Below are positions 1 to 64,000 of a stretch of 64,000 bases of DNA, piece after piece. The number at the start of each line of letters is the position of its first letter. The first letter of the stretch is position 1. The translations under genes were made by a program, and so were the position numbers. The DNA lies in contig NZ_VAUV01000002.1 in the NCBI RefSeq assembly GCF_005780165.1, positions 248,001 through 312,000 of the forward strand, in the 5' to 3' direction. Source of the stretch: Phragmitibacter flavus (lineage in GTDB: Bacteria; Verrucomicrobiota; Verrucomicrobiia; Verrucomicrobiales; Verrucomicrobiaceae). The notes under the pieces are model-generated. The model saw only the letters and a program-made list of their open reading frames with translations. It searched no databases and was not told where the DNA came from.

Positions 1-30
1 CGGGGTTTGACTCACAGACCTCGACGCAAT

Positions 31-60
31 GGGGCAACCACGATGTGGTTGTCTCATTTT
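31..60 (+). terminator. Probable intrinsic terminator of a gene left of the window
   Basis: A perfect 7-bp stem (positions 35-41 with 45-51, loop GAT) is extended by four further pairs including G-U pairs, and is followed on the plus strand by ATTTTTC. A T-run follows only on the plus strand, so it would end a rightward transcript entering from outside the window and also separates it from the leftward kinase gene. Confidence 0.5.
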
Positions 61-107
61 TCTGATGAGGAATGGGTTCAGCCGTTCCGGCACGATCCCG
101 ATCACAA

Positions 108-2636
108 TCAATCCCCCGTCCGGGTTATGGCTGCTCCTTTGAGGTGCATGAGGATCTGGCCTTTAGGGATTTGTTGGGGGCGAATCCACAGGCGGTAGTA
201 GCCGGGTTTGTCGAACTTGGCGCTGCCGACGGTGACGGTTTTGAAGGCAGATCCGCTGCCGGTCATTTCGACGGTTTTGCTGAAGCGCTCGGTGCCGAAG
301 GTGAGCAGGTAACGTCCGGGCTGTCGGGAGTCGGAGGCCTGGCTGAGCTGGACTTCGTAGGTGCCGGGGCTTTCGAGTTTGATGAGCCAGTTGACGAGAT
401 CGCTGTTGCCGAACCAGTTGATGATGACGCCGGTTTTGAGGATGAGTGGTCCGGGGGTAAGTTCGGCCTTGTCGGGCGGAAGGATGGTAGCGGTGGAGGC
501 GGGCGCGATGACGGTGGCTTTGGCCTGGGCGGCGGCGAGGAGTTTTAGGGCGCGATCAGCAACTCCGCGTCGGCGTGGAGCTTCGACGGCAAGTTTTCTG
601 AAAAACTCCTGGCTGCTGGGACTGACAACGCGGCTGAGGGCATCCAGGATGGAGGTTTGTTCGCGGTTGTCCTTGGTGGCTGCGTGAGCGGTAATGAGGG
701 CCTGGGCGATTTCTTCCTGGGGAAGGTTGCCGGAGAGGGGGGCGAGATTGCCGATGCTGGAGAAGGCGTTGCCGCGGATGAAAGGGTTTTTCTCTTCGCG
801 GATGAAGTCGAGGAGGTTGAGGATGGGGACAGAGGTGGGCCAGTTGCCGAGGCCGATGGCGGCAGCGGTGCGAAGTTTGGGGTCGGCGGCTTTGAGGGCG
901 TTGAGCAGGTCGGGAAGCGCGTCGTTGCTGCCGAGTTGACCGAGGGCGCGAATCACCGCGGACTGCTGGTCAGGTTTCAGCGTGTTGGCACGAAGAGTTT
1001 GAAGGAGCGGTTGGGAACGCTGGCCGAGTTCGGTCTGGGTGCGTGCGGCGCGAACGATGGCGTTTTCGGCGGCGCGCAGTTCTTCAGGTTCTTCACTGGT
1101 GAGCTGGTTGAGAAGATCGGGGAGTTGTTCGAAGGTGGCGAAGCGGGCAAGGGCGCTCCAAGTGGCGAGTCGGGTGGCAGGATGGGTGCTGGTTTTGAGC
1201 TGGTTGATCAGGGCGGGAACAGCATCACGGAGGTCGCGTTGGGCAATGGCCGAGGTGAGATGGAGTGAGGCTTCGGGAGATTGGGTTTTGCCGAGCTGGT
1301 CAATGATTTGGGGGTTGGATGCGTCGACGTTTTGGAGTTTGCCGAGCACCTTGCCGGCGGTTTCGCTAGTGGCGGGGTCTTCGAGCAAGCGGAAAAGAAG
1401 GGGGAGGTCCTTGGCGGTGCCGATGGGTTGATCCATGCTGGCGAGGGTGTCGAATCGGGAGCGGGCCTGGGAGGAAAGGATGAACTTGGTGGCGAAGAAC
1501 AGAATGAGGATGGCTGCGAGTCCGGCGGGAACGCCGTGGGTGAGCCATTTTGGCAGGGACTTTTTGTTTTGCTGAAGGTGTTTGGGCGCGGAAGCGGCGG
1601 CGATGTTGACCGGCTTGGCGACGGGTTTCGGCATTTTTTTGCTGCCGAGTGCCTGGGTGGCGGTGGGTTTGGGGCGACGTGGTGCGCCGGGACGAAGCAT
1701 CTGACTGGTGCTGCCACCGCTGGGAGTCGGGAAAATGCTGGGGACGGAGTCGGTGGCGACGAAGTTGGGTGCGGGGATGAAATCGGGCAGGGGAGCAGCG
1801 CTGATCGCGGGGGGGAACTTGCCTTCGGAAAAGATTTCAAAGGCATGGCTGACGTTGGCAGGACGATGGTCGGGGTCGCGGCTCATCAGCCACTCGACCC
1901 ATTGCGGAATGAATTTCGGGAGGTCGGGGCGGAGTTGGGCGAGGGGAATGAAGCTGTGATAGAGGTGACTGGACATCACCTCGGGCGCGGTTTCTCCTTG
2001 GAAAGGATAGTTCTGGGTGAGGGCGAAATAATAAACGCAGCCGAGGGAGTAAAGGTCGGTGCGGATGTCGACCGGGGAGCGTTCGAACTGCTCGGGGGCC
2101 ATGAAGAAGATGCTGCCCATGATGGAGCCGTCTTCGTCGGTTTCCTGGATGAGGGGTTGGTGGGAGATTTGAGAGAGGCCGAAGTCGAGAATCTTGATCT
2201 GGAACTTGCCGCTGGGCAGCCAGATGACCATGAAGTTTTGGGGTTTGATGTCGAGATGGATGAGCCCGGTGTTGTGGGCGGAGATCATGCCTTCCAGCGA
2301 CTGCATGGCGAGATCGTGGAAGTCGTTTTGATTGAGGGCACCGCGCTCGATGATGTCTTCAAGGGTCTCCCCCTTGAGCAGTTCCATGACGATGTAGGCA
2401 CCCTCCTCGTCGCGACCGACATCGAAGATGGTGACGATGTGGGGATGCTGGAGGGTGGAGAGGGTGCGCGCCTCGGTGAAGAGCTGTTCGGCCTGCTGGT
2501 CGGCTTCTTCGGGGCTGGAGGCGCGGACGCGTTTGAGGGCAACTTCACGGCGAAGATTGCGGTCGTAGGCTTTGTAGACGGTGCCCAGCCCGCCTTCTGC
2601 GATTTTGCCAAGGACTTCGTAGCGGGTTTGACTCAT
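108..2636 (-). CDS. Membrane-anchored Ser/Thr protein kinase with HEAT-type repeats and a C-terminal beta-rich domain
   Basis: 842 aa. The N-terminal kinase domain (about residues 5-270) has a glycine loop GKIAEGGLGTVYKAYD (10-25), lysine K35 in VALK, a catalytic loop HLDIKPQN (127-134), DFG at 151-153 and APE at 180-182. The usual HRD is HLD here, so it is a non-RD kinase. A Pro/Ala-rich linker (280-365) leads to one membrane segment at about 367-388. The outer part holds Ala/Leu-rich helical repeats resembling HEAT/PBS repeats (about 400-690) and a beta-rich C-terminal domain (about 715-842) that looks like a carbohydrate-binding or DUF5077-type sandwich. Expected role: a Hanks-type kinase phosphorylating cytosolic proteins in response to an envelope signal. 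The ligand is unknown. It is separated from the upstream cyclophilin gene by a strong terminator, so it probably has its own promoter. Confidence 0.9.
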   Translation of the reverse strand: MSQTRYEVLGKIAEGGLGTVYKAYDRNLRREVALKRVRASSPEEADQQAEQLFTEARTLSTLQHPHIVTIFDVGRDEEGAYIVMELLKGETLEDIIERGALNQNDFHDLAMQSLEGMISAHNTGLIHLDIKPQNFMVIWLPSGKFQIKILDFGLSQISHQPLIQETDEDGSIMGSIFFMAPEQFERSPVDIRTDLYSLGCVYYFALTQNYPFQGETAPEVMSSHLYHSFIPLAQLRPDLPKFIPQWVEWLMSRDPDHRPANVSHAFEIFSEGKFPPAISAAPLPDFIPAPNFVATDSVPSIFPTPSGGSTSQMLRPGAPRRPKPTATQALGSKKMPKPVAKPVNIAAASAPKHLQQNKKSLPKWLTHGVPAGLAAILILFFATKFILSSQARSRFDTLASMDQPIGTAKDLPLLFRLLEDPATSETAGKVLGKLQNVDASNPQIIDQLGKTQSPEASLHLTSAIAQRDLRDAVPALINQLKTSTHPATRLATWSALARFATFEQLPDLLNQLTSEEPEELRAAENAIVRAARTQTELGQRSQPLLQTLRANTLKPDQQSAVIRALGQLGSNDALPDLLNALKAADPKLRTAAAIGLGNWPTSVPILNLLDFIREEKNPFIRGNAFSSIGNLAPLSGNLPQEEIAQALITAHAATKDNREQTSILDALSRVVSPSSQEFFRKLAVEAPRRRGVADRALKLLAAAQAKATVIAPASTATILPPDKAELTPGPLILKTGVIINWFGNSDLVNWLIKLESPGTYEVQLSQASDSRQPGRYLLTFGTERFSKTVEMTGSGSAFKTVTVGSAKFDKPGYYRLWIRPQQIPKGQILMHLKGAAITRTGD

Positions 2637-2680
2637 GCTCTTGGATAATGATGAAAGCGAACTAAGGGCGTGTTGGCGAG

Positions 2681-2715
2681 AAAAAAAGTCACCGGATTGT
2701 TGTCCGGTGACTTTT
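2681..2715 (-). terminator. Intrinsic terminator after the cyclophilin gene
   Basis: A perfect 9-bp stem (2688-2696 with 2703-2711, 6-nt loop) has seven A residues at 2681-2687, read as a T7 run on the minus strand, and TTTT on the other side. It sits just after the cyclophilin stop codon and before the kinase start, so it should end the leftward cyclophilin transcript. The flanking T-run on the plus side makes it potentially bidirectional. Confidence 0.85.
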
Positions 2716-2776
2716 GGAAGAAAGGGTGGCTTACAGGGGGTTCATCTGTGGGCCACGAAAGGTTGAAGGGGAGGGC

Positions 2777-3589
2777 TTACCAGACGCGATCGAGGAATTT
2801 CTCAAACGGACCTTTGAGGGCGTCGGGCTTGGAGGTGCCGCGGCGTTTTGGGCCATCGCCGGTGTTGGTGAGTTTCACCACAGGACCTTTATGGTCGACG
2901 ACTTTGATGTCGACGATTTCGATGCGCTCGATGGGGGCGTCATTGCTGTCGCGGATGGAGCGGGAGATTTTTTTCAGGACATCAAGGCCGACCACGACAT
3001 CGCCGAAGACACTGTATTGACCGTTGAGGGAGGACATGTCGCCGACGGCGAAATAGAACTGGGTGCCGTTGGATTTGCGGTCGGGATTGACCTTGTCGCT
3101 GCGGCGCGCCATGGCGACGGAGCCGGTGGTGTGCGGGATTTTGAATTCACCGGGGATGGTGTATTCCTCGGAAAGGCCCCAGGAGTCGCGATTGTCATTG
3201 CTGCGGCTGGCAGGATCGCCGGTCTGCACAAGGTAGTCGGCGATGGTGCGGTGGAAGGCGAGGCCTTTGTAGGTGCCTTTGTCGACGTTTTGAATGAAGT
3301 TGGCGACGGTGCCCGGAGCTTTTTCGGGCTCAAGTTTGATGATGATCTGATGGGTGTCGCCAGCGAACTTGACGGTCATCACGGACAGCTTGTGAATTTC
3401 TTCAAGTGCAGCGCGCTGTTCCGGGGTGATGGTGGGCGCGGTGGCGGGTTTCAACGGCGAGGGAGTGGCTGTTGAGGTGGAGGTCGTCGTGGTCGTCGTC
3501 GTTTGGGCCTGGGTTTGGGCCTGAAGGAGGGCGGGGAGGACGGCTGCTGCCAGAATGGCGAGGCGGTGGCTGGTGCGCATCAGAGTCAT
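2777..3589 (-). CDS. Exported cyclophilin-type peptidyl-prolyl cis-trans isomerase
   Basis: 270 aa. An N-terminal signal peptide (about residues 1-25, ending AQTQAQ) is followed by a Thr-rich linker (30-40) and a cyclophilin domain from about residue 70. Typical cyclophilin elements are present: APGTVANF, YKGLAFHRTI, VQTGDP and a SNGTQFYFAV segment carrying the active-site Gln/Phe. The FGDVVVGLDVLKKI motif is near the end. It would catalyse proline isomerisation during folding of exported proteins. An alternative start three codons downstream (MRTSHR) would leave the signal peptide intact. The gene is followed by its own terminator. Confidence 0.92.
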   Translation of the reverse strand: MTLMRTSHRLAILAAAVLPALLQAQTQAQTTTTTTTSTSTATPSPLKPATAPTITPEQRAALEEIHKLSVMTVKFAGDTHQIIIKLEPEKAPGTVANFIQNVDKGTYKGLAFHRTIADYLVQTGDPASRSNDNRDSWGLSEEYTIPGEFKIPHTTGSVAMARRSDKVNPDRKSNGTQFYFAVGDMSSLNGQYSVFGDVVVGLDVLKKISRSIRDSNDAPIERIEIVDIKVVDHKGPVVKLTNTGDGPKRRGTSKPDALKGPFEKFLDRVW

Positions 3590-3670
3590 GGGAGGATCGG
3601 TGGCGTTCTTTCTTAAGGTTGGGAGAATGAGAATGGAAAAGGGGACGAATGAAAGCAGAAATCGGGCAGA

Positions 3671-4036
3671 TCAGCGCAGTTTTTGAAGGGTGGCTGGATC
3701 GACGGCGGGCTGTGGTGGAGGAGAGGAGGTGTCCTGGAGCGGTTCGGGTTCGGGGGCGAGCATGGGAGGAGCGGCAGCCGCAGGCGCGGGAGCCGGGCTA
3801 TAGCTGGCAGGTTCGCTGCCGGCATCGTAAGGCGTCATGCGCGGCCGGACCTGACGTGGCTGAAGGCCCATCTGGCCGTCGATGCGCTCCATGTCTGAGA
3901 CCGTGGGATTTCTGATGGTTTCGCCGCTGGCACCACCACCGCCGCCTGCGCCGGCACCTCCGCTGGTGGATTCGCAGGAGTTGAGCAACAAAAGTCCAAG
4001 GAAGGTGCTGCTGAGGCGCGCTAAGGTGCGGTTCAT
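3671..4036 (-). CDS. Small Pro/Ala-rich lipoprotein, unknown function
   Basis: 121 aa. A type II signal peptide is visible: a hydrophobic stretch LGLLLL then a lipobox-like LLNSC with the cysteine at residue 21. The mature part starts with a Gly-rich segment, has a middle region containing DMERIDGQMGLQPRQVRP, and ends in a Pro/Ala-rich tail. The start overlaps the last 4 bases of ygfZ (ATGA type), which implies translational coupling. I recognise no family; it is probably lipid-anchored in the envelope. Confidence 0.7.
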   Translation of the reverse strand: MNRTLARLSSTFLGLLLLNSCESTSGGAGAGGGGGASGETIRNPTVSDMERIDGQMGLQPRQVRPRMTPYDAGSEPASYSPAPAPAAAAPPMLAPEPEPLQDTSSPPPQPAVDPATLQKLR

Positions 4037-4938
4037 TGAGGAGGAAGTGGTTCGACTTGAATCGGAATTTCGATTTTAGACGCGGGATCGGTGACAAGCA
4101 ATAGTGAATGCACGCCGTCCCACGCCTGTCGCACATACGCAAGGGCGACGAACTGGTCAAGCACAGGATGTTGTGCGATGCTGGTGATGACTCCGATGTT
4201 TTTGTGGGAGCCGTCCGGCTGGGATTGGGCGAGCTGCCAGGTCGAAGGAGATTCTGGAAGGGTGAGCCCGCTTTTGGGGACGCTGAAATGGAACAGCCGG
4301 TTGGGCATCTTGCCGGTGGTTTTGATGCGGGAGAGAATTTCCTGGCCGATGTAGCAGCCTTTGTGAAAGTCCATGGCGGTGGTTTCGAGCCCGGCTTCCT
4401 GGGGGAAGGCGTCGGGATTGAGTTCCTCCGGCCAGCGGGGGATGCCGCGCTGGATGCGTAGCTGGTTTGCCTGTTCGGGAGTGAGTTTGGGACCTGAGAA
4501 TTCGGGGGTGGGGGCGTTTTTGGCAAGCCAGAGGTCGACGCCGGGAATGCCGAAGCGGTCGGAAAGGAGGATGCCTTCGGTTCCGGCTTTTGCCATGAAG
4601 GGTTCGGCGTCGGGGCCGAAGATGTGGAAGAGCTGCCAGTCGTCGGTGACGTCCTGGAGTTCGGCGTCGTCGGCGATGATGTAACGTTCGAGTCGGATGG
4701 CGAGGGATTCGCGCAGGCCGGATTCGGTGTCGAGCCAGAGTCCTTCAGCGCCGGATTGGGAGATGTGAATGCGCAGGTCGCCTTCGATGCGGCCTTTGAG
4801 ATTGGTCACGCAGGCGTGTTGGGTTCGGTCGGCGGTGGCTTTGCGGACGTCGTTGGTGACCTGACCGTTGAGATAACGGACGCGGTCTTCTCCGGTGAGA
4901 AGAAACTTGGCGCGATCGGAGAGGTCGATGAGGGGCAT
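4033..4938 (-). CDS. ygfZ: YgfZ/GcvT-like folate-binding protein, iron-sulfur cluster repair
   Basis: 301 aa. The family signature K-G-C-Y-I-G-Q-E is at residues 193-200, and the N-terminal aminomethyltransferase-like fold begins with LTGEDRVRYLNGQVTNDV. YgfZ proteins bind tetrahydrofolate and help keep certain Fe-S enzymes, such as the tRNA-modifying enzyme MiaB, active. The size fits the family (about 300-330 aa). Its stop overlaps the downstream lipoprotein start. A five-unit heptanucleotide repeat lies directly upstream, between its start codon and the preceding dehydrogenase-like gene. Confidence 0.92.
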   Translation of the reverse strand: MPLIDLSDRAKFLLTGEDRVRYLNGQVTNDVRKATADRTQHACVTNLKGRIEGDLRIHISQSGAEGLWLDTESGLRESLAIRLERYIIADDAELQDVTDDWQLFHIFGPDAEPFMAKAGTEGILLSDRFGIPGVDLWLAKNAPTPEFSGPKLTPEQANQLRIQRGIPRWPEELNPDAFPQEAGLETTAMDFHKGCYIGQEILSRIKTTGKMPNRLFHFSVPKSGLTLPESPSTWQLAQSQPDGSHKNIGVITSIAQHPVLDQFVALAYVRQAWDGVHSLLLVTDPASKIEIPIQVEPLPPQ

Positions 4939-4942
4939 TTCG

Positions 4943-4977
4943 AAAGGATAAAGGATAAGGGCTAAAGGATAAAGAAT
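4943..4977. repeat. Heptanucleotide tandem repeat (AAAGGAT family), 5 units
   Basis: Five consecutive 7-bp units on the plus strand read AAAGGAT, AAAGGAT, AAGGGCT, AAAGGAT, AAAGAAT. The array fills the gap between the ygfZ start and the stop of the upstream dehydrogenase gene. The same unit family recurs at 19942-19976 and 54821-54855. Confidence 0.9.
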
Positions 4978-4986
4978 GAGGACCGA

Positions 4987-5847
4987 TTATGGGGAGTCGA
5001 AGTTTTTGGCGACGACGGAGAAGTCGAGCTGGTCGTGGCCGTTTTTCGAGGCCTGGCTCATGGCGAGGGCGGTGGCGTCGAGGACGGGGGTGCGGAGGCT
5101 TTTGTCGCGGGCGAGATCCTGGGCGTAGCGGGCGTCTTTGAGCATGTTGGCGAGGGAAAAATGGGGATCGAAGTTGCCGGAGATCATGGCCGGGAGCTTC
5201 ATGGTGATGACGGGGGAGCAGTTGGCGTTGGGAATCAGGGCTTCGAGAAGTTGCTCGGGGCTGACGCCGTGGGCTTTGGTGATGGCGAGGGCTTCGGCGA
5301 GGGCTTCAACGACGGAGGCGCTGATGAGGTTGGTGGCGATTTTAAGAACGGTGGCGTCGCCGGGGTTGGTGCCGAAGTGGAGGATCTTTTTGCTGCTGAC
5401 TTCGAGGATCTTGCGGCATTTTTCGAGAACGATGTCTTCGCCGCCAATATAATAAACGAGTTCGCCGTTTTCAGCGGCCATCTTGCTGCCGGTGAAGGGG
5501 GCATCAAGGAAGCCGGCACCTTCTTTGATGGCGATGGCGGCGGCTGCTTTCATGGCATCGGGACTCACGGTGGAATGGACGAGGACGGTGTGCTGGACGT
5601 CGAGAACCGGGGCGAGTTCGGCCATGATGGACTTCAGGGCGTCGTCATCGCGAACGAAAATCTGGATGAAGTTGGCCACTTCGGCAATTTCACGAGGCGA
5701 GGCGAGGAAGTTCGGCTCGGGTTTGACGGTGCGGTTCCAGACGAAGACCTGGTGTTTTGCCTTGCGAAGACGTTCCGCGACGCGGCTGCCGATGATGCCA
5801 AGTCCAATGATCCCGACGTTGTTGCTTTTGCCATTGCTGCCAAACAT
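4987..5847 (-). CDS. NAD(P)-dependent oxidoreductase of the 3-hydroxyisobutyrate dehydrogenase family
   Basis: 286 aa. A Rossmann nucleotide-binding motif GLGIIG lies at residues 15-20, followed by NRT near 38-40, as in enzymes that prefer NADP. The substrate-binding motif DAPFTGSKMAAENGEL (115-130) and the catalytic lysine K169 in the K-x-x-N motif KIATN are both present. The family (beta-hydroxyacid dehydrogenases, including glyoxylate/succinic semialdehyde reductases of the GLYR type) oxidises or reduces small 3-hydroxyacids; the exact substrate cannot be read from sequence. The gene is transcribed leftward from a divergent region that holds the long 5885-6038 heptad array. Confidence 0.88.
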   Translation of the reverse strand: MFGSNGKSNNVGIIGLGIIGSRVAERLRKAKHQVFVWNRTVKPEPNFLASPREIAEVANFIQIFVRDDDALKSIMAELAPVLDVQHTVLVHSTVSPDAMKAAAAIAIKEGAGFLDAPFTGSKMAAENGELVYYIGGEDIVLEKCRKILEVSSKKILHFGTNPGDATVLKIATNLISASVVEALAEALAITKAHGVSPEQLLEALIPNANCSPVITMKLPAMISGNFDPHFSLANMLKDARYAQDLARDKSLRTPVLDATALAMSQASKNGHDQLDFSVVAKNFDSP

Positions 5848-5884
5848 GGTTCGATGGTAGGACGGGGTGGGGGAGGAGGCAAAC

Positions 5885-6038
<154 letters not shown>

Positions 6039-6146
6039 GGCCGGTGGGATCGTCCTCGTCCTTGGATTCCCGGGAGTGGGTGAGGCCAGTTTGTGTGAGA
6101 TGAAATTATTCTGGTGGGCTTGATGACGGGTTGTTAGTGTGGCGGG

Positions 6147-8846
6147 ATGAATCGCTGGAAAATGATTATTGCAGGGGTTTTGTTGGGGGTTGGGATGATA
6201 GTGACGGCATGGGCACAGGCAGAGAGTGATCCGTTGGTGGGTTTGGTGGGGGAGGAAAAGGAGCCGCTGAAAAAAGGGGAGTTGAGATTGAATGTGACGC
6301 TATTGCGGATGGCGAAGGCGGATGCGGCGCGGTTGTTGTTGGAGGATGTAGGTGGAACGGATTGGGAGGAGAGATTGGTAAAGTTGAAGGAGGTTGGGAA
6401 GATCGAGTGGGTAAATTGGTGGAAGGCTGATGGATATGTTTCCCAGGGTAAGTGGAAGGCGGGGAGAACGGAGAAATATCGATATGTGAATCAGATGGCG
6501 GCGGCGGATTTTTGGGAAGGTTGGCAAGGGGCGAAAGAGCGTGGGCTGCCTGTGCCTGATTTGGAGAGGTTGGTCAATGAGACATCGGAGGCGGATGTGG
6601 GGGGGCTTCTGGAGGCGGATTTTACTTTGAATGAGGAGTTGGGGGTGGTGGACCTGAAGGTAGAGTTGTTTTATGATCCGGGTCCGAATGTGAAGCGTGA
6701 AGTGAAGACCTGGCCGCTGCCGGGGATGGGTTTGTTTAGGCCGATTTTTCAACCTTGGGAGTTGGTGACGAAAGGTCGGGTGGAGGTGAACCGCGTCTTT
6801 TTTTTGGGAGCTCAGATGGAGGCGGAAGTCGGAGGGTTGGTGAAGAAAGGGGTGGCACCTGAGGTGATGGGGGAAAGGCATGATCATGTGTTGCTGGCAT
6901 TTGGGAAAGTGAGTAGTGCAAAGCGGGGTGAGAGCAAGGCGAGGCCGGCTTCGGGGTTGAGGATGCAAACGTGGACGTTGGCGGTAGCGCCGGGGGAGTT
7001 TTTGCCCTGGATGGTTGAGCGGAAGGGATTTGGGAAGGATGAGGCGGTGTTGGCGAAGTGGCTGGCTGCAGCGGAACAGGGCGAGGGTGTGGAGATGCTG
7101 GCTTGTTCGTCGGCGCTGACGGAGTCGGGGGAAGAGTCAAGGCTATCGGGAAAACTTCGATGGGAGGATGTGAGAAGTTTTGTGCCGGGGGGGACGGTTC
7201 AGGATTTCCGCGCGCAGGCGGATGATTATGCTTATCATGTGGTGAAGCATCTGGTGAAGTGGGAGATGCATCGGGTTCCCGCAGATAAGGCAGAGGATTC
7301 GTTTCGGCCGGTGGCGGGTGAGCGGGCCGATAGGGATAAGGGCGGGCTTTATAGTGGGAATGTTTTGGTGTCCCGGCCTGCGGCACCTGCTCGTTGGACG
7401 AAGTGGAAGAGTGCGATGGAACGGGATGAGAGTGAGCCTGGAGCGGTGGAGATGTCTCTGGCGGATGTTGAAAAGGATGACGATAGTTATCCTGGCGGTG
7501 ATGAGTCGTTTGAAACTTCATTCACCGTGATGAGGGGCGATGTGGCGATGATTTATGCGGGGCTAAAAGAGGGGACGGTGCATGCGACATTCGTGAGGGT
7601 TGTTGAGGATACGGTGGAGAAGGTGGCGGCTCCGGTTTTGCCGGAGATGAATCGGTTGATGACGTGGGTGATTGAGACACCGCTGGATTGGAGGAATGGG
7701 ATGGTGAAGGATGGTGGGGTGGACCCGGGCAGATTGGGGGAGGAGCTTTTGAAGGCGGTGAATCAAGGAAAGGCGGAACTAAAGGGGTTGTTGAGTCATG
7801 ACCAGTGGCGGCAGGAGCGGATGTCGCTTCATTCGTATCTGGGAAAGCCGGTGATCTTTTTTGAGAACATGGTCAATACAGCGGTTCATCCAGGGGGGAT
7901 CTTTTTTAACACTTCCCAAGTGGGTAGGAATTTGATTGGGGATCGTTCGGTCACCCGTTGGTTGGGTGACGATGAAAAGTGGGGGAGTGGACAGGGGTTT
8001 TCGTTCCTCTCGCTGGGCGAGCCGAAGTGGCAGCAGTGGGGAATGTGGGTGGCAACGGTGAAGGGGGCGAACGCGCAGAATTCGGGTTTTAAGCATCCGG
8101 TGTTTCCGATCAATGAGGTGGGGGCGACGGCGAAGTTGATGCCGGGTGTTGCCCAGTTGGTTGCGGTGATGCGGACTTCAACGGTGGGAGTGGATGTGGC
8201 CACTGCAAAAATGCGCTGGTATGTGGCCAGGCTGGATGCGGAGTCGAAGGTGAATTCTGTTGATCGTGTGGTGGCTGGAATGAATGAAGAGCCGAGGATG
8301 GTGCAGGCACTGGTATTGAAGGGGAAGGTTGGGGGCGAGGATGCGGGGGCATGGTTGGAGGCGCTGGCGAAGAAGGAGTGTGAGGTGGTGGATGAGGTGA
8401 TGACTGCGGGAAAAACGGGAGCGGCTTCGACGGGAGCGGATTATTATTTTCCTAATGGTCGAGTGGGGGAGAGAAACTTGAGTAGAGAGGAAGTTTTTGA
8501 TGGGCCAGCGAAGATGCCGGAAGGGACGAAGTTCGCGAGTCAGGTGGATTTATTGAACCGGGTGGTGGGGTTTCAGTGGAAGATGATGGATGGGAAGTGG
8601 TCGGTGGAGCGGGATGGCAAAGCGCCGGAGGTGGTGACGGATGTTTTTACCGAGGTGAGGTCGGAATGGCCGGTGGATGAAAGGGTTGATTGGAAGACGA
8701 TGCCGAAGGTGACGGTGAATGTGCAGCGTCCGATTTTTACGATCCAGCGGGCAGAGGGCGAGGTTCCAGCGTTGGGTGAGACGGTGGTGAAACGGTTGTC
8801 GGAGAGTGAAGTGATTTTGGTGAGGCGGCTGAGAGTTGAGCGGTGA
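6147..8846 (+). CDS. Large exported protein of unknown family, first of a tandem paralog pair
   Basis: 899 aa with a Sec signal peptide (about residues 1-24, cleaved near AWAQA). I do not recognise a family. It appears to hold four successive modules of about 200 aa, beginning near residues 47 (RLNVTLLRM), 271 (LRMQTWTLAV), 503 (RLMTWVIETPLD) and 717 (RMVQALVLKG). Each starts with a beta strand, then an amphipathic helix with a Leu/Trp-rich core, then a 'G/K-x-V/A-E-L/V' strand. The C-terminus PKVTVNVQRPIFTIQR is nearly identical in the next gene. It probably acts in the periplasm or at the outer membrane. Composition is low in Cys (two residues) and rich in Trp, Val and charged residues. The next gene begins 31 bp downstream, so the two are likely co-transcribed. 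Confidence 0.85.
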   Translation: MNRWKMIIAGVLLGVGMIVTAWAQAESDPLVGLVGEEKEPLKKGELRLNVTLLRMAKADAARLLLEDVGGTDWEERLVKLKEVGKIEWVNWWKADGYVSQGKWKAGRTEKYRYVNQMAAADFWEGWQGAKERGLPVPDLERLVNETSEADVGGLLEADFTLNEELGVVDLKVELFYDPGPNVKREVKTWPLPGMGLFRPIFQPWELVTKGRVEVNRVFFLGAQMEAEVGGLVKKGVAPEVMGERHDHVLLAFGKVSSAKRGESKARPASGLRMQTWTLAVAPGEFLPWMVERKGFGKDEAVLAKWLAAAEQGEGVEMLACSSALTESGEESRLSGKLRWEDVRSFVPGGTVQDFRAQADDYAYHVVKHLVKWEMHRVPADKAEDSFRPVAGERADRDKGGLYSGNVLVSRPAAPARWTKWKSAMERDESEPGAVEMSLADVEKDDDSYPGGDESFETSFTVMRGDVAMIYAGLKEGTVHATFVRVVEDTVEKVAAPVLPEMNRLMTWVIETPLDWRNGMVKDGGVDPGRLGEELLKAVNQGKAELKGLLSHDQWRQERMSLHSYLGKPVIFFENMVNTAVHPGGIFFNTSQVGRNLIGDRSVTRWLGDDEKWGSGQGFSFLSLGEPKWQQWGMWVATVKGANAQNSGFKHPVFPINEVGATAKLMPGVAQLVAVMRTSTVGVDVATAKMRWYVARLDAESKVNSVDRVVAGMNEEPRMVQALVLKGKVGGEDAGAWLEALAKKECEVVDEVMTAGKTGAASTGADYYFPNGRVGERNLSREEVFDGPAKMPEGTKFASQVDLLNRVVGFQWKMMDGKWSVERDGKAPEVVTDVFTEVRSEWPVDERVDWKTMPKVTVNVQRPIFTIQRAEGEVPALGETVVKRLSESEVILVRRLRVER

Positions 8847-8877
8847 AATTTTAATGTTGGGTTTCCTTTTAGATCTT

Positions 8878-11583
8878 ATGAATAGGTTTGCTTTTTTGAT
8901 TGCTGGATGGGTGCTGGCTGCGGGGATGGTTGTTGGGCAGCAACAACTGGAGAGGGATCCGTTGACAGGCCTGGTGGGGGAGGAAGAGGAGCCTGTGGGT
9001 AAGGGCGAATGGCGGTTGAATACAACGTTGCTGAGAATGTCGAGGGCGGATGCAGGCAGATTGTTGTTGGAAGATGTTGGTGGGGCGAGTTGGGAGGAGA
9101 AGCTGGTGAAGTTGAAGGATGGGGGGAAGTTGGAGAGGGTTAGTTCCTGGACAGATGAGGTGAGAAGTCTGAAGGGGGAGTGGGGCGGGATGGGCAGGGT
9201 TGAACATCGTTATTTGTCGTTGATTCATGTGGCGCGTTATTGGGATAACTTTATCGAGAGTGAAGTTGGCAAGTCGAAGCGGCCTGACATGGCCGAGTTG
9301 CTGAACATGATGGGGGAAGGCGATCGCGCGACTTGGGGCGAGGTGGGTTTTGAAATTGATGAGGTGACGCAATTGGTTGATTTGAATATCCATCTGCACA
9401 TCAACCGGGGTTTGCTGGAACGGGAATGCAAGAGTTGGCCGCTGCCTAACATGAGTGTGTTTAAGGCAATCTTTAGACCGTGGGAATTGAAGGCTTGGGG
9501 AAAGGTGGCGCTTAACCGAGTGTTCCTTATGGGGGCTCAGATGGATGTGGATGGGAGAGATCTTATTGCGCCTCAACCGACGAATGAGCAGTTAAAAGAA
9601 TTGGCTGAGCGCAAGGTGTTTGAGGTTGAGAATGAGATGGTGCTTTTTGCTTTTGGAAAGGTGGTTGGTGCTGAGGCAGATCAGGCACCGGTGCCGGAGG
9701 TCAGGTCGGATTCGGGATTGAGGATGCAATGTTGGACGCTGGCGGTTGAGCCGCAGAGTTTTTCGAAATGGATGGCCAATCGGAAGGGGACTGGAGGCGA
9801 TGAGGGGGCTTTGAAGCGGTGGTTGGAGGGCAAACAAGCGGAGTTGCTGGCGTGTTCTGCGGTGACGTTGGGATTGAATGAGGAGTGCCGGGTGGACAGC
9901 AAGGTTACCTGGGAGGACGTGGGAGGATTTGAACCGAGTGGCAATTCGCGAGAGTTCCGGGTGGTGCCTTGTGAGACGATGCAGTTTTCGATGAAACATC
10001 ATCTCAGGGCGGTGGTGAGGCAGACTCCTGACATTAAAGGGGAAGCGCGCTCGAGGAGGTGGAAGGTTTATGTTGAGGCGGGGAGACCGGCGGCACCGGC
10101 GGTTTGGAAGTGGTGGAAGAGTTCGATGGAAAGAGGCGATGATGACCCGTGGGGGGTTGAAGTGCCGGAGGCTGATGCGGACCCGTATCAGGAGAACGGG
10201 AGTGAGGCGTTCAAGACCGACTTGGATTTGGACTTAGGCGAGGTGGTGATGGCAAGTGCGGGATTGAAGGACGGACGTGTGCATGCGACCTTTGTAAGGT
10301 TGGTGAATGATGGGCCGATCAAAACCGAGGATGAGAAAGTTAGGCTGGCGCTTGAGGATCCCAGGCGGTCGCGTGGGTTGACGACCTGGATCATTGAAAC
10401 ACCGTTGGATTGGGGGGATAAGTTGTTGAGGGTAAGATCATTGGATGCTGTCGCTTTCGGTAACGAATTGCTGGCAGCGGTAGATGATGGTTCGGCTGAG
10501 GTGGTAGGGCTGTTAAGCAATGAGCGACTTGATGAAGAAGGGAATCTGATGTTGGCGAAGCCGTTGGTGTTTTTTGGAGGGTATGGGGTGTTGGCTCACC
10601 CTCATGCAAAAGGGATTTTGTTTAGATCAAGGAGTGTGGGTTTGGAGTCGGTGGGGGATCAGGCAACTAGGTTTAGGCGGGTATATGATCCCACGGGAGG
10701 GGGTGAGTGGTTGGAGACTGTGATGGTTCGTTCCACGCGGCTCCGGGGTTGGAACCAGTGGGGAGTGTGGTTGTCGCAGTTGAAGAATTTTCACGCTGGC
10801 AATTCGGGCTTTAAACAACCTGAGTTAGCTAGTCATGAGATGGCGTTGTCGGCTGCTTTGTGCCCGGGTGTAGCGAAACTGATTGCGGTCACGCAAACTT
10901 CGAAAGCGGCGATGAAAGAGGGGATGGTTGGTAAATTGAGATGGTATGTGTCGAAGTTAGATGTGCATAAAAAGTGGGAGACGGCGGTGGTTACTCCCGT
11001 GGGAAAACATCCAATCAAAGAGCGGGGGATGGTGCAGGCGATGGTTTTGAAAGGAGATAGCGAATCGTTGGACGCGGCGCGATGGTTGGAGATGCTTGGT
11101 GCGGGGGTATGTGAGGTGATCGACTCGGCCACATTTGCCGGGGGTGATGGAACGCTGAAAACAGGGATGGATTATTACTTTCTCAATGGTCGTGACTACC
11201 AACAGACTGGGTCGCAGGATGAGGAGTTGGTTTTTTCAGCACCTGAGAAAATGCCTGAACAGACGAAACTCGCAACGGTGATGGGTTTATGGCATCGGCT
11301 GGTGGGATTAGAGATTACGATCTCTGGGGAGGATTGGTCGATCTTTCGCGATGAAGAGGCACCGAAAGTTGTGACGGATGTTTTCCCGAATGTCAAAGTG
11401 GACTGGCCTTTTGCAGGTGACGAAAGGTATGAAAAGTCACCCAAGTTGACGGTGAATGTGCAGCGTCCGATTTTTAACATTCAACGGGTGAACGGAAAGC
11501 TGCCTGCAATGGGAGACGCGGTGATTCAGAGACTTTCAACGGATACGGTGTTGCTGCTGCGCAGGATTCCGCTGACTCGATGA
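8878..11583 (+). CDS. Large exported protein of unknown family, second of the tandem paralog pair
   Basis: 901 aa from the ATG at 8878. This start gives MNRFAFLIAGWVLAAGMVVGQ, which aligns with the signal peptide of the preceding paralog; upstream in-frame starts (TTG 8836, ATG 8854) would spoil it. It is collinear with the previous protein over its whole length: shared segments include DPLxGLVGEE, LNxTLLRMxxADAxRLLLEDVGG, VHATFVR, TWxIETPLDW, NSGFKxP and TVNVQRPIFxIQR. It keeps the fourfold module pattern. Divergence is spread evenly with several indels, so the duplication looks old. Function is unknown; tandem retention and export suggest two subunits or two specificities of one envelope component. 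Confidence 0.85.
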   Translation: MNRFAFLIAGWVLAAGMVVGQQQLERDPLTGLVGEEEEPVGKGEWRLNTTLLRMSRADAGRLLLEDVGGASWEEKLVKLKDGGKLERVSSWTDEVRSLKGEWGGMGRVEHRYLSLIHVARYWDNFIESEVGKSKRPDMAELLNMMGEGDRATWGEVGFEIDEVTQLVDLNIHLHINRGLLERECKSWPLPNMSVFKAIFRPWELKAWGKVALNRVFLMGAQMDVDGRDLIAPQPTNEQLKELAERKVFEVENEMVLFAFGKVVGAEADQAPVPEVRSDSGLRMQCWTLAVEPQSFSKWMANRKGTGGDEGALKRWLEGKQAELLACSAVTLGLNEECRVDSKVTWEDVGGFEPSGNSREFRVVPCETMQFSMKHHLRAVVRQTPDIKGEARSRRWKVYVEAGRPAAPAVWKWWKSSMERGDDDPWGVEVPEADADPYQENGSEAFKTDLDLDLGEVVMASAGLKDGRVHATFVRLVNDGPIKTEDEKVRLALEDPRRSRGLTTWIIETPLDWGDKLLRVRSLDAVAFGNELLAAVDDGSAEVVGLLSNERLDEEGNLMLAKPLVFFGGYGVLAHPHAKGILFRSRSVGLESVGDQATRFRRVYDPTGGGEWLETVMVRSTRLRGWNQWGVWLSQLKNFHAGNSGFKQPELASHEMALSAALCPGVAKLIAVTQTSKAAMKEGMVGKLRWYVSKLDVHKKWETAVVTPVGKHPIKERGMVQAMVLKGDSESLDAARWLEMLGAGVCEVIDSATFAGGDGTLKTGMDYYFLNGRDYQQTGSQDEELVFSAPEKMPEQTKLATVMGLWHRLVGLEITISGEDWSIFRDEEAPKVVTDVFPNVKVDWPFAGDERYEKSPKLTVNVQRPIFNIQRVNGKLPAMGDAVIQRLSTDTVLLLRRIPLTR

Positions 11584-11705
11584 ATGGGCGTTTCGGGGCG
11601 GGATGCGCTAATTCGAGAGAATAGGGTTGGAGCCTGGAAGTGTCGGCAGCGGACAATGATGAGGCATCATCGCGGGGAATCGGAACGGAGGACGAATCTC
11701 GAGAT

Positions 11706-11724
11706 GACAGACTGGATGTCTGTC
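11706..11724. repeat. Small perfect hairpin in the convergent gap 11584-11748
   Basis: GACAGAC (11706-11712) pairs with GTCTGTC (11718-11724) around TGGAT. Twelve bases on, ACAGACTGGA occurs again followed by AGTC, so the segment looks like a decaying tandem palindrome. A second palindrome, ATGATG-AGG-CATCAT, lies about 40 bp upstream. The gap has no gene that I can support. Confidence 0.5.
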
Positions 11725-11748
11725 GCACGCACAGACTGGAAGTCGGAG

Positions 11749-13131
11749 TTACGCGAGGTCGGTCAACGCCGTATCGGCATCGCCGAACTGGTTCATTTTG
11801 ACTCCCATGCGGTCCATGACGGCGAGGTGAAGACGGCAGAGTTTGCGGTTTTCGTTTTTGCTGTAGTCGAGCATGCGGTTGCCTTTGATGGTGCCGCCGC
11901 CGCCGCCGGCAAGGAGGATGGGGAGCTGCTTGGAATCGTGAGCGTTGCCGTCCCAAAGGCTGGAGCAAAACATGATCATGCTGTTGTCGAGGAGGGAACG
12001 CTCGCCTTCGTTGGTGCCGTCCATTTTTTGCAGGGTCTCGGAGAGCAGCTGCATGTGGTATTGATTGACGCGCTGATACATGTCGAGGCGCTCGGGATCA
12101 TTGGCGTGGTGGGAGAGTTCGTGCTGGCCGCCTTTGATGTTGCCAAGGAAGCCGAAGTTCATGCCGGACAGGTCGTTGTTGAGCATCATGGTGGCGATGC
12201 GGGTGCGGTCCATCTGAAACGCGAGGACCATGATGTCGAGCTGGAGCTTGAGGTGATCGCGCACATCGGCGGGGATGCCGGCTTCGGGTCGGGCAAAGGT
12301 GGGGGCGGTGACGGTGGGCTGCCAGCCGTGGCCGTTGGTGTTGGCTTTGCTAAACTGGTCGGCTTTCTCGATGCGTTGTTCGAGTTCGCGGACAGAGGTA
12401 AAATATTCGTCGAGCTTGTGGGCGTCGCGGCCGCTGACCTTGCCACGCAGGCTGTTGGCATCGCTGAGGACGGTGTCGAGCACGCTTTTGTCGCGGCGTC
12501 GTTTGGAGCCGTCGTCGAAGAGCTGGTCGAAGGCTTGTTGGGGATAGATTTCCTTCGGGGCCGGGGTGGTGGGGCTGCTCCAGGAGATGTAGGCGGAGTA
12601 GATGGAGGTGAATCCGCTGTCGGTGCTGTAGCGTGGGCCTTCGGTGCCTAGGACGATGCTGGAGGCGGGGGTGTGTTTGCCGATTTGTTGGGCCATCAAC
12701 TGGTCCATGGTGGTGCCCACCTGGACGTCGGTGGTGGTTTGTTTGACGGTGAGTCCGGAGAGGAGGTTCATCTTCGGGTAGTGCCCGCCGGGTCCCATGA
12801 CGGTGGTGGGATTCCACAGGCCTTTGAAGACGAGAAGCTTGTCCTTGATGGGTTCAAGGGGGCTGAGGGTCTTCATCAGATCGAGACCATTGGCTCCGTT
12901 GGTGGCACCCCAGTGGTGCGGGTTGACGCCATTGCCCATGAACATCGCGGCGAAGCGGCGTGGGGCTCCGGTAGCGGCTGCGGCTCCGGCTTTACCTTGG
13001 ACGGTGCTGCCCCAGGCGTTGACAGATTCAAGCCAAGGGAGGCCGAGGGCGACGCCTGCGCCACGAAGGAAATGTCGGCGGGAGAGGCTGCGGGAGCTGG
13101 AACTGGAGCTTGAACTTTGGCGAGGTGTCAT
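11749..13131 (-). CDS. Tat-exported HxxSHH protein (DUF1552 family)
   Basis: 460 aa. A Ser-rich N-terminus leads into a twin-arginine signal, RRHFLR at residues 17-22, followed by a hydrophobic GAGVALGLP stretch. The family hallmark H-E-L-S-H-H is present in GGQHELSHHAND, about three quarters along. DUF1552 (PF07586) proteins are abundant in Planctomycetes and Verrucomicrobia and are usually paired with DUF1592/DUF1588 cytochrome-like proteins; no partner is adjacent here. The molecular function is not established; the histidines suggest metal binding. It is divergently arranged from the PQQ-type gene at 13336. Confidence 0.9.
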   Translation of the reverse strand: MTPRQSSSSSSSSRSLSRRHFLRGAGVALGLPWLESVNAWGSTVQGKAGAAAATGAPRRFAAMFMGNGVNPHHWGATNGANGLDLMKTLSPLEPIKDKLLVFKGLWNPTTVMGPGGHYPKMNLLSGLTVKQTTTDVQVGTTMDQLMAQQIGKHTPASSIVLGTEGPRYSTDSGFTSIYSAYISWSSPTTPAPKEIYPQQAFDQLFDDGSKRRRDKSVLDTVLSDANSLRGKVSGRDAHKLDEYFTSVRELEQRIEKADQFSKANTNGHGWQPTVTAPTFARPEAGIPADVRDHLKLQLDIMVLAFQMDRTRIATMMLNNDLSGMNFGFLGNIKGGQHELSHHANDPERLDMYQRVNQYHMQLLSETLQKMDGTNEGERSLLDNSMIMFCSSLWDGNAHDSKQLPILLAGGGGGTIKGNRMLDYSKNENRKLCRLHLAVMDRMGVKMNQFGDADTALTDLA

Positions 13132-13335
13132 GGATAGGGCGTGATGTCTCGGAGAAGAGGAAGGGCGTGACGGGGGTTAGAAGGATACGTGCCCAAGTTG
13201 GGGAATCTGTCGGCGGAATGATGGTCGTTTCGGAATCAAAACTTCGGCAAGGCTTGGAAAGTGTTGGAAGGGTGACGGCGTTTACTTGACCGGCAACCGT
13301 ATTGCATGGTTTGCTGGGTAATATTTTGTTTTCTT

Positions 13336-14640
13336 ATGTTCCGTATTCTTCCTGCTCTTGTGATCGCCATGGTGCCGTTTGGCGGCTTTGCCCAACTTGC
13401 GACGAAGCCGTTGTTCTGGCCGGACAAACAGGGCCCAACGCGGGACAGCATCGTGCCGGAGGCTGAGGCGGAAAAGTTGCCCCTGGAGTGGGATGAGGCG
13501 AGTGGGAAGGGGATCGAGTGGAGGACGGCTTATGAGGGCGAGGGGCATTGTTCGCCGGTGATCGGGGGAGATCTGGTGTGGTTTACGTCGGCGACCAAGG
13601 ACGGGAAGAAGATGTATGTTTATGCGATCAACCGGCATGATGGCAAGGTGGTGCATCACAAGCTGGTTTTTGAGAATGAGGCACCGGAGGATTTGGGGAA
13701 TCCGTTGAACAATTATGCGGCACCTTCGTGTGTGCTGGAGGAGGATGCGGTGTATGTGCATTTTGGCACTTACGGAACGGCGCGGCTTGATCCGTTGACG
13801 GCGGAGAAGGTTTGGGAGCGTCGCGACATCAATGCGCGGCATTTTCGGGGACCGGGATCGTCTCCGGCGTTGTTTGGGGATTTGCTGGTTCTGACGTTTG
13901 ACGGGATCGACAAGCATTTTTTGACGGCGCTCAACAAGAAGACGGGCGAGACGGTTTGGTTGACGAATCGGAGCACGGATTACAAAGATCTGGGACCGGA
14001 TGGCAAGCCGTTGTTGGAGGGGGATTATCGCAAGGCTTATGGGACGCCGACGTTTGCAAAAGTGGGGGAGGTGGACCAGTTGCTGTCGGTGGGGTCAAGG
14101 GCGGCGTTTGGTTATGAGGCGCTGACGGGGAAGGAAATTTGGACGATCACCCACGAGGAATACAATGCGTCGTCGCGTCCGGTGGTGCGGGATGGGGTGG
14201 CTTATGTGAACACGGGATCGGGGGGCGCGCATTTGATCGCGGTGAAGCTCGATGAAACGACCAAGGGGGACGTGACGAAGTCGCATGTGTTGTGGGATCG
14301 GGACCGGAGGAATTCGGATTTGTCGAGTCCACTGTCGATCAACGGGTATTTGTTTCAGGTGTCGGGTTCCGGGGTGGGGATGTGCGTTGACATGAAAACG
14401 GGGGAGGATATTTGGAGTGAACGGGTGTCACCGGGCAAGTTCATCTCGGCACCGCTGGCGACGAAGGAGCGCTTGTATTTTTTCAGTGATGCGGGGTTTG
14501 GGACGGTGGTGGCGGCGGGTCCGGAGTTCAAAGTGCTGGCGCAGAACAAGTTCAGTGAGCCGGTGACGGCGTCGCCTGCGGTGGCGGATGGGGCGTTGTT
14601 TGTGAGGACGAAGACGCATCTGTGCAAGGTGGTGAAGTGA
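13336..14640 (+). CDS. Exported PQQ-type beta-propeller protein
   Basis: 434 aa from the ATG at 13336, chosen because it gives a clean signal peptide (MFRILPALVIAMVPFGGFAQ); a start 30 bp upstream would add an unlikely N-terminus. Successive blades of the outer membrane assembly BamB/PQQ-dehydrogenase type are seen: G-x-L-V-W, LDPLTAEKVWERRD, LNKKTGETVWLTNRS, YEALTGKEIWTITHEE and DMKTGEDIWSERV. These tryptophan-docking repeats form a propeller. Proteins of this class in Verrucomicrobia/Planctomycetes lack an assigned enzymatic role, and PQQ binding is not implied by the fold alone. Confidence 0.85.
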   Translation: MFRILPALVIAMVPFGGFAQLATKPLFWPDKQGPTRDSIVPEAEAEKLPLEWDEASGKGIEWRTAYEGEGHCSPVIGGDLVWFTSATKDGKKMYVYAINRHDGKVVHHKLVFENEAPEDLGNPLNNYAAPSCVLEEDAVYVHFGTYGTARLDPLTAEKVWERRDINARHFRGPGSSPALFGDLLVLTFDGIDKHFLTALNKKTGETVWLTNRSTDYKDLGPDGKPLLEGDYRKAYGTPTFAKVGEVDQLLSVGSRAAFGYEALTGKEIWTITHEEYNASSRPVVRDGVAYVNTGSGGAHLIAVKLDETTKGDVTKSHVLWDRDRRNSDLSSPLSINGYLFQVSGSGVGMCVDMKTGEDIWSERVSPGKFISAPLATKERLYFFSDAGFGTVVAAGPEFKVLAQNKFSEPVTASPAVADGALFVRTKTHLCKVVK

Positions 14641-14650
14641 TGGGGGGGAG

Positions 14651-14685
14651 TTCTTGGTTCTTGGTTCTTGGTTCTTAGTTCGTAG
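14651..14685. repeat. Heptanucleotide tandem repeat (TTCTTGG family), 5 units
   Basis: Units TTCTTGG, TTCTTGG, TTCTTGG, TTCTTAG, TTCGTAG follow one another exactly, starting 10 bp after the stop of the propeller gene, in a 163-bp gap before pabB. Confidence 0.85.
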
Positions 14686-14714
14686 TTGGCGGCGAGTGGT
14701 GGAGTGGGGATGAT

Positions 14715-14731
14715 GCGAAGTGAAACTTCGC
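14715..14731. repeat. Dispersed palindrome, type C (GCGAAG-N5-CTTCGC)
   Basis: GCGAAG (14715-14720) and CTTCGC (14726-14731) surround TGAAA. They are followed by GGTCCC and a second small inverted repeat (TCCC-N6-GGGA). An almost identical copy with the same GGTCCC tail lies at 25870-25886. It sits between the propeller gene and pabB. Confidence 0.7.
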
Positions 14732-14803
14732 GGTCCCTTTAATGGGAATGTGCTTGCGTGATGGGGTTCTGACCGCACTCTTGCGGGGAACTTTATTCAT
14801 TGA

Positions 14804-16021
14804 ATGACGGTGTTGTCGGCCCAGCTTCCGGTGGCTGCTGCGTTTCCTGCCCCAGTGCAGGTGGCGGCGAGCTGGCGTGGTCGCGAGGGATTGGCGTTTT
14901 TGGACAGCTCGATGCGCAGTGGTGAGCAGGGGCGGTCAATGATTGCGGTCGAGCCGGAGTCAATTTTGCGCGGAAGGTTGATGGAGGATGCCGACGGCTT
15001 GAAGCGGTTGTTGAAAGAGAGGAAAGGGGAGCCGGGCGGATTGTTTGGCTGGGTGGGATTTGATGGAGCGTTTGTTTTTGGGGTGTATGACCGGACTTAT
15101 GTTTTTGATCATGCCCGGCAGGTCTGGTGTGGGGAAGCACCGGAGTTAGGGGGGGGCGGTGATGATGAAACTGAGGGTGGTTTGGAAGGGCGATTGAAGT
15201 TCGGGCCCTTGATGGAGAAGTCGGATTTTTGTGGTCGGGTGGAGAGGGCGTTGGAATACATTGCGGCTGGGGACATTTATCAGGTGAACTTGTCGTATCC
15301 GTGGGAGGCGATGTGGCCCGAGGGGCGGGACGCGTGGGGATTTTACGAGCGGTTGAGGGCGGTTTCGCCGGCACCGCATTCCGCTTTTTATGATCTGGAC
15401 GGGGTGCAAATTTGTTGTGCTTCGCCGGAGTGTTTTTTGACGATGGAGGGTCGGCGAGTGGTGACGCGGCCGATCAAGGGGACGAGGCCACGAGGGGCGG
15501 ATGCGGCGTCTGACTGGTCACAGGCGGCAGATTTGCTGGCGTCACCGAAAGAACGGGCGGAGTTGGTGATGATTACTGATTTGTTGCGCAACGACCTGGG
15601 TCGGGTTTGTGAATTTGGCAGCGTGAAGGTGAGTGGTTTGTGCGAGTTGGAGCGGTATGCGCAGGTTCAGCATCTGGTTTCCACGGTGGAGGGTGAACTG
15701 CGGCCTGAGGTGGATCATGTGGAGGCATTGTTGCAGTGTTTTCCAGGGGGAAGCATCAGCGGGGCACCGAAGAAACGGGCGCTGGAGATCATTGGGGAGT
15801 TGGAGCCGAATCCGCGTGGCATTTACACCGGGGCAATGGGGTATTTTGGCTTTGATGGGACCAGCCAATTTAACATTGTGATCCGCACGGCATGGGTGCA
15901 GGGGGATCGGATGCGGTTTTATACCGGGGCGGGGATCGTGGCGGACTCAGTGCCGGAGCGGGAGTGGGAGGAGACGCAGCACAAGGCGGCGGGGTTGCTG
16001 AAGGCGGCGGAGAGGTTTTGA
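14804..16021 (+). CDS. pabB: Aminodeoxychorismate synthase component I
   Basis: 405 aa, chorismate-binding enzyme. Conserved motifs run in order: GDIYQVNLSYPW (156-167), ASPE (206-209), PIKGTRPRG (223-231), FPGGSISGAPK and a C-terminal YTGAGIVADS. The lysine in PIKGT (K225) is the residue that distinguishes PabB from anthranilate synthase TrpE, which has PIAGT. It should convert chorismate plus ammonia to 4-amino-4-deoxychorismate for folate synthesis. The amidotransferase PabA and lyase PabC are not in this window. The N-terminus is short compared with E. coli PabB. Confidence 0.9.
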   Translation: MTVLSAQLPVAAAFPAPVQVAASWRGREGLAFLDSSMRSGEQGRSMIAVEPESILRGRLMEDADGLKRLLKERKGEPGGLFGWVGFDGAFVFGVYDRTYVFDHARQVWCGEAPELGGGGDDETEGGLEGRLKFGPLMEKSDFCGRVERALEYIAAGDIYQVNLSYPWEAMWPEGRDAWGFYERLRAVSPAPHSAFYDLDGVQICCASPECFLTMEGRRVVTRPIKGTRPRGADAASDWSQAADLLASPKERAELVMITDLLRNDLGRVCEFGSVKVSGLCELERYAQVQHLVSTVEGELRPEVDHVEALLQCFPGGSISGAPKKRALEIIGELEPNPRGIYTGAMGYFGFDGTSQFNIVIRTAWVQGDRMRFYTGAGIVADSVPEREWEETQHKAAGLLKAAERF

Positions 16022-16062
16022 GGGGATTGACTTTCTCACCGCGAGAGGGGAAAATTTTAGCT

Positions 16063-16326
16063 ATGCAAAAGGACCCTGTCTATTGCCCCATTTGTGGGGA
16101 TCTTACTGTGCAGGTGGTTGCTGAGTTGAATCGCAAATGGTGGAATGCATTGCTGACAGCTTTCGGCAGTTCGTGCCTGGAAGTCAAGACGCCCGAAGGT
16201 GGCTGGTTGACGTTCATGAAGCCGTCGAGAGGAACCTCAGGTTTATATTGCACCAAGTGTGGGGCGCTTACGCTGGCTCCGTCGATTGGGAGGCATCGGG
16301 AGCAATTGGGGCTGGATAAAAACTGA
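16063..16326 (+). CDS. Small zinc-ribbon protein, unknown function
   Basis: 87 aa from the ATG at 16063. CPICG (about residues 8-12) and CTKCG (about 67-71) form a likely four-cysteine zinc ribbon. Between them is a segment with KWWNALLTAFGSSCLEVK. It starts 41 bp after pabB and is probably co-transcribed. It ends at a type A palindrome. I recognise no named family. Confidence 0.65.
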   Translation: MQKDPVYCPICGDLTVQVVAELNRKWWNALLTAFGSSCLEVKTPEGGWLTFMKPSRGTSGLYCTKCGALTLAPSIGRHREQLGLDKN

Positions 16327-16330
16327 ATGC

Positions 16331-16349
16331 AAGGCTCGAGACGAGCCTT
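16331..16349. repeat. Dispersed palindrome, type A (AAGGCTCG-N3-CGAGCCTT)
   Basis: Perfect 8-bp arms around AGA, followed by CTACGTTCTTT. It lies 4 bp after the zinc-ribbon stop and before the convergent L,D-transpeptidase stop (16359), where it may act as a terminator. Related copies are at 33891-33941, 41691-41709 and 52784-52804. Confidence 0.7.
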
Positions 16350-16358
16350 CTACGTTCT

Positions 16359-16964
16359 TTATCGCACGACCGTGACTGGCATGCCGACGAAGGCGTGCTG
16401 GTAGAAGACGGGGACGATGTTGCGGTCCATGCGGATGCAGCCGTGACTGGCGGGATAGCCGGGGAGGAAACCCTGGTGCATGCCGACGCCTGTGTTGGTG
16501 AGTCGCATCCAGTAAGGCATGGCGGCGGGAACGTATTTGCCACCGGGGGGAACGGATGAGCGGGGGGTGGCGTCGTCATTGACAATGCGACCACTGGCGT
16601 CTTCGACATGGCCGTAAAGGTTGGAGAAGTGTTCGCGTTTTTTCTCGATGATTTTGTAGTTGCCGGCGGGGGTGTTGCGTCCGTGGGTGCCGGACGAGAT
16701 GGCGGCGACTCCGATGACGTGGTTGCCTCGGTGGAATTTGGCGACTTGTTTGTTGAGGTCGACGAGCACCCATGGCTGGCCGGAGGAACCGTCGTCGTCC
16801 CAATAGGAGACGGGTTCGGCTACGTCGAGGCGCTGGGGGTTCTGGGGAACCTGGCCGCCAAGCCCGCTGAGGTAGTCGGCACCGGCATTTGGCTCGGGTG
16901 TGGTAACGCAGGAACTGAGGGCGAGGACGAAAATGGCGAGGGTGAGCAGAAATTTCATGGTCAA
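16359..16964 (-). CDS. L,D-transpeptidase (YkuD domain) lipoprotein
   Basis: 201 aa. A lipobox-like LALSSC follows a short hydrophobic signal. The YkuD catalytic region contains the upstream His in GMHQGF and the nucleophile motif SHGCIRM, whose cysteine attacks the tetrapeptide stem. The enzyme should make 3-3 cross-links or attach proteins to peptidoglycan. The start at 16958 (MKFLL) is equally good. The gene is read leftward and is convergent with the zinc-ribbon gene. Confidence 0.92.
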   Translation of the reverse strand: MTMKFLLTLAIFVLALSSCVTTPEPNAGADYLSGLGGQVPQNPQRLDVAEPVSYWDDDGSSGQPWVLVDLNKQVAKFHRGNHVIGVAAISSGTHGRNTPAGNYKIIEKKREHFSNLYGHVEDASGRIVNDDATPRSSVPPGGKYVPAAMPYWMRLTNTGVGMHQGFLPGYPASHGCIRMDRNIVPVFYQHAFVGMPVTVVR

Positions 16965-17045
16965 GATTTACCGCACTGGTGGCCCTGAAGTGGACAGGAT
17001 TCAAACAAAAAGCGGTGTGGATGTTCCAAGATGCATCGTGCGCGT

Positions 17046-17074
17046 TTGCGCACGGCAATCTTCAATGCTAGTCT
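17046..17074 (+). promoter_or_regulatory. Possible sigma-70-type promoter of rseP
   Basis: TTGCGC (17046-17051), a 17-bp spacer, then TAGTCT (17069-17074), 12 bp before the rseP ATG. The -35 box overlaps a perfect hairpin GTGCGC-GTTT-GCGCAC at 17038-17053 that could be an operator. The match is weak and rests on spacing and position only. Confidence 0.25.
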
Positions 17075-17086
17075 TGCCTCCCTTTT

Positions 17087-18607
17087 ATGGATTTCCTGCT
17101 CAACGCACTCCGCTTCATTGGTATTTTGTTTCTTGTCGTCATGGTGTTTAACCTGATGATTCTCGTTCACGAGCTCGGTCATTTCCTGGCGGCAAAGTGG
17201 CGGGGACTCAAGGTGGAGAAGTTTTACATCTGGTTTGGTAAGCCGATCTGGAAGAAAAAAATCAACGGAGTGGAGTATGGATTGGGGAGCATCCCGGCGG
17301 GCGGGTTTGTGATGCTGCCGCAGATGGCGCCGATGGATGCGATTGAAGGTTCAGGTGAGACCGATCGGGAGCAGTTGCCGCCGATCACCCCGCTGGACAA
17401 GATCATCGTGGCATTTGCGGGTCCTCTTTTCAGCTTCCTGCTGGCGGCGTTTTTCGCCTGTTTGGTGTGGCATTTCGGCAAGGCGGAGTATGAGGGGGAG
17501 AAAGTGACGACGATTGGCTGGGTGTTGAAGGATGGTCCTGCGGATCGGGCGGGGTTGTTGCCAGGGGATAAGATCGTGAGCATTGATGGCAGCCCTATAA
17601 AAAGTTGGCGTGGGATGGTGGACAGCGTGGTGTGGGGGATTATGGCGAGTGAGGGGGATACGATTCATTTTTTGGTGGAGCGTCCTGGTCAGGGCGAAGT
17701 GAAGGTGCCGGTGGCGGCAGAGAAGCCGAAGGCTGAGGTGGAAGTGGCTTGGTGGAAGTCGATTTTTACGCGTCCGCCATTTAGACAGGTGGGCATCAGT
17801 GCGGTGCAGAAGTTGACGGTGGGCGGGTTTATGGATGACCAGCCGAATAGCCCGGCGCAGGAGGCGGGTTTGTTGAAGGGAGATGAGATTGTGAGCGTGA
17901 ATGGGGCGAAGGCCTGGAATATTGGGGGGTTGAATGAGTTGTTGAAGGCGAGCAGTGGCAAGCCGGTGCAGTTGGGTTATTTGAGGGGGGATGCAACGCT
18001 GGAGGCGACGGTGACTCCGCGTCCGCCGGATCAGCGTCCGGCTGATTGGAATCTGGATGATACGGCTTTTTTGAATCTTGGGATCATTTGGGATGTGAAT
18101 GGGGAGAGGAAGCTGGCGCATCCTTTGCCGCAGGATCAGTTGTGGGATGCTTCACGGACGATTTTTCAAACGTTGAGCAAGCTTATGCCGGGTAGTGGCA
18201 GTGACATCGGCGCGAGCCATTTGAGCGGGTTTATTGGGATCGGAAATGTGTATTACCGCCTGTTCCAGAATCCGGATTTTTGGGATGCGTGGTTGAGTGT
18301 GATCTGGTTCAGCGTGGTGCTGAACATCAACCTGGCGATTCTGAACATGCTGCCGTTTCCGGTGTTGGATGGCGGTCACATTGTGATGGCCATTCTGGAG
18401 TGGATTCGTCGCAAGCCGATCAATATCCGGTTGTTGGAAGTGTTGCAGACGGCGTGTGTGCTGTTGCTGCTGGGCTTCATGGTGTTTGTGAGCTTCAAGG
18501 ATACTGGCGACATCATGGGCGTGGGACGTAAGAAAGAAGCAGCGGAGTCGGCGGTGGAGCCGAAGTTTTTGCCGCCAGCGCAGCGCTCTTCGACCGGAAA
18601 TCCGTAG
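17087..18607 (+). CDS. rseP: RseP-type site-2 zinc metalloprotease
   Basis: 506 aa integral membrane protease. The zinc motif H-E-L-G-H is at residues 28-32 in the first membrane segment. The second catalytic motif NMLPFPVLDGGH (N420-D428) is near the C-terminus, followed by a last membrane helix. Two PDZ-like regions lie between (about residues 130-200 and 225-310), shown by DGPADRAGLLPGDKIVSIDG and PAQEAGLLKGDEIVSVNG. It cleaves membrane-embedded anti-sigma factors and leftover signal peptides. At 506 aa it is slightly longer than E. coli RseP. It lies 33 bp upstream of ispG, an association also common elsewhere (dxr-rseP-ispG order). Confidence 0.95.
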   Translation: MDFLLNALRFIGILFLVVMVFNLMILVHELGHFLAAKWRGLKVEKFYIWFGKPIWKKKINGVEYGLGSIPAGGFVMLPQMAPMDAIEGSGETDREQLPPITPLDKIIVAFAGPLFSFLLAAFFACLVWHFGKAEYEGEKVTTIGWVLKDGPADRAGLLPGDKIVSIDGSPIKSWRGMVDSVVWGIMASEGDTIHFLVERPGQGEVKVPVAAEKPKAEVEVAWWKSIFTRPPFRQVGISAVQKLTVGGFMDDQPNSPAQEAGLLKGDEIVSVNGAKAWNIGGLNELLKASSGKPVQLGYLRGDATLEATVTPRPPDQRPADWNLDDTAFLNLGIIWDVNGERKLAHPLPQDQLWDASRTIFQTLSKLMPGSGSDIGASHLSGFIGIGNVYYRLFQNPDFWDAWLSVIWFSVVLNINLAILNMLPFPVLDGGHIVMAILEWIRRKPINIRLLEVLQTACVLLLLGFMVFVSFKDTGDIMGVGRKKEAAESAVEPKFLPPAQRSSTGNP

Positions 18608-18640
18608 GTTTAGTGTTCCAGCAAGCAACCCATCGCGCTT

Positions 18641-20479
18641 ATGTCCGACCGCTCCTCTCTGCTTCAATACTGTCCGGATCTTTATCATTATGCCCGTCGT
18701 GAAACGCGCGAGGTGATGGTGGGGCATGTGGGGATTGGCGGGAAAAATCCGATCCGGGTGCAGTCGATGTTGACCAGTGACACGCGTGATGCGGAGGCAT
18801 GCATTGCCCAGGCGCTGGAGCTGGCGCAGGGGGGATGCGAGATTGTGCGCATCACGGCGCAGACGCGGGTGATTGCGGCAAATCTTGAGCACATCAAGGC
18901 GGGTTTGCTGGCGCAGGGATGTGATGTGCCGCTGGTTGCGGACATTCATTTCCAGCCGTATGCGGCGATGGAAGCGGCGAAGTGGGTGGAGAAGGTGCGG
19001 GTGAATCCTGGCAACTACGTCGACAAAAAGAAATTTGCGGTGCGTGAGTATACGGATGAAGAGTATGCGGAAGAGGTGGCGGCGATTGAAGATCAGTTTG
19101 TGCCGCTGGTGAAGTTGTGTTTGGAAAAGGGACGGGCGATGCGGATCGGGACGAACCATGGATCGTTGTCGGATCGCATCATGAACCGCTATGGCGACAG
19201 TCCGCATGGCATGGTGGAGAGTGCGCTGGAGTTTGCGCGGATCGCACGGCGTGAGGGGTATCACAATTTCGTGTTCTCGATGAAGGCGAGCAATCCGAAG
19301 GTGATGATTGAGGCCTACCGTTTGCTGGTGGCCCATCTGAACCGGTTGGGTGGCGACTGGAATTATCCGATTCACCTTGGCGTGACCGAGGCGGGGGACG
19401 GCGAGGATGGGCGGATTAAAAGTGCGATTGGAATAGGCTCACTTTTGGCGGATGGGATTGGTGATACGGTGCGGGTGAGTTTGACCGAGGATGCGATTTT
19501 TGAGATTCCGGTGGCCCAGGCGTTGGTCAAACCCTACAACGATGGAATTCCGGCGACCTTTGAAGGGGTGGCGGATGCACCGCCGGTGGCGCATGATCCG
19601 TTCAGTTACGAGCGTCGGGCGAGTGAGGTTTTGAAGGTGAATGGCATCAAGGTGGGCGGGCATGAAACGGTGGCGGTTTTCACGAGTCGCGCGAAGTGGG
19701 ATGCGTTGGCGCACAAAATTGACAAGCTCGGTGATTTCAAGCCGGAGGTGGTGGTGGAAGACAGTGGCGTGGTGGCGCTTGATCCGCGGGATGATGCGGC
19801 GGTTCAAGAGGTCAATTCGGCGGCGGGTGTGAAGTTGGTGACGGTGAAGGATGGCATCAATTTGCCGGTGGTGGCGGCTTACCGATTGCTGGCGGCGAAG
19901 GTGGAGGCGCGGCATCCGATTTTGCTCAAAGACAGTTTTGGAAAGGATAAAGGCGAAAGGCTAAAGGATAAAGAGGGGGCAGTAGCTTCAGAGTTCCTTG
20001 ACGCGCTGCTGCCGGCGGCGACGCACATTGGATCGTTGCTTTGCGATGGGATTGGGGACGCGGTGCTGGTGCAGGGGGAGTCGGCACCGGGACAGTCTCT
20101 GAGGATTTCGTATAACATCTTGCAGGCGGCGGGGACGCGGATTTTCAAGACGGACTATGTGGCGTGTCCGAGTTGTGGCCGCACCTTGTTCAATTTGCAG
20201 TCGACGACGCAGCGGATTCGCGCAGCGACAGGCCATTTGAAAGGCGTGCGCATTGCGGTGATGGGCTGCATTGTGAATGGTCCTGGAGAGATGGCGGATG
20301 CCGATTTTGGCTATGTGGGTGGGGCGCCTGGGAAGATCAATTTGTATGTCGGCAAACAGCCGGTGAAACACAACATTCCTGAGGACGAGGCGGTGAATCG
20401 TTTGATCGATTTGATCAAGGAACATGACCGCTGGATTGATGCGCCTGAGTCGACGGATGCGGAAGCGCTCGCGGTATAG
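18641..20479 (+). CDS. ispG: 4-hydroxy-3-methylbut-2-en-1-yl diphosphate synthase, long form
   Basis: 612 aa. It catalyses the penultimate step of the MEP isoprenoid pathway (MEcPP to HMBPP) with a [4Fe-4S] cluster. The N-terminal TIM barrel has IRVQSMLTSDT and ADIHFQPYAA; the C-terminal cluster ligands are C509, C512 and C543, with the catalytic glutamate E550 in GCIVNGPGE. The length and the extra middle domain (about residues 280-430) match the plant/Chlamydia-type long IspG rather than the 370-aa E. coli form. A five-unit heptanucleotide repeat is embedded in the coding sequence at 19942-19976, giving a Lys/Asp/Gly-rich stretch GKDKGERLKDKEG near residues 434-447. It follows rseP closely. 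Confidence 0.95.
   Translation: MSDRSSLLQYCPDLYHYARRETREVMVGHVGIGGKNPIRVQSMLTSDTRDAEACIAQALELAQGGCEIVRITAQTRVIAANLEHIKAGLLAQGCDVPLVADIHFQPYAAMEAAKWVEKVRVNPGNYVDKKKFAVREYTDEEYAEEVAAIEDQFVPLVKLCLEKGRAMRIGTNHGSLSDRIMNRYGDSPHGMVESALEFARIARREGYHNFVFSMKASNPKVMIEAYRLLVAHLNRLGGDWNYPIHLGVTEAGDGEDGRIKSAIGIGSLLADGIGDTVRVSLTEDAIFEIPVAQALVKPYNDGIPATFEGVADAPPVAHDPFSYERRASEVLKVNGIKVGGHETVAVFTSRAKWDALAHKIDKLGDFKPEVVVEDSGVVALDPRDDAAVQEVNSAAGVKLVTVKDGINLPVVAAYRLLAAKVEARHPILLKDSFGKDKGERLKDKEGAVASEFLDALLPAATHIGSLLCDGIGDAVLVQGESAPGQSLRISYNILQAAGTRIFKTDYVACPSCGRTLFNLQSTTQRIRAATGHLKGVRIAVMGCIVNGPGEMADADFGYVGGAPGKINLYVGKQPVKHNIPEDEAVNRLIDLIKEHDRWIDAPESTDAEALAV
19942..19976. repeat. Heptanucleotide tandem repeat (AAAGGAT family) inside ispG
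   Basis: Five exact 7-bp units, AAAGGAT, AAAGGCG, AAAGGCT, AAAGGAT, AAAGAGG, lie in the ispG reading frame. The same unit family is intergenic at 4943-4977 and 54821-54855. Because seven is not a multiple of three, successive units are read in different frames and code for a charged linker. Confidence 0.9.
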
Positions 20480-20495
20480 GAGGGAGGGGAAGGAT

Positions 20496-21302
20496 ATGTC
20501 CTGGGAATATTTTGACGAGTATCCGCGCTACGAAAGCGTCGCGAAGCGGCGGGAGAAGGCGGAGAAGCTTGCGAAGAAGATTGCGGCGAAGCAGGGCCCA
20601 TTGCAGCCAGCGGTGAGCAAGGGACAGAAGATTGCGACGTCTTTTTGGGGGCAGGCATGGAATCGGAATCTGGAGCGGTATGCGGAGTATGAGCACCGGC
20701 TGCCGCGTGGGCGCACCTACGTGAAGAACGGGTTGGTGATCGATTTGAAGGTGGAGCGGGGAGCCATTCTTGCGCTGGTGAGCGGAAGTGAAGTGTATGA
20801 GGTGCGGATCAACATCAAACCGCTGGGAGTTGGGCGGTGGAAGAGTTTGAAGAAGGCTTGTTCGGGTCAGATCGCTTCGCTGGTGGGCTTGTTGCAGGGG
20901 AAGTTGCCGACCAGTGTGATGGAGGCGGTGACGGATGAGCATGAGGGGTTGTTTCCTGAACCAAGAGAAATTCAGTTCATTTGTTCGTGCCCGGATTATG
21001 CGGATTTGTGCAAACATTCAGCGGCGGCGGTTTATGGGGTGGGGGCGCGGTTGGATGATCAGCCGGAGTTGTTGTTTTTGTTGCGTGGGGTGGATCACAC
21101 GGAGTTGATTGCGAATGCTGGGGATACCGTGGCGGCACAGGCGGTGGCGTTAGATGCAATTGCAGATGGCGAACTAGGGGACTTAAGCGGGCTTTTTGGT
21201 ATCGAGTTGGACATGGGCGAGGAACTGGCGGCGGCGGTGGAAGAATTGAAACCGAAGAAGAAGAAGCGAGCGGGTGCCAAGAAGGCGGCGAAGAAGGCTT
21301 GA
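20496..21302 (+). CDS. SWIM zinc-finger protein
   Basis: 268 aa from the ATG at 20496, which is preceded by a strong purine-rich ribosome site (AGGAGGGAGGGGAAGG). A SWIM motif C-x-C-x(n)-C-x-H is seen as CSCPDYADLCKH in the middle. The N-terminus has a FWGQAWNRNLERY segment and a YVKNGLVIDLKV segment found in bacterial SWIM proteins. The C-terminus is a Lys/Ala-rich basic tail. SWIM domains bind DNA or proteins, and these proteins often neighbour SNF2-type helicases; none is here. The exact role is unknown. Confidence 0.85.
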   Translation: MSWEYFDEYPRYESVAKRREKAEKLAKKIAAKQGPLQPAVSKGQKIATSFWGQAWNRNLERYAEYEHRLPRGRTYVKNGLVIDLKVERGAILALVSGSEVYEVRINIKPLGVGRWKSLKKACSGQIASLVGLLQGKLPTSVMEAVTDEHEGLFPEPREIQFICSCPDYADLCKHSAAAVYGVGARLDDQPELLFLLRGVDHTELIANAGDTVAAQAVALDAIADGELGDLSGLFGIELDMGEELAAAVEELKPKKKKRAGAKKAAKKA

Positions 21303-21345
21303 CCGACGCGCTCACCGGGTGTTGAGACTTGGCCCGCTCATTGCC

Positions 21346-21969
21346 ATGTCAGACGATTTTTTGTTCACGCCAGACCACTACTTTCGCGAATTGCGCAAGG
21401 AGGAGATTTTTCCTGCAAGTGCAGAAGCTCCGTTGGAAGTAGATCTTGGCTGTGGCGAGGGGCATTTCATTGCCGGGATGGCGGACCTGTTTCCTGATCG
21501 AAATTTTTTGGCGGTGGAGAGGTTGCAAGGTCGGGTGAAGAACACGGTGAGAAAGCTACGCGAATCAGGATTGAAGAACGGCAAGGTTTTGAGGCTGGAG
21601 ACGGCCTACACGGTGGCGTGGTTGTTGCCGACGGCGGGGGTTTCGCGGGTGCATTTGCTGTGCCCCGATCCTTGGCCGAAGAAAAAACATCATGCACGGC
21701 GGCTGGTGAATCGGGTCGATTTTCTAAACGGTCTGCATCGGGTGCTTGAGGTGGGTGGCGAGTTTCTTTTGAAAACGGATGACACCGAGTATTTCGAGAA
21801 CGCGATGGAGTCGATGTCCACGTTGGCAGTGGATCAATCCAGTGGGCAAGAGTTGTTTGAGCGGCTGGAGTGGGATGAGGAGGCGTTTCCCTATCCGCAG
21901 ACGGGGTTTGAGCGGCATTGGCTGGGCATGGGTCGGAGCATCCATCGCGCGCGCTGGCGCAAATGCTGA
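21346..21969 (+). CDS. trmB: tRNA (guanine-N7-)-methyltransferase
   Basis: 207 aa from the ATG at 21346; the upstream in-frame extension overlaps the SWIM gene and is Arg-rich nonsense. The SAM-binding motif EVDLGCGEGHF is at about residues 29-39, and the family motif DPWPKKKHHARR follows. The C-terminal TGFERHWLGMGRSIHRARW also matches TrmB. The enzyme makes m7G46 in tRNA variable loops. It is followed by an intrinsic terminator. Confidence 0.93.
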   Translation: MSDDFLFTPDHYFRELRKEEIFPASAEAPLEVDLGCGEGHFIAGMADLFPDRNFLAVERLQGRVKNTVRKLRESGLKNGKVLRLETAYTVAWLLPTAGVSRVHLLCPDPWPKKKHHARRLVNRVDFLNGLHRVLEVGGEFLLKTDDTEYFENAMESMSTLAVDQSSGQELFERLEWDEEAFPYPQTGFERHWLGMGRSIHRARWRKC

Positions 21970-22012
21970 GTCACAGCCAGACTTGGCGTGTTCCGTGCTG
22001 TTCAAGTGATGG

Positions 22013-22039
22013 CTTCCTTCAGGCTGAAGGAGGGTTTTT
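22013..22039 (+). terminator. Intrinsic terminator after trmB
   Basis: An 8-bp stem (22013-22020 with 22026-22033, one G-T pair, loop AGGCT) is followed by GTTTTT on the plus strand. It ends the trmB transcript 44 bp after the stop and lies upstream of the NsrR-like gene, which therefore needs its own promoter. Confidence 0.75.
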
Positions 22040-22082
22040 GCTGATTGCGGAAGAAACTGCCAGTTTATTTGTCACCCCATCC

Positions 22083-22577
22083 ATGGAGCTTAGCCGGTTT
22101 AGCGATTACTCCCTGCGTGTGCTGATGTATGCGGCCGCGAAGGAAGATGAAAAAGTGACTCTGGGAGAACTGGCTGCTGTTTACCGGATCTCGCAGCATC
22201 ATTTGGTGAAGATCGTTCATTACCTGGGCAAACTCGGATATTTACAAAATCGTCGTGGTCGGAGTGGGGGAATCCGGCTGGGGATGCCGCCGGCGGAGAT
22301 CCGGGTCGGTGATGTGATCCGACATACAGAAACGCATTTCAATCTTGCGGAGTGTTTCAGTGTGGGAAGCAATCTTTGCCGATTGACTCCTGGATGCCGT
22401 TTAAAAGGGGTGTTCCACGAGGCGACGGAGGCGTTCCTTGGAGTGCTTGATGGTTATACCTTGGAGGATCTGGTGCTTTCCAGCAAACCGACGTTGTTGC
22501 TCCTTTCGCTCAACAAGGGACTGCCAATGATGGGAGGGGCAATGCAACCTTTGGTGGCGGGTGGGCCAATCAACTGA
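22083..22577 (+). CDS. Rrf2-family regulator, NsrR-like
   Basis: 164 aa from the ATG at 22083 (MELSRFSDYSLRVLMY), the conserved start of the family. The N-terminal winged helix contains ISQHHLVKIVHYLGKLG and the wing RGRSGGIRLG. Three cysteines (C91, C99, C105) in AECFSVGSNLC and TPGCRLKG correspond to the Fe-S ligands of NsrR; the first gap is longer than in E. coli. The C-terminal VLDGYTLEDLV is also typical. By homology it represses genes relieved by nitric oxide. No nitrosative stress gene is adjacent. The stop lies 1 bp from the convergent polyprenyl synthase stop. Confidence 0.85.
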   Translation: MELSRFSDYSLRVLMYAAAKEDEKVTLGELAAVYRISQHHLVKIVHYLGKLGYLQNRRGRSGGIRLGMPPAEIRVGDVIRHTETHFNLAECFSVGSNLCRLTPGCRLKGVFHEATEAFLGVLDGYTLEDLVLSSKPTLLLLSLNKGLPMMGGAMQPLVAGGPIN

Positions 22578-22578
22578 G

Positions 22579-23601
22579 TTAAACGGAACTGCGGCACTGG
22601 TCGAGCAGGTCGTCCAAATAGAGGGTGATGCCGTGAAGGGCTTCCTGGTGTTCGGAAGGGGAAAGCACGGTCAGGCACTCGCGGGTTTCGACGAGTAGCG
22701 ATTTGGCGTGGTTGATGGCGCGTTCGATGGCACCTGCGTAATCGGCAATGCCAGCGAGGATGCTGGTGTCCATGGGTTCGCCCTTGAGCAGCATGCGCTG
22801 AAGTTTGCTGCGCTGGGAATCGTTGGCGTCCTGGAGGAGATACAGCATCGGCAGGGTGAGTTTGCCTTTGGCAATGTCGGTGCCGAGGGTTTTGCCGATG
22901 GCTTTTTCGTCGCCGACGAGATCAATGCAGTCGTCGTAGATTTGATAGGCGGTGCCGAGCTTGAGGCCGTATTGGCGCATGGCTTCGACGGTGGCTTCGG
23001 GCTGTTTGTTGAGATGGGTGCCGAGCTGGGTCGCGACGGCGAAGAGGGCGGCCGTTTTCATCTCGATGATGCGGAAGTATTCGGCCATGCTGAGGCTGAA
23101 GTCGAAACGGCGTTGGGTCTGAAGAATCTCGCCGGTGGCGACGTCGCGCGAGGCGGCGGCAATATGACGGCAGATGGTCAGGTCTTCGAACTGGGTGGCA
23201 AGCTCGAGGGCGTAGGCGAACAGACTGTCGCCGAGGAGAACGCTGAGGGCGTTGCCCCATTTCGCGGCGGCGGTAGGCATTTCGCGGCGCATGGCGGCTC
23301 CATCCATGATGTCATCGTGCACCAGCGAGGCGATGTGGATGAATTCGAGGATGATGGAGAGTTTGTGATGGTCTTCGGACACGCCACCAGTGGCACCTCC
23401 AGCTAGGACGGCGAGGGCGGGACGGATGCGTTTACCGGAGGTTTTGCAGACGTAGCGGATATAACCTTCGACGGCCGGATCAAATGACTTGGCATGCTCG
23501 ACCAAAATGCTCTCAATCCGGTCGATTTCGGGTTTAACGAGGGCAAAAGGGAACGCCGGTTTGGGCTTAGATTTGGTTTTGATGAAGGAAGGGAGCTTCA
23601 T
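22579..23601 (-). CDS. Trans-polyprenyl diphosphate synthase
   Basis: 340 aa, all-alpha prenyltransferase. The first Asp-rich motif DDIMD is at residues 96-100 and the second, DDCID, at 223-227. GKRIRPALAVL and RR after the first motif match the family. It condenses isopentenyl diphosphate units into the long chain used for menaquinone or ubiquinone tails (IspB/HepT2 type). Chain length cannot be assigned safely. The N-terminal 20 residues are Lys/Pro-rich. Confidence 0.92.
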   Translation of the reverse strand: MKLPSFIKTKSKPKPAFPFALVKPEIDRIESILVEHAKSFDPAVEGYIRYVCKTSGKRIRPALAVLAGGATGGVSEDHHKLSIILEFIHIASLVHDDIMDGAAMRREMPTAAAKWGNALSVLLGDSLFAYALELATQFEDLTICRHIAAASRDVATGEILQTQRRFDFSLSMAEYFRIIEMKTAALFAVATQLGTHLNKQPEATVEAMRQYGLKLGTAYQIYDDCIDLVGDEKAIGKTLGTDIAKGKLTLPMLYLLQDANDSQRSKLQRMLLKGEPMDTSILAGIADYAGAIERAINHAKSLLVETRECLTVLSPSEHQEALHGITLYLDDLLDQCRSSV

Positions 23602-23703
23602 GTCCGGCGATTAAGAAAAGCTATTCACATAGAACGCGACAGGAGTGGTTTCGTCAACTTGGAGTGAGGAAGTCTTTTGTCGGTATGGATGCATCCCGGA
23701 AAA

Positions 23704-23742
23704 GCAAAAAACCTTCCCATGGAGGTCGTCCATGCGAAGGTT
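23704..23742 (-). terminator. Intrinsic terminator downstream of the 117-aa membrane protein gene
   Basis: Arms 23710-23716 and 23736-23742 (7 bp) and inner arms 23718-23723 and 23729-23734 (6 bp) are separated by one C-C mismatch, with a 5-nt loop. On the minus strand the stem is followed by a TTTTTT-type run (A-run just left of the stem on the plus strand). It should end the leftward transcript of the small genes at 23779-24406. Confidence 0.75.
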
Positions 23743-23778
23743 GATTACGAATGCGGAGATTCGTTTGGAGGCTGTCAG

Positions 23779-24132
23779 TTATTCAAAAAAGCGTTTAACG
23801 CGGCTGGGCAGGTGGATGCCTTGAACCGAGTGGACCCCTTTTTTGACGGCGTCGGCACCGTCTTCAGCAAAGTGGGTGGCGCGTTCGTAGGCAGGGCCGA
23901 CGAGATCGCTGAGGCGATGCTGAATGTCTTCGAGCACTTGAAGTGCACGATGTTTTGGTGGAGGAGGCGGGGACGCCAGCAGAAGCTTCGCGATGATGCC
24001 GAGGGCGCAGCCAATGCCGACCGCAGCGGCGACGGCGATGGCGGGATTTTCGCGCACGAAGGTTTCGATTTCTCCAGCGGTGTCGTGGGCAAGCTCTCTG
24101 GCTTGTTCAAATTCAGGGATGTTGTCAGTCAT
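23779..24132 (-). CDS. Small ElaB/YqjD-like (DUF883-type) membrane protein
   Basis: 117 aa from the start at 24132. An acidic helical N-terminus (EFEQARELAHDTAGEIETFVRE) is followed by PAIAVAAAVGIGCALGII, a glycine-rich membrane helix typical of the DUF883/ElaB group. A Pro run and an amphipathic C-terminal helix follow. ElaB/YqjD proteins bind ribosomes at the membrane in stationary phase in E. coli; the C-terminal part here is longer, so the role is uncertain. Its start overlaps the upstream 93-aa gene by 8 bp. Confidence 0.7.
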   Translation of the reverse strand: MTDNIPEFEQARELAHDTAGEIETFVRENPAIAVAAAVGIGCALGIIAKLLLASPPPPPKHRALQVLEDIQHRLSDLVGPAYERATHFAEDGADAVKKGVHSVQGIHLPSRVKRFFE

Positions 24133-24406
24133 GAGGAAGATTAGGTTGGTTGGTTTTGGTTTGGTCCAGATAGATTTCGAATGCTTTGATGACACCGAGA
24201 GTCAGCAAAGTGGGACGGATGACGGTTGTGGCGACGGCGGCCACCGTTCCGACAATGAATCGGGTGGGCAGGATGTTAAGGAGGATGCCGACTCCGAATG
24301 CGGTAGCGACCGCCTTGGTGGGATCGCGACGGGCAACTGATTCGGCGTCATCAACGAGACGGCGAACCAATCGTTCAGCGGGTTTGGGTGTGTCTTCAGT
24401 AATCAT
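24125..24406 (-). CDS. Small membrane protein, unknown function
   Basis: 93 aa. A charged N-terminus (PAERLVRRLVDDAESVARRDP) is followed by two hydrophobic stretches (AVATAFGVGILLNILP and VGTVAAVATTVIRPTLLTLGV). It overlaps the next gene (DUF883-type) by 8 bp and is probably translated with it. The 'xxRRDPxKAVATAFGVG' pattern resembles that of DUF883 proteins, so the pair may form a complex. Confidence 0.65.
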   Translation of the reverse strand: MITEDTPKPAERLVRRLVDDAESVARRDPTKAVATAFGVGILLNILPTRFIVGTVAAVATTVIRPTLLTLGVIKAFEIYLDQTKTNQPNLPHD

Positions 24407-24463
24407 GGTTTGATTCTAGATTCGTTGAACGCAGGGTAAGTGCGTGGGGGTGTGATGATTTAT

Positions 24464-24715
24464 TTATCTCTTGAAAATCATGCGCCCGATGCCCAAGAGG
24501 ACCAGCGAGCCGACGATGGCGACGAAAAGCGAGCGGAAGTCAAAGTTCGTAACCGTGCCGAATCCGAGAAGGCTGCCGATCCAGCCACCGACGATGGCAC
24601 CAACGATGCCGAGAAGCATGGTCATGAAACAGCCGCCCTTGTCATCACCAGGCATGATGAGTTTGGCGATGGCGCCTGCGACGAGGCCGAGAAGAATCCA
24701 GGAGAGAAAGCCCAT
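24464..24715 (-). CDS. GlsB/YeaQ/YmgE-family stress-response membrane protein
   Basis: 83 aa from the ATG at 24715. The family pattern is clear: MGFLSWILLGLVAGAIAKL, then PGDDKGGCFMTMLLGIVGAI and GGWIGSLLGFG. Three short Gly-rich membrane helices cover the protein. These 'transglycosylase-associated' proteins are induced by stress in many bacteria, but their activity is not proven. It belongs to a small cluster with the two preceding membrane-protein genes. Confidence 0.9.
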   Translation of the reverse strand: MGFLSWILLGLVAGAIAKLIMPGDDKGGCFMTMLLGIVGAIVGGWIGSLLGFGTVTNFDFRSLFVAIVGSLVLLGIGRMIFKR

Positions 24716-24970
24716 AATGTAAGTGTTGTGTAGATGGTTGGTTGATTGGGGGTGAGGAGAACGAGCAATGGCGTCCGCCCCTTTCAATTAGGGCATGACG
24801 TGGGCCAAGTGCCTTTCGTGAATCAGTGGCCCTCTAACACGTTGAATTTCAACGAGAAATGTGAATGGCCAGCTCCTGGAAGCTGGTCGAAGAAGCTTGG
24901 TGACGGGAATTTTGCATTCCAGAAGCCCGAGGAAGTGGGCGTTCTGCATGATGAGAAACCATGGCCCGCT

Positions 24971-25279
24971 TCAGGTCGTCGCGTAGATATTGCCGGTGGA
25001 AGCCACCACGTCGCCGGAGATAATTTTGGGAGGCATCGTGATCAGATTGGACAGGTTCTGCATGATCCACTTGGCGGCGAGTTCATTGGAGGCGAGCGCA
25101 CTGCTTTCGTCTTCGAAAATGCTGACCGCGCTGACATCACCGTCGCCTTCGTCGATGGCATAGTAGGCCACGAAGTTGGGGGTCTGCTGAATGAGAGGGA
25201 GGAATTTTTCCCGTATGACTTCGACCAGCATTTTCGTTGATCCGGGTTGAATTTGATATCGACGAATAGTGATGTGCAT
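24971..25279 (-). CDS. Antibiotic-biosynthesis-monooxygenase-like dimeric alpha/beta-barrel protein
   Basis: 102 aa. The pattern of a ferredoxin-like dimeric barrel is visible: MHITIRRYQIQPGS, then a helix LVEVIREKFLPLI, then NFVAYYAIDEGDGDVSAVSIFED, then a helix with SNELAAKWI. It resembles ABM-type small proteins without catalytic evidence. The region 24716-24970 upstream of the next gene holds nothing else I can support. Confidence 0.6.
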   Translation of the reverse strand: MHITIRRYQIQPGSTKMLVEVIREKFLPLIQQTPNFVAYYAIDEGDGDVSAVSIFEDESSALASNELAAKWIMQNLSNLITMPPKIISGDVVASTGNIYATT

Positions 25280-25448
25280 AAGAACGCTCCTGTTTGTAAG
25301 AGGCTAGGTTTTTATGCGGGGCGGTGTCAATGCTATTTGGCGCTGATGGGGTGATTTTTTGCGCTGATGGGGAAATTATCAGGAACTGGAAGGATTTGAT
25401 GGATTGGCTGATCGGGTGGAACGTCATTTTACGATGGCTGAGGGTGAT

Positions 25449-25868
25449 ATGCGTTTTTTGTTGGTTGATGGTCATAGTGTGATCCATGCATGGCCCGAGT
25501 TGCGGCAACTGCATGTGCGGGCGGCAAAGCGATACTTGGCGCGAGAGGGTTTACTAAAACGAATGCGCCTGTTGCAGGATCTGACCGGGGAGCGGGTGGT
25601 GGTGGTGTTTGATGGCCGCGGTGGCAAGGTGTCGGATGAGAGAGAGGCGGAGGGCGTGCAGGTGTTTTATTCAGATGACTCGATCTCGGCTGATGGGGTG
25701 ATTGAGCGGTTGGCAGCGAAGTATGCGCAGCAGGTTACGCTGCGGGTTTGCACGGGCGACGGGATGGTGTGGGAGACTGTCGGGGCGCTGGGCGCGGGGT
25801 GGATTTCGCCGGAGACGCTGGCTTATGAGGTGCAGCTGGCGGAGGGGGATTTGGGTCGGAGGCTTTGA
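25449..25868 (+). CDS. YacP-like NYN-domain protein (putative ribonuclease)
   Basis: 139 aa from the ATG at 25449, chosen because the fold starts with MRFLLVDGHSVIHAWPEL; in-frame starts at 25404 (TTG) and 25434 are possible. The PIN-like Asp in VDGHS, VVVFDGRGGK, the acidic DDSISADGVIERL and VCTGDGMV match the YacP/NYN family, whose B. subtilis member (Rae1) cleaves mRNA on ribosomes. The stop lies 1 bp before a type C palindrome, convergent with nuoE. Confidence 0.82.
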   Translation: MRFLLVDGHSVIHAWPELRQLHVRAAKRYLAREGLLKRMRLLQDLTGERVVVVFDGRGGKVSDEREAEGVQVFYSDDSISADGVIERLAAKYAQQVTLRVCTGDGMVWETVGALGAGWISPETLAYEVQLAEGDLGRRL

Positions 25869-25869
25869 A

Positions 25870-25886
25870 GCGAAGTAAAACTTCGC
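25870..25886. repeat. Dispersed palindrome, type C (GCGAAG-N5-CTTCGC)
   Basis: GCGAAG (25870-25875) and CTTCGC (25881-25886) surround TAAAA, followed by GGTCCC and an inverted CCC-N7-GGG. It matches the copy at 14715-14731. It lies in the convergent gap between the NYN gene and nuoE and could act as a terminator for both. Confidence 0.7.
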
Positions 25887-25904
25887 GGTCCCTTGTTGCG
25901 GGAG

Positions 25905-26405
25905 TTACTCGTATCTCGCGAGAACTTCGGGGGCTTTGTCGGGAGTGATGCCTTCGAAGAAGTCGTCTTCGACCATGCAGACGGGGGCGAAACCACAACT
26001 GGCGAGGCATTCGGCAAATTCGATGCTGTATTTGCCATCGGGACTGACGGCAATCGGGTGATGATGGTCGACGTGGGAGCGGTCGATGTTGGCCTCCTTG
26101 CAGAAAGACTCCATCAATTCGTAGCTGCCGGCCATGGCGCAGGAGAGGGTGCGGCAGACGCGGACGTGGTATTTTCCTGGGGCGGTCTGGCGGAATCCAG
26201 GATAAAAGGTGACGACTTCGAGGACCTGGATGGGTTCGAGCGAGAGCTTTTGGGCGACCCAGTTAACGGCTTCGTCGCTGATGTAGCGGAAGTGGTGCTG
26301 GATGAGGTGGAGGAGCGGCAGCACGGCGCTGCGTTTGGAGACGGGATAATGGGTGATGACTTCATCCATTTTTGCTTCCAGTTCCGTGGGGACTTCGAGG
26401 GCCAT
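25905..26405 (-). CDS. nuoE: NADH-quinone oxidoreductase subunit E (24-kDa, [2Fe-2S])
   Basis: 166 aa. The thioredoxin-like domain carries the cluster ligands C84, C89, C133 and C137 (C-x4-C and C-x3-C). The leader helix region LLHLIQHHFRYISDEAVNWVAQKL is typical. It passes electrons in the peripheral arm of complex I. The start lies 27 bp after the nuoD stop. No nuoF follows, and the next gene is convergent. Confidence 0.95.
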   Translation of the reverse strand: MALEVPTELEAKMDEVITHYPVSKRSAVLPLLHLIQHHFRYISDEAVNWVAQKLSLEPIQVLEVVTFYPGFRQTAPGKYHVRVCRTLSCAMAGSYELMESFCKEANIDRSHVDHHHPIAVSPDGKYSIEFAECLASCGFAPVCMVEDDFFEGITPDKAPEVLARYE

Positions 26406-26432
26406 GATCGCTTGAAAAAGAAAAAGGTTTTA

Positions 26433-27692
26433 CTACCGGTCGCACTCGCCCATGACGAAGTCGAGACTGCCGAGGATGGAGGGCACGTCGCTGACCATGT
26501 GTCCGGGCAGGAGTTTGGAGAGGATGCTGAGGTTGACGAACGAGGGGCTCCTGATTTTCATCCGGTAGGGAACGCCGCCGCCTTTGCTGCAAATGTAGAA
26601 GCCAAGTTCGCCTTTGGGGTTTTCGGCTCCGAAGTAGACTTCGCCGACGGGGGCTTCGAGACCCTGGGTGGCAACGATGAAGTGATGGATGAGTTCCTCC
26701 ATCTTCATGAGGACCTTTTGCTTGCCTGGGAGGCGATTTTTGGGGTCTTCGTAGTTGATGGGACCGGAAGGGATGCTGGCGAGCACCTGATTGAGGATGC
26801 GGATGCTCTGGCGCATTTCCTCCATACGGACGAGGTAGCGGTCGTAGCAGTCGCCGGTGGTGCCGATGGGGATGTCGAACTCGTATTGTTCGTAGTCGAG
26901 ATAAGGATGGGCTTTGCGGAGATCGAAGTCGATGCCGCAAGCGCGCAGGTTGGGGCCGGTGATGCCGAAGGAGATGGCGTCTTCCTTGGTGATGATGCCG
27001 AGGCCCTGGGTGCGGTCGATGAAGATGCGGTTTTTGGAGAGCAGGGCGTCGATTTCGTCGATGACGGCGGGGAGTTCGTTGAGGAATTTTTTGAGTCCGC
27101 TGATGAAAGCCTCGTTCATGTCGCGGGTGTGGCCGCCGACGCGGGTGAAGCTGGTGGTAAAACGGGCACCGGTGAGCTGCTCGCTCAAATTGTAAATGGT
27201 TTCACGCTGGGTGAAGGTGTAGAGGAACACCGACATGGCACCAACGTCCATGGCGAAAACGCCGACGCCCAGAAGGTGCGATGAGAGGCGGGCCATTTCA
27301 CAGCAGACGACGCGCAGGGCTTTGCCACGGGCGGGGAGTTCCCAGCCCATGAGTTTTTCAACGGCCATGGCGTAGGCGACGTTGTTGGCGAGGGGGGCGA
27401 GGTAGTCGAGCCGGTCGGTGTAGGGCACGAACTGATTGTAGTGCATGTTCTCGGCGATTTTTTCGTCGCCGCGATGCAGGAAGCCGACGTCGGGATCGGC
27501 TTTGGTGATGATTTCGCCGTCGAGTTCGAGGACGAGTCGCAAAACGCCGTGGGTGGCGGGGTGCGATGGTCCCATGTTGATGACGAGTTTCTCACCGATC
27601 ATGTCGGTGACGGCTTCGTCGTGCGCCTGTGCGTGTAGCGCCGCCTGGGCGGCGATGTCCGGTGCATCAAGCTCTTGAACCGTTTTAGCCAT
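26433..27692 (-). CDS. nuoD: NADH-quinone oxidoreductase subunit D (49-kDa)
   Basis: 419 aa. Conserved complex I motifs are seen: NMGPSHPATHGVLRLVLELDGE near residue 54, LDYLAPLANNVAYAMAVEKL, and the C-terminal DVPSILGSLDFVMGECDR. NuoD lines the quinone pocket together with NuoB. The first 45 residues are an extension before the canonical start. It and nuoE form an isolated pair: no nuoA-C upstream and no nuoF downstream. A near-perfect TGTGA-N6-TCACA palindrome lies 81-98 bp upstream. Confidence 0.96.
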   Translation of the reverse strand: MAKTVQELDAPDIAAQAALHAQAHDEAVTDMIGEKLVINMGPSHPATHGVLRLVLELDGEIITKADPDVGFLHRGDEKIAENMHYNQFVPYTDRLDYLAPLANNVAYAMAVEKLMGWELPARGKALRVVCCEMARLSSHLLGVGVFAMDVGAMSVFLYTFTQRETIYNLSEQLTGARFTTSFTRVGGHTRDMNEAFISGLKKFLNELPAVIDEIDALLSKNRIFIDRTQGLGIITKEDAISFGITGPNLRACGIDFDLRKAHPYLDYEQYEFDIPIGTTGDCYDRYLVRMEEMRQSIRILNQVLASIPSGPINYEDPKNRLPGKQKVLMKMEELIHHFIVATQGLEAPVGEVYFGAENPKGELGFYICSKGGGVPYRMKIRSPSFVNLSILSKLLPGHMVSDVPSILGSLDFVMGECDR

Positions 27693-27772
27693 AGTTGCTT
27701 ACTTACTTTATTAAAGGGGGACTCGTCTGTCGGTTTGAGTATTCCGCAATGGGACGGAGCGGCAAGGCGAAT

Positions 27773-27790
27773 TTGTGAAAAATTTCACAA
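27773..27790. promoter_or_regulatory. CRP-type palindrome between nuoD and a divergent lipoprotein gene
   Basis: TTGTGAAA-AA-TTTCACAA is a perfect 8-bp inverted repeat. It contains the CRP/FNR-superfamily core TGTGA-N6-TCACA (27774-27789). It lies 81 bp upstream of the nuoD start codon and 146 bp upstream of the lipoprotein start, so it could serve either promoter. Confidence 0.5.
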
Positions 27791-27935
27791 GCGGAGAAGA
27801 GTCGTGGAATTTTGGAGTGCGGCGCTCTGCCGCCGATTTGGGAGGAGACGGGGGAAACCAATTGCTGAAAATCTTGTTCATCCTGTCTCTTGATGGGAAG
27901 GCGGATCAATGTATGAATGACGTCCCCCACCGACC

Positions 27936-28697
27936 ATGAGACTCTTGTTATTCTTTGCCGCGATCAGTTGTTTGTTGATGGTTTCATGCCGGTCGACGAA
28001 TCAGATGCTGAAGGCGAGGCCGGCACAATTGAGTTCTTTTGTGGAGTTTCCGGATCAGATGAAAAAATCGCGGGAGAGGGCGCCGTTTCACAAAGTGTGG
28101 AGCTCCCCGAATCCTGAGGTGAGGGGGCGGGCGATTCCGAAACGGCAGATTTTTATTGCCCCGGTGACGTTGCAACACCTGAGGCCGGTGGGGAAACCAC
28201 TGGTGCGCAAGGAGATTGAGCTGGGCAGCATCACGAGGGATGAAGCGGGAATGGCGAAGCAGCTGAGGCAGGAGTTTGCGGGTGCTTTTGCGCGTTCGGA
28301 GCGCCCGCGTTATGTGCTTTCGAGGTATCCGGGCCCGGACACGGTGACTTTGGAACTGGCGTTGGTGGAGTTGAATCCGACCAGTCCAAAGGGAAATGTG
28401 GTGAAGACGGGTCTGAAGTTCGTGATCGGTCCGTTTGCCGGATTGGGTGGTTATTTTACCAAGGGGAATGTGGCGATCGAGGGGAAGGTGCGCAATTCGC
28501 AGACGGGGGAGCTGATCTTCCAGTTTGCGGACAATGAGGCAGACAAGATGACGTTGTATACGCTCCGGGATTTCCGGGCGTATGGGCATGCGGATGTGAG
28601 CATGAAGGAATGGGCGCGGCAGTTCGAGCTGTTTACGCGGACGCCTCCCGGGGTGAGGGTGGAGGATTCTTTTTGTTTCACGCTGGACCCGCGTTGA
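27936..28697 (+). CDS. Predicted lipoprotein, possibly DUF3313-like
   Basis: 253 aa. A type II signal peptide ends at a lipobox LLMVSC (Cys at residue 18). The body has the pattern IPKRQIFIAPVTL, RYVLSRYPGPDTVTLELALVELNPT and a Gly-rich FVIGPFAGLGGYFTKGNVAIEGKVR with ELIFQFADNEADK. This looks like the DUF3313/DUF4410 group of small-domain lipoproteins, but the assignment is tentative. It is convergent with the SGNH gene, 8 bp apart. Confidence 0.7.
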   Translation: MRLLLFFAAISCLLMVSCRSTNQMLKARPAQLSSFVEFPDQMKKSRERAPFHKVWSSPNPEVRGRAIPKRQIFIAPVTLQHLRPVGKPLVRKEIELGSITRDEAGMAKQLRQEFAGAFARSERPRYVLSRYPGPDTVTLELALVELNPTSPKGNVVKTGLKFVIGPFAGLGGYFTKGNVAIEGKVRNSQTGELIFQFADNEADKMTLYTLRDFRAYGHADVSMKEWARQFELFTRTPPGVRVEDSFCFTLDPR

Positions 28698-28705
28698 GAG
28701 CTGAA

Positions 28706-30196
28706 TCAGTGAGGCAGAAGGGCGGGGAGCCAGTGATAGATCTCTTCGGTGAGTTGATGACTGGCGCGGAAACGACGGGGGCCGAAGACGAAGAAGCAGA
28801 CACGTTGGTTTTGGAAGGTCTCTTTGGGGCGTCGGGCGAGGCTGACAAGGAGGTGGTTGGAACCGCCTTCCTGGACAATTTTGGCACCCTGGCCGCCGGC
28901 ATACGCGGCAACGTGCGAAGGGATGGAGGCATCTTTGACGTAGCGGTAGGGAACGTGGAGGAAGCTGTCGCCAGCCAGCATGTAGGTGGGAGTTTGGGGG
29001 GTGAAATTGGGGGGCGGAAGGGCGCGGACGGCAGTGAAAGGTCCGGTTTCGGAGAGATCTTCCGCGCTGGAGTCGGCGATGGTGAATTGTTGGGTTTCGG
29101 TGATGAAGCTGGGCATCATGGTGGCGTTGCCGATGCCGTAGTCTTTGAGTCGTTCGGCGATGGCGAGGGATGTGACGGCGATGCCACCGTGGAGAGGATG
29201 CGGATCGCTGCTGGGCATGAAGACTTGATCATGCTCGTCCAAAGCAGCGCGCAGGGCGGGGGCGAGGTCGATAACCTCAATGTCATGTTCGAGAAGTTGC
29301 AGGTGAAGACGCAGGCGGTCAGGGACGGCGACGATGTCTGAGGGCAGATTGGGGTCGAATTGGGTAAGGTTGACGATTTCCTTCTCCGGGAAGGGGACGA
29401 CGATGAGGTCGATGCCAATGCGGGCGAGTTCGGCGTTGAGGAGTCGGAGCATGCCAATGGGGCCGAGGTGAATATCGTCGTCGCAAAGTTCGCGGAAGAC
29501 CTTGCTGGGAATGGAGCGGAAGAAATGGGGGCCGGACTTGAGGAAGCCGCCTGCCTGGTCAGCGCGCTCCTTCAGTTGTTTTTCGATCGGGGTGATTTGG
29601 TGGCGCCATTTTTCCCAGCTGCCGCCGTTTTGGTCGAGGAGGTTTCGGATGCGTTGTTTTTCGGTGTCGATGCGGCGCTGGCGCTGGACGGAGTAGGCGT
29701 CCTGCTTGGAGGGTCGAAGGTAGCGCTGGGGGGGGATGGTCGGGATCGATTCAGGAGAGGGAGAGACGGCGATTTTGGAGGATTCGATGATGCGAATATT
29801 TGGGGAGTAGTATTGAGGAAGGACAAAGTCGGCAAATTTATCCGCGATTTGCAATCGTTGGATGTCTTCAGGCGCTTGATCGAGGGGGACAAGGCTGGCG
29901 CTGACGGTGTCGCCGGGTTTGAGTGCGGCGGCGGGTTGGGGTTTGCGATCAAGAAATCCAGGGAGATTGACGAAGGCAAACGTGCCGTCGGTCATTTTGA
30001 CTTTCGCGCTGAAAAGGCAGTCGGGGTAGGGGTTGGTGGCAGCGGGCGGGAGGTTCGAGCGGTCGATAATTTGGAAAGTGGTCTTGCCTGTCGCGCGTGA
30101 TTGAGCAGCCGTGGGGGTTGCTGTATTGTCCTTGCAGGCGACGACTGCTGCGAGCAGTGCGGAGAGAATGAGGAGCGTGAAGTTGTTGGCGGGCAT
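28706..30196 (-). CDS. AlgJ/AlgX-like SGNH hydrolase-type lipoprotein
   Basis: 496 aa. The N-terminus has a signal with a cysteine (VVACKDN), suggesting lipidation. The C-terminal half shows the SGNH-like signature of alginate O-acetyltransferases: LIVVPFPEKE, an Asp-x-His-type motif SSDPHPLHGGIAVTSLAIAE and LAGDSFLHV. The first 170 residues are a beta-rich leading domain, then a helical region with many Arg/Lys. Likely role: a periplasmic O-acetylation or esterase factor acting on a polysaccharide. No MBOAT acyltransferase (AlgI) is adjacent. Assignment rests on motifs. Confidence 0.65.
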   Translation of the reverse strand: MPANNFTLLILSALLAAVVACKDNTATPTAAQSRATGKTTFQIIDRSNLPPAATNPYPDCLFSAKVKMTDGTFAFVNLPGFLDRKPQPAAALKPGDTVSASLVPLDQAPEDIQRLQIADKFADFVLPQYYSPNIRIIESSKIAVSPSPESIPTIPPQRYLRPSKQDAYSVQRQRRIDTEKQRIRNLLDQNGGSWEKWRHQITPIEKQLKERADQAGGFLKSGPHFFRSIPSKVFRELCDDDIHLGPIGMLRLLNAELARIGIDLIVVPFPEKEIVNLTQFDPNLPSDIVAVPDRLRLHLQLLEHDIEVIDLAPALRAALDEHDQVFMPSSDPHPLHGGIAVTSLAIAERLKDYGIGNATMMPSFITETQQFTIADSSAEDLSETGPFTAVRALPPPNFTPQTPTYMLAGDSFLHVPYRYVKDASIPSHVAAYAGGQGAKIVQEGGSNHLLVSLARRPKETFQNQRVCFFVFGPRRFRASHQLTEEIYHWLPALLPH

Positions 30197-30321
30197 GTCT
30201 AAAGTTCGGAATCGGGAGGGAATCAGATTATGAATGCTTTTTCATACTTCGCGACCTTGGTTTGGAGTGAAAAGTTTGCAGTTCTTGCATTTTGGCTGGT
30301 CGGGGACACACTGGAGGGCTC

Positions 30322-31497
30322 ATGACATCGGCAGCGGAAGCATTGGACATTTTGAAGCGTGGCACTGTGACGATTCACAGTGAAAAGGAACTGGCGGAGC
30401 GGCTTTCGCGTGGCAAACCGTTGCGAATCAAGTTTGGGGCGGACCCGACGGCGCCGGACATTCATTTGGGACATGCGGTGCCGCTGCGGAAGTTGCGTCA
30501 GTTTCAAGAGCTGGGTCATCACATTGTGCTGATTATCGGGGATTTTACGGCAATGATTGGAGATCCGACAGGGCGTTCGACAACGCGTCCACCGTTGACG
30601 CATGAAGAAGTGGTGGCGAATGCGAAGACCTACACGGAGCAGGCGTTTCTGGTGTTGGATCGGGACAAGACCGAGGTGGTTTTTAATGGTGATTGGTTGA
30701 GGGCGATGACGTTTTCAGACGTGGTGAAGTTGAATGCGCGGGTGACCTTGCAGCAGATGTTGCAGCGCGAGGATTTCAAGAATCGGGTGGCACAGGGCCA
30801 GGAGGTGAGGCTGCATGAATTGCAGTATCCGATCATGCAGGGTTGGGATTCCGTCGTGGTGCGGGCGGATGTGGAGATTGGCGGCAGCGACCAGCTTTTT
30901 AACATGCTGGTGGGTCGTGATTTGCAGAAGGAGGAAGGACAGGAGCCGCAGATCGTGATGACGATGCCGCTTTTGGAAGGTTTGGACGGGGTGAAGAAGA
31001 TGTCGAAATCGCTGGGCAACTATGTCGGATTGACCGAGGAGCCGAAGGAGATGTTTGGAAAGCTGATGAGCATTCCCGATGAGTTGATGGCGAAATATTA
31101 TCTGCTGGTGCTGGGAGAGGTATTGGATGTGGCGATGCATCCGATGGAAGCGAAGAAGCAGCTCGCGGCGAAATGCGTGGCGGTTTACCATTCGGAGGCC
31201 GATGCGAGGGCTTGTCGTGAAGACTGGGACACGCGATTCAGCAAGCGTGACTTGAGTGGCGCGGATTTGCCGGTGGTGACGCTGGGTGAGAGGCGCGATG
31301 TGTTGGGCGTGGTATTGTTTGCTTACGCGGAGGCCTTTCAGCACACGGTATCTGGTGGGGACGCGAGGCGTCTGATCCAGCAGGGGAGCGTGCAGTTGAA
31401 CGGGGAGAAGGTGGTGGATCCGAAAGCAACGCCTGAGTGGAAAGAGGGGGACATTCTGAAACTGGACAAGAAAAGGACTGTGAAAGTGCAGGGATAG
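30322..31497 (+). CDS. tyrS: Tyrosyl-tRNA synthetase
   Basis: 391 aa from the ATG at 30322 (MTSAAEALDIL); an in-frame TTG 30 bp upstream is unlikely. Class I signatures: HLGH at residues 48-51 and KMSKS at about 231-235. A C-terminal S4 RNA-binding domain begins near residue 330 (GDARRLIQQGSVQLNGEKV). It charges tRNA-Tyr with tyrosine. The stop is only 38 bp before the antitoxin start, so read-through from tyrS into the toxin-antitoxin genes is likely. Confidence 0.96.
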   Translation: MTSAAEALDILKRGTVTIHSEKELAERLSRGKPLRIKFGADPTAPDIHLGHAVPLRKLRQFQELGHHIVLIIGDFTAMIGDPTGRSTTRPPLTHEEVVANAKTYTEQAFLVLDRDKTEVVFNGDWLRAMTFSDVVKLNARVTLQQMLQREDFKNRVAQGQEVRLHELQYPIMQGWDSVVVRADVEIGGSDQLFNMLVGRDLQKEEGQEPQIVMTMPLLEGLDGVKKMSKSLGNYVGLTEEPKEMFGKLMSIPDELMAKYYLLVLGEVLDVAMHPMEAKKQLAAKCVAVYHSEADARACREDWDTRFSKRDLSGADLPVVTLGERRDVLGVVLFAYAEAFQHTVSGGDARRLIQQGSVQLNGEKVVDPKATPEWKEGDILKLDKKRTVKVQG

Positions 31498-31516
31498 GTG
31501 CAAAAAAACTTGTAAA

Positions 31517-31550
31517 GGTCATTTGTCGTGTTAAAATGAGACAAATGACC
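31517..31550. promoter_or_regulatory. Perfect 11-bp inverted repeat, probable antitoxin operator
   Basis: GGTCATTTGTC (31517-31527) and GACAAATGACC (31540-31550) are exact reverse complements, 12 bp apart. The right arm overlaps the first codons of the antitoxin gene. Bound protein would block transcription; alternatively the hairpin could hide the start codon. No T-run follows, so a terminator is unlikely. Confidence 0.7.
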
Positions 31551-32045
31551 GAAGTGAGTGAGAATGTGTTGCGGGAAGCGCCTTTCGAAAAGGAAAGTGT
31601 GGCTGTGGTGACGCCACTTGAGATCTTTTTTCTCCTTAAACCTCAGTTGAGACAAAAGGTAAGTTATCGGGTGCCGGTGATGCCGAGCGTGGCCACTGTC
31701 ATGGACGGGTTGCAGGAGGGGTTGCCGGTGGAGGCTCTGGATCGTGCGCAGGACATGCTGGGAATTACACGGGAGGTGTTGGCGGGAGTGTTGAATTCTT
31801 CGGTGAGAACCCTGGCGAGGCGGAAGGTGCTCGCGCCGGTTGAGTCGGAGAAGCTGTTTCGGCTGGCTGAATTGTATCAACGTGCGGTTGAGGTAGTCGG
31901 CGGGCAGGAGGAGGCCAAACGTTGGTTTGGCGGGCCGAAGAAGGCTTTGGGTGGAAGGACGCCGCTGGATTACATGGTTTCAGACCTTGGAGCGCGTGAG
32001 GTGGAGAACTTGCTGGGTAGAATCGAGCACGGGGTGTTTGCGTGA
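31536..32045 (+). CDS. Xre/MbcA/ParS-type antitoxin
   Basis: 169 aa from the ATG at 31536 (a second ATG at 31545 is possible; both lie in the right arm of the inverted repeat). The helical core with ITREVLAGVLNSSVRTLARRK is a Xre-type helix-turn-helix. The C-terminal segment AKRWFGGPKKALGGRTPLDYM is the toxin-binding domain (DUF2384) that plugs the RES toxin. It precedes the toxin gene with a 4-bp GTGA overlap. It should neutralise the toxin and repress the operon through the inverted repeat. Confidence 0.9.
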   Translation: MRQMTEVSENVLREAPFEKESVAVVTPLEIFFLLKPQLRQKVSYRVPVMPSVATVMDGLQEGLPVEALDRAQDMLGITREVLAGVLNSSVRTLARRKVLAPVESEKLFRLAELYQRAVEVVGGQEEAKRWFGGPKKALGGRTPLDYMVSDLGAREVENLLGRIEHGVFA

Positions 32046-32524
32046 GGATGATCGAGTGTTTTCGGATCGTGCAGAGGCACCGTGCGGAGGGGGCTTTCGA
32101 CGGAGAAGGGGCAAGGCTCTTTGGTGGTCGGTGGAATTTGGCGGGGCAGCGGATGGTTTACACGAGCAGTTCCCTGGCGCTGGCAGCGATGGAGGTGCTG
32201 GTGCATTTGGAGTCGACGGAGGCATTGCAGCGGTTGTATGCGTATGCGAAAGCGAGTTTTCCGCATGAGATTTGTGAGACTTTGGAGATGGAGGCATTGC
32301 CCACTGACTGGCATGCGGACCCGCCGCCTATTTGGACGGCGACTGCGGGAGATGCCTGGTTGAGAAGCAGGCGGTCGGCGGTGTTAAAGGTGCCGAGTTC
32401 GTTGATCCCGGATGAGGCGAACTATTTGTTGAATCCGCTGCATGCGGATTTTGCAAAGATTGAAATTCAACCGGTGAGAACCTTTGCATTTCCGCCGCGA
32501 CTGTTGAAAGGTCTGACTGCTTGA
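32042..32524 (+). CDS. RES-domain toxin
   Basis: 160 aa. The start is a GTG at 32042 overlapping the antitoxin stop (an ATG 6 bp later is possible). RES-family residues are seen: Arg30 in LFGGRWN, Tyr40 and Glu51 in YTSSSLALAAMEVLVHLE, and the RRSAVLKVPSSLIPDEANYLLNP segment with the conserved Ser/Asn. RES toxins such as MbcT degrade or phosphorolyse NAD+, or ADP-ribosylate a metabolic enzyme, arresting growth. The stop overlaps the start of the next gene (LolC/E) by 4 bp. Confidence 0.9.
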   Translation: MRMIECFRIVQRHRAEGAFDGEGARLFGGRWNLAGQRMVYTSSSLALAAMEVLVHLESTEALQRLYAYAKASFPHEICETLEMEALPTDWHADPPPIWTATAGDAWLRSRRSAVLKVPSSLIPDEANYLLNPLHADFAKIEIQPVRTFAFPPRLLKGLTA

Positions 32525-33876
32525 CCAAGAACTTCAGTTTATTCCTCGCCCTACGTTACCTGCGTCCGAAGCGGACGTTTGTGAGTGTTATTACGTTGAT
32601 CTCGGTTTTGGGGGTGACGCTGGGAGTGGGGGTGCTGATTTTTGTGATCTCGGTGATGGCGGGGTTTCATGCGCAGATTAAGGATCTGGCTTTGGGGTAT
32701 GACTCGCATATTGATGTGCGGGATGTGTGGGGGACGTCGATGTTTGATGAATCGCGTCGCCCACCCGATGTGAAGGAGGAGTCGTGGCGGGATGTGCGGG
32801 CAGCGCTGGAGAAGGTGCCCGGGGTGACGAGTGTGACGCCGATTGTGCAGGGGATGTTGTTGATCGAGGCTTTTGATAATGTGGCTCCGTCGGCGATGCT
32901 GGGGATTCGGCAGGATGATGCGGACACGTTTTTTGAGAAGTATAAGAAGCTGATCACGGCGGGTTCGCTGGAGTTGACGGAGAATCACATCGTGCTGGAT
33001 CAACGGTTGGCGAGGGCGTGGAGTTTAAATGTGGGGGACACGGTTTCGGTTTGGCCGACGACGAATCTTTCGGAGATGATGCGCGCGCAGCGGGCGATGC
33101 AGGAAGCACCGGAGGAGGAGCAGAAGAAGATTGAAGACTATTTGAAGGAGGTGAGTCAGGCGACGGAGTTGACGGTGACGGGGATTTTTACACCGCCGAG
33201 TCTGGCGGACATGAGTGACTTGAGCGTGGTGCTGGTGCCGCTGCATGTGGCGCGGGATCTGCGTGGAATGGAAGATGGGGTGACGAGCCTGGCGGTTGAA
33301 TTGGTGGATGCGTTCAAGGCTCCGGTGATCAAGCGTGAGTTTATGATGGCTTCGCCGACGGCGGTGTTGCCGGAGAACTGGCAGGCAACGACGTGGATTG
33401 AGCAGCATCAGACCTTGTTTGATTCGGTTCAGAACGAGATGGACATGATGTATGTGGTGCTTTATTTCATCGTGTTGGTGGCTGCGTTTTGTGTGATGAA
33501 CACGATGATCACAGTGACGGTGCAGAAGCGTCGTGAGATTGGGATTATCTCTGCTTTGGGGGCGAGATCGGGACAGACGGTTTGGGTGTTTTTGATCCAG
33601 GGGATGATCGTTGGGGCGCTGGGTGCGTTGTCGGGATTGGGCGCTGGGTTGGGGGTGTTGGCTTTGCGCAATGATATCCGTGCGGGGATCGCGCATTTGA
33701 CGGGGCGTGAGATTTTTAGTCAGGAGACTTATGGGCTGGTGGAGATTCCGGCGAAGGTGGTGCCGTATGACGTGGGGGTGATTTGCCTCGGTGCGTTTGT
33801 GCTCTGCACGTTGGCGGCTTTGGTGCCGGCGTTTATTGCGGCCCGGACAGAGCCGGCGGTGGCGTTGCGCGATTAG
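32521..33876 (+). CDS. LolC/LolE-type lipoprotein-releasing ABC transporter permease
   Basis: 451 aa. The start is TTG at 32521, supported by homology: family members begin FLALRYLRPKRTFVSVITLIS, and no ATG exists before residue 46. The layout is one N-terminal membrane helix (about 22-46), a large periplasmic MacB-type domain (50-310), and three helices near the C-terminus (about 315-445). It releases outer-membrane lipoproteins together with an ATPase (LolD), which is not adjacent. The TTGA overlap with the toxin stop couples its translation to the RES gene, which is unusual for an essential function. Confidence 0.93.
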   Translation: MTKNFSLFLALRYLRPKRTFVSVITLISVLGVTLGVGVLIFVISVMAGFHAQIKDLALGYDSHIDVRDVWGTSMFDESRRPPDVKEESWRDVRAALEKVPGVTSVTPIVQGMLLIEAFDNVAPSAMLGIRQDDADTFFEKYKKLITAGSLELTENHIVLDQRLARAWSLNVGDTVSVWPTTNLSEMMRAQRAMQEAPEEEQKKIEDYLKEVSQATELTVTGIFTPPSLADMSDLSVVLVPLHVARDLRGMEDGVTSLAVELVDAFKAPVIKREFMMASPTAVLPENWQATTWIEQHQTLFDSVQNEMDMMYVVLYFIVLVAAFCVMNTMITVTVQKRREIGIISALGARSGQTVWVFLIQGMIVGALGALSGLGAGLGVLALRNDIRAGIAHLTGREIFSQETYGLVEIPAKVVPYDVGVICLGAFVLCTLAALVPAFIAARTEPAVALRD

Positions 33877-33890
33877 TTCTGGTGAAAGTG

Positions 33891-33941
33891 GAAGGCTCGT
33901 CCCGAGCCTTGGGGGTTTTGAAAGGCTCGGGACGAACCTTC
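33891..33941. repeat. Dispersed palindrome, type A, paired copies at a convergent 3' end
   Basis: The 18-bp arms at 33891-33908 and 33924-33941 are reverse complements with one mismatch. Each arm is itself palindromic around a TCC or GGA core. The second arm runs into CTACTTT. It lies between the lolC/E stop (33876) and the truA stop (33946) and is well placed as a bidirectional terminator. Confidence 0.75.
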
Positions 33942-33945
33942 TACT

Positions 33946-34713
33946 TTAATACAAGACGCGGTCGAGATAGAGGCCGTCGGGTGGGGCGCAGTGGTTGCTT
34001 TTGAGACCGAGGGGATTCTCGATGAGGTCGCGGAGCCAGAGGATGTCGGCACGGCCGCGGGCGGCGTGGACGAGGCTTCCGGTAAGGAGGCGGACCATTT
34101 TGTAGAGGAAACCGTCGCCTTCGAATTCGAGGGTGAGAAGTTCGGAACCGGTTGGTTGATGAATGTCGATGCGGCGGATGGTGCGGGTGACGGCGACGAG
34201 GTCTTCGCGGCGTTCGATTTCGCTCCTTTCGCCGCGGTTGGCGGAAAGTCGGGTGAAGTTGTGGGTGCCGCAAAACACGTGGGCTCCGGCTTTGAGAAGG
34301 TCCATGTCGAGCGGGCCATGAATGTGCCAGGCGAGACCGGCTTCAAAGGGATTCATGAGGTCGGAGCGCCAGATACGGTAATGGTAAATTTTGCCGGTGG
34401 CATCGAAGCGGGCGTGGAAGTCGGAAGCGGCCGGTTCGCAGGCGAGGACGCGGATGCTGACGGGGAGGTTGGCATTGAGCGCGCGTTGCCAGATCTCCGG
34501 GGTCATGGTGTTTTCCGGGACATCGACATGGGCGACTTGGGCGCGGGCATGCACGCCGGCATCGGTGCGACCGGACCCGTTGACGACAATGCGGTGGCCG
34601 ATGATGGTGATGAAAGCGGCTTCGATGCGGTCTTGAATGGTCTCACCGCGCGCCTGGGACTGCCAGCCGCGCCAGGCGCGTCCGTCGTAGGCGAGGGTAA
34701 GTTTGAGTTTCAA
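33946..34713 (-). CDS. truA: tRNA pseudouridine(38-40) synthase
   Basis: 255 aa. The catalytic Asp is D51 in GSGRTDAGVHARAQVAHVDV. The N-terminal MKLKLTLAYDGRAWRGWQSQ and the EGDGFLYKMVRLLTGSLV region are typical. It modifies positions 38-40 in the anticodon arm of tRNAs. The start lies 3 bp from the ruvX stop, so truA follows ruvX in the same leftward operon with manC. Confidence 0.95.
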   Translation of the reverse strand: MKLKLTLAYDGRAWRGWQSQARGETIQDRIEAAFITIIGHRIVVNGSGRTDAGVHARAQVAHVDVPENTMTPEIWQRALNANLPVSIRVLACEPAASDFHARFDATGKIYHYRIWRSDLMNPFEAGLAWHIHGPLDMDLLKAGAHVFCGTHNFTRLSANRGERSEIERREDLVAVTRTIRRIDIHQPTGSELLTLEFEGDGFLYKMVRLLTGSLVHAARGRADILWLRDLIENPLGLKSNHCAPPDGLYLDRVLY

Positions 34714-34716
34714 GCT

Positions 34717-35166
34717 TTAACTGTCCTCGGGCAGCAGCCAGGCGTCGGGTCCGGCTTGGGTGTTGAGGTGATCTTGCAGGATGGCGACAGCGGAGATCTG
34801 GTCGACGAGCTTTTTTTCTTCGCGGGTCTTTTGCTTGTTTTCGAGACCGAGACTGCGTTCGGCGGTTTTGCTGCTGAGACGTTCGTCGACAAAGATGATG
34901 GGGATTTCGTGGGGGAGGTGTTTGCGGAGTTTGTCAGCGAATTTTTCGACGCGTTCGGTGGCGCTGCCGTGATGGCCGTCCATGCGCAGGGGGAGGCCGA
35001 TGACGATTTCGGTGACGCGCTTCTGCTGGACGATCTCAGCGATTTGCTTTTCGACGGACGGGCTGGAGTCGAGGGTCTTGAGGGGATGGGCGAACATGCC
35101 CATGTCGTCGCTCAGGGCGAGACCGATGCGCACGGTGCCGTGATCGATGCCGAGGGTGCGGCTCAT
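34717..35166 (-). CDS. ruvX: RuvX/YqgF-family Holliday junction resolvase-like nuclease
   Basis: 149 aa. RNase H-like fold with GIDHGTVRIGLALSDD at the N-terminus, IGLPLRMDGHHGSATERV in the middle and FVDERLSSKTAE later, matching YqgF/RuvX. The family is essential in E. coli and linked to 16S rRNA 5' processing and to junction resolution. It lies 18 bp after the manC stop and 3 bp before truA. Confidence 0.92.
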   Translation of the reverse strand: MSRTLGIDHGTVRIGLALSDDMGMFAHPLKTLDSSPSVEKQIAEIVQQKRVTEIVIGLPLRMDGHHGSATERVEKFADKLRKHLPHEIPIIFVDERLSSKTAERSLGLENKQKTREEKKLVDQISAVAILQDHLNTQAGPDAWLLPEDS

Positions 35167-35184
35167 GGGGACAAAAGGGCGGGT

Positions 35185-36276
35185 TTAGCGCAGGGAGTCG
35201 GGCAGGGTTTCGACGAGTTTTTTGATTTTCTCGGCTTCGCTACGATGGGCGATGAGGATGGCATCGGGCGTGGTGATGACCATCAAATGTTCGACTCCGA
35301 GCATGGCGACGTGCTGTTTGCTGTTGGAGAAGATGAGGTTGTGGCCGCTGTCGAGATGGCTGACTTCGCAATTTTGCTGGTTGCCGTAGCCGTCGCGGAA
35401 GAGGTAGGCACCGACCGAGGTCCAGTTGCCGACGTCATCCCAGTCGAAGCTGGCTTCGACGTTGAGCACGCGGGGGGCTTTTTCCATGAGGGCGTAGTCG
35501 ATGGAAAGTTTGGGGAGATTGGGGAACTCGGTTTGGACGGTGGCGCCGAAGTCGCTGCTACCGGCGAGGGTGTCGACGAAGGTGGCAAGTTCGGGGCACA
35601 GGGTGGCGAGATTGTTGCGGACGGCTTCAACGCTCCAGAAAAACATGCCGGCGTTCCAGGTGAAACCGCCTTGTTCCAGGAAACGCTCGGCGAGGTCGGC
35701 GCTGGGTTTTTCGCGGAAGCGCAGAACTTCGAAAACAGGATTGCCGTCGGGTGCGGCGGCGGTGTAGGGATCGCCGCGTTCGATGTAGCCGTAGCTGGGG
35801 CAGGGCCAGGTGGGTTTGATGCCGATGGTGACGAGGGCCTGGCTTTCCTGGGCGGCGGTGCAGGCGGTGCGAAGGGTGTTTTGGAAAGCTTCGCGGTCCT
35901 TGATGATGTGGTCGGAGGGCAGCACCATCATGGTGGCGCTGGGGTCGCGGGCGGCCACCCAACCGACGGCAAGGGCGATGGCGGGGCCTGTGTCGCGTTT
36001 GTCGGGTTCGGCGATGATGTTTTCGACAGGGAAATCTTTGAGGACGGAGCGGACGCCGTCGAGTTGCTGATGGTTGGTGAGGATCAGGATGTTTTCTTTG
36101 GGAACGAGACCTTCAAGGCGGTCGATGGTGTGCTCCAAAAGGGTCTTGTCGTCGAACAGGCAGAGCAGTTGTTTGGGGCTTTTGTCGCGGCTCAGGGGCC
36201 AAAATCGCTGGCCGCTGCCGCCGGCGAGGATGAGTGCGTAGATGGGTTTGCTGGAGCTGGATTCGGTGGATGCCAT
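35185..36276 (-). CDS. manC: Mannose-1-phosphate guanylyltransferase
   Basis: 363 aa, nucleotidyltransferase domain only. The signature ILAGGSGQRFWPLSRDKSPKQ near residue 16 includes the Lys that binds the phosphate. VLPSDHII and the C-terminal NVEASFDWDDVGNW match GDP-mannose pyrophosphorylases. Compared with bifunctional ManC/AlgA (about 470 aa), the phosphomannose isomerase domain is absent. It supplies GDP-mannose for polysaccharides or glycolipids. It heads the leftward manC-ruvX-truA run. Confidence 0.9.
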   Translation of the reverse strand: MASTESSSSKPIYALILAGGSGQRFWPLSRDKSPKQLLCLFDDKTLLEHTIDRLEGLVPKENILILTNHQQLDGVRSVLKDFPVENIIAEPDKRDTGPAIALAVGWVAARDPSATMMVLPSDHIIKDREAFQNTLRTACTAAQESQALVTIGIKPTWPCPSYGYIERGDPYTAAAPDGNPVFEVLRFREKPSADLAERFLEQGGFTWNAGMFFWSVEAVRNNLATLCPELATFVDTLAGSSDFGATVQTEFPNLPKLSIDYALMEKAPRVLNVEASFDWDDVGNWTSVGAYLFRDGYGNQQNCEVSHLDSGHNLIFSNSKQHVAMLGVEHLMVITTPDAILIAHRSEAEKIKKLVETLPDSLR

Positions 36277-36423
36277 GAAGAGGAATTAATGTAAGGCAGC
36301 CATGCCATGCGCTGGGAGGTGTTGCAAGCGCTAGTCGAGGGATGAGGCTTCGCTTGGGACATTCCCTGACTATTTTGCACTTTCGCACTTCCTCTTTTTG
36401 CGGGGATGCGTATCTTGACCTGT

Positions 36424-36738
36424 ATGAGTTCTATCATCCAACGTCTCACGGACGAACCTCTCAACAGTTTTGCGCTGACGAGTGCCACTGCTGCAGCGGG
36501 CGGTGCGCTGGGCATTTTATTTGGTCGTAACATGGAACGTCGTCCTGCGAATGTGACGGCGTTGGCTTTGCTGGCAACGGGAGCGATCCTGGCAGCACCT
36601 GCCTTTGCGGCGATGGTGACCCGCGTGGCGAATCGTCCGGCTTCCCGTCGTGGCAGCTTGAAGAGACTTGAAGGCATCCGCAATGGATCCGTTCCTTCGG
36701 AGGGGGCAGATATTTACTCCTTGGAAGAGGGGTATTGA
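36424..36738 (+). CDS. Small membrane-associated protein, unknown function
   Basis: 104 aa from the ATG at 36424 (an in-frame ATG 18 bp upstream is also possible). Hydrophobic stretches FALTSATAAAGGALGILFG and VTALALLATGAILAAPAFAAMV flank a charged turn RNMERRP, with a basic segment after the second. It ends in an acidic tail. I recognise no family. It lies in the gap between manC and a SprT-like gene and is transcribed alone. Confidence 0.6.
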   Translation: MSSIIQRLTDEPLNSFALTSATAAAGGALGILFGRNMERRPANVTALALLATGAILAAPAFAAMVTRVANRPASRRGSLKRLEGIRNGSVPSEGADIYSLEEGY

Positions 36739-36762
36739 TCTTGATCGTCGGGCCGTCTCGGA

Positions 36763-37383
36763 TCAGATCGCGACGTCGCGCAGCATTTTGAATTGAAAGC
36801 GGAGGTCATAGCGGCCCCCGTTGTGTTGCCGGCAGCAGTTGAGGCAGGCGGAATGGCGTTTGAAGGGTTTGACGCGGCGAACCTCCAGTTTGCATGCCGG
36901 GCACTGGTAGAGAAATTTGCGTTCGCGTTTGCTGCGTGGGAGGGGAAGGGTGTGGCGGGCGCTTTCGTCGGGAATGCCGAGATCGGCACAGGCCTGACGC
37001 CATTCGTTGCCGTGGGGTTCGATGCGGCGTCTGCCGGCGCGGGCATAAGCGATAAGATGGGCGACCTCGTGTTTGAGGGTGCGCATGACCTGGCCTTCAA
37101 ATTCGGCGAGTTTGGGATTGAGTTCGACGGACCATTGCGGCCATTGGGCGAAGCCGGCGGTGCTGCGGAGGCGCGGATTCCAGTGAACCTGCAAGCGAAT
37201 GGCGCCTTCGTGCTGACCGAGATCGTCGAGCCACTGACGGGCCTGTTGTTCAAGATCGGCATCACGTCCAGGCGAAGGAAGCGGGACGTCGACAGAAGGG
37301 GTGATTTGCGGAGCCAGCTCCGGGGTGGGTGGCGAGTCCTGAAAGTTGAAGAATAGCTGCCCGTGTGGGGGCCGTGAACTCAT
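36763..37383 (-). CDS. SprT-like zinc metalloprotease-type protein
   Basis: 206 aa from the ATG at 37383; upstream in-frame codons overlap the divergent gene region and look non-coding. The zinc motif HEVAH is at residues 105-109 with a further His at 124 (EPHGNEW). A C-terminal zinc ribbon uses C161, C164, C180 and C183. This is the SprT domain layout seen in Spartan-like proteases. It may act on DNA-protein crosslinks, but bacterial SprT substrates are not well defined. Confidence 0.85.
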   Translation of the reverse strand: MSSRPPHGQLFFNFQDSPPTPELAPQITPSVDVPLPSPGRDADLEQQARQWLDDLGQHEGAIRLQVHWNPRLRSTAGFAQWPQWSVELNPKLAEFEGQVMRTLKHEVAHLIAYARAGRRRIEPHGNEWRQACADLGIPDESARHTLPLPRSKRERKFLYQCPACKLEVRRVKPFKRHSACLNCCRQHNGGRYDLRFQFKMLRDVAI

Positions 37384-37494
37384 GCTGGACCCTTGCCATT
37401 GGCAGAGGTGACCTGCAACTGCATTTGACGGGCAGGTGCAGGTTTGCAGGTGGAGCCGGTTGCTTTCCTTCACCCTTTTCTTTACGATTGGAGG

Positions 37495-38790
37495 ATGCAT
37501 TCGAGATCTTTTGTCACTCCGTCGCGACGTTCGTTCATGAAACATGCCGGCCTGGTGCTGGGTGCGGCGGCGCTGCCGGGGTTTGCGGAGGTGGAAAAGC
37601 ACCAGAAGATGATCGTGCTGCAATCGGCCTGGGACACGATCAACATTGGCGACATCGGGCATACACCCGGGACATTACGGGTTTTGGAGCAGCATTTGCC
37701 GGATGTGAAGGTGGTATTGTGGGCCTCGAAACTGGATGAGCGGGTGACGAAATTGTTGCGGACGCGGTTTCCCAAAGTGGAGATTTTGGAAGGTAGTTTG
37801 ACGGGCAAGGCGGAGCGGGATGAGCTGCTGCGGCAGGCGATTGCCAAGTGCGATTTGTTCATGCGCAATTCGGGGATGGGGCAGGCCACGGATTTTATGG
37901 AATGGTGCGGGGAACTGGGCAAACCCTATGGCGTGTTTGGTCAGTCGTATTTTGAAACGATGGTGGATGGAAAGGGTGCGGCGCAGCGGATTGCGTTGCT
38001 GGACAAGGCGGCTTTTATTTATTGCAGGGATGGGAACACGCTGGAGATTTTAAAGCGCAACGGGGTGAAGCCGGGGGTCCTGGAGTTTGGTCCCGATGGG
38101 TGTTTTGGAATTGATGTGAGGGATGAGGAGAAGGGACTGGCGACGATGAAACGATTGGGATTGGAGGAGCGGAAGTTCATCACCATTCAGTTACGGACAC
38201 ACACCGCGAAGCATGATGGGGTGCACAATCCGCCTTTGAATCCGTTGTATCCAACGCCGGAGAACGTGGCGGATGATGAACGCCGGGCGGGGGTGTATCG
38301 GGAGTTGATTTCGTTGTGGGTGAAACAGACGGGGATGAAGGTGCTGATCGCGCCGGAGGTGAAGAAGGAGTCGATTCACAACAAGCGGCTGATCTATGAT
38401 CTGTTGCCACCGGAGATTCAGAAAAATGTGATCAATCTTGAGGTCGATGAGTTTTGGAATGCGGATGAAGCGGCGACGGTATTTGCGCGGGCGCACACGG
38501 TGGTTTGTCATGAACCGCATTCGCCGATCATTGCGCTGGCGAACGGCACGCCGATTTTGCACACGTATTCGGAGTTCCACAGTCCGAAGTGCTGGATGTT
38601 CCGCGACATTGGGTTGTCGGAATGGTTGCTGGAATTCGACAGCACGCCTGCGGAGCAGATGATGGCGGCGCTTTTGAAGATTGACGGAGATTACCCGGCG
38701 GCACTGGCACGGGTGAAGAAGTCGATGGATTTTGTGCATGAACGCTTTGCGGGCTCGATGCAGATGGTGAAGGGAATTTTGGAGGATTAG
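37495..38790 (+). CDS. Tat-exported polysaccharide pyruvyl transferase-like protein
   Basis: 431 aa from the ATG at 37495, preceded by GGAGG. A twin-arginine signal RRSFMKHAG (residues 11-19) is followed by LVLGAAALPGFA. The mature part has a GT-B-like pattern of pyruvyl transferases (PF04230): GDIGHTPGTLRVLEQHLP near the start, CDLFMRNSGMGQ, KPYGVFGQS, FITIQLRTHT and, late, ALANGTPILHTYSEFHSPK. Family members usually act in the cytoplasm with phosphoenolpyruvate on a glycan. Export is unexpected, so the catalytic role is doubtful. The stop overlaps the convergent esterase stop by 4 bp. Confidence 0.75.
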   Translation: MHSRSFVTPSRRSFMKHAGLVLGAAALPGFAEVEKHQKMIVLQSAWDTINIGDIGHTPGTLRVLEQHLPDVKVVLWASKLDERVTKLLRTRFPKVEILEGSLTGKAERDELLRQAIAKCDLFMRNSGMGQATDFMEWCGELGKPYGVFGQSYFETMVDGKGAAQRIALLDKAAFIYCRDGNTLEILKRNGVKPGVLEFGPDGCFGIDVRDEEKGLATMKRLGLEERKFITIQLRTHTAKHDGVHNPPLNPLYPTPENVADDERRAGVYRELISLWVKQTGMKVLIAPEVKKESIHNKRLIYDLLPPEIQKNVINLEVDEFWNADEAATVFARAHTVVCHEPHSPIIALANGTPILHTYSEFHSPKCWMFRDIGLSEWLLEFDSTPAEQMMAALLKIDGDYPAALARVKKSMDFVHERFAGSMQMVKGILED

Positions 38791-39644
38791 GGGGATGAAT
38801 CCGGGGTGAGCAGATGATGTTTTTTGAGGAAGGCCTCGGTTTTTTCAAGGGTGTCCCAGATGAAGGGTTCGCGATTGAAAAAGGAATGAGGCTGGTCGGG
38901 ATAAGCGATGAGTTCGCATTCGCTACCGAGCTCATTGAGCCTGGCGGAGTAGACGCGGACAGTGTCGATGGGCACGGTCGTGTCGGCTTCGCCATGAAAA
39001 ATAATGACGGGAGGATGTTGGGGTTTGAGGTGGTGATGGGGACTGATTTTTAGCATGGCTTCGTAGCGCGGTCCGGCCACCTGTCGGGCTCTGAAGAAGG
39101 CGAAATTGGTGACGGGATTGAAGAGCACGAGGGCGGCGGGGACGGTGCTGATGGTGAGATCGTCGGTGTCTTCGTTGAGGTCGATGGTGGTAAGGCATGC
39201 GGCGAGGTGTCCACCGGCGGAGCCGCCGCCTGCGGCGATCTTGTCGGCATGAATGCCGAGTCTGGAGGCGTTGGCGCGCACGTAACGAAAGGAGCTGCGG
39301 GCGTCTTTGATGCAGTCGCTGACCTCCACGCCTTTGGTAGAGGTGAGCCGGTATTGGACGCTGATGGCGACCATGCCTTGTTGGGCGAGTTTTTCAGATT
39401 GACGCGAGAATGCGTTTGGGTTGCCTTTGGCCCAGCCTCCGCCGTGGTAGAAGACGATGGCGTTGCGCTGGTCGGTGGGTTTCCAGCCGGCTGGTTTCCA
39501 AACCCACAGTTGGAGGGATTGGTCGGCAATGGTTTTGTAAACGAGCTTTTCGGTGGGAGGAGGCGTGGCTGTTTTTTGGGCGGCAAGGGAGAAGGGAGAG
39601 AGGGCGGTCAGTATGAGAAAGAGGAGTGCAAAACGGCGGAACAT
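38787..39644 (-). CDS. Exported alpha/beta hydrolase (esterase/lipase)
   Basis: 285 aa from the ATG at 39644, with a signal peptide (FALLFLILTALSPFSLAAQ). The oxyanion motif FYHGGGWAKG and the nucleophile motif GGGSAGGHLAACL are present. The Asp in HGEADTTVP and the His in DQPHSFF complete a triad. It resembles the BD-FAE/acetyl-xylan esterase-type group (HSL-like). Its likely substrate is an acylated glycan. Confidence 0.88.
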   Translation of the reverse strand: MFRRFALLFLILTALSPFSLAAQKTATPPPTEKLVYKTIADQSLQLWVWKPAGWKPTDQRNAIVFYHGGGWAKGNPNAFSRQSEKLAQQGMVAISVQYRLTSTKGVEVSDCIKDARSSFRYVRANASRLGIHADKIAAGGGSAGGHLAACLTTIDLNEDTDDLTISTVPAALVLFNPVTNFAFFRARQVAGPRYEAMLKISPHHHLKPQHPPVIIFHGEADTTVPIDTVRVYSARLNELGSECELIAYPDQPHSFFNREPFIWDTLEKTEAFLKKHHLLTPDSSP

Positions 39645-39737
39645 GGTCGATGAAACGATGCGAGGTTGAAGTTGTTGCAGGGAAAAGGTTTGCGTGAAGA
39701 GGGCTGATGGCCAAGGGTGGGGTGTTTTTACGGAGCC

Positions 39738-40664
39738 ATGCTGGTGTTTGCTCTCCATCGCTTGTTGCAGGGGGTCGTGGTGGTGTTCGCCATCTTCACG
39801 ATCACCTTTTTTCTGCTGCGTTTTGCACCGGGAAGTCCGTATGCGACGGAGCGGAGCATGCCTCCGCACATTGAGGCTTACCGGCGGGCATCGCTGGGGT
39901 TGGACAAGCCTTTGGTGGAGCAATACTGGCTGCGCTTGAAGGCGATGGCGCAGGGAGATATGGATTTGTCGGACAAGTATCAGGGCCGGTATGTGGCGGA
40001 CATCATTCGGGATTCGTTTCCGGTGTCGTTGCAGATTGGGGTGATGGCTTTGGGGGTGGCGTTGTTGATCGGAATCCCGATTGGTGCTTATGCGGCGTTG
40101 CGACCGAATTCGCTGGATGACTATGTGCCGATGACGCTGGCGATGTTGGGGATTTGTTTGCCGACGTTTGTGTTGGGGCCGTTGCTGGCGTTGGGCCTTG
40201 CGCTGAAGCTGGGGATGTTCAGTGTGTCAGGCTGGTATGATACTTGGGATTTGGTGTTGCCTTCGTTGACGTTGGGGATTGTGAATGCTGCGGTGGTGGC
40301 GAGGTTGATGCGGGTGGGGATGCTGGACACGTTGAATCAGGATTTTATTCGCACGGCGCGGGCCAAAGGGGTGAGTGAGCGGGCGGTGGTTTGGAAGCAT
40401 GCGTTGAAGCACGCGTGTCTGCCGGTGCTGAATTTTTTGGGGCCGGCGACGGCTGGATTGATTGCAGGATCGTTTGTGGTGGAGAGCGTGTTTCAGGTTC
40501 CGGGGCTGGGTCAGCATTTTGTCAGTGCGGTGGTGAATCGCGATGTGTCGCTGACAGTTGGCGTGGTGGCTTTTTACGGGGTGTTTGTGGTGGTGTTCAA
40601 CTTCTTGGTGGACATCCTGCAGGTGTGGATCAATCCGCGATTGAGTTTTGAGAACCGGTCATGA
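39738..40664 (+). CDS. Dipeptide/oligopeptide ABC transporter permease (DppB/OppB type)
   Basis: 308 aa from the ATG at 39738 (GGAG just upstream; a GTG 21 bp earlier is possible). It has six membrane segments. The periplasmic segment RFAPGSPYATERSMPPH and the EAA-type loop FIRTARAKGVSERAVVWKHALKHA before the last helices are characteristic. It imports peptides or similar solutes with a partner permease (next gene). No ATPase or binding protein is adjacent. Confidence 0.92.
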   Translation: MLVFALHRLLQGVVVVFAIFTITFFLLRFAPGSPYATERSMPPHIEAYRRASLGLDKPLVEQYWLRLKAMAQGDMDLSDKYQGRYVADIIRDSFPVSLQIGVMALGVALLIGIPIGAYAALRPNSLDDYVPMTLAMLGICLPTFVLGPLLALGLALKLGMFSVSGWYDTWDLVLPSLTLGIVNAAVVARLMRVGMLDTLNQDFIRTARAKGVSERAVVWKHALKHACLPVLNFLGPATAGLIAGSFVVESVFQVPGLGQHFVSAVVNRDVSLTVGVVAFYGVFVVVFNFLVDILQVWINPRLSFENRS

Positions 40665-40670
40665 AATGAA

Positions 40671-41579
40671 ATGAAGTCAATGTCGTCAAACCAATCCATG
40701 ACTCCGACGCAACTGGCGCTTCGCGCGCTGGCGGCCAACCGGTTGGCGCTGGCGGGATTGGTTTTTTTGATTTTGATGCTCTTGGTGTGTGGGATTGGGC
40801 CTTGGTTTTCGCCGTATTTGGAGGAAGGGACCAATCTGGATTATGGGGCGCGGGGTCCGAGTGCGCAGCACTGGATGGGAACCGATGTGTTGGGACGGGA
40901 TGTGGCGACGCGGTTGATGCACGGGGGGCGCATTTCGCTGGCGGTGGGTTTGGTGACTTCGATGGTGGCTTTGGTGATTGGCGTTGGGTATGGGGCGGTG
41001 GCGGGATTGCTGGGGGGGCGCGTGGATGCGGCGATGATGCGGGTGGTGGATGTGATGTATGCGTTTCCCTTGATGATTTTCGTGATCATCCTGACGATGC
41101 TTTTGGAGAAGAGCGAATGGCTGGTGGGATTTTCGAAAGCAGCGAATTTTGATGCGCGATTGTTGCTGTTGTTTTTGGCGATCGGTGCGGTGGAATGGCT
41201 GACCATGGCGCGGATGGTGCGGGGTCAGATCCAGGGGTTGATGCGGCAGGATTTTTTGATGTGTGCCCGCGCGAACGGGGCGAGGTGGCCGCACATCATC
41301 CAACGGCATTTGCTGCCGAATGTGCTGGGTCCTGTGATTGTTTACACCAGTTTGACGGTGCCGAGCGTGATGATTTTGGAGGCGACGCTGAGCTTTCTTG
41401 GACTGGGGGTTCAGCCGCCGTTTGCGTCATGGGGGTCTCTCATATTGGACGGGGCGAACAGCATGGAGACGTATCCTTGGCTGTTGATTTTTCCGGTGAT
41501 TTTTTTCAGCCTGACGTTGCTGGCTTTAAATTTTATTGGGGATGGATTGCGGGATGTTTTGGATCCGCGGAAGAGCTGA
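40671..41579 (+). CDS. Dipeptide/oligopeptide ABC transporter permease (DppC/OppC type)
   Basis: 302 aa. Begins with a cytoplasmic N-terminus, membrane helix LALAGLVFLILMLLVCGI, then the DppC-type HWMGTDVLGRDVATRLMHGGRISL segment. The EAA-like loop MCARANGARWPHIIQRHLLPN and LGVQPPFASWGSLILDGAN are typical. It starts 6 bp after the DppB-type gene and pairs with it. Confidence 0.93.
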   Translation: MKSMSSNQSMTPTQLALRALAANRLALAGLVFLILMLLVCGIGPWFSPYLEEGTNLDYGARGPSAQHWMGTDVLGRDVATRLMHGGRISLAVGLVTSMVALVIGVGYGAVAGLLGGRVDAAMMRVVDVMYAFPLMIFVIILTMLLEKSEWLVGFSKAANFDARLLLLFLAIGAVEWLTMARMVRGQIQGLMRQDFLMCARANGARWPHIIQRHLLPNVLGPVIVYTSLTVPSVMILEATLSFLGLGVQPPFASWGSLILDGANSMETYPWLLIFPVIFFSLTLLALNFIGDGLRDVLDPRKS

Positions 41580-41690
41580 GAGCGATGGTGCAATCGTGGT
41601 CGTGGTTGGGGGGGCTGGTCGTGTGGTCCACCACGGGTTAAACCCTGAATTTTGGTAGGGTTACCCTTCAGGTGGGGTGGCTGAAGTGGT

Positions 41691-41709
41691 AAGGCTCGTC
41701 CCGAGCATT
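41691..41709. repeat. Dispersed palindrome, type A (degenerate)
   Basis: AAGGCTCG-TCC-CGAGCATT is a copy of the type A element with one arm decayed. It lies in the 280-bp convergent gap 41580-41859 between the DppC-type gene and glgC. The gap also carries a CCCT-N10-AGGG inverted repeat (41643-41660) and the type B palindrome at 41784. No gene is supported in the gap. Confidence 0.6.
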
Positions 41710-41783
41710 GTTTGGTCAAGTGGCGAGGGCCGGGAAGCGGGGGTAAGGACAACTCACAGAAATCAGGGCGCTTCTCGTCCAGG

Positions 41784-41804
41784 TTCTCGGCAAGATGCCG
41801 AGAA
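41784..41804. repeat. Dispersed palindrome, type B (TTCTCGGCA-AGA-TGCCGAGAA)
   Basis: Perfect 9-bp arms around AGA, followed by CGACACGCAAG. The same sequence, same loop and same 3' flank occur at 51440-51460. Both sites are downstream of gene ends and are preceded by a CTGAATTTTGG-containing inverted repeat. Confidence 0.8.
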
Positions 41805-41859
41805 CGACACGCAAGCTGCGAAGCCGCGAAGCGATCCGTGTGCTACCCACTGACATGAA

Positions 41860-43173
41860 CTAAATCCACGTTCCGCTGGGGACGACGGCACCTTTGGGAA
41901 GGACGACGATGCCGTCGCGGATGTAATACATGCCGTCGGGACTGTCGAAGTCGTCGGGTTTGTCTTTCGGGGTGATGACGACGTTGTCCCCAATATGGAC
42001 GTTTTTGTCGATGATGGCGTGCTCGATCTTGCAGCCTTTGCCGATGCCGGGAGGTGGGGAGTCGGAAGGGGCGTTTTCGGCGCCGGCGTAGTAGTCAGCT
42101 CCCATGATGATGCAGTTGCGGATGGAACTGCCGGCTTCAACGACGGTGCGGATGCCAAGGATGGCTCGCTCGATGACGGCTTCGGAAAGAATGCAGCCGT
42201 CGGAGAGGAGGGTTTGACGGATGACCCCGCCGTTGATTTTGGTGGCGGGCAGGAACCGGGCGTGGGTGTAGATGGGGGCCTGGGAGTCGAAGAAGTCGTA
42301 TTGGGGAACAACGGAGCAAAGGTCGAGGTTGGCTTCAAAGAAGGAGCGGATGGTGCCGATGTCTTCCCAGTAGCCCTGGAAGGGGAATGCCTGGACGCAG
42401 TATTTGGAGATGGCGGCGGGGATGATGTGTTTGCCAAAATCGGCGTAGGTGTTGTCGAGGGCTTCGAGGAGCACCTTGCGATTGAACACGTAGATGCCCA
42501 TGTTGGCCTGGAAGGCGGGTTGGTCGAGGGGCAGGCCGAGTTCGATCATGGCTTCCTCGGGGATGGCAAGCTTGGCGAGGACGGCGGGGTCCTTGGGTTT
42601 TTCGACGAAGTTGGAGATTTTGTTGTTCTTGTCGGTCTCCATGATGCCGAAGCTGCTGGCGCGTTCGGCATCGACAGGAATGGTGGCGATGGTGATGTCG
42701 GCTTTGGCTTCGAGATGGCTGGCCATCAGTTTGCGGAAGTCCATGCGGTAAAGCTGGTCACCGCTGAGGATGAGAAAATATTCGTAGTTTCCGGAGAGGA
42801 AGTTGCGCAGGTTCTGGCGGACGGCGTCGGCGGTGCCTTGATACCAGGCGGTGCCGTCGGAGGTCTGCTGGGCGGCGAGGATTTCGACGAAGCCTTGGGT
42901 GAAGGTGTCGAATTTGTAGGTGCGCGCGATGTGTCGGTTGAGCGAGGTGCTGTTGTATTGGGTGAGCACGTAGACCTGCTGCAGACCGCTGTTGATGCAG
43001 TTGCTGATGGGAATGTCGACCAACCGGTATTTGCCGGCGAGGGGCACGGCAGGTTTGGCGCGATCCTTGGTAAGAGGGAATAGCCGGGTTCCGGCGCCGC
43101 CCCCCATGATGATGCCCAAGGTCTGGCGGGTGAGGAGGGATTCGCTTTCGATGTTGGATATGGGGGCGGCCAT
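41860..43173 (-). CDS. glgC: Glucose-1-phosphate adenylyltransferase
   Basis: 437 aa. The nucleotidyltransferase motif GGGAGTRLFPLTKDRAKPAV is at about residues 24-43, followed by PLAGKYRLVDIPISNC. FLILSGDQLYRMD and the C-terminal left-handed beta-helix (GGVIRQTLLSDGCIL, SIRNCIIMGADYY) are present. It makes ADP-glucose for glycogen. The start is 52 bp from the divergent cytochrome gene. Confidence 0.96.
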   Translation of the reverse strand: MAAPISNIESESLLTRQTLGIIMGGGAGTRLFPLTKDRAKPAVPLAGKYRLVDIPISNCINSGLQQVYVLTQYNSTSLNRHIARTYKFDTFTQGFVEILAAQQTSDGTAWYQGTADAVRQNLRNFLSGNYEYFLILSGDQLYRMDFRKLMASHLEAKADITIATIPVDAERASSFGIMETDKNNKISNFVEKPKDPAVLAKLAIPEEAMIELGLPLDQPAFQANMGIYVFNRKVLLEALDNTYADFGKHIIPAAISKYCVQAFPFQGYWEDIGTIRSFFEANLDLCSVVPQYDFFDSQAPIYTHARFLPATKINGGVIRQTLLSDGCILSEAVIERAILGIRTVVEAGSSIRNCIIMGADYYAGAENAPSDSPPPGIGKGCKIEHAIIDKNVHIGDNVVITPKDKPDDFDSPDGMYYIRDGIVVLPKGAVVPSGTWI

Positions 43174-43225
43174 GGATTTATTTTTTCATGAAATATGTGC
43201 TCGGGGCAAGCGTTTCTTCGGCGCA

Positions 43226-44263
43226 ATGAGGGTTATTGACTGTAAATTTTTTGTGATACTGGCGGCAATGGGGTGGCCGGTATTGATGTGCCACGGAAGT
43301 GTTAACTTTAAAACGGAAATTTTACCGGTTCTGGAAACGAAGTGCATGGGGTGTCACAAGGCACCTCATGAAAAGGACGGGAAGATGGTCAAGCCGAAGG
43401 CGGGTTTGAGGTTGGATGCGGCGTGGGCCATTTTGAAAGGTGGAGAGAGCGAGCAGGCAGCCGTCGTGCCGAAGGATGTGGCGAAAAGTTATGCGTTTGA
43501 GGTGGTGTCGCTGCCCAAGGATGATGACATGTTCATGCCGCCGAAGGGCGAGGCGTTGACGGAGCAGGAAGTGGCAAAATTAAAATTGTGGATTGAGGAG
43601 GGGGCAGACTTTGGTGGTTGGGAAGGGAATTTGGAGGGCAAACCTGCGGTGGCAGCGAAGGTTGAGCTGAAAGTGCGGGATCATGCGGTGTTGTTTGAGC
43701 GGCTTTCCCAGGGGATTCAGCCATTGGATGCCAAGGTGGTGAAGGCGCTGAATACCAAAGTGGGAGCGCAGGTGTCGCCGATGGGGACTTCGACGCCACT
43801 GGTGAGAGTGGATTTTCTCACGGGGGTGGGTGCCTGCTCGGATGAGAATGTGGAGGCATTGTTGGAGATTCGTGAAAACATCACGCAGCTGGACTTGGCG
43901 CGAACGAAGGTGACGGATGGAGCTTTGAGGTTCGTGGGACAGATGCCGAGACTGACACGCCTGGATCTGCGTCATACCGGAATGACGGATGCATCGCTAG
44001 AGCAACTGGCGGGCTGCAAAGACTTGGTTTCATTGAATCTGTTTGGGACAGCAGTCACGGACGCGGCGGTGCCAAAGCTGGTTCAGTTGAAGTCGTTGCA
44101 GAGTTTGTATGTTTCGGATACCAAAGTGAGTCCGGATGGGCTTGCCAAATTGCGGGAAGCGTTGCCCGATACCGAAGTGGTGGGTGCTCTGGAACTTTCT
44201 GCTGAACCGAAAAAAGGTGGTGACGGCGACGAGATGCGTAAGCGCAAGAAGCAGCAAAATTAA
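43226..44263 (+). CDS. Exported Planctomycete-type cytochrome c protein with leucine-rich repeats
   Basis: 345 aa from the ATG at 43226 with a short signal-like start (CKFFVILAAMGWPVLM). The haem motif C-M-G-C-H lies near residue 39, in the PSCyt1-like context ILPVLETKCMGCHKAPHEK, followed by LRLDAAWAILKGG. Repeats in the second half (LDLARTKVTDGAL, LDLRHTGMTDASLEQL, LNLFGTAVTDAAVPKL) are LRRs. A Lys/Arg-rich tail ends it. This domain pair is common in Planctomycetes/Verrucomicrobia, usually linked to large DUF1553/DUF1549 proteins, which are absent here. Confidence 0.85.
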   Translation: MRVIDCKFFVILAAMGWPVLMCHGSVNFKTEILPVLETKCMGCHKAPHEKDGKMVKPKAGLRLDAAWAILKGGESEQAAVVPKDVAKSYAFEVVSLPKDDDMFMPPKGEALTEQEVAKLKLWIEEGADFGGWEGNLEGKPAVAAKVELKVRDHAVLFERLSQGIQPLDAKVVKALNTKVGAQVSPMGTSTPLVRVDFLTGVGACSDENVEALLEIRENITQLDLARTKVTDGALRFVGQMPRLTRLDLRHTGMTDASLEQLAGCKDLVSLNLFGTAVTDAAVPKLVQLKSLQSLYVSDTKVSPDGLAKLREALPDTEVVGALELSAEPKKGGDGDEMRKRKKQQN

Positions 44264-44271
44264 TGGGAGGA

Positions 44272-44297
44272 GGATTGCCGCGCGAAGTCGGCAATCC
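44272..44297. terminator. Hairpin between two convergent genes
   Basis: GGATTGCCG (44272-44280) pairs with CGGCAATCC (44289-44297), an exact 9-bp stem with an 8-nt loop. It sits between the cytochrome stop (44263) and the 78-aa gene's stop (44331). There is no T-run, so it may be a Rho-independent-like barrier or a processing stem rather than a classical terminator. Confidence 0.4.
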
Positions 44298-44330
44298 CAT
44301 CAACCGATCAGAGGCTTGGTCCGCTGAATC

Positions 44331-44567
44331 TTAATCCAAGTCGAGCGCGAGCCCGATCAGAACACCCGCACCCAAGGCGACGAGAAGTCCACGGAAAGGG
44401 TGGGGTTTGTAATAATCGTTCACGGCGTTGCGGACCTGGCCCTTGGCTTTCATGAGGGCGGCTTCGCCCCGCTCCATGAGAGGCGCGCTGCCGGGGAGAT
44501 TGCCGGCCTGCTGAATGGGGCCGCCTTCGCTGATCATGTCTTCGTCTGGATGAGGTGATTCGTTCAT
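44331..44567 (-). CDS. Small DUF883-like membrane-anchored protein
   Basis: 78 aa. An acidic N-terminus is followed by AALMKAKGQVRNAVNDYYKPHPFRGLLVALGAGVLIGLALDLD. The 'helix + HPFRG + glycine-rich membrane helix' at the C-terminus is the usual C-terminal layout of DUF883/YqjD proteins. It is 57 bp downstream of pqiC and may be co-transcribed. Confidence 0.6.
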   Translation of the reverse strand: MNESPHPDEDMISEGGPIQQAGNLPGSAPLMERGEAALMKAKGQVRNAVNDYYKPHPFRGLLVALGAGVLIGLALDLD

Positions 44568-44623
44568 GCTGGGTGAATTCGTGGCAGATGAAGGTGATGC
44601 GTGTGTTTCGTTGAGAAATAATA

Positions 44624-45178
44624 TTAGCGTATTGATGCGGCGATTTCGCGGGCGAGGGTCGCGAGCAGTCGGCTTTCTGCGGCAACGAGGGCGTCGTAAC
44701 CATCCGAGGCGAGGGTTTCGGTGCCGGACCAGGTGCGGGTGGAAATGATGCTGCGGTTGGGCAGGGAGTAGATGCGCCAGGAGGCTTCGATGAAGGCATC
44801 CCCCTCAGGCGTGCCGTGCAGGCTGCGGATGTCGAGGGTGACCTGGTATTGCAGGCCTTCGTCGCCGGTCCATGGGTAGGTGCGAACGTTGCCGGTGTTG
44901 AGTTGTCTGCCGAGGTTGGTGGCGAGAACACGGGTGATGTTTTCGCCGAGGTCACCGGCCCAGCGGTTGGATTCGGCGATGGCAAGCTGGTGGTCGCTTT
45001 GTTTGAAGACGATGTTGGGTCGGTCGAGGTAACCGGCAATGGTGACGGGTCCGACACCAATGCCGCGTCCGCCGCCGGAAGGGGCAGGTCCTTCGGGGCT
45101 GAGCACGTAGAAAGATTTGCCGGGGGCGGAACAGCTGGCGAGAAAAAGGGCGATGAGGGCGGGGAGGAAGCGGTTCAT
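44624..45178 (-). CDS. pqiC: PqiC-like ABC transport auxiliary lipoprotein
   Basis: 184 aa. A lipobox LFLASC (Cys at residue 16) and the PqiC/DUF330 pattern: KSFYVLSPEGP, IGVGPVTIAGYLDRPNIV and W-A-GDLGENITRVLATNLG. PqiC is the outer-membrane lipoprotein partner of the PqiB tunnel. It follows pqiB after 116 bp that are mostly heptad repeats. Confidence 0.9.
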   Translation of the reverse strand: MNRFLPALIALFLASCSAPGKSFYVLSPEGPAPSGGGRGIGVGPVTIAGYLDRPNIVFKQSDHQLAIAESNRWAGDLGENITRVLATNLGRQLNTGNVRTYPWTGDEGLQYQVTLDIRSLHGTPEGDAFIEASWRIYSLPNRSIISTRTWSGTETLASDGYDALVAAESRLLATLAREIAASIR

Positions 45179-45184
45179 GGGAAA

Positions 45185-45291
<107 letters not shown>

Positions 45292-45294
45292 TTG

Positions 45295-46941
45295 TTAGCG
45301 GCGAGAGCGTGGGACGGGGTCGCCGCCTTTGTTGTCGCGGCCAAAAATGAGGGAGTTGGGTTTGTCGTCGATGGTGTTGGAGAGGGTTTTGAAGGCGCGG
45401 AGGGCGGCGCGGAGTTCGTCCAAGGTGCGATGAAGGTCGCCCTGGATGGCACCGCTGGGGCCGAGGCTGGAGACGGAGGCGCGCACTTGATTGAGGGTGG
45501 CGTCGAGTTCAGCCGTGAGGTTTTGGGTTTCTTCGCGGGAGAGAAGTTTATTGATTTCAGCGAGGGCGGCGCGGGCGTCGGTGGTGGTGGCGGTGAGGGA
45601 TTCGGCAGTGTCACCAAATTTGTTGAGGGTGTCCTCAATGGGCAGGGCCTCGATCTTGGTGAGGATGGCGTTGACCTTGGCTTCGAGCTGCACGAGGCCG
45701 GAGGAGTGGGTGGGGAAAACTTCGTATTCGCCGACTTTGCCCATGGTGGCGGGGGGCGCGTCTTCAACAAAGTCGATGTCGATATAGAGGGCTCCGGTAA
45801 GAAGCGAGGCGGTGCCGAGCTTGGCTCGCAGGCCTTGCGAGACGGCTTCTGCAAGATCGATTTTTTCGTTGGCGGCCTTTTGGGAGGGATTGCGCAGAAC
45901 GCTGGGATCGACTTCAATGAGGACGGGGACGCGTTTTTCGCCGGTAGGGGCGTAGTCGAAGGAGATGTCGACGACTCGGCCGAGGGGGATGCCGCGGAAT
46001 TCGACGGGGGCGTCGTTTTGCAGGCCGCGAACGGATTGATCGAAGAAGAGCAGGCAGCGGCGGTCGGCGACGAAGGTCGCTTTGCGGGTGGCTTCTTCAT
46101 CGGGGAAGAGGGTGAAGACGGTGCCGTTGGTGGCTTCTTTTCCGACGACGGCGCCTGGCGGGACGGCGAAGGTAGCTCCGCCCGAAAGCATGGCCTGGAA
46201 GGAGGGGGTGCGGACACGGAATCCGTCCGCTCCGGCGCTGATGTCGACGCCGCTGCTGTTCCAGAAAGCGGTGCCTTCGTGGACGAGTTCGGCGTAGGGG
46301 TCACCGATGAAAATGTCAAAATTGGTGCGGCGCGATTTGATGTCGAAGGAGCGTTGTTCGACACGGCCGACTTCGAAGCCCTTGTAATAGATGGGGGAGC
46401 CGACGTTGAGGGAGCCGGGATTGTCGGCTTCAAGGACGAGTCGAAGGCCGGGAACACTGGAGCTGGTGATGGGAGGTTTTTCGAGGCCGTCGAAATGGTG
46501 GACGTCTTCGCGACCGTCGCCGGGGTCGAGTTCGATGTAAGCGCCGGTGATGATGGTGCCGAGGCCGGAGACGTCGGCGGCGCTGATGCGCGGTTTCACG
46601 ACCCAGAAGCGACTGCCTTCGCGGAGCAGTTCCTCGGAGTCAGGTTGCATGCGGATGGCGACGATGACGGACTGGAGGTCTTTGGCGAGGGTGACGGCTT
46701 CGACCATGCCGATGCTGACGGAACGGGCGCGGACATCGGTTTTGCCGCTGACGATGCTGTCGGCGGTTTCGAATCGGACATACACCAGGGGCCCAAGGCT
46801 GCGGTAGTGTTCCCAGACGAGCCAGGCACCGAGAGCGAGGGCAACGAAGGGGACGATCCAGACAGTGCTCCAGCGCCGGCTTCTTTTGATCGTGGCGCGA
46901 GGTTCGGAGGTGGTGGTGGAATTGGAAGCGGGGTCACTCAT
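45295..46941 (-). CDS. pqiB: PqiB-like protein with three MCE (MlaD) domains
   Basis: 548 aa. One N-terminal membrane helix (TVWIVPFVALALGAWLVW) is followed by three MCE domains: LGPLVYVRFETADSIVSGKT, LEADNPGSLNVGSPIYYKGF and LLFFDQSVRGLQNDAPVEFRG. A coiled-coil tail follows (about 420-525). PqiB hexamers form a lipid-transport needle through the periplasm. The start overlaps the preceding pqiA gene by 8 bp. Confidence 0.94.
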   Translation of the reverse strand: MSDPASNSTTTSEPRATIKRSRRWSTVWIVPFVALALGAWLVWEHYRSLGPLVYVRFETADSIVSGKTDVRARSVSIGMVEAVTLAKDLQSVIVAIRMQPDSEELLREGSRFWVVKPRISAADVSGLGTIITGAYIELDPGDGREDVHHFDGLEKPPITSSSVPGLRLVLEADNPGSLNVGSPIYYKGFEVGRVEQRSFDIKSRRTNFDIFIGDPYAELVHEGTAFWNSSGVDISAGADGFRVRTPSFQAMLSGGATFAVPPGAVVGKEATNGTVFTLFPDEEATRKATFVADRRCLLFFDQSVRGLQNDAPVEFRGIPLGRVVDISFDYAPTGEKRVPVLIEVDPSVLRNPSQKAANEKIDLAEAVSQGLRAKLGTASLLTGALYIDIDFVEDAPPATMGKVGEYEVFPTHSSGLVQLEAKVNAILTKIEALPIEDTLNKFGDTAESLTATTTDARAALAEINKLLSREETQNLTAELDATLNQVRASVSSLGPSGAIQGDLHRTLDELRAALRAFKTLSNTIDDKPNSLIFGRDNKGGDPVPRSRR

Positions 46942-47608
46942 TTGTCGGAAGGGAAGGAAGAGATGAGGAAGGGTTCGGTTTTTCGTGGTGCCGGTCCCAG
47001 ATGAGTCTTGGATCGAAGCTCATGGCGGAGAACATGGTGAGGATGACGACGGCGGAGAAGCACAGGGCGGCGGGGCCCGGGGTAATGGTCATGATGGCGC
47101 CGAGTTGAACGAGGCAAACGAGGATGGCGACGACAAAGACATCGACCATGGACCAGCGTCCAAGGAGTTCGGTGATGTGATAAAGGCGGGAGAGGGATCG
47201 TGGGGCGGTCTGGGAGCGACCGCGGGCGGCGAGGCAGAGCCAGACGAGGGCGATGACTTTAAGGAGGGGGATGAGGACGCTGGCGGTGAAGATGACGATG
47301 GCGACGGGATAGGACTTCATTTCCCAAAAGCGCACAACGCCGGAGAGGATGGTGTTTTTTTCGGCCCCACCGATGCCTTGCACGGTCATGATCGGCATGG
47401 TGTTGGCGGGAATGTAAAGGATGACGGCGGCGATGAGAAAGGCCCAGGTGCGTTCAAGGCTCTGGGGCTTGCGCAGGTGGAGGGGGGTGTCGCAGCGGGG
47501 GCAATGGCCAACCGTCACGGGGCTTACCTTGCCGCAGACGTGGCAGGAGGCGAGGCCTTGGGAGGCGGCACTGATGGGGGATGGGGAGGGATTCGGTTCT
47601 GGAGTCAT
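46934..47608 (-). CDS. PqiA-type membrane protein, second half
   Basis: 224 aa from the ATG at 47608. It starts with a zinc ribbon (CHVCGKVSPVTVGHCPRC) and has four membrane helices. The pattern FLIAAVILYIPANTMPIMTV is the PqiA domain signature. E. coli PqiA (about 417 aa) has two such domains in one chain; here they are split, and this one corresponds to the C-terminal half. The start lies within an ATGA overlap of the previous gene's stop, 5 bp after a ten-C homopolymer in the coding strand. Confidence 0.9.
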   Translation of the reverse strand: MTPEPNPSPSPISAASQGLASCHVCGKVSPVTVGHCPRCDTPLHLRKPQSLERTWAFLIAAVILYIPANTMPIMTVQGIGGAEKNTILSGVVRFWEMKSYPVAIVIFTASVLIPLLKVIALVWLCLAARGRSQTAPRSLSRLYHITELLGRWSMVDVFVVAILVCLVQLGAIMTITPGPAALCFSAVVILTMFSAMSFDPRLIWDRHHEKPNPSSSLPSLPTNE

Positions 47609-48297
47609 GCGCGGGGGGGGGGTGCTGGCTCGGGAATTTCTGCGGGGGGAAGGCGGCTGATTTCGAGTCGGTCCCAAAGTTCGAGCCTGTCGATCCCTCC
47701 AATGGCGGCGGCGCTGCAGAGGACGAGGCCGATGAGGGACCAGAGTCCGGTGCCGAATTCGAGGTCGGCGAGTTTGCCGAGTTTGAGGAGACTGACCACC
47801 AACCCGAGCAGGAAGACTTCGAGCATGCTCCAAGGTTCCATTTTTTGGAACCAGCGGGCGGCGACGATGGCACCTGGGAGGGAGATGCCGTAACGGAGTG
47901 GAGCGGCAACGTAGAGGAGCCCGCCAACGAGGATGAGCGGGGCGATGATGGTGAAAAAGACGACGGCGGCGGCGAGCAGGGGGTTGTTTTGTTGGGCGAG
48001 TTCGGAGGCTGACTGGACGAGGGTGAGCCGGGTGGTGACGTTGCCGCTGGTCATGATGAGGAATGGGAACGCGTGAGAGATGCCCATGAAGAACAGGGCG
48101 GCAAGGGAGTAGCCGGTGGCGTGGGCGAGGGAGCGTGGGCGGTTGCGGAACAGGCGTTCGCCGCAGGAGCAGCAGTAGGCACCATCGCCGTCGCGCAGGC
48201 GTGGGGCGGTTTGCAGGGTGTCGCAAAAGTGACAGGCCACCTGCATCGGCTCGGAGCTGATTTGTGGCCACGAGAGCCAGGGGTGGTGTCGGTTCAT
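47605..48297 (-). CDS. PqiA-type membrane protein, first half
   Basis: 230 aa. Begins with a zinc ribbon CHFCDTLQTAPRLRDGDGAYCCSC and has four membrane helices, with SLAALFFMGISHAFPFLIMT as the domain signature. It corresponds to the N-terminal domain of E. coli PqiA. The C-terminal residues are Pro-rich because a C10 tract (plus-strand G10 at 47613-47622) encodes them. It heads the leftward pqi operon. Confidence 0.88.
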   Translation of the reverse strand: MNRHHPWLSWPQISSEPMQVACHFCDTLQTAPRLRDGDGAYCCSCGERLFRNRPRSLAHATGYSLAALFFMGISHAFPFLIMTSGNVTTRLTLVQSASELAQQNNPLLAAAVVFFTIIAPLILVGGLLYVAAPLRYGISLPGAIVAARWFQKMEPWSMLEVFLLGLVVSLLKLGKLADLEFGTGLWSLIGLVLCSAAAIGGIDRLELWDRLEISRLPPAEIPEPAPPPRA

Positions 48298-48472
48298 GGG
48301 AAAAGGAAAGTCTTGGCGATTGGCAGGCGATGCAAGGGCATCTTTAGAACACCAGTCGATGCGGAGGGCGAATGAATTGAATCGGGGCTGGCGGGTGGTT
48401 TGGCGGTTGTGACATTTGTGCGCGGGATGAAAAATTGGCTGTGCGGGTGTGAAGCCGGGACGTATCGTGACT

Positions 48473-49675
48473 ATGATGAAAACCTGCGTTGCCTTTCTTT
48501 TGTTGTTGAGTGCTTCGATGAGTCAAGCGGCTGACTGGCCACAGTGGCGGGGGCCGGATCGGGATGGGATTTCAAAAGAGACGGGGATCGTTGACCAGTT
48601 TGGGGCATCGGGTCCGAAGGTGCTTTGGGAGGCAAAAGTGGGTTTGGGATTTTCGAGTTTTGTGGCGGGTGGCGGCAAGGTGTATGCAACGGGGCACGCG
48701 GATGGGAAGGACACGGTTTTTTGTTTTGATGTTTCGAACGGCAAAGAGCTTTGGAAGTATTCGTATCCCGCAGAGTTGGGAGACAAGTATTTTGAAGGTG
48801 GAACGACAGGGACGCCGACTCTGGCGGGAGGAAAGTTGTATCATTTGAGTCGTTGGGGCGATTTGATCAGTTTTGACGCGACGACCGGCGGGGTGGTTTG
48901 GCAGAAGAACATTTATACGGAGACCGGGCTGGAGTTGCCAGAGTGGGGATTTTCGGGGGCACCGCTGGTTTCGGAAGATTTGCTGATTTTGAATGTGGGT
49001 GAGGCAGGGGTGGCAGTGAAATTGAGTGATGGCTCGGTGGTGTGGAAATCCGAGGGCGGCAAGGCGGGCTATTCAACGCCCTATCCGTATGAGCAGGATG
49101 GCAAGTCGCTGGTAGTTTTTGGGACGGCGAAAGGGTATGTGGCGGTTGAGGCGAAAACCGGGAAGAGGGTTTGGGATTTTCGCTGGAACACGAGTTACGG
49201 GGTGAATGCGGCGGATCCCATTTTGCATAATGGGTATGCGTTCATTTCCAGTGGTTACAACAAAGGGGCGGCGATGCTGAAACTGGGCGGAGCGGAACCT
49301 CAGGAAATTTGGACCACGCGTGAGATGCGCACGCAGATGAATGCGGCGATTTTGGTGGGAGAGCATCTTTATGGAGTGGATGGCAATGAAGGGAAGGATG
49401 CGGGGTTGAAGTGTCTGGACTTCAAGACAGGAAAGCCGGTTTGGGAAGAGCAGTCGATCGGCCATGGTGCGGTGATGGTGGCGGATGGCAAGCTGATTGG
49501 ATTGAGCGAGAAGGGACAGTTGTTCATTGCGCCGGTGACCACCAAAGGTTTTGAGCCATCCGCGCGGGCGCAGGTTTTGGATGGCAAATGCTGGTCGGTT
49601 CCGGTGTTGTCGAACGGGTTGCTGTTTGTCCGCAATGCGACGGGAACGGTGAAGTGTGTGGATTTGCGCAAGTAA
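48473..49675 (+). CDS. Exported PQQ-type beta-propeller protein
   Basis: 400 aa from the ATG at 48473, which starts a clear signal peptide (MMKTCVAFLLLLSASMSQA). The mature protein begins ADWPQWRGPDRDGISKETG, the usual start of Planctomycetes/Verrucomicrobia PQQ-like repeat proteins. Blades include FDVSNGKELWKYSYP, DATTGGVVWQKNI, LSDGSVVWKSEG, EAKTGKRVWDFRW and DFKTGKPVWEEQ. Function is unknown; it is likely periplasmic. Confidence 0.9.
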   Translation: MMKTCVAFLLLLSASMSQAADWPQWRGPDRDGISKETGIVDQFGASGPKVLWEAKVGLGFSSFVAGGGKVYATGHADGKDTVFCFDVSNGKELWKYSYPAELGDKYFEGGTTGTPTLAGGKLYHLSRWGDLISFDATTGGVVWQKNIYTETGLELPEWGFSGAPLVSEDLLILNVGEAGVAVKLSDGSVVWKSEGGKAGYSTPYPYEQDGKSLVVFGTAKGYVAVEAKTGKRVWDFRWNTSYGVNAADPILHNGYAFISSGYNKGAAMLKLGGAEPQEIWTTREMRTQMNAAILVGEHLYGVDGNEGKDAGLKCLDFKTGKPVWEEQSIGHGAVMVADGKLIGLSEKGQLFIAPVTTKGFEPSARAQVLDGKCWSVPVLSNGLLFVRNATGTVKCVDLRK

Positions 49676-49720
49676 TGAATTGAGGCGTTGATGGATGGTT
49701 GACGAGGATGCATTTCCTTG

Positions 49721-49748
49721 TTGCGTTCCCGTTTTGGGCGTCTATACT
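49721..49748 (+). promoter_or_regulatory. Probable promoter of the small basic protein gene
   Basis: TTGCGT (49721-49726), 16-bp spacer, TATACT (49743-49748), giving a predicted start near 49755 and a short 5' leader of about 35 nt. The -10 box is close to consensus. There is no obvious Shine-Dalgarno before the ATG at 49790. Confidence 0.4.
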
Positions 49749-49789
49749 CCCCACCCTTTTTGACTTTCCACTTCAACCAATAACATTGT

Positions 49790-49948
49790 ATGTCCCAACA
49801 TCGTAGCCTGAAAAACTCCGGCGGTTCCGTCGGTTCCAAGCGCAGCGTCCTTAAGCGTGGTGAGCGCGTGAAGTTGCTCAAAGCCCGCGGTTTGTGGAAA
49901 GATGGTCGCAGCCTCTACAACCTGCCAAAAACCAAGCCTGAAGATTGA
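49790..49948 (+). CDS. Small basic protein of the Chlamydiae/Verrucomicrobia/Planctomycetes type
   Basis: 52 aa, too short for most gene finders. It starts MSQHRSLKNSGG and ends LPKTKPED, with the core KRSVLKRGERVKLLKARGLW. About one quarter of residues are Lys or Arg. It matches the TIGR04137-type small basic protein restricted to the PVC bacteria, thought to associate with the ribosome. It lies between a propeller gene and a pseudouridine synthase, and appears to have its own promoter. Confidence 0.85.
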   Translation: MSQHRSLKNSGGSVGSKRSVLKRGERVKLLKARGLWKDGRSLYNLPKTKPED

Positions 49949-50050
49949 TTTCCGGCGGTCTGCGCTGGAATGTGGCGGCTGTTTTTGCTTCGCGTCGCAT
50001 GATGTCAGTGGATCTGCTGGTCGGTCTTTGCGTGCCCTGATTTTACCTTC

Positions 50051-51313
50051 ATGCGTCTCAATAAATATCTAAGTGCCTGTGGTCTCGGTTCGCGCCGTGG
50101 TTCGGAAGAACTCATTTCCACGGGTCAGGTCACCATCAATGGTGATGTTTGTCTCAACTTGGGAACGAAGGTTTCCGACACCGATGAGGTGGTGGTTCAC
50201 GGCAAAAAAGTGAAGCCGTTGAAGGGGGTGGTGATTGTTTTGCACAAGCCACGGGGGTTTGTTTGCACCAGGCGTGATGAGCGGGATCGCGAGACGCTTT
50301 ACAATTTGTTGCCTGAGAAATTTGTGACCCTACATCATGTGGGTCGTTTGGACAAGGAGAGCGAAGGTCTGATCTTGTTGACGAACCAGGGCGATCTTTC
50401 CCATGAGTTGCTTCATCCGAGCAAAGGCGTGGAGAAGGAGTATGAAGTGGTCATTGAAGAGCCGTTTGATCCCGCGAACTTGACCAAGTTGATCAAGGGA
50501 TTTCATTTGCCTGAAGGTCATGCCAAGGCGGAACGCGCGTGGATGATTGGCGAATACAAGCTTGGCATTGTGCTGAAGCAGGGTTTGAAGCGGCAGATTC
50601 GCGACATGCTGTATTTCCTCGGGCATGAGGTGCGTCGCTTGATCCGGGTGCGCATTGGGAATCTTTCGATCAAAGGGCTGCCTGAAGGTGCGTGGAAGGA
50701 ATTGAGCGAGAAAGATGTGCAGACGTTGTTGCTGGATCCGCGCAGCAAGGATCGGCCGATGTTGAGCAAACCCAAGACCGCGTCGATTAAACGTCAGGTG
50801 GAGAAACGGGCCTTACGCGGTGAACCGAAGCGGGATGAGCGGGCGGGTTCAAGGACAAAATTGGGCACTGGGAAAGCAAGACCGGAGCCTAATCGCAGCA
50901 GTGGTCGATTGGCTGCGGAGGATAATGCTTTTGGAGAGCGTGCTTTTGGGAAGAAGAAGCCGTTTCGTGAGGAACGTGAACGCGATGATCGTGATCGTGA
51001 TCGTGAACGCGGGGCGACGGGTGAGCGCAAGCGCACAGGGAGCCGCGCGAATGGTGGTGATCGGGAAAGCAAGCCGGAAGGGGATGGTGAGGCCAAGCCA
51101 AGGGGCGCGCGGAAATTTTCGGGTGGTCGTAAGCCGGCTGATGGAGATCGCAAATTTTCAACGGGTGATCGCAAGTCGACTGGTGGTCGTGCGCCCTCAG
51201 GTGAGCGGAAAAAAACAGGTGGCCGTTCGTCTTCTTCGTCCACTGGAGGACCAGTGAAGGGCAAGGCATTTGGAGGCAAGGGCGGGGCATCGCCGAGAAG
51301 CTCAGGGCGTTGA
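50051..51313 (+). CDS. RsuA/RluB-family rRNA pseudouridine synthase with a long basic tail
   Basis: 420 aa. An S4 domain (residues 1-48, MRLNKYLSACGLGSRRGSEELI) precedes the catalytic domain; the active Asp is D101 in GRLDKESEGL. The core ends near residue 235. The remaining 185 residues are Arg/Lys/Gly/Ser/Asp-rich and low complexity, with repeats such as GDRKF, GGRK and ERERDDRDRDRER. The catalytic core would isomerise a uridine in 23S or 16S rRNA; the tail is likely disordered and RNA-binding. Confidence 0.92.
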   Translation: MRLNKYLSACGLGSRRGSEELISTGQVTINGDVCLNLGTKVSDTDEVVVHGKKVKPLKGVVIVLHKPRGFVCTRRDERDRETLYNLLPEKFVTLHHVGRLDKESEGLILLTNQGDLSHELLHPSKGVEKEYEVVIEEPFDPANLTKLIKGFHLPEGHAKAERAWMIGEYKLGIVLKQGLKRQIRDMLYFLGHEVRRLIRVRIGNLSIKGLPEGAWKELSEKDVQTLLLDPRSKDRPMLSKPKTASIKRQVEKRALRGEPKRDERAGSRTKLGTGKARPEPNRSSGRLAAEDNAFGERAFGKKKPFREERERDDRDRDRERGATGERKRTGSRANGGDRESKPEGDGEAKPRGARKFSGGRKPADGDRKFSTGDRKSTGGRAPSGERKKTGGRSSSSSTGGPVKGKAFGGKGGASPRSSGR

Positions 51314-51439
51314 GTTTGAGTTTGGGCGCAGGGTTTTTGTGGCGTGGTGGACTGTCGGTTTCGTGGAGGACCGAAAATGGGACGAATTCTCTCCCTGCTG
51401 AATTTTGGGAGGGTGCGGGTGACGTGACCGGCTGGCGGA

Positions 51440-51479
51440 TTCTCGGCAAGATGCCGAGAACGACACGCAAGATGCGTGT
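51440..51479. repeat. Dispersed palindrome, type B plus a second hairpin
   Basis: TTCTCGGCA-AGA-TGCCGAGAA (51440-51460) is identical to the copy at 41784. Three bases later ACACGCA-AGA-TGCGTGT (51463-51479) makes a second perfect stem with the same AGA loop. It lies in the convergent gap 51314-51508 between the pseudouridine synthase and nspC. Confidence 0.8.
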
Positions 51480-51508
51480 GCTCCCCGGGTTTCTCTGAGT
51501 GAAAATGA

Positions 51509-52675
51509 TCAGGAGAGACGGTCGCGGAAGTCTTCGTAGCCGAAGTGGCGCACGACGCGGAGTTCGTCGGTAGCTGGATCGTAGGTGTCGATGTCGGGAT
51601 GCGGCACGCCGTTGAAGGTGGTGGTTTTCACCATGGTGTAGTGGGCCATGTCGGTGAAGACGAGTTTTTGGCCGATCTCGAGGGGGGCGGGGAAGGAGTA
51701 TGCGCCGATGACGTCGCCAGCGAGGCAGGAGGTGCCGCCAAGTTTGTAGGTGTTGGGGTGTTCGTCGGGAAGTCCGGCACCGATGATGAAGGGGCGGTAG
51801 GGCATTTCCAGCACGTCGGGCATGTGGCACGTGGCGGAAATGTCGAGGATGGCGGTCTGGGTGCCCTGGACGCCGACGATGTCGAGGACGCTGGCGACGA
51901 GAAATCCGGTGTTGAGCGCGATGGCTTCGCCGGGTTCGAGATAGACTTCGACGTTGTGGCGCTCGCGAAAGGCTTTGACGATGCGGATGAGGCGTTCGAT
52001 GTCGTAGCCGGGTTTGGTGATGTGATGACCGCCGCCCATGTTGACCCATTTGACCTGCTTGAGGAGGCGGGGAAAACGTTTTTCGACGGAATCGAGCACG
52101 CGTTCGAGGATGTCGGAGTCCTGCTCGCAGAGGGCGTGGAAATGGAGGCCTTCGAGACCTTCGAGGTCGGCGTTTTCATCGAGTTCAACGTCGCGGGTGC
52201 CGAGTCGGCAGCCGGGGGAACAGGGATCGTAGAGGGCGACCTCAACCGTGGAGACTTCAGGGTTCACGCGCAGGCCGGGGCTGGGTCGGTTGCCGGTGGC
52301 GGATTGAACGATGGGGCGGAATTTGTGCCATTGCGCGAGCGAGTTGAAGGAGAGATGTCCGGCGATGGGAAGGATTTTCTCCATTTCGTCGACCTTGTAG
52401 GCGGGGCAGTAGACGTGGACTTCGCGCTGGAATTCGTGATGGGCGAGCAGGGCTTCATTGAGTCCGCTGGCGCAGCAGCCCTTCAGGTATTGTCTCACCA
52501 AGGGGAAGGTGGAGAACATGGAAAAACCTTTGAGGGCGAGGAGGATGGTGCAGCCGGCTTCGGTCTGGACGTGCTGGAGCAGTTCCAGGTTTTTTTTGAG
52601 CAGGGCGAGGTCGACCACATAGGCCGGGGTGGTGACGCGATCGGGTGAAAAGGAGGGAGGAGCGGTGGAGGACAT
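51509..52675 (-). CDS. nspC: Carboxynorspermidine/carboxyspermidine decarboxylase
   Basis: 388 aa, fold III PLP decarboxylase. K49 in LLALKGFSMF is the likely PLP lysine. HFHALCEQDSD, KWVNMGGGHHITKPGYD, YLEPGEAI and the Cys motif SCLAGDVIGAY complete the active site pattern. It removes the carboxyl group from carboxyspermidine to give spermidine or norspermidine. The partner dehydrogenase (CASDH) is not in this window. Confidence 0.93.
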   Translation of the reverse strand: MSSTAPPSFSPDRVTTPAYVVDLALLKKNLELLQHVQTEAGCTILLALKGFSMFSTFPLVRQYLKGCCASGLNEALLAHHEFQREVHVYCPAYKVDEMEKILPIAGHLSFNSLAQWHKFRPIVQSATGNRPSPGLRVNPEVSTVEVALYDPCSPGCRLGTRDVELDENADLEGLEGLHFHALCEQDSDILERVLDSVEKRFPRLLKQVKWVNMGGGHHITKPGYDIERLIRIVKAFRERHNVEVYLEPGEAIALNTGFLVASVLDIVGVQGTQTAILDISATCHMPDVLEMPYRPFIIGAGLPDEHPNTYKLGGTSCLAGDVIGAYSFPAPLEIGQKLVFTDMAHYTMVKTTTFNGVPHPDIDTYDPATDELRVVRHFGYEDFRDRLS

Positions 52676-52783
52676 GGGCGAAGCGGGCAGAGGAAGGGGG
52701 GATTATGCATACGCACAACCGTGGAGGTTGGCATGCGGTTTTCGCGGGCTTTTTTGTGACGGTGGTGGGGATGCGACCGTGAA

Positions 52784-52804
52784 CGGAAGGCCCGGGACGG
52801 ACCT
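52784..52804. repeat. Dispersed palindrome, type A (variant)
   Basis: GAAGGCCCGGGACGGACCTTC is a variant of the type A element with one mismatch in the stem, followed by TACTTTTTT. The tautomerase stop codon at 52806-52808 lies inside the CTTCTAC tail shared by other copies. Confidence 0.6.
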
Positions 52805-52805
52805 T

Positions 52806-53003
52806 CTACTTTTTTCGGAATTCGGTGGTGAGCATCCCGGTGTAGCCCCAGTTTTCGGGATCGATCTCGTCGATGACGATGTGGATGTGCTCGGGTTTTT
52901 TGCCGAGGTGGGTGACCAGGGATTGGGTAATGTCGGCGACGATTTGCTTTTTCTGTGCAGTGGTGACGCCGTCGCGGGTGATTTTAACGTTGACGTAGGG
53001 CAT
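52806..53003 (-). CDS. 4-oxalocrotonate tautomerase-family protein
   Basis: 65 aa. The protein starts MPYVNVKI, so Pro is the N-terminal residue after Met removal and is the catalytic base of the family. The helix AQKKQIVADITQSLVTHLG and HIHIVIDEIDPENWGYTG fit. It would interconvert enol/keto tautomers; the substrate is unknown. Confidence 0.9.
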   Translation of the reverse strand: MPYVNVKITRDGVTTAQKKQIVADITQSLVTHLGKKPEHIHIVIDEIDPENWGYTGMLTTEFRKK

Positions 53004-53117
53004 GGTGAGATGTCATGAAACGATTGATTCAGATAAAGACAATTCCCGTTTTGCAACTCTGTGGTTGGATGGGGGCGTAGCTTGAACTGAGTTTTTTATT
53101 TTCATTACAAGACATCG

Positions 53118-53504
53118 ATGAGCGAGGCACTAAAAAAATACATTCCAGGGGTTTGCAACATCGGTCGGACGGAGATGCGCAAACGGAGACGGGTGGGGTT
53201 GATGGCGCTGGTGGCGACCGGATTGTTCTGGTGGGGCGCGGAGTGGCTGGAGGTGCTGCCGAAGTGGCGTGTGTTGTTGTTTTTCCCGGCCACCTTGGCG
53301 GCGGCGGGGTTGTTGCAATGGTTGATGGGCTTCTGTGCCGCGTTTGGTCTGAGCGGGGTGTTTAAGATGGGCACGGATGAGGACAAGACGGATACGGTGG
53401 CGCAGGCGGAGTTTCGGGCGAAAGACCGGCACAAGGCTTGGGTGATCATCGTGGCTTCGGCGTTGGTCGGGGTTTTGACGGCTTATGCGGCCTATGTGGT
53501 TTGA
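53118..53504 (+). CDS. Small membrane protein upstream of the DAC-domain gene (YgaP/DUF2892-like)
   Basis: 128 aa. The start has CNIGRTEMRKRRRVGLM, then helices LMALVATGLFWWGAEW, LLFFPATLAAAGLLQWLMGF and IIVASALVGVLTAYAAYVV. The 'C-N-I-G...R' start and the GFCAAFGL segment resemble the DUF2892/YgaP membrane domain. A hydrophilic region DEDKTDTVAQAEFRAKDRHK separates helices 2 and 3. The gap to the DAC gene is only 14 bp, so the two are very probably co-transcribed. Confidence 0.8.
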   Translation: MSEALKKYIPGVCNIGRTEMRKRRRVGLMALVATGLFWWGAEWLEVLPKWRVLLFFPATLAAAGLLQWLMGFCAAFGLSGVFKMGTDEDKTDTVAQAEFRAKDRHKAWVIIVASALVGVLTAYAAYVV

Positions 53505-53518
53505 CGGAGTGATTGAAA

Positions 53519-54820
53519 ATGATGAACCCGCCATTCGGAGCCGAGACAGATCGTTTTTCTGAGGCGGATGCAAGGATGCGCGGACTGGTGGTGGAACTGG
53601 AGGGGTTGCTGGCGGGCAGGGCGGATTCGCCGACAAAGGCGCAGTTGATGGATCTTTGTGATTTGTTGTATGCGTCGAGTTTGTTGAAGGAGGAGGGACG
53701 GGCGGTGCGGGCCAGGCTGGTGGTGGCCCCGCCGGATGCGTTTGCGGTGGAGGATGGTCCGCCGGAGGGGGTTCATGCGATCCGCTTTGCCGTGCCGCAT
53801 CCACTGACGTCGAATGAGGTGAAGCGGTTGAGTCCGGCGGCGAGTTTTTATCATTCGGTGATTGCGGTGTGGCCGGACAAGGGTCGGGGTTTTCGGGTGT
53901 GGGGGATTTTAAATACGGGTCCACGTTGGATGAATCTGGTGGCCGGTGGTCGGAAGGTGGCGGGGGCAGATTTGGCTTATCCGATCATTCATGTGCGTGA
54001 TCCGGGGTGGCTGTTGTTTTATCAGGACTACCGGCTGTTGGCGGAGTGGCGGGGAAGGGAGTTTCACGGGCCGCGCATGGATGTGTTTCAGTCGAAGCTG
54101 CTGAGCGAACGGTTTGCAGATTTGCGTCGGCAGTTGGTGGAGGAATTGAGGGATGATTGTCTACCGGAAACGTTGTCGCTGGAGGCGTATGCGGATCTGG
54201 CGCATTTGATTGCGTTGCAGTTCGTGAGGAGGTCGATCAACCTGGTGCGCACCAGTGGGCATGGGGGTAGTCTGGTGTTGATTCCCGATGACGAAGAAGG
54301 GCGTGTGGCGGCGGAGAAGTGGATCGATTGCAAATATTTGCTTAAGGAGGATGGGGCGGGTCAGCGGTTCCGGCAGTTGTGGCAGGCGATCATTCGTCGG
54401 GTGGGACAGTTGAGTCCGGCGGGAGCGTCGGTGGAGCAGGCGTGGCAGGTGTTTCGGTTGAGCCGGGATGAAGAACTGGATCAGCTGGAGGAGTCGTTTT
54501 TTGAGCTGGCACGGTTGTTGTCGGATTTCATGATGGTGGATGGGGCTTTGGTGCTCGATCACCGGCTCGGATTGGTGGGATTTGGCGGGGAGATTCGAGT
54601 CGATCGCACGGTGCTGTATGTGGAACAGGCGCATGATCTCGAGGGTGGAAGTGTGTCGCGCTGGGATGTGCAGGGAGATGGGACGCGGCATCGGGCGGTT
54701 TACCGACTTTGTTCGGTGGAGCCGTCGGTGATTGGTTTTGTGGTGTCGCAGGACAGTCAGGTGCGGATGATCGCGAATGTGTATGACTCCGTGATGTTCT
54801 GGCCGCACACAGTGATATGA
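53519..54820 (+). CDS. Putative diadenylate cyclase (DisA_N/DAC domain) with an N-terminal sensor-like domain
   Basis: 433 aa from the ATG at 53519 (GGAG nine bases upstream). Residues below are numbered from this start. The C-terminal half has features of the DAC fold: SLVLIPDDEEG (about 251-261), DGA at 341-343 (VDGALVLDH), then RHR at 390-392 in GTRHRAVYRL, followed by VIGFVVSQDSQVRMIANV. DGA and RHR are the two catalytic motifs of c-di-AMP synthases. The first 240 residues lack membrane segments and look like the DACNV-type sensor domains predicted next to DAC domains. It would make c-di-AMP from two ATP. The unusual spacing between motifs (47 aa) means activity must be tested. It follows a small membrane protein gene by 14 bp. 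Confidence 0.75.
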   Translation: MMNPPFGAETDRFSEADARMRGLVVELEGLLAGRADSPTKAQLMDLCDLLYASSLLKEEGRAVRARLVVAPPDAFAVEDGPPEGVHAIRFAVPHPLTSNEVKRLSPAASFYHSVIAVWPDKGRGFRVWGILNTGPRWMNLVAGGRKVAGADLAYPIIHVRDPGWLLFYQDYRLLAEWRGREFHGPRMDVFQSKLLSERFADLRRQLVEELRDDCLPETLSLEAYADLAHLIALQFVRRSINLVRTSGHGGSLVLIPDDEEGRVAAEKWIDCKYLLKEDGAGQRFRQLWQAIIRRVGQLSPAGASVEQAWQVFRLSRDEELDQLEESFFELARLLSDFMMVDGALVLDHRLGLVGFGGEIRVDRTVLYVEQAHDLEGGSVSRWDVQGDGTRHRAVYRLCSVEPSVIGFVVSQDSQVRMIANVYDSVMFWPHTVI

Positions 54821-54855
54821 AAAGACTAAAGGATAAGGGCTAAAGGCTAAAAGAA
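54821..54855. repeat. Heptanucleotide tandem repeat (AAAGGAT family), 5 units
   Basis: AAAGACT, AAAGGAT, AAGGGCT, AAAGGCT, AAAAGAA run directly on from the stop codon of the DAC gene. The family also occurs at 4943-4977 and inside ispG at 19942-19976. Confidence 0.88.
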
Positions 54856-54915
54856 ACGAGGTTGTTTTCTTTGGGGGGCGGGGTAGGGTATCGGCCCTTT
54901 TCCTCTTATTTATTT

Positions 54916-55995
54916 ATGCGCGACCATGTGAAACTTTTTATTCCGGGACCTGTGGAGGTTTCGGCGGATACTTATGCGGCGATGAATGCTCCAATGATCG
55001 GGCATCGCAGCAAGGATTTTCAGGTGCTCTATGCCGATGTGCATGAGAAGTTGCAGACGCTTTTTGGCACGACGCAGCAGGTGTATTTGAGCACCTCGTC
55101 GGCCTGGGGGGTGATGGAGGGGGCGATTCGCAATCTGGTGAACAAAAAGGTGTTGAACTGCTGCTGCGGGGCGTTTTCGGACAAGTGGTATGATGTGTCA
55201 TTGCGTTGCGGCAAGCAGGCAGAGGCGCTGAAGGTGGATTGGGGTCAGGCGATCACAGCGGATCTGGTGGATGCGAAGCTGGCCACGGGTGAGTTTGATG
55301 TGGTGACCGTGGTGCACAGCGAGACCTCGACAGGGGTGCTTAGCCCTGTGGAAGAGATTGCGAAATTGAAGGCGAAGTATCCCGATGTGTTGTTTGTCGT
55401 GGACACGGTTTCATCGTTTACGACATTGCCGATGCACTTTGACAGCTGGGGTCTGGACATTCTTCTGACGGGTTCGCAAAAGGCATTTGCGATGCCTCCC
55501 GGGCTGGCGCTTTTCGCAGCGAGCGAAGCGGCTTATGCACGGGCCGCTGAGGTGAAGGATCGGGGTTATTATTTCGATTTGTTGGAGTTCCAGGCAAACG
55601 GCAAGAACAGCATGACGCCGAGCACCCCGTGCATTTCCTTGATTTATGGATTGCGGCATCAATTGAACAAGATGCTGGCTGAAGGCTTGGAAAATCGCTA
55701 TGCGCGTCATGCGCGATTGAATGGCATGGTGCACGACTGGGTGCGCAAAAATGGCTTCGAGTTTTTCGCGCCGGAAGGGTATCGCACCAAGGGGTTGACC
55801 TGTGTCAAAAACAAGGATGGGTTTGATGTGGCGGCTTTCGTGAGTTTGCTGAAAAAGCGCCACAATCTGGCGATTGATGGAGGTTATGGCAAGATCAAGG
55901 GGCAGACCTTCCGCATTTCCAATATGGGTGATGAGAGTGACGAGAGCATCGCAGAGTTGATCGCGGCGCTGGATGACACGATGGGGGCTTTGTAG
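54916..55995 (+). CDS. Class V aminotransferase (serine/alanine-glyoxylate type)
   Basis: 359 aa from the ATG at 54916 (MRDHVKLFIPGPVEV); an upstream TTG is less likely. The 'F-I-P-G-P' start, STSSAWGVMEGAIRNL, HSETSTGVLSPV, DTVSSF and the PLP lysine in GSQKAFAMPPGLALFA match the family. Members transfer amino groups from serine or alanine to glyoxylate, or act in phosphoserine/phosphonate pathways. The substrate is not fixed by sequence. It is 95 bp downstream of the DAC gene, beyond the heptad repeat. Confidence 0.9.
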   Translation: MRDHVKLFIPGPVEVSADTYAAMNAPMIGHRSKDFQVLYADVHEKLQTLFGTTQQVYLSTSSAWGVMEGAIRNLVNKKVLNCCCGAFSDKWYDVSLRCGKQAEALKVDWGQAITADLVDAKLATGEFDVVTVVHSETSTGVLSPVEEIAKLKAKYPDVLFVVDTVSSFTTLPMHFDSWGLDILLTGSQKAFAMPPGLALFAASEAAYARAAEVKDRGYYFDLLEFQANGKNSMTPSTPCISLIYGLRHQLNKMLAEGLENRYARHARLNGMVHDWVRKNGFEFFAPEGYRTKGLTCVKNKDGFDVAAFVSLLKKRHNLAIDGGYGKIKGQTFRISNMGDESDESIAELIAALDDTMGAL

Positions 55996-56041
55996 CATCC
56001 AGGGTGCGGACGCGATCGCTGAAGTTTGGGGTTCGAGGGGC

Positions 56042-56398
56042 TTAGGCTGACTTGAACCCTTCGAATTTCATGACTTTCTGAACCTCGTGTTTTAGAGAAG
56101 GGAGGTGCTGCTCCATGATGCGCCAGACAATGTCCCAGTTCACATCGAAGTAATCGTGAACCAGGATGTGGCGTGTCTTTTCCACCTTGTTCCATGGAAC
56201 CTGAGGATGGCGATCCTTAAGTTCAGTGCTGAGTTTGAAGATGGCTTCGCCAAGAATCTCGATGTGTTTCAGCACGAAGAAACGGAGGAGTTCATCGGAG
56301 TCGAATGCGGGACGGTCCTTGACGGGATGTCGTTCGATGGCTTCGATGGCCTCCAGTATATCCTGAAGCCTCGACGAATCGCCTCGCGCGGGCTTCAT
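56042..56398 (-). CDS. hepT: HepT-type toxin (DUF86)
   Basis: 118 aa from the ATG at 56398. The HepT motif R-x4-H-x-Y is RHILVHDY at residues 76-83. The all-helical HEPN fold with FVLKHIEILGEAIFKLS is typical. HepT is a tRNA-cleaving RNase that is silenced when its partner MntA adds AMP to the tyrosine of this motif (Tyr83 here). The start overlaps the mntA stop by 4 bp. Confidence 0.9.
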   Translation of the reverse strand: MKPARGDSSRLQDILEAIEAIERHPVKDRPAFDSDELLRFFVLKHIEILGEAIFKLSTELKDRHPQVPWNKVEKTRHILVHDYFDVNWDIVWRIMEQHLPSLKHEVQKVMKFEGFKSA

Positions 56399-56688
56399 GG
56401 TTCGACGGCCGCCTCCTCGATTGCAAGTCGCAGTCGTTCTCGCATCCAAGGATGCTCAGTCAGAACATCGACAGGGCAGCCGAGAATGGTCTGCAACCGA
56501 TCCTTTAGGTCAACGAGATCAAAGACATCCATTTCGGGATGCATTTTTACGATGAAATCAACATCGCTGTGATCGTCATCATCGCCTCGCGCCACGGAGC
56601 CAAACAGTCGAATTCGCTCTGCCCCGAGGCTGCGGGCAGCTTCGAGAATGGCTTCGCGATGAAGTCGCACGAGTTCGCGTTTCGACAT
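56395..56688 (-). CDS. mntA: MntA-type antitoxin nucleotidyltransferase
   Basis: 97 aa from the ATG at 56688. The minimal nucleotidyltransferase signature G-S-x10-D-x-D is complete: G30, S31, D42, D44 in LFGSVARGDDDDHSDVDFIV. It would AMPylate HepT using ATP. It lies first, overlapping hepT by 4 bp, the usual order for this module. A hairpin lies upstream at 56732-56750. Confidence 0.9.
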   Translation of the reverse strand: MSKRELVRLHREAILEAARSLGAERIRLFGSVARGDDDDHSDVDFIVKMHPEMDVFDLVDLKDRLQTILGCPVDVLTEHPWMRERLRLAIEEAAVEP

Positions 56689-56731
56689 GCGTTCAAGTTT
56701 AACACAATCATCCCAAAGTTTCCATTTCAAA

Positions 56732-56750
56732 GCGGGGTTTTCATCCCCGC
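56732..56750. promoter_or_regulatory. Hairpin between the SDH-type protease gene and mntA
   Basis: GCGGGG (56732-56737) and CCCCGC (56745-56750) surround TTTTCAT. Reading leftward it is followed by TTTGAAA, so it could be a weak terminator of the SDH-type gene or an operator of mntA-hepT. It is not a strong candidate for either. Confidence 0.35.
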
Positions 56751-56838
56751 CATTGATCTGCCGATGACTCCATCGTGGGCCAATGAATTTGCGACGACCT
56801 TCAGCGTGTTGCGCTGATCGACGAGCGAGGAGACAATT

Positions 56839-57846
56839 TCATCGGATGTGGAAGCGCTGGGTCTTGATTTTGCCGGCGGCGAGGGTGACGCGGTTCCAGG
56901 CGCTTTGGTCGTTCATGGGGACCCAGCGGCGCTCTTCTTTGCGGTAGTGCCAGTCCTTGTCGTTTTGATAAAGGAAGGCGGTGGATTTGCCTTCGATGAT
57001 GTTGAGGATCTCGTGGTCGTGGTAGTGCTCCTGGTCGTAGTCGGTGATGGCTTGCTGGCCCATCTCGGAATAGATTTCGTTGAGGTTGACGAGGAGATCG
57101 TTGAGGTCGGAGTCGAGATCGCTGACGTTGAGGCCGATGCGCTGGGCTTCGCGCAGCATGATGGGATACCCGTGGCTGGGGTAGGCGGAGTTGAGGTGTT
57201 TGCTGATTTTCTCGCGCGCCTTGGCGTTGTCGAGGTGGTAGGAGAGGATCTCTTCGCAAATCTTGATGGAGAGGGAGCTGGCGCGGTCGATGGCTCCGAA
57301 GACAAGAGGGTGGATGTGGTTGTAGAGGCTGGGGTAGGGGTTGGCTTCACCGTTGCCGCGCGATTCTTTCCAGAGGTGGAGGACGCGATTGAGCTCGTCC
57401 TGGGACACGGCGACGGCGTGGTTGGTGCGGTCGACCGGAGACAGGGCGTGGGTAAGGGAGGTGTCGACGGCGGTGAGGTAGGCAAGGGGGCCCATCTTGA
57501 TTTCGTCGGCACCGATGGCCATCATGGTGGCGGCGGAGGCGGCTTCGAGCGGGATGAGGGCGGTGATTTTACCGGCGTATTGGCGCAGCAGGTTGACGAT
57601 GCGCAGGGCGGCCTGGCCGTTGCCGCCGCTGGATTTGATGAAGAGATAGAGGTGTTCGCGTTTGCCGAGCCCTTTGAGGAGGTCGAAGAAGGCGGCGACG
57701 TCGTTGTGGCAGACGGAGCCGTTGCCGGAGGACCAGTAGGCGATGAAGGGGGCGCCGAGTTTTTTCTCCAACTGGGCAATGATCTTCTGCGTTTGGGGAG
57801 TAAGGATGGGGGGCTTGTTGATGCGAACGGCTCGTTTCTTTTCCAT
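56839..57846 (-). CDS. SDH-type (serine dehydrogenase proteinase) ClpP/SppA-fold protein
   Basis: 335 aa without a signal peptide. The ClpP-like fold contains LYLFIKSSGGNGQAALRIVNLL and, after it, ITALIPLEAASAATMMAIGADEIKMG, in which the Ser before Ala-Ala-Thr is a likely nucleophile, as in SppA. The family is PF01972. The C-terminal part after about residue 240 has a distinct helical domain ending in WHYRKEERRWVPM. Its substrate is unknown; it could be a cytoplasmic membrane-associated protease. Confidence 0.82.
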   Translation of the reverse strand: MEKKRAVRINKPPILTPQTQKIIAQLEKKLGAPFIAYWSSGNGSVCHNDVAAFFDLLKGLGKREHLYLFIKSSGGNGQAALRIVNLLRQYAGKITALIPLEAASAATMMAIGADEIKMGPLAYLTAVDTSLTHALSPVDRTNHAVAVSQDELNRVLHLWKESRGNGEANPYPSLYNHIHPLVFGAIDRASSLSIKICEEILSYHLDNAKAREKISKHLNSAYPSHGYPIMLREAQRIGLNVSDLDSDLNDLLVNLNEIYSEMGQQAITDYDQEHYHDHEILNIIEGKSTAFLYQNDKDWHYRKEERRWVPMNDQSAWNRVTLAAGKIKTQRFHIR

Positions 57847-57880
57847 GGATGGGGTTAGGTCGTGCAGGATAGGGGATTGG

Positions 57881-58897
57881 TCAATGACGCTGGCGACGGC
57901 GGCGGAGGAAAAGGCTGCCGAGCGCGAGGGTGAGGAGGACGGCGCGGGTAGGCTCGGGGACGGCGGAGAGGCCGGTGGTGGCGGTCATTTGGAGAATCCA
58001 CTGACTGCTGATGCTGTCGAAATAGAGGTCGCCCGGGTTGAAGCCGGAGCCGCTAAGGGAGTCGGTGTAGGACCAGGTGTAGCCGTTGAGGTCGAGGGTG
58101 CCGGTGGTGGTGGTATGGAGGGTGTGGAGCTGGGTGACGAGTTCGAGGTCGTAGTTGAAAAGGCTGTTGGTGGCGAGGGTGTAGATGGAGCGGGCTTCAC
58201 CGGCGGTGAGGGCGTTGCTCCAGATGCCAAGGTCGTCCATGAGGCCAATCCAGTTGCCGCCGGACACGCCGATTTCCAGGGCATTCGTGTTGGCGAGTCC
58301 GTTGCCAAAGATGAAGGAGCCGGTGGCTACGGAAGCGCCATCGAGGTATTCGGTCCAGGTGCCGGTGGTGCCGGTGCTGTAACTGAGGGTGTAGGTAACC
58401 AGACGCCAGTCATTGGTCAGGACGTTCTGGGCGTTTTGGGCGAGATTCTGGTTGTAGCCGGTGGGGTTGGTTTCGCCGCTGTCGATGCGGATGTTGGTAT
58501 CTGCGGTGCCGGCATTGCGGTTGATGATCCAGTGATTGCTGGTGGTGCCGCCAGCGCCTTTACGGGCGATGCGGAACCAGTCGGCATTGCCGGTGGTGCC
58601 GGTATTGATCCAGAAAGAGACGCTGAGATTGTTGGAGATGTCACTGAATCCGGTGGTGGAGCCGGAGGAGGTGGTGTGGGGGGCGGTGAGCTTGTTGTTG
58701 TTGACGGAATAAGCGTAGCCGTCGCCAAACGGGGTCGAGGTGCTGTAGGTGACGGAACCGGTGGCGTGGTTGTTGTTGCCGCTGGCGTCATTGCCATTCT
58801 GAGCGTCGAAAGAATAGATCGCGATGACGCTCGCATGGAGGGCGGGGGCAGCCAGAGAGAGCAACAAGGCGACGAGGGGAATCTTGATGGCGTTCAT
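57881..58897 (-). CDS. PEP-CTERM surface protein with a LamG-like domain
   Basis: 338 aa. A signal peptide (ALLLSLAAPALHA) is followed by a Thr/Ser/Gly-rich LamG/concanavalin-like domain: YSFDAQNGNDASGNNNHATG, VSFWINTGTTG and WIGLMDDLGIWSNALTAGE. The end has the PEP-CTERM sorting signal: VPEP, a hydrophobic stretch and a cluster of Arg residues. Such proteins are processed by exosortase and delivered to the cell surface or a biofilm matrix. Exosortase is not in this window. Confidence 0.9.
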   Translation of the reverse strand: MNAIKIPLVALLLSLAAPALHASVIAIYSFDAQNGNDASGNNNHATGSVTYSTSTPFGDGYAYSVNNNKLTAPHTTSSGSTTGFSDISNNLSVSFWINTGTTGNADWFRIARKGAGGTTSNHWIINRNAGTADTNIRIDSGETNPTGYNQNLAQNAQNVLTNDWRLVTYTLSYSTGTTGTWTEYLDGASVATGSFIFGNGLANTNALEIGVSGGNWIGLMDDLGIWSNALTAGEARSIYTLATNSLFNYDLELVTQLHTLHTTTTGTLDLNGYTWSYTDSLSGSGFNPGDLYFDSISSQWILQMTATTGLSAVPEPTRAVLLTLALGSLFLRRRRQRH

Positions 58898-59027
58898 AGA
58901 GTCGGAAAGTGAGAAGGGGTTGGAAGAAACGGACGCGATGATGAAAGGCTATCAATTTTGAGAGGGTTGAGCAATCCCTGTTTGTTTTTTTGCCTTGTGG
59001 TAGAACCTGTGCTTGTTGAGCGGACTC

Positions 59028-59948
59028 ATGGCGACGTTCATCCTGCGACGATTCATCAGCAGCCTCTTTGTGCTGTTGTGTGTGGCGTCGCTGACGTTTG
59101 TGTTGTCGATTTCACAGAAGGGCGGACCGTTTGAAAAGGAGCGGATGACGGAGCAGGCGAAGGCGGCGAAGGAGGCGCAGTATGGGTTGGATGGGAGCAA
59201 GTCGGAGCAGTTGGGGCGGTATTTGAAGCGGCTGATTTTTGAGGGGGATTTGTATGTGTCGCTGAGGTATCAGAATCTGACGGTGGCGGAGATCCTTGGG
59301 CAGAAGCTGCCGAACTCGCTGCTGGTGGGTGGGACGGCGTTTTTGATTGCGTCAGTTGGCGGGGTGCTGGTGGGGTTTGTGGCGGCGATGAAGAAGGATT
59401 CGCTTTGGGATGTTGGGGGGATGTTTTTTGCGCTGGGGGCGATCAGTGTGCCGACGTTCATCACGGGGCCATTGATGATTGCGGTGTTGGGGATCTGGCT
59501 GGGTTGGCTGCCTATTGGCGGGGTGGGGACGTGGCAGCAGCTGGTGATGCCGTCCATTTGCTTGTCGTTACCGTTCCTGGCTTATGTGGCGAGGCTGACG
59601 CGCAACAGTTTGCTGGATGTGCTTTCGCAGAATTACATGCGCACGGCGAAGGCGAAGGGATTGGACGAGGTGCGGGTGCTGGCGAAGCACGGACTGAAGG
59701 TGGCCATTTTGCCGGTGGTGACGTATCTGGGTCCGATGGCGGCTTATGTGCTGACGGGATCGTTTGTGATCGAAAGTGTGTTCAACATTTCGGGGGTGGG
59801 GATGGTGTTTGTGAATGCGATTCAAAACGCCGATTGTTTTCTGCTGACGGGCGCGGTGATCGTGTATTCGGCGCTGATTGTGTTTTTTAACTTTCTGGTG
59901 GACGTGATTTACATGTTCCTGGACAAACGAATTCAATTGCATGGCTGA
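59028..59948 (+). CDS. Dipeptide/oligopeptide ABC transporter permease (DppB type), second pair
   Basis: 306 aa from the ATG at 59028 (MATFILRRFISSLFVLLCV). Typical six-helix topology and the EAA loop MRTAKAKGLDEVRVLAKHGLK. The region before the second helix has SQKGGPFEKERMTEQAKAA. Its 3' end overlaps the DppC-type gene by 8 bp. As with the pair at 39738-41579, no ATPase or binding protein is adjacent. Confidence 0.93.
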   Translation: MATFILRRFISSLFVLLCVASLTFVLSISQKGGPFEKERMTEQAKAAKEAQYGLDGSKSEQLGRYLKRLIFEGDLYVSLRYQNLTVAEILGQKLPNSLLVGGTAFLIASVGGVLVGFVAAMKKDSLWDVGGMFFALGAISVPTFITGPLMIAVLGIWLGWLPIGGVGTWQQLVMPSICLSLPFLAYVARLTRNSLLDVLSQNYMRTAKAKGLDEVRVLAKHGLKVAILPVVTYLGPMAAYVLTGSFVIESVFNISGVGMVFVNAIQNADCFLLTGAVIVYSALIVFFNFLVDVIYMFLDKRIQLHG

Positions 59949-60933
59949 GGCGGCGACATCCAATCGATGGCAGGGCAGTCCGCCGAATGGCTGGCAGATT
60001 TTGCGTCGCAACCGGCTGGCGATGGTTTCGCTGTGGTTCACGCTGGCGGTGGCGGTGCTGGCGGTGGTGATTCCGTTCTTTCTGGATGCGGGAGTGAAGC
60101 AGGTGAGTGAGGATCAGTTTTTTCCGCCGATGAGCCGGTCGGAGGACGGGACGCGGTTTCATCTTCTCGGGACGGATGCGAATGGTCAGGATTTGTTTTA
60201 TCGTTTGCTGACGGGAGCGCAGGTGAGTTTGGGGGTGGGATTGGTGGGGGCGCTGGTGAGTCTGGTGATTGGCGGGATTTATGGGATGATCAGCGGTTAT
60301 GCGGGAGGCAGGATTGATGGGGGAATGATGAGGTTGGTGGACATTCTGAATTCAGTGCCGAGCCTTTTGTTTGTGATGATTTTCATCAACACGTTTGATG
60401 GTTATTTTAAGGATGGGTTGGATGGTTTGCGTCTGTGGGCGCAGGGGGAGCAGATGAAGTGGCTGGTGGACTTGGCGAATGATGCGATTCCATATTCGCG
60501 GATAGGGATTCTGGTTTTGGCGCTGGGATTGGTGCAATGGCTGACGATGGCTCGGTTGGTGCGGGGGCAGGTGCTGGTGTTGAAGGAGCTGGCGTTTGTA
60601 TCGGCAAGCCGCGCGATGGGGCAGGGTTGGTGGAGGATTTTGTGGAAGCACCTGTGGCCGAACTTGAGCACGCTGGTGCTGACATGTTTGACGTTGACGA
60701 TTCCGGCGGTGATCCGAGATGAGAGCTTTTTGAGCTTCCTAGGTCTTGGAATTGAAGATCCGGCGGCGAGCTGGGGGTCGCTGTTGAAGGACGGGGCGCA
60801 GGTGATCAATCCGCTGGACAGCAAATGGTGGCTGCTGGCATTTCCGGCGGCGCTGATGTCATCGACTTTGCTGGCGCTGAATTTCCTTGGGGATGGATTG
60901 CGCGATGCGTTTGATCCGAAGGGCGGGGATTGA
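59941..60933 (+). CDS. Dipeptide/oligopeptide ABC transporter permease (DppC type), second pair
   Basis: 330 aa. An N-terminal cytoplasmic segment leads to the helix LAMVSLWFTLAVAVLAVVIPFF. The DppC-type loop GTDANGQDLFYRLLTGAQVSLGVG and the EAA loop SRAMGQGWWRILWKHLWPN are present, with LGIEDPAASWGSLLKDGAQ near the end. A periplasmic or loop insertion KDGLDGLRLWAQGEQMKWLV is longer than in the other DppC. It overlaps the DppB gene by 8 bp. Confidence 0.93.
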   Translation: MAEAATSNRWQGSPPNGWQILRRNRLAMVSLWFTLAVAVLAVVIPFFLDAGVKQVSEDQFFPPMSRSEDGTRFHLLGTDANGQDLFYRLLTGAQVSLGVGLVGALVSLVIGGIYGMISGYAGGRIDGGMMRLVDILNSVPSLLFVMIFINTFDGYFKDGLDGLRLWAQGEQMKWLVDLANDAIPYSRIGILVLALGLVQWLTMARLVRGQVLVLKELAFVSASRAMGQGWWRILWKHLWPNLSTLVLTCLTLTIPAVIRDESFLSFLGLGIEDPAASWGSLLKDGAQVINPLDSKWWLLAFPAALMSSTLLALNFLGDGLRDAFDPKGGD

Positions 60934-60983
60934 TGAAGTTGAGGTGAGTTGAAACTTTGTGGCGATGGGCGGGTTGGATGGGC

Positions 60984-62111
60984 ATGATGAAGTTGGGATC
61001 TTTGTTGATGTTTGGCCTGAGTGGGATGGCGTTTGGGATTTGGGCGCAAGCCCCCGTGCGGGTGCCGGAGGGGGTGAAAGCTCATCGGGATTTGGTTTAT
61101 GTGAAGGACGGACATGAGCGGCATAAGCTGGATCTCTATTTGCCGGAGACGAAGTCGGATGAGTTGTTGCCATTGATCATCTGGGTGCATGGGGGTGGTT
61201 GGCAGAATGGTTCGAAGGAGGGGTGTCCGCCGTTGCGCGGGGGTTACGTCGAGAAGGGATATGCGGTGGCGAGCATCAACTATCGGTTGAGCGGTCATGC
61301 GGTGTTTCCGGCGCAGATTGAGGATTGCAAGGCGGCGGTTCGTTGGTTGAGGGCGCACGCAGATGAGTATGGTTTGGATGCGAAGCGATTTGGGGTGTGG
61401 GGGAGTTCAGCGGGCGGGCATCTGGTGGCGTTGATGGGGACGAGTGGCGATGTGAAAGCGTTTGATGTGGGGGCTCATTTGGATCAGTCGAGCCGGGTGC
61501 AGGCGGTCTGTGATTATTTTGGGCCCACGGACTTTGAGGTGTTTGTGAAGACGCCGGGTTATGAGAGGGTTGCGAATGTGGAGTCGCCGGAGGCAAAGTT
61601 GCTAGGGGGCGCAGTTTTGGAGAACAAGGACAAGGCGGCGCGGGCAAATCCGATCAATTATGTGAGCAAGGATGATCCGCCGTTTTTAATGGTGCATGGC
61701 GATGCAGACAAAACGGTGCCGTTGAATCAGAGTGAGTTGTTGTTCGAATCGTTGAAGAATTCAGGAGTGAGTGCGCAATTGCATACCATTCGAGGGGGTG
61801 GGCATGGCAGGCCGGGGTTTGGGAGTGAGGAAATCGCGAAGTTGGTGGTGGATTTTTTTGATGAGCGATTGAAGAAAGGCGCTACGAAGGTGGTGGCGTT
61901 GACGACGGAAAGTGTGGCGGAGGAGGGAGAGGCACCGCCGATGAACCGTGGAGAAGGGCGAAGAATTCCCTGGGAGATGGTGTTGCGTCGCGATGACAAG
62001 GACGGCGATGGCACGGTGAAGAAGGGGGAGTTCAGTGGTCCTGCCGGACTTTTTCAGCGGCTGGATGCGAATGGCGACGGAGTGCTGACGCGGGAGGAAG
62101 TCGAGCGGTGA
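60984..62111 (+). CDS. Exported alpha/beta hydrolase with C-terminal EF-hands
   Basis: 375 aa from the ATG at 60984 (MMKLGSLLMFGLSGMAFGIWAQ; the ATG at 60978 is equally plausible). BD-FAE/acetyl esterase-type hydrolase: WVHGGGWQNGSKEG, GVWGSSAGGHLVALMG, HGDADKTVP and GGGHGRPGFG for the catalytic His. The last 60 residues hold two EF-hand-like calcium loops, DDKDGDGTVKKGEF and DANGDGVLTREEV. The stop is 2 bp from the convergent transporter stop. Confidence 0.9.
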   Translation: MMKLGSLLMFGLSGMAFGIWAQAPVRVPEGVKAHRDLVYVKDGHERHKLDLYLPETKSDELLPLIIWVHGGGWQNGSKEGCPPLRGGYVEKGYAVASINYRLSGHAVFPAQIEDCKAAVRWLRAHADEYGLDAKRFGVWGSSAGGHLVALMGTSGDVKAFDVGAHLDQSSRVQAVCDYFGPTDFEVFVKTPGYERVANVESPEAKLLGGAVLENKDKAARANPINYVSKDDPPFLMVHGDADKTVPLNQSELLFESLKNSGVSAQLHTIRGGGHGRPGFGSEEIAKLVVDFFDERLKKGATKVVALTTESVAEEGEAPPMNRGEGRRIPWEMVLRRDDKDGDGTVKKGEFSGPAGLFQRLDANGDGVLTREEVER

Positions 62112-62113
62112 AT

Positions 62114-63388
62114 TCAGCTTCTATTTTTGGGAACGGCGAGGCGTTGGGCATGGTAGATGCCGGTGGGGCCGCTGGAGTGGTAGGCGATGAAACAGGCGAG
62201 GCCAAAGGAGACGCCGTAGTGGGAGCCGAAGAGTTCGATGCCCATGAGGGTGCAGGCGAGGGGGGTGTTGGCGGCACCGGCAAAGACGGCGATGAATCCG
62301 AGGGAGGCAAAGAGGGCGACGGGTTCCTGAAGAAGGAGGCCGAGGCTGTGACCAAGGGTGGCACCAATGTAAAACAGGGGGGTAACTTCGCCGCCTTTGA
62401 ATCCGCTGCCCAGGGTGACGGCGGTGAAGAGGGTTTTCCAAAGCCAAGACCATGTGTGGGCACCGTCGGGTTGGAACGATGAGGTGATCGAGACGGCGTT
62501 TGGGTCGGGGTTGTCGACGCCGAGTCCGAGGTAGTCGCGGGTGCCAAGCAGGTAGACCATGGCAATGACGAGGAGTCCGCCGATGACGGGTCGGAGGGGA
62601 GGATAGGCGATGCGTCGGGCGAAAAGCGATTGGGTGGCGTGGGTGAGGGTGGTGAAAAGTCGGGCGGCGAGTCCGAAAAGGATGGCGGCAAGGGCGACTT
62701 TGGCGAGGAGAAGGGGATGGAAGGCGGCGCGAAGTCCGGCATCGGGGGCGACTTCGAGGTGATAGACCGTGTGGTGGATGCCCCAGGCGGTGCAGGTGGC
62801 GTCGCCGATGATGCTGGCGATGAGGACGGGGATGAGGGCATCGTATTGGATGCGGCCGATGAACAGGACTTCCATGGCGAACACGGCTCCCGTGAGGGGG
62901 GTGCCGAAGACGGCGCCGAATCCTGCGGCGATGCCTCCCATGAGCATGAGTCTGCGCGTGTCGGGTCCAACGCGGAACATGCGGCTGAGGAGTCCGGCGA
63001 GGCTTCCGCCCATTTGCACGGCGGTGCCTTCGCGTCCGGCGGAGCCTCCGAAGAGGTGGGTGATGAGGGTGGCAATGAGGACGAGGGGAGCCATCCGGGC
63101 GGGGACACCGCCGCCGGGTTGATGGATTTCGTCGATGAGCAGGTTGTTTCCTCGATCGGAATTTTTGCCGAGATGATGGTAGAGGAGTCCAACGAGGCCA
63201 CCGGCGATGGGAAGGGCGAACAGGAGGTGGGGGTGGGTCCAATGAATATGGGTGACCCGGTCAAGGGACCAGAGGAAGAGGGCGCTGGCGGAGCCGGTGA
63301 GAACGGCGACGGGCAGGATGAGCAGGCTCCACCACAGCAGTTGGGCAAGGTTGTTGAGTGGTTGGAGAAGGTTAGGCCAGCGCTTCAT
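62114..63388 (-). CDS. CLC-type ion transporter, probably fluoride/proton antiporter (CLC-F)
   Basis: 424 aa, multi-pass. The three anion-pore regions are variant: GNNLLID at 80-86 instead of GSGIP, GREGT at 118-122 instead of GKEGP, and GSGFKGGEVTPLF instead of the GGLFxP loop. These variants fit the CLC-F subclass that exports fluoride, often under a fluoride riboswitch. I find no such riboswitch in the 144 bp upstream (63389-63532). The external gating glutamate is E120. A standard CLC remains the alternative. Confidence 0.85.
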   Translation of the reverse strand: MKRWPNLLQPLNNLAQLLWWSLLILPVAVLTGSASALFLWSLDRVTHIHWTHPHLLFALPIAGGLVGLLYHHLGKNSDRGNNLLIDEIHQPGGGVPARMAPLVLIATLITHLFGGSAGREGTAVQMGGSLAGLLSRMFRVGPDTRRLMLMGGIAAGFGAVFGTPLTGAVFAMEVLFIGRIQYDALIPVLIASIIGDATCTAWGIHHTVYHLEVAPDAGLRAAFHPLLLAKVALAAILFGLAARLFTTLTHATQSLFARRIAYPPLRPVIGGLLVIAMVYLLGTRDYLGLGVDNPDPNAVSITSSFQPDGAHTWSWLWKTLFTAVTLGSGFKGGEVTPLFYIGATLGHSLGLLLQEPVALFASLGFIAVFAGAANTPLACTLMGIELFGSHYGVSFGLACFIAYHSSGPTGIYHAQRLAVPKNRS

Positions 63389-63532
63389 CGGGACCGGGAT
63401 GGACGGCGGGTGACGTTAGCGTGGGTCGCTTCCGGGTGCGAATCTTTGTTTCGATGTGGCGGGGTTGATCTTGGCGGGGTAGTGTGCTGGAATGTCGCCG
63501 ACTCGATGAATTTAATTCTATTGCCCAAAACC

Positions 63533-64000
63533 ATGAACCGACGACGACGCAAGGGTGTGGCGCTGGTGCTGGTGATTACTGTGCTTTTGCTGGTGATGTT
63601 TTTGGTGCTGGGTTTTTTCCTCAATGTGACCAATGAAAAAAGGGCTTCGCGGAACACGAGTCATATCCTGTCGTTGAGTTTGCTGGAAGACAGTGTGGTG
63701 GGGTTGGTGATGGCACAGGTGAGGTCGGCAACCACTCAGGGGCCGGAGGTGGGCTGGGCTTCGCAACCGGGAATGATCCGGACTTTTGGAGCGAAGGATA
63801 GTTTGGTGAAGCTCTATTCGGCACGGGAGATGACGAAGGAAGTGAATGAGGTGCCTTTTGATGTGCTGGCGGAGGTGCCGTCGGATTGGATGAATTACCC
63901 GGGATTGTATCGCGATCTGAATCTGCCGATGGCGGATTTGGAAGGGGAGTTGCGGTATCCGATCTTCGATCCAAGGGTTGAGGTTGAAGGTTTGCAGGTG
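63533..64000 (+). CDS. Verru_Chthon cassette protein A, 5' part only
   Basis: At least 156 aa, open to the end of the window, from the ATG at 63533 (an in-frame ATG at 63506 adds nine residues). It starts RRRRKGVALVLVITVLLLVM, a type IV pilin-like N-terminus, then FLNVTNEKRASRNTSHILSL and GWASQPGMIRTFG, which is the signature of Verru_Chthon cassette protein A (TIGR02600). In Verrucomicrobia these proteins sit in a cassette with proteins B, C and D, which have pseudopilin-like starts. The rest of the gene and the cassette lie beyond the window. Confidence 0.88.
   Translation, partial: MNRRRRKGVALVLVITVLLLVMFLVLGFFLNVTNEKRASRNTSHILSLSLLEDSVVGLVMAQVRSATTQGPEVGWASQPGMIRTFGAKDSLVKLYSAREMTKEVNEVPFDVLAEVPSDWMNYPGLYRDLNLPMADLEGELRYPIFDPRVEVEGLQV

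Follow-up and report, generated by a model that had tools for sequence, protein, structure and literature searches.

Within the 5.9 Mb genome of Phragmitibacter flavus, the stretch of 64,000 nucleotides analysed here (referred to throughout as the window) encodes a DACNV-DAC protein that is quite probably a stand-alone and soluble diadenylate cyclase, one in which a predicted C-terminal diadenylate cyclase (DAC) domain would be gated by the N-terminal domain and which would supply the cell with c-di-AMP under the control of a signal, in addition to CdaA. The architecture as such is already named, both in Pfam and in NCBI annotation (as ‘putative sensor domain DACNV-containing protein’), and the protein is a further member of this apparently unstudied group. 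DACNV is said to have been defined in a comparative paper by Burroughs and colleagues in 2015; a full-text search of the open-licence literature found no paper naming it. What the present analysis adds concerns the N-terminal domain, the predicted structure of which, taken alone, matches DACs best and yet carries none of their catalytic motifs; it is this possible pseudo-DAC nature of DACNV that may deserve the attention of specialists.

Architecture of the protein

Both open reading frames described in the first-pass annotation were found where it had placed them, with 401 bp from start to start and 14 bases between the stop codon of the first and the ATG of the second (Table 1); an in-frame alternative start for the second gene, TTG, lies at 53513. 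Judged by the absence of any 19-residue stretch above 1.27 on the hydrophobicity scale, the protein is soluble. The Pfam profile for DACNV (PF21751, described as a ‘probable sensor domain’) matches with a score of 88.9 bits, where the cut-off is 27 (E 2.5e-25), so that the earlier description of a soluble, DACNV-like N-terminal sensor domain stands, save that its length is about 190 residues (approximately 1–190) and not 240; fold matches of the model put the start of the DAC domain near residue 190–225, upstream of the DGA motif. Similarly, the long spacing noted between DGA and RHR is real, at 46 residues rather than the 47 first counted, but it is a trait of the whole family (22/22 proteins) and not unusual there.

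Table 1 Positions of the DACNV-DAC gene, its domains and motifs, and the upstream neighbour. Positions are those of the window.
Feature	Position	Strand	Remarks
DACNV-DAC gene	53519..54820	+	433 aa, ATG start; aligned with 20 Verrucomicrobiota relatives
N-terminal domain, residues 1–192	53519..54094	+	Pfam DACNV at 35–131; predicted seven-stranded DAC-like fold, without DGA/RHR
C-terminal DAC domain, about residues 191–433	54089..54817	+	from predicted model and fold matches
HGG, residues 248–250	54260..54268	+	opens GALI-like strand (250–253, G-S-L-V); invariant 22/22
DGA motif, residues 341–343	54539..54547	+	D and G invariant 22/22; third residue A (20), V (1) or C (1)
G-T-R-H-R motif, residues 388–392	54680..54694	+	invariant 22/22
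S-Q-D, residues 410–412, where (V/I)SEE would stand	54746..54754	+	invariant 22/22
128-aa protein, three hydrophobic segments	53118..53504	+	neighbour; judged to lie outside any module

As had been claimed, this layout (DACNV before DAC, no CdaA_N, nothing after DAC) is unlike those of CdaA and DisA. CdaA/DacA shares with the window protein the DAC fold, the DGA and the RHR (the model gives Z of about 10–12 to solved chains), but it has a membrane domain, CdaA_N (PF19293), that is not found in the window protein, and a glmM-like neighbour, which the window gene is without. Measured between invariant columns, DACNV-DAC proteins also have about 49 more residues than CdaA from the glycine of GALI/HGG to the D of DGA (91 vs 42), and a further 17–18 more from that D to the R. 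DisA, alike in its DAC fold and giving the top row in VIA, differs in having a DNA-binding part after the DAC domain (PMC7288161), whereas the window chain ends with DAC, the matches running to residue 432–433. The B. cereus entry 2fb5 is likewise a DAC with an N-terminal extension; we take it to be CdaS, and its extension to be short and helical and presumably not a DACNV domain. Closest in kind are the annotated DACNV-DAC proteins (PF21751), in which domain order and motifs are as here; the 402-aa protein of Hymenobacter monticola is so annotated and, at about 31% identity, shows no essential difference.

The C-terminal domain

An AlphaFold prediction for a single chain (13 sequences; mean pLDDT 82.6, pTM 0.71) was compared with solved structures in two ways. 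Foldseek returned diadenylate cyclases in 50 of the 50 matches listed for the whole model, counting as one of these the best row, 2fb5, the title of which is silent on activity but which is listed as a diadenylate cyclase, DacB from B. cereus (PMC7288161). In VIA, 40 DAC entries matched within residues 186–433 at Z 12.8–10.2, headed by M. tuberculosis DisA (133 residues aligned, 2.6 Å), while the best other entry, an unrelated enzyme, reached 5.5. The first-pass annotation had made its proposal depend on a structural match to DAC, and the predicted model provides one.

At the level of sequence the similarity is more distant. PF02457 gives 12 bits for the window protein (13.8 for the C-terminal half alone) against a cut-off of 27, which is a profile threshold and not a biological feature; among 13 DACNV family members it gives E ≤ 1 for 11, the best being 0.0061. 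One genome, G537, carries two divergent DACNV-DAC copies (L060 and L066), each about 33–34% identical to the window protein. The L066 copy matches PF02457 with E 1.7e-5 and 26 bits (marked ‘over cut-off’, at 27, when in-frame neighbours are included), the other copy with 20.2 bits, below the cut-off, and the H. monticola DACNV protein with E 1.6e-5 and 24.9 bits, just below 27. Since the window protein itself lies below the cut-off, which one relative reaches, its C-terminal half is here termed a divergent DAC-fold domain. A family profile compared with canonical DACs gave a match over 38 columns only (E 4.4e-4, probability 33.5). Searches of PDB sequences gave no match with the protein and two chance-level matches with the family profile; NCBIfam gave no match to the protein, and PHROGs one, at E 0.051.

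The motif pair cannot carry the assignment by itself. A six-frame search of the window finds the pattern DG[AGVC]...G.RHR once, and residue shuffles of the window's 279 open segments (of at least 100 aa) produced 13 matches to it in 200 rounds, so that the presence of DGA and RHR is suggestive, and it is fold and conservation that count. The C-terminal domain is accordingly assigned a DAC fold because of the model matches, the PF02457 matches in distant relatives and the invariance of the motif residues, to which we now turn.

Conservation of the active site

Conservation was assessed over 22 aligned proteins, comprising 21 from Verrucomicrobiota (the window protein included) and that of H. 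monticola (Bacteroidota). DACNV was shown in 13 of the 21, the other 8 having been found by the DACNV profile, and the C-terminal motifs are present in all 21; left out were L008, where a contig end cuts the gene (used for the N-domain alignment only), L025, which is broken, and L005 and L016, which are the window itself. Identity to the window protein falls to 32–33% within the phylum and is about 31% for the Hymenobacter protein. The DGA and RHR reported earlier in the C-terminal part are indeed there, and D341, G342, G388, T389, R390, H391, R392, S410, Q411, D412 and the HGG at 248–250 are identical in all 22.

In Listeria CdaA, ATP is bound through the side chains of Leu31, Asp71, Thr102, Arg103, His104, Ser122 and Glu124 (PMC7288161). 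Matching by motif, D71, T102, R103, H104 and S122 correspond to the identical, invariant D341, T389, R390, H391 and S410, and the metal-holding E124 to D412, an acidic swap; L31, paired by eye, corresponds to L252, a position that is hydrophobic in 22/22 proteins although the residue varies. In terms of the published DAC motifs, DGAhh, GxRHRxA, GALI and (V/I)SEE (PMC7288161), the first two read DGALV and GTRHRAV here (the final position being V, A or T across the family, not just A), while the places of the last two hold GSLV (again a pairing made by eye) and VSQD, with the serine and the acidic third residue retained.

The distance from the D of DGA to the R is 49 residues in 18 of the 22 DACNV proteins and 50 in the other 4, as against 32 in 13 of 15 canonical verrucomicrobial DACs, the other two rows being unparsed owing to an earlier intervening RHR. 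The difference reflects a 17-residue insertion preceding RHR, where the model shows two added strands (367–371 and 379–383). In CdaA the stretch between DGA and RHR holds the main-chain adenine contact Leu88 (PMC7288161), and one might therefore argue, on the grounds that the base-contacting loop has been rebuilt, that the protein is a DAC-type cyclase making some other dinucleotide. The insertion does fall in just this stretch, but the Leu31 position of the GALI-like strand is kept hydrophobic throughout the family, and a different product seems improbable.

The N-terminal domain

A list of fold matches can be taken up entirely by one domain of a protein, and for that reason residues 1–192 were also folded alone (16 sequences), giving a model with pLDDT 85.0 and pTM 0.82. 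It has seven strands of at least 5 residues (65–69, 86–95, 113–120, 124–132, 155–161, 164–169 and 172–178) and a short one at 181–183; DACs have a seven-stranded sheet (PMC7288161). The top two Foldseek rows are both M. tuberculosis DisA, with E 7.5e-3 (probability 0.94) and 2.4e-2, while the other 48 matches listed are at 0.55 or worse, and the TM-score is low, at 0.35. A second look with VIA gave 39 DAC entries at Z 9.2–5.4 with rmsd 3.6–4.3 Å, the best row being 2fb5 (142 residues aligned across residues 1–179, 4.2 Å); since a Z of 7 to 8 is the typical best for models without a clear match, values of 7–9 are not high in themselves, and as the 39 entries represent one fold they count as one observation, so that what speaks is the gap to other folds, the best of which reached 3.5.

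The catalytic motifs DGA and RHR are absent from this domain, and a PF02457 search of the N-terminal half gave no match. Profile comparisons, for which the underlying alignments are thin (about 2.7–3.8 effective sequences), showed no sequence similarity of the domain to canonical DACs (E 0.74), and between the two halves of the protein gave E 0.042 over 12 columns, with a score of 19.43 that was exceeded by one of 60 column shuffles (19.72). Nor were the conserved residues significantly gathered in the loops equivalent to the ATP pocket, which were set by hand from the strands of the model (p 0.095, 0.28, 0.056 and 0.36 in four versions), and the idea of a ligand site there is to that extent so far without positive support. 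Given the predicted fold, we nevertheless lean towards the view that DACNV is a degenerate DAC, which would make the protein an internal pseudo-dimer in which a dead DAC is fused to a live one.

Distribution and other c-di-AMP genes

DACNV is patchily distributed: among 288 genomes searched for the phylum 8 have it, and among 384 for the class 15, and it is absent from all seven other genomes of the same family among those listed. Six named relatives in which a DACNV-DAC protein was found are all Verrucomicrobiota (the lineage was confirmed directly for one). No match to the protein was obtained among phages and viral contigs, and those among plasmids were confined to two Hymenobacter records, in one of which, from Hymenobacter volaticus (L025:7905-9147), the annotation splits the DACNV gene into two shorter ORFs, and the gene aligns in three pieces and looks broken; a phage or plasmid origin was rejected on these grounds.

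The P. flavus genome also encodes an ordinary CdaA (CdaA_N followed by DAC) beside a phosphoglucomutase-family gene, an arrangement (cdaA-glmM) that is known from other bacteria, as well as a 7TMR-HD protein of the PgpH kind, a type known for the degradation of c-di-AMP. This CdaA (L067:2296-3099, minus strand, contig C27) has DGG and GLRHR, where 15 of 15 aligned canonical relatives have the T of GTRHR. A first look at the genome for the c-di-AMP riboswitch RF00379 gave 159 candidates, and no such riboswitch was found among the 150 of them that were scored, despite the two putative diadenylate cyclases.

Across the 15 genomes with DACNV, a 7TMR-HD protein is present in all and a separate strong PF02457 match in 14. 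Since P. flavus has its own canonical CdaA, and 14 of the 15 carriers a separate DAC, the DACNV-DAC protein is predicted most likely to be an accessory rather than the housekeeping synthase. The exception, G254 (L002, L018), combines a DACNV-DAC gene with a 7TMR-HD protein but gives no PF02457 match, and on gene content the DACNV protein may be its sole diadenylate cyclase; this case proves little, however, because 7TMR-HD proteins are present in 4 of the 8 genomes without PF02457 (G254 among them), and the G254 assembly is a draft, 97% complete.

The presence of another DAC in 14 of 15 carriers could also be taken to mean that the DACNV-DAC protein is a receptor, its C-terminal domain keeping fold and pocket so as to bind ATP or c-di-AMP without catalysis, and the SQD that replaces SEE in 22/22 proteins and the enlarged loop before RHR would fit such a role. 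In a receptor, some of the catalytic residues should have been lost, so that the invariance of the catalytic D, G, T, R, H and R, down to 32–33% identity and across two phyla, counts against it, as does the existence in G254 of a DACNV-DAC gene without any PF02457 match; on the whole we regard a receptor as unlikely.

Proposed mechanism

Returning to the enzyme, the DAC fold together with the retained ribose-, phosphate- and metal-binding residues means that the C-terminal domain most likely joins two molecules of ATP into c-di-AMP; activity, product, regulation and ligand are what we infer. Synthesis of c-di-AMP needs two DAC domains paired face to face (PMC7288161), and in the present case two C-terminal domains (about 191–433) would meet in this way. 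The non-catalytic, DAC-like N-terminal domain would most likely gate the reaction, through a small ligand that it binds or else by taking up the face needed by a second catalytic domain. Inhibition of CdaA/DacA by GlmM works by blocking the pairing face. In the DACNV-DAC protein the dead DAC half might analogously lie face to face with the live half, keeping it inactive until a signal arrives; alternatively, the former ATP site of the dead half might serve as a pocket for the product or for a different nucleotide, the live half being released on a signal. In either case a cell already equipped with the membrane CdaA and a 7TMR-HD protein would have another supply of c-di-AMP, one under the control of a signal. 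Inhibition of CdaA/DacA by bound GlmM is reported in PMC8573169 and PMC6368335.

If active, the DACNV-DAC proteins would constitute an additional class, soluble and carrying its own regulator, beyond the bacteria usually taken as models for c-di-AMP. Should this regulator be a dead DAC, one could investigate what DACNV senses by testing a former ATP site, and the proteins would be the DAC counterpart of pseudoenzyme-regulated cyclases and a test case for signal switching.

Genomic neighbourhood

The first-pass annotation had further proposed that the DACNV-DAC protein and the 128-aa protein encoded upstream (hydrophobic segments at about residues 26–44, 52–80 and 106–128) form a membrane-tethered, two-gene module. 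The closeness of the genes is what speaks for this; GC3 does not discriminate, since the value for the membrane ORF is 0.77 and that for an overlapping antisense ORF 0.79. A search of 288 genomes of the phylum with the 128-aa protein matched two, one the window's own and the other weak (E 5.1e-4). No relative was found by tblastn at 13 other DACNV loci (where the flank was about 1.4 kb or less for 7 of the 13, L002–L009, longer stretches being used in the later neighbour comparisons), and at none of 22 other DACNV loci (a set that does not include L023) is the DACNV gene immediately preceded, on its own strand, by a comparable small membrane gene.

More generally, when the open frames of 16 stretches, one of them from the window, were compared all against all, the window had nothing in common with the others except frames on or across the DACNV gene; among the members listed for the three largest clusters, all are on or overlap that gene. 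Some of the relatives do have neighbours in common among themselves, at four loci at most. Same-strand multi-pass membrane genes lie within 60 bases of the DACNV gene at 2 of the 22 loci, namely an ABC permease-type gene at L010 and one encoding 706 aa with a thioesterase-like domain at L071, while at L022 an opposite-strand ORF with four hydrophobic stretches adjoins it; none of these was found to resemble the 128-aa protein. In view of the lack of a conserved neighbour, the DACNV-DAC gene seems to stand by itself, and the membrane gene beside it is, on comparative grounds, most likely there by chance. The proposed partnership was given up, its conservation being missing at all other DACNV loci examined, and a membrane-tethered module is very unlikely.

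At L026 a patatin-Omp85 gene lies upstream of the DACNV gene. That the protein might belong to a phage-defence system of the CBASS type, together with an effector, was suggested by the patatin-family gene just upstream of the H. monticola DACNV gene, which weakly matches the phospholipase effectors of PADLOC (about 55 residues, E 2.2e-7). The patatin is fused to an Omp85 domain, a link to CBASS through it being rejected for that reason, no effector recurs at other DACNV loci, and a PADLOC search found nothing with the window protein and its neighbour or with the DACNV protein of H. monticola; such a role is hardly to be expected.

Elsewhere in the window, on the minus strand, 46934-48297 holds two tandem PqiA-domain genes, and 56042-56730 overlapping genes for a HepT-like ribonuclease and a nucleotidyltransferase-domain protein, which we take to be a HEPN-MNT toxin-antitoxin-like pair. 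Beside this pair, at 56839-57846 on the same strand, lies a gene whose product has a serine proteinase domain of the ClpP-like SDH type (PF01972, E 8.7e-12).
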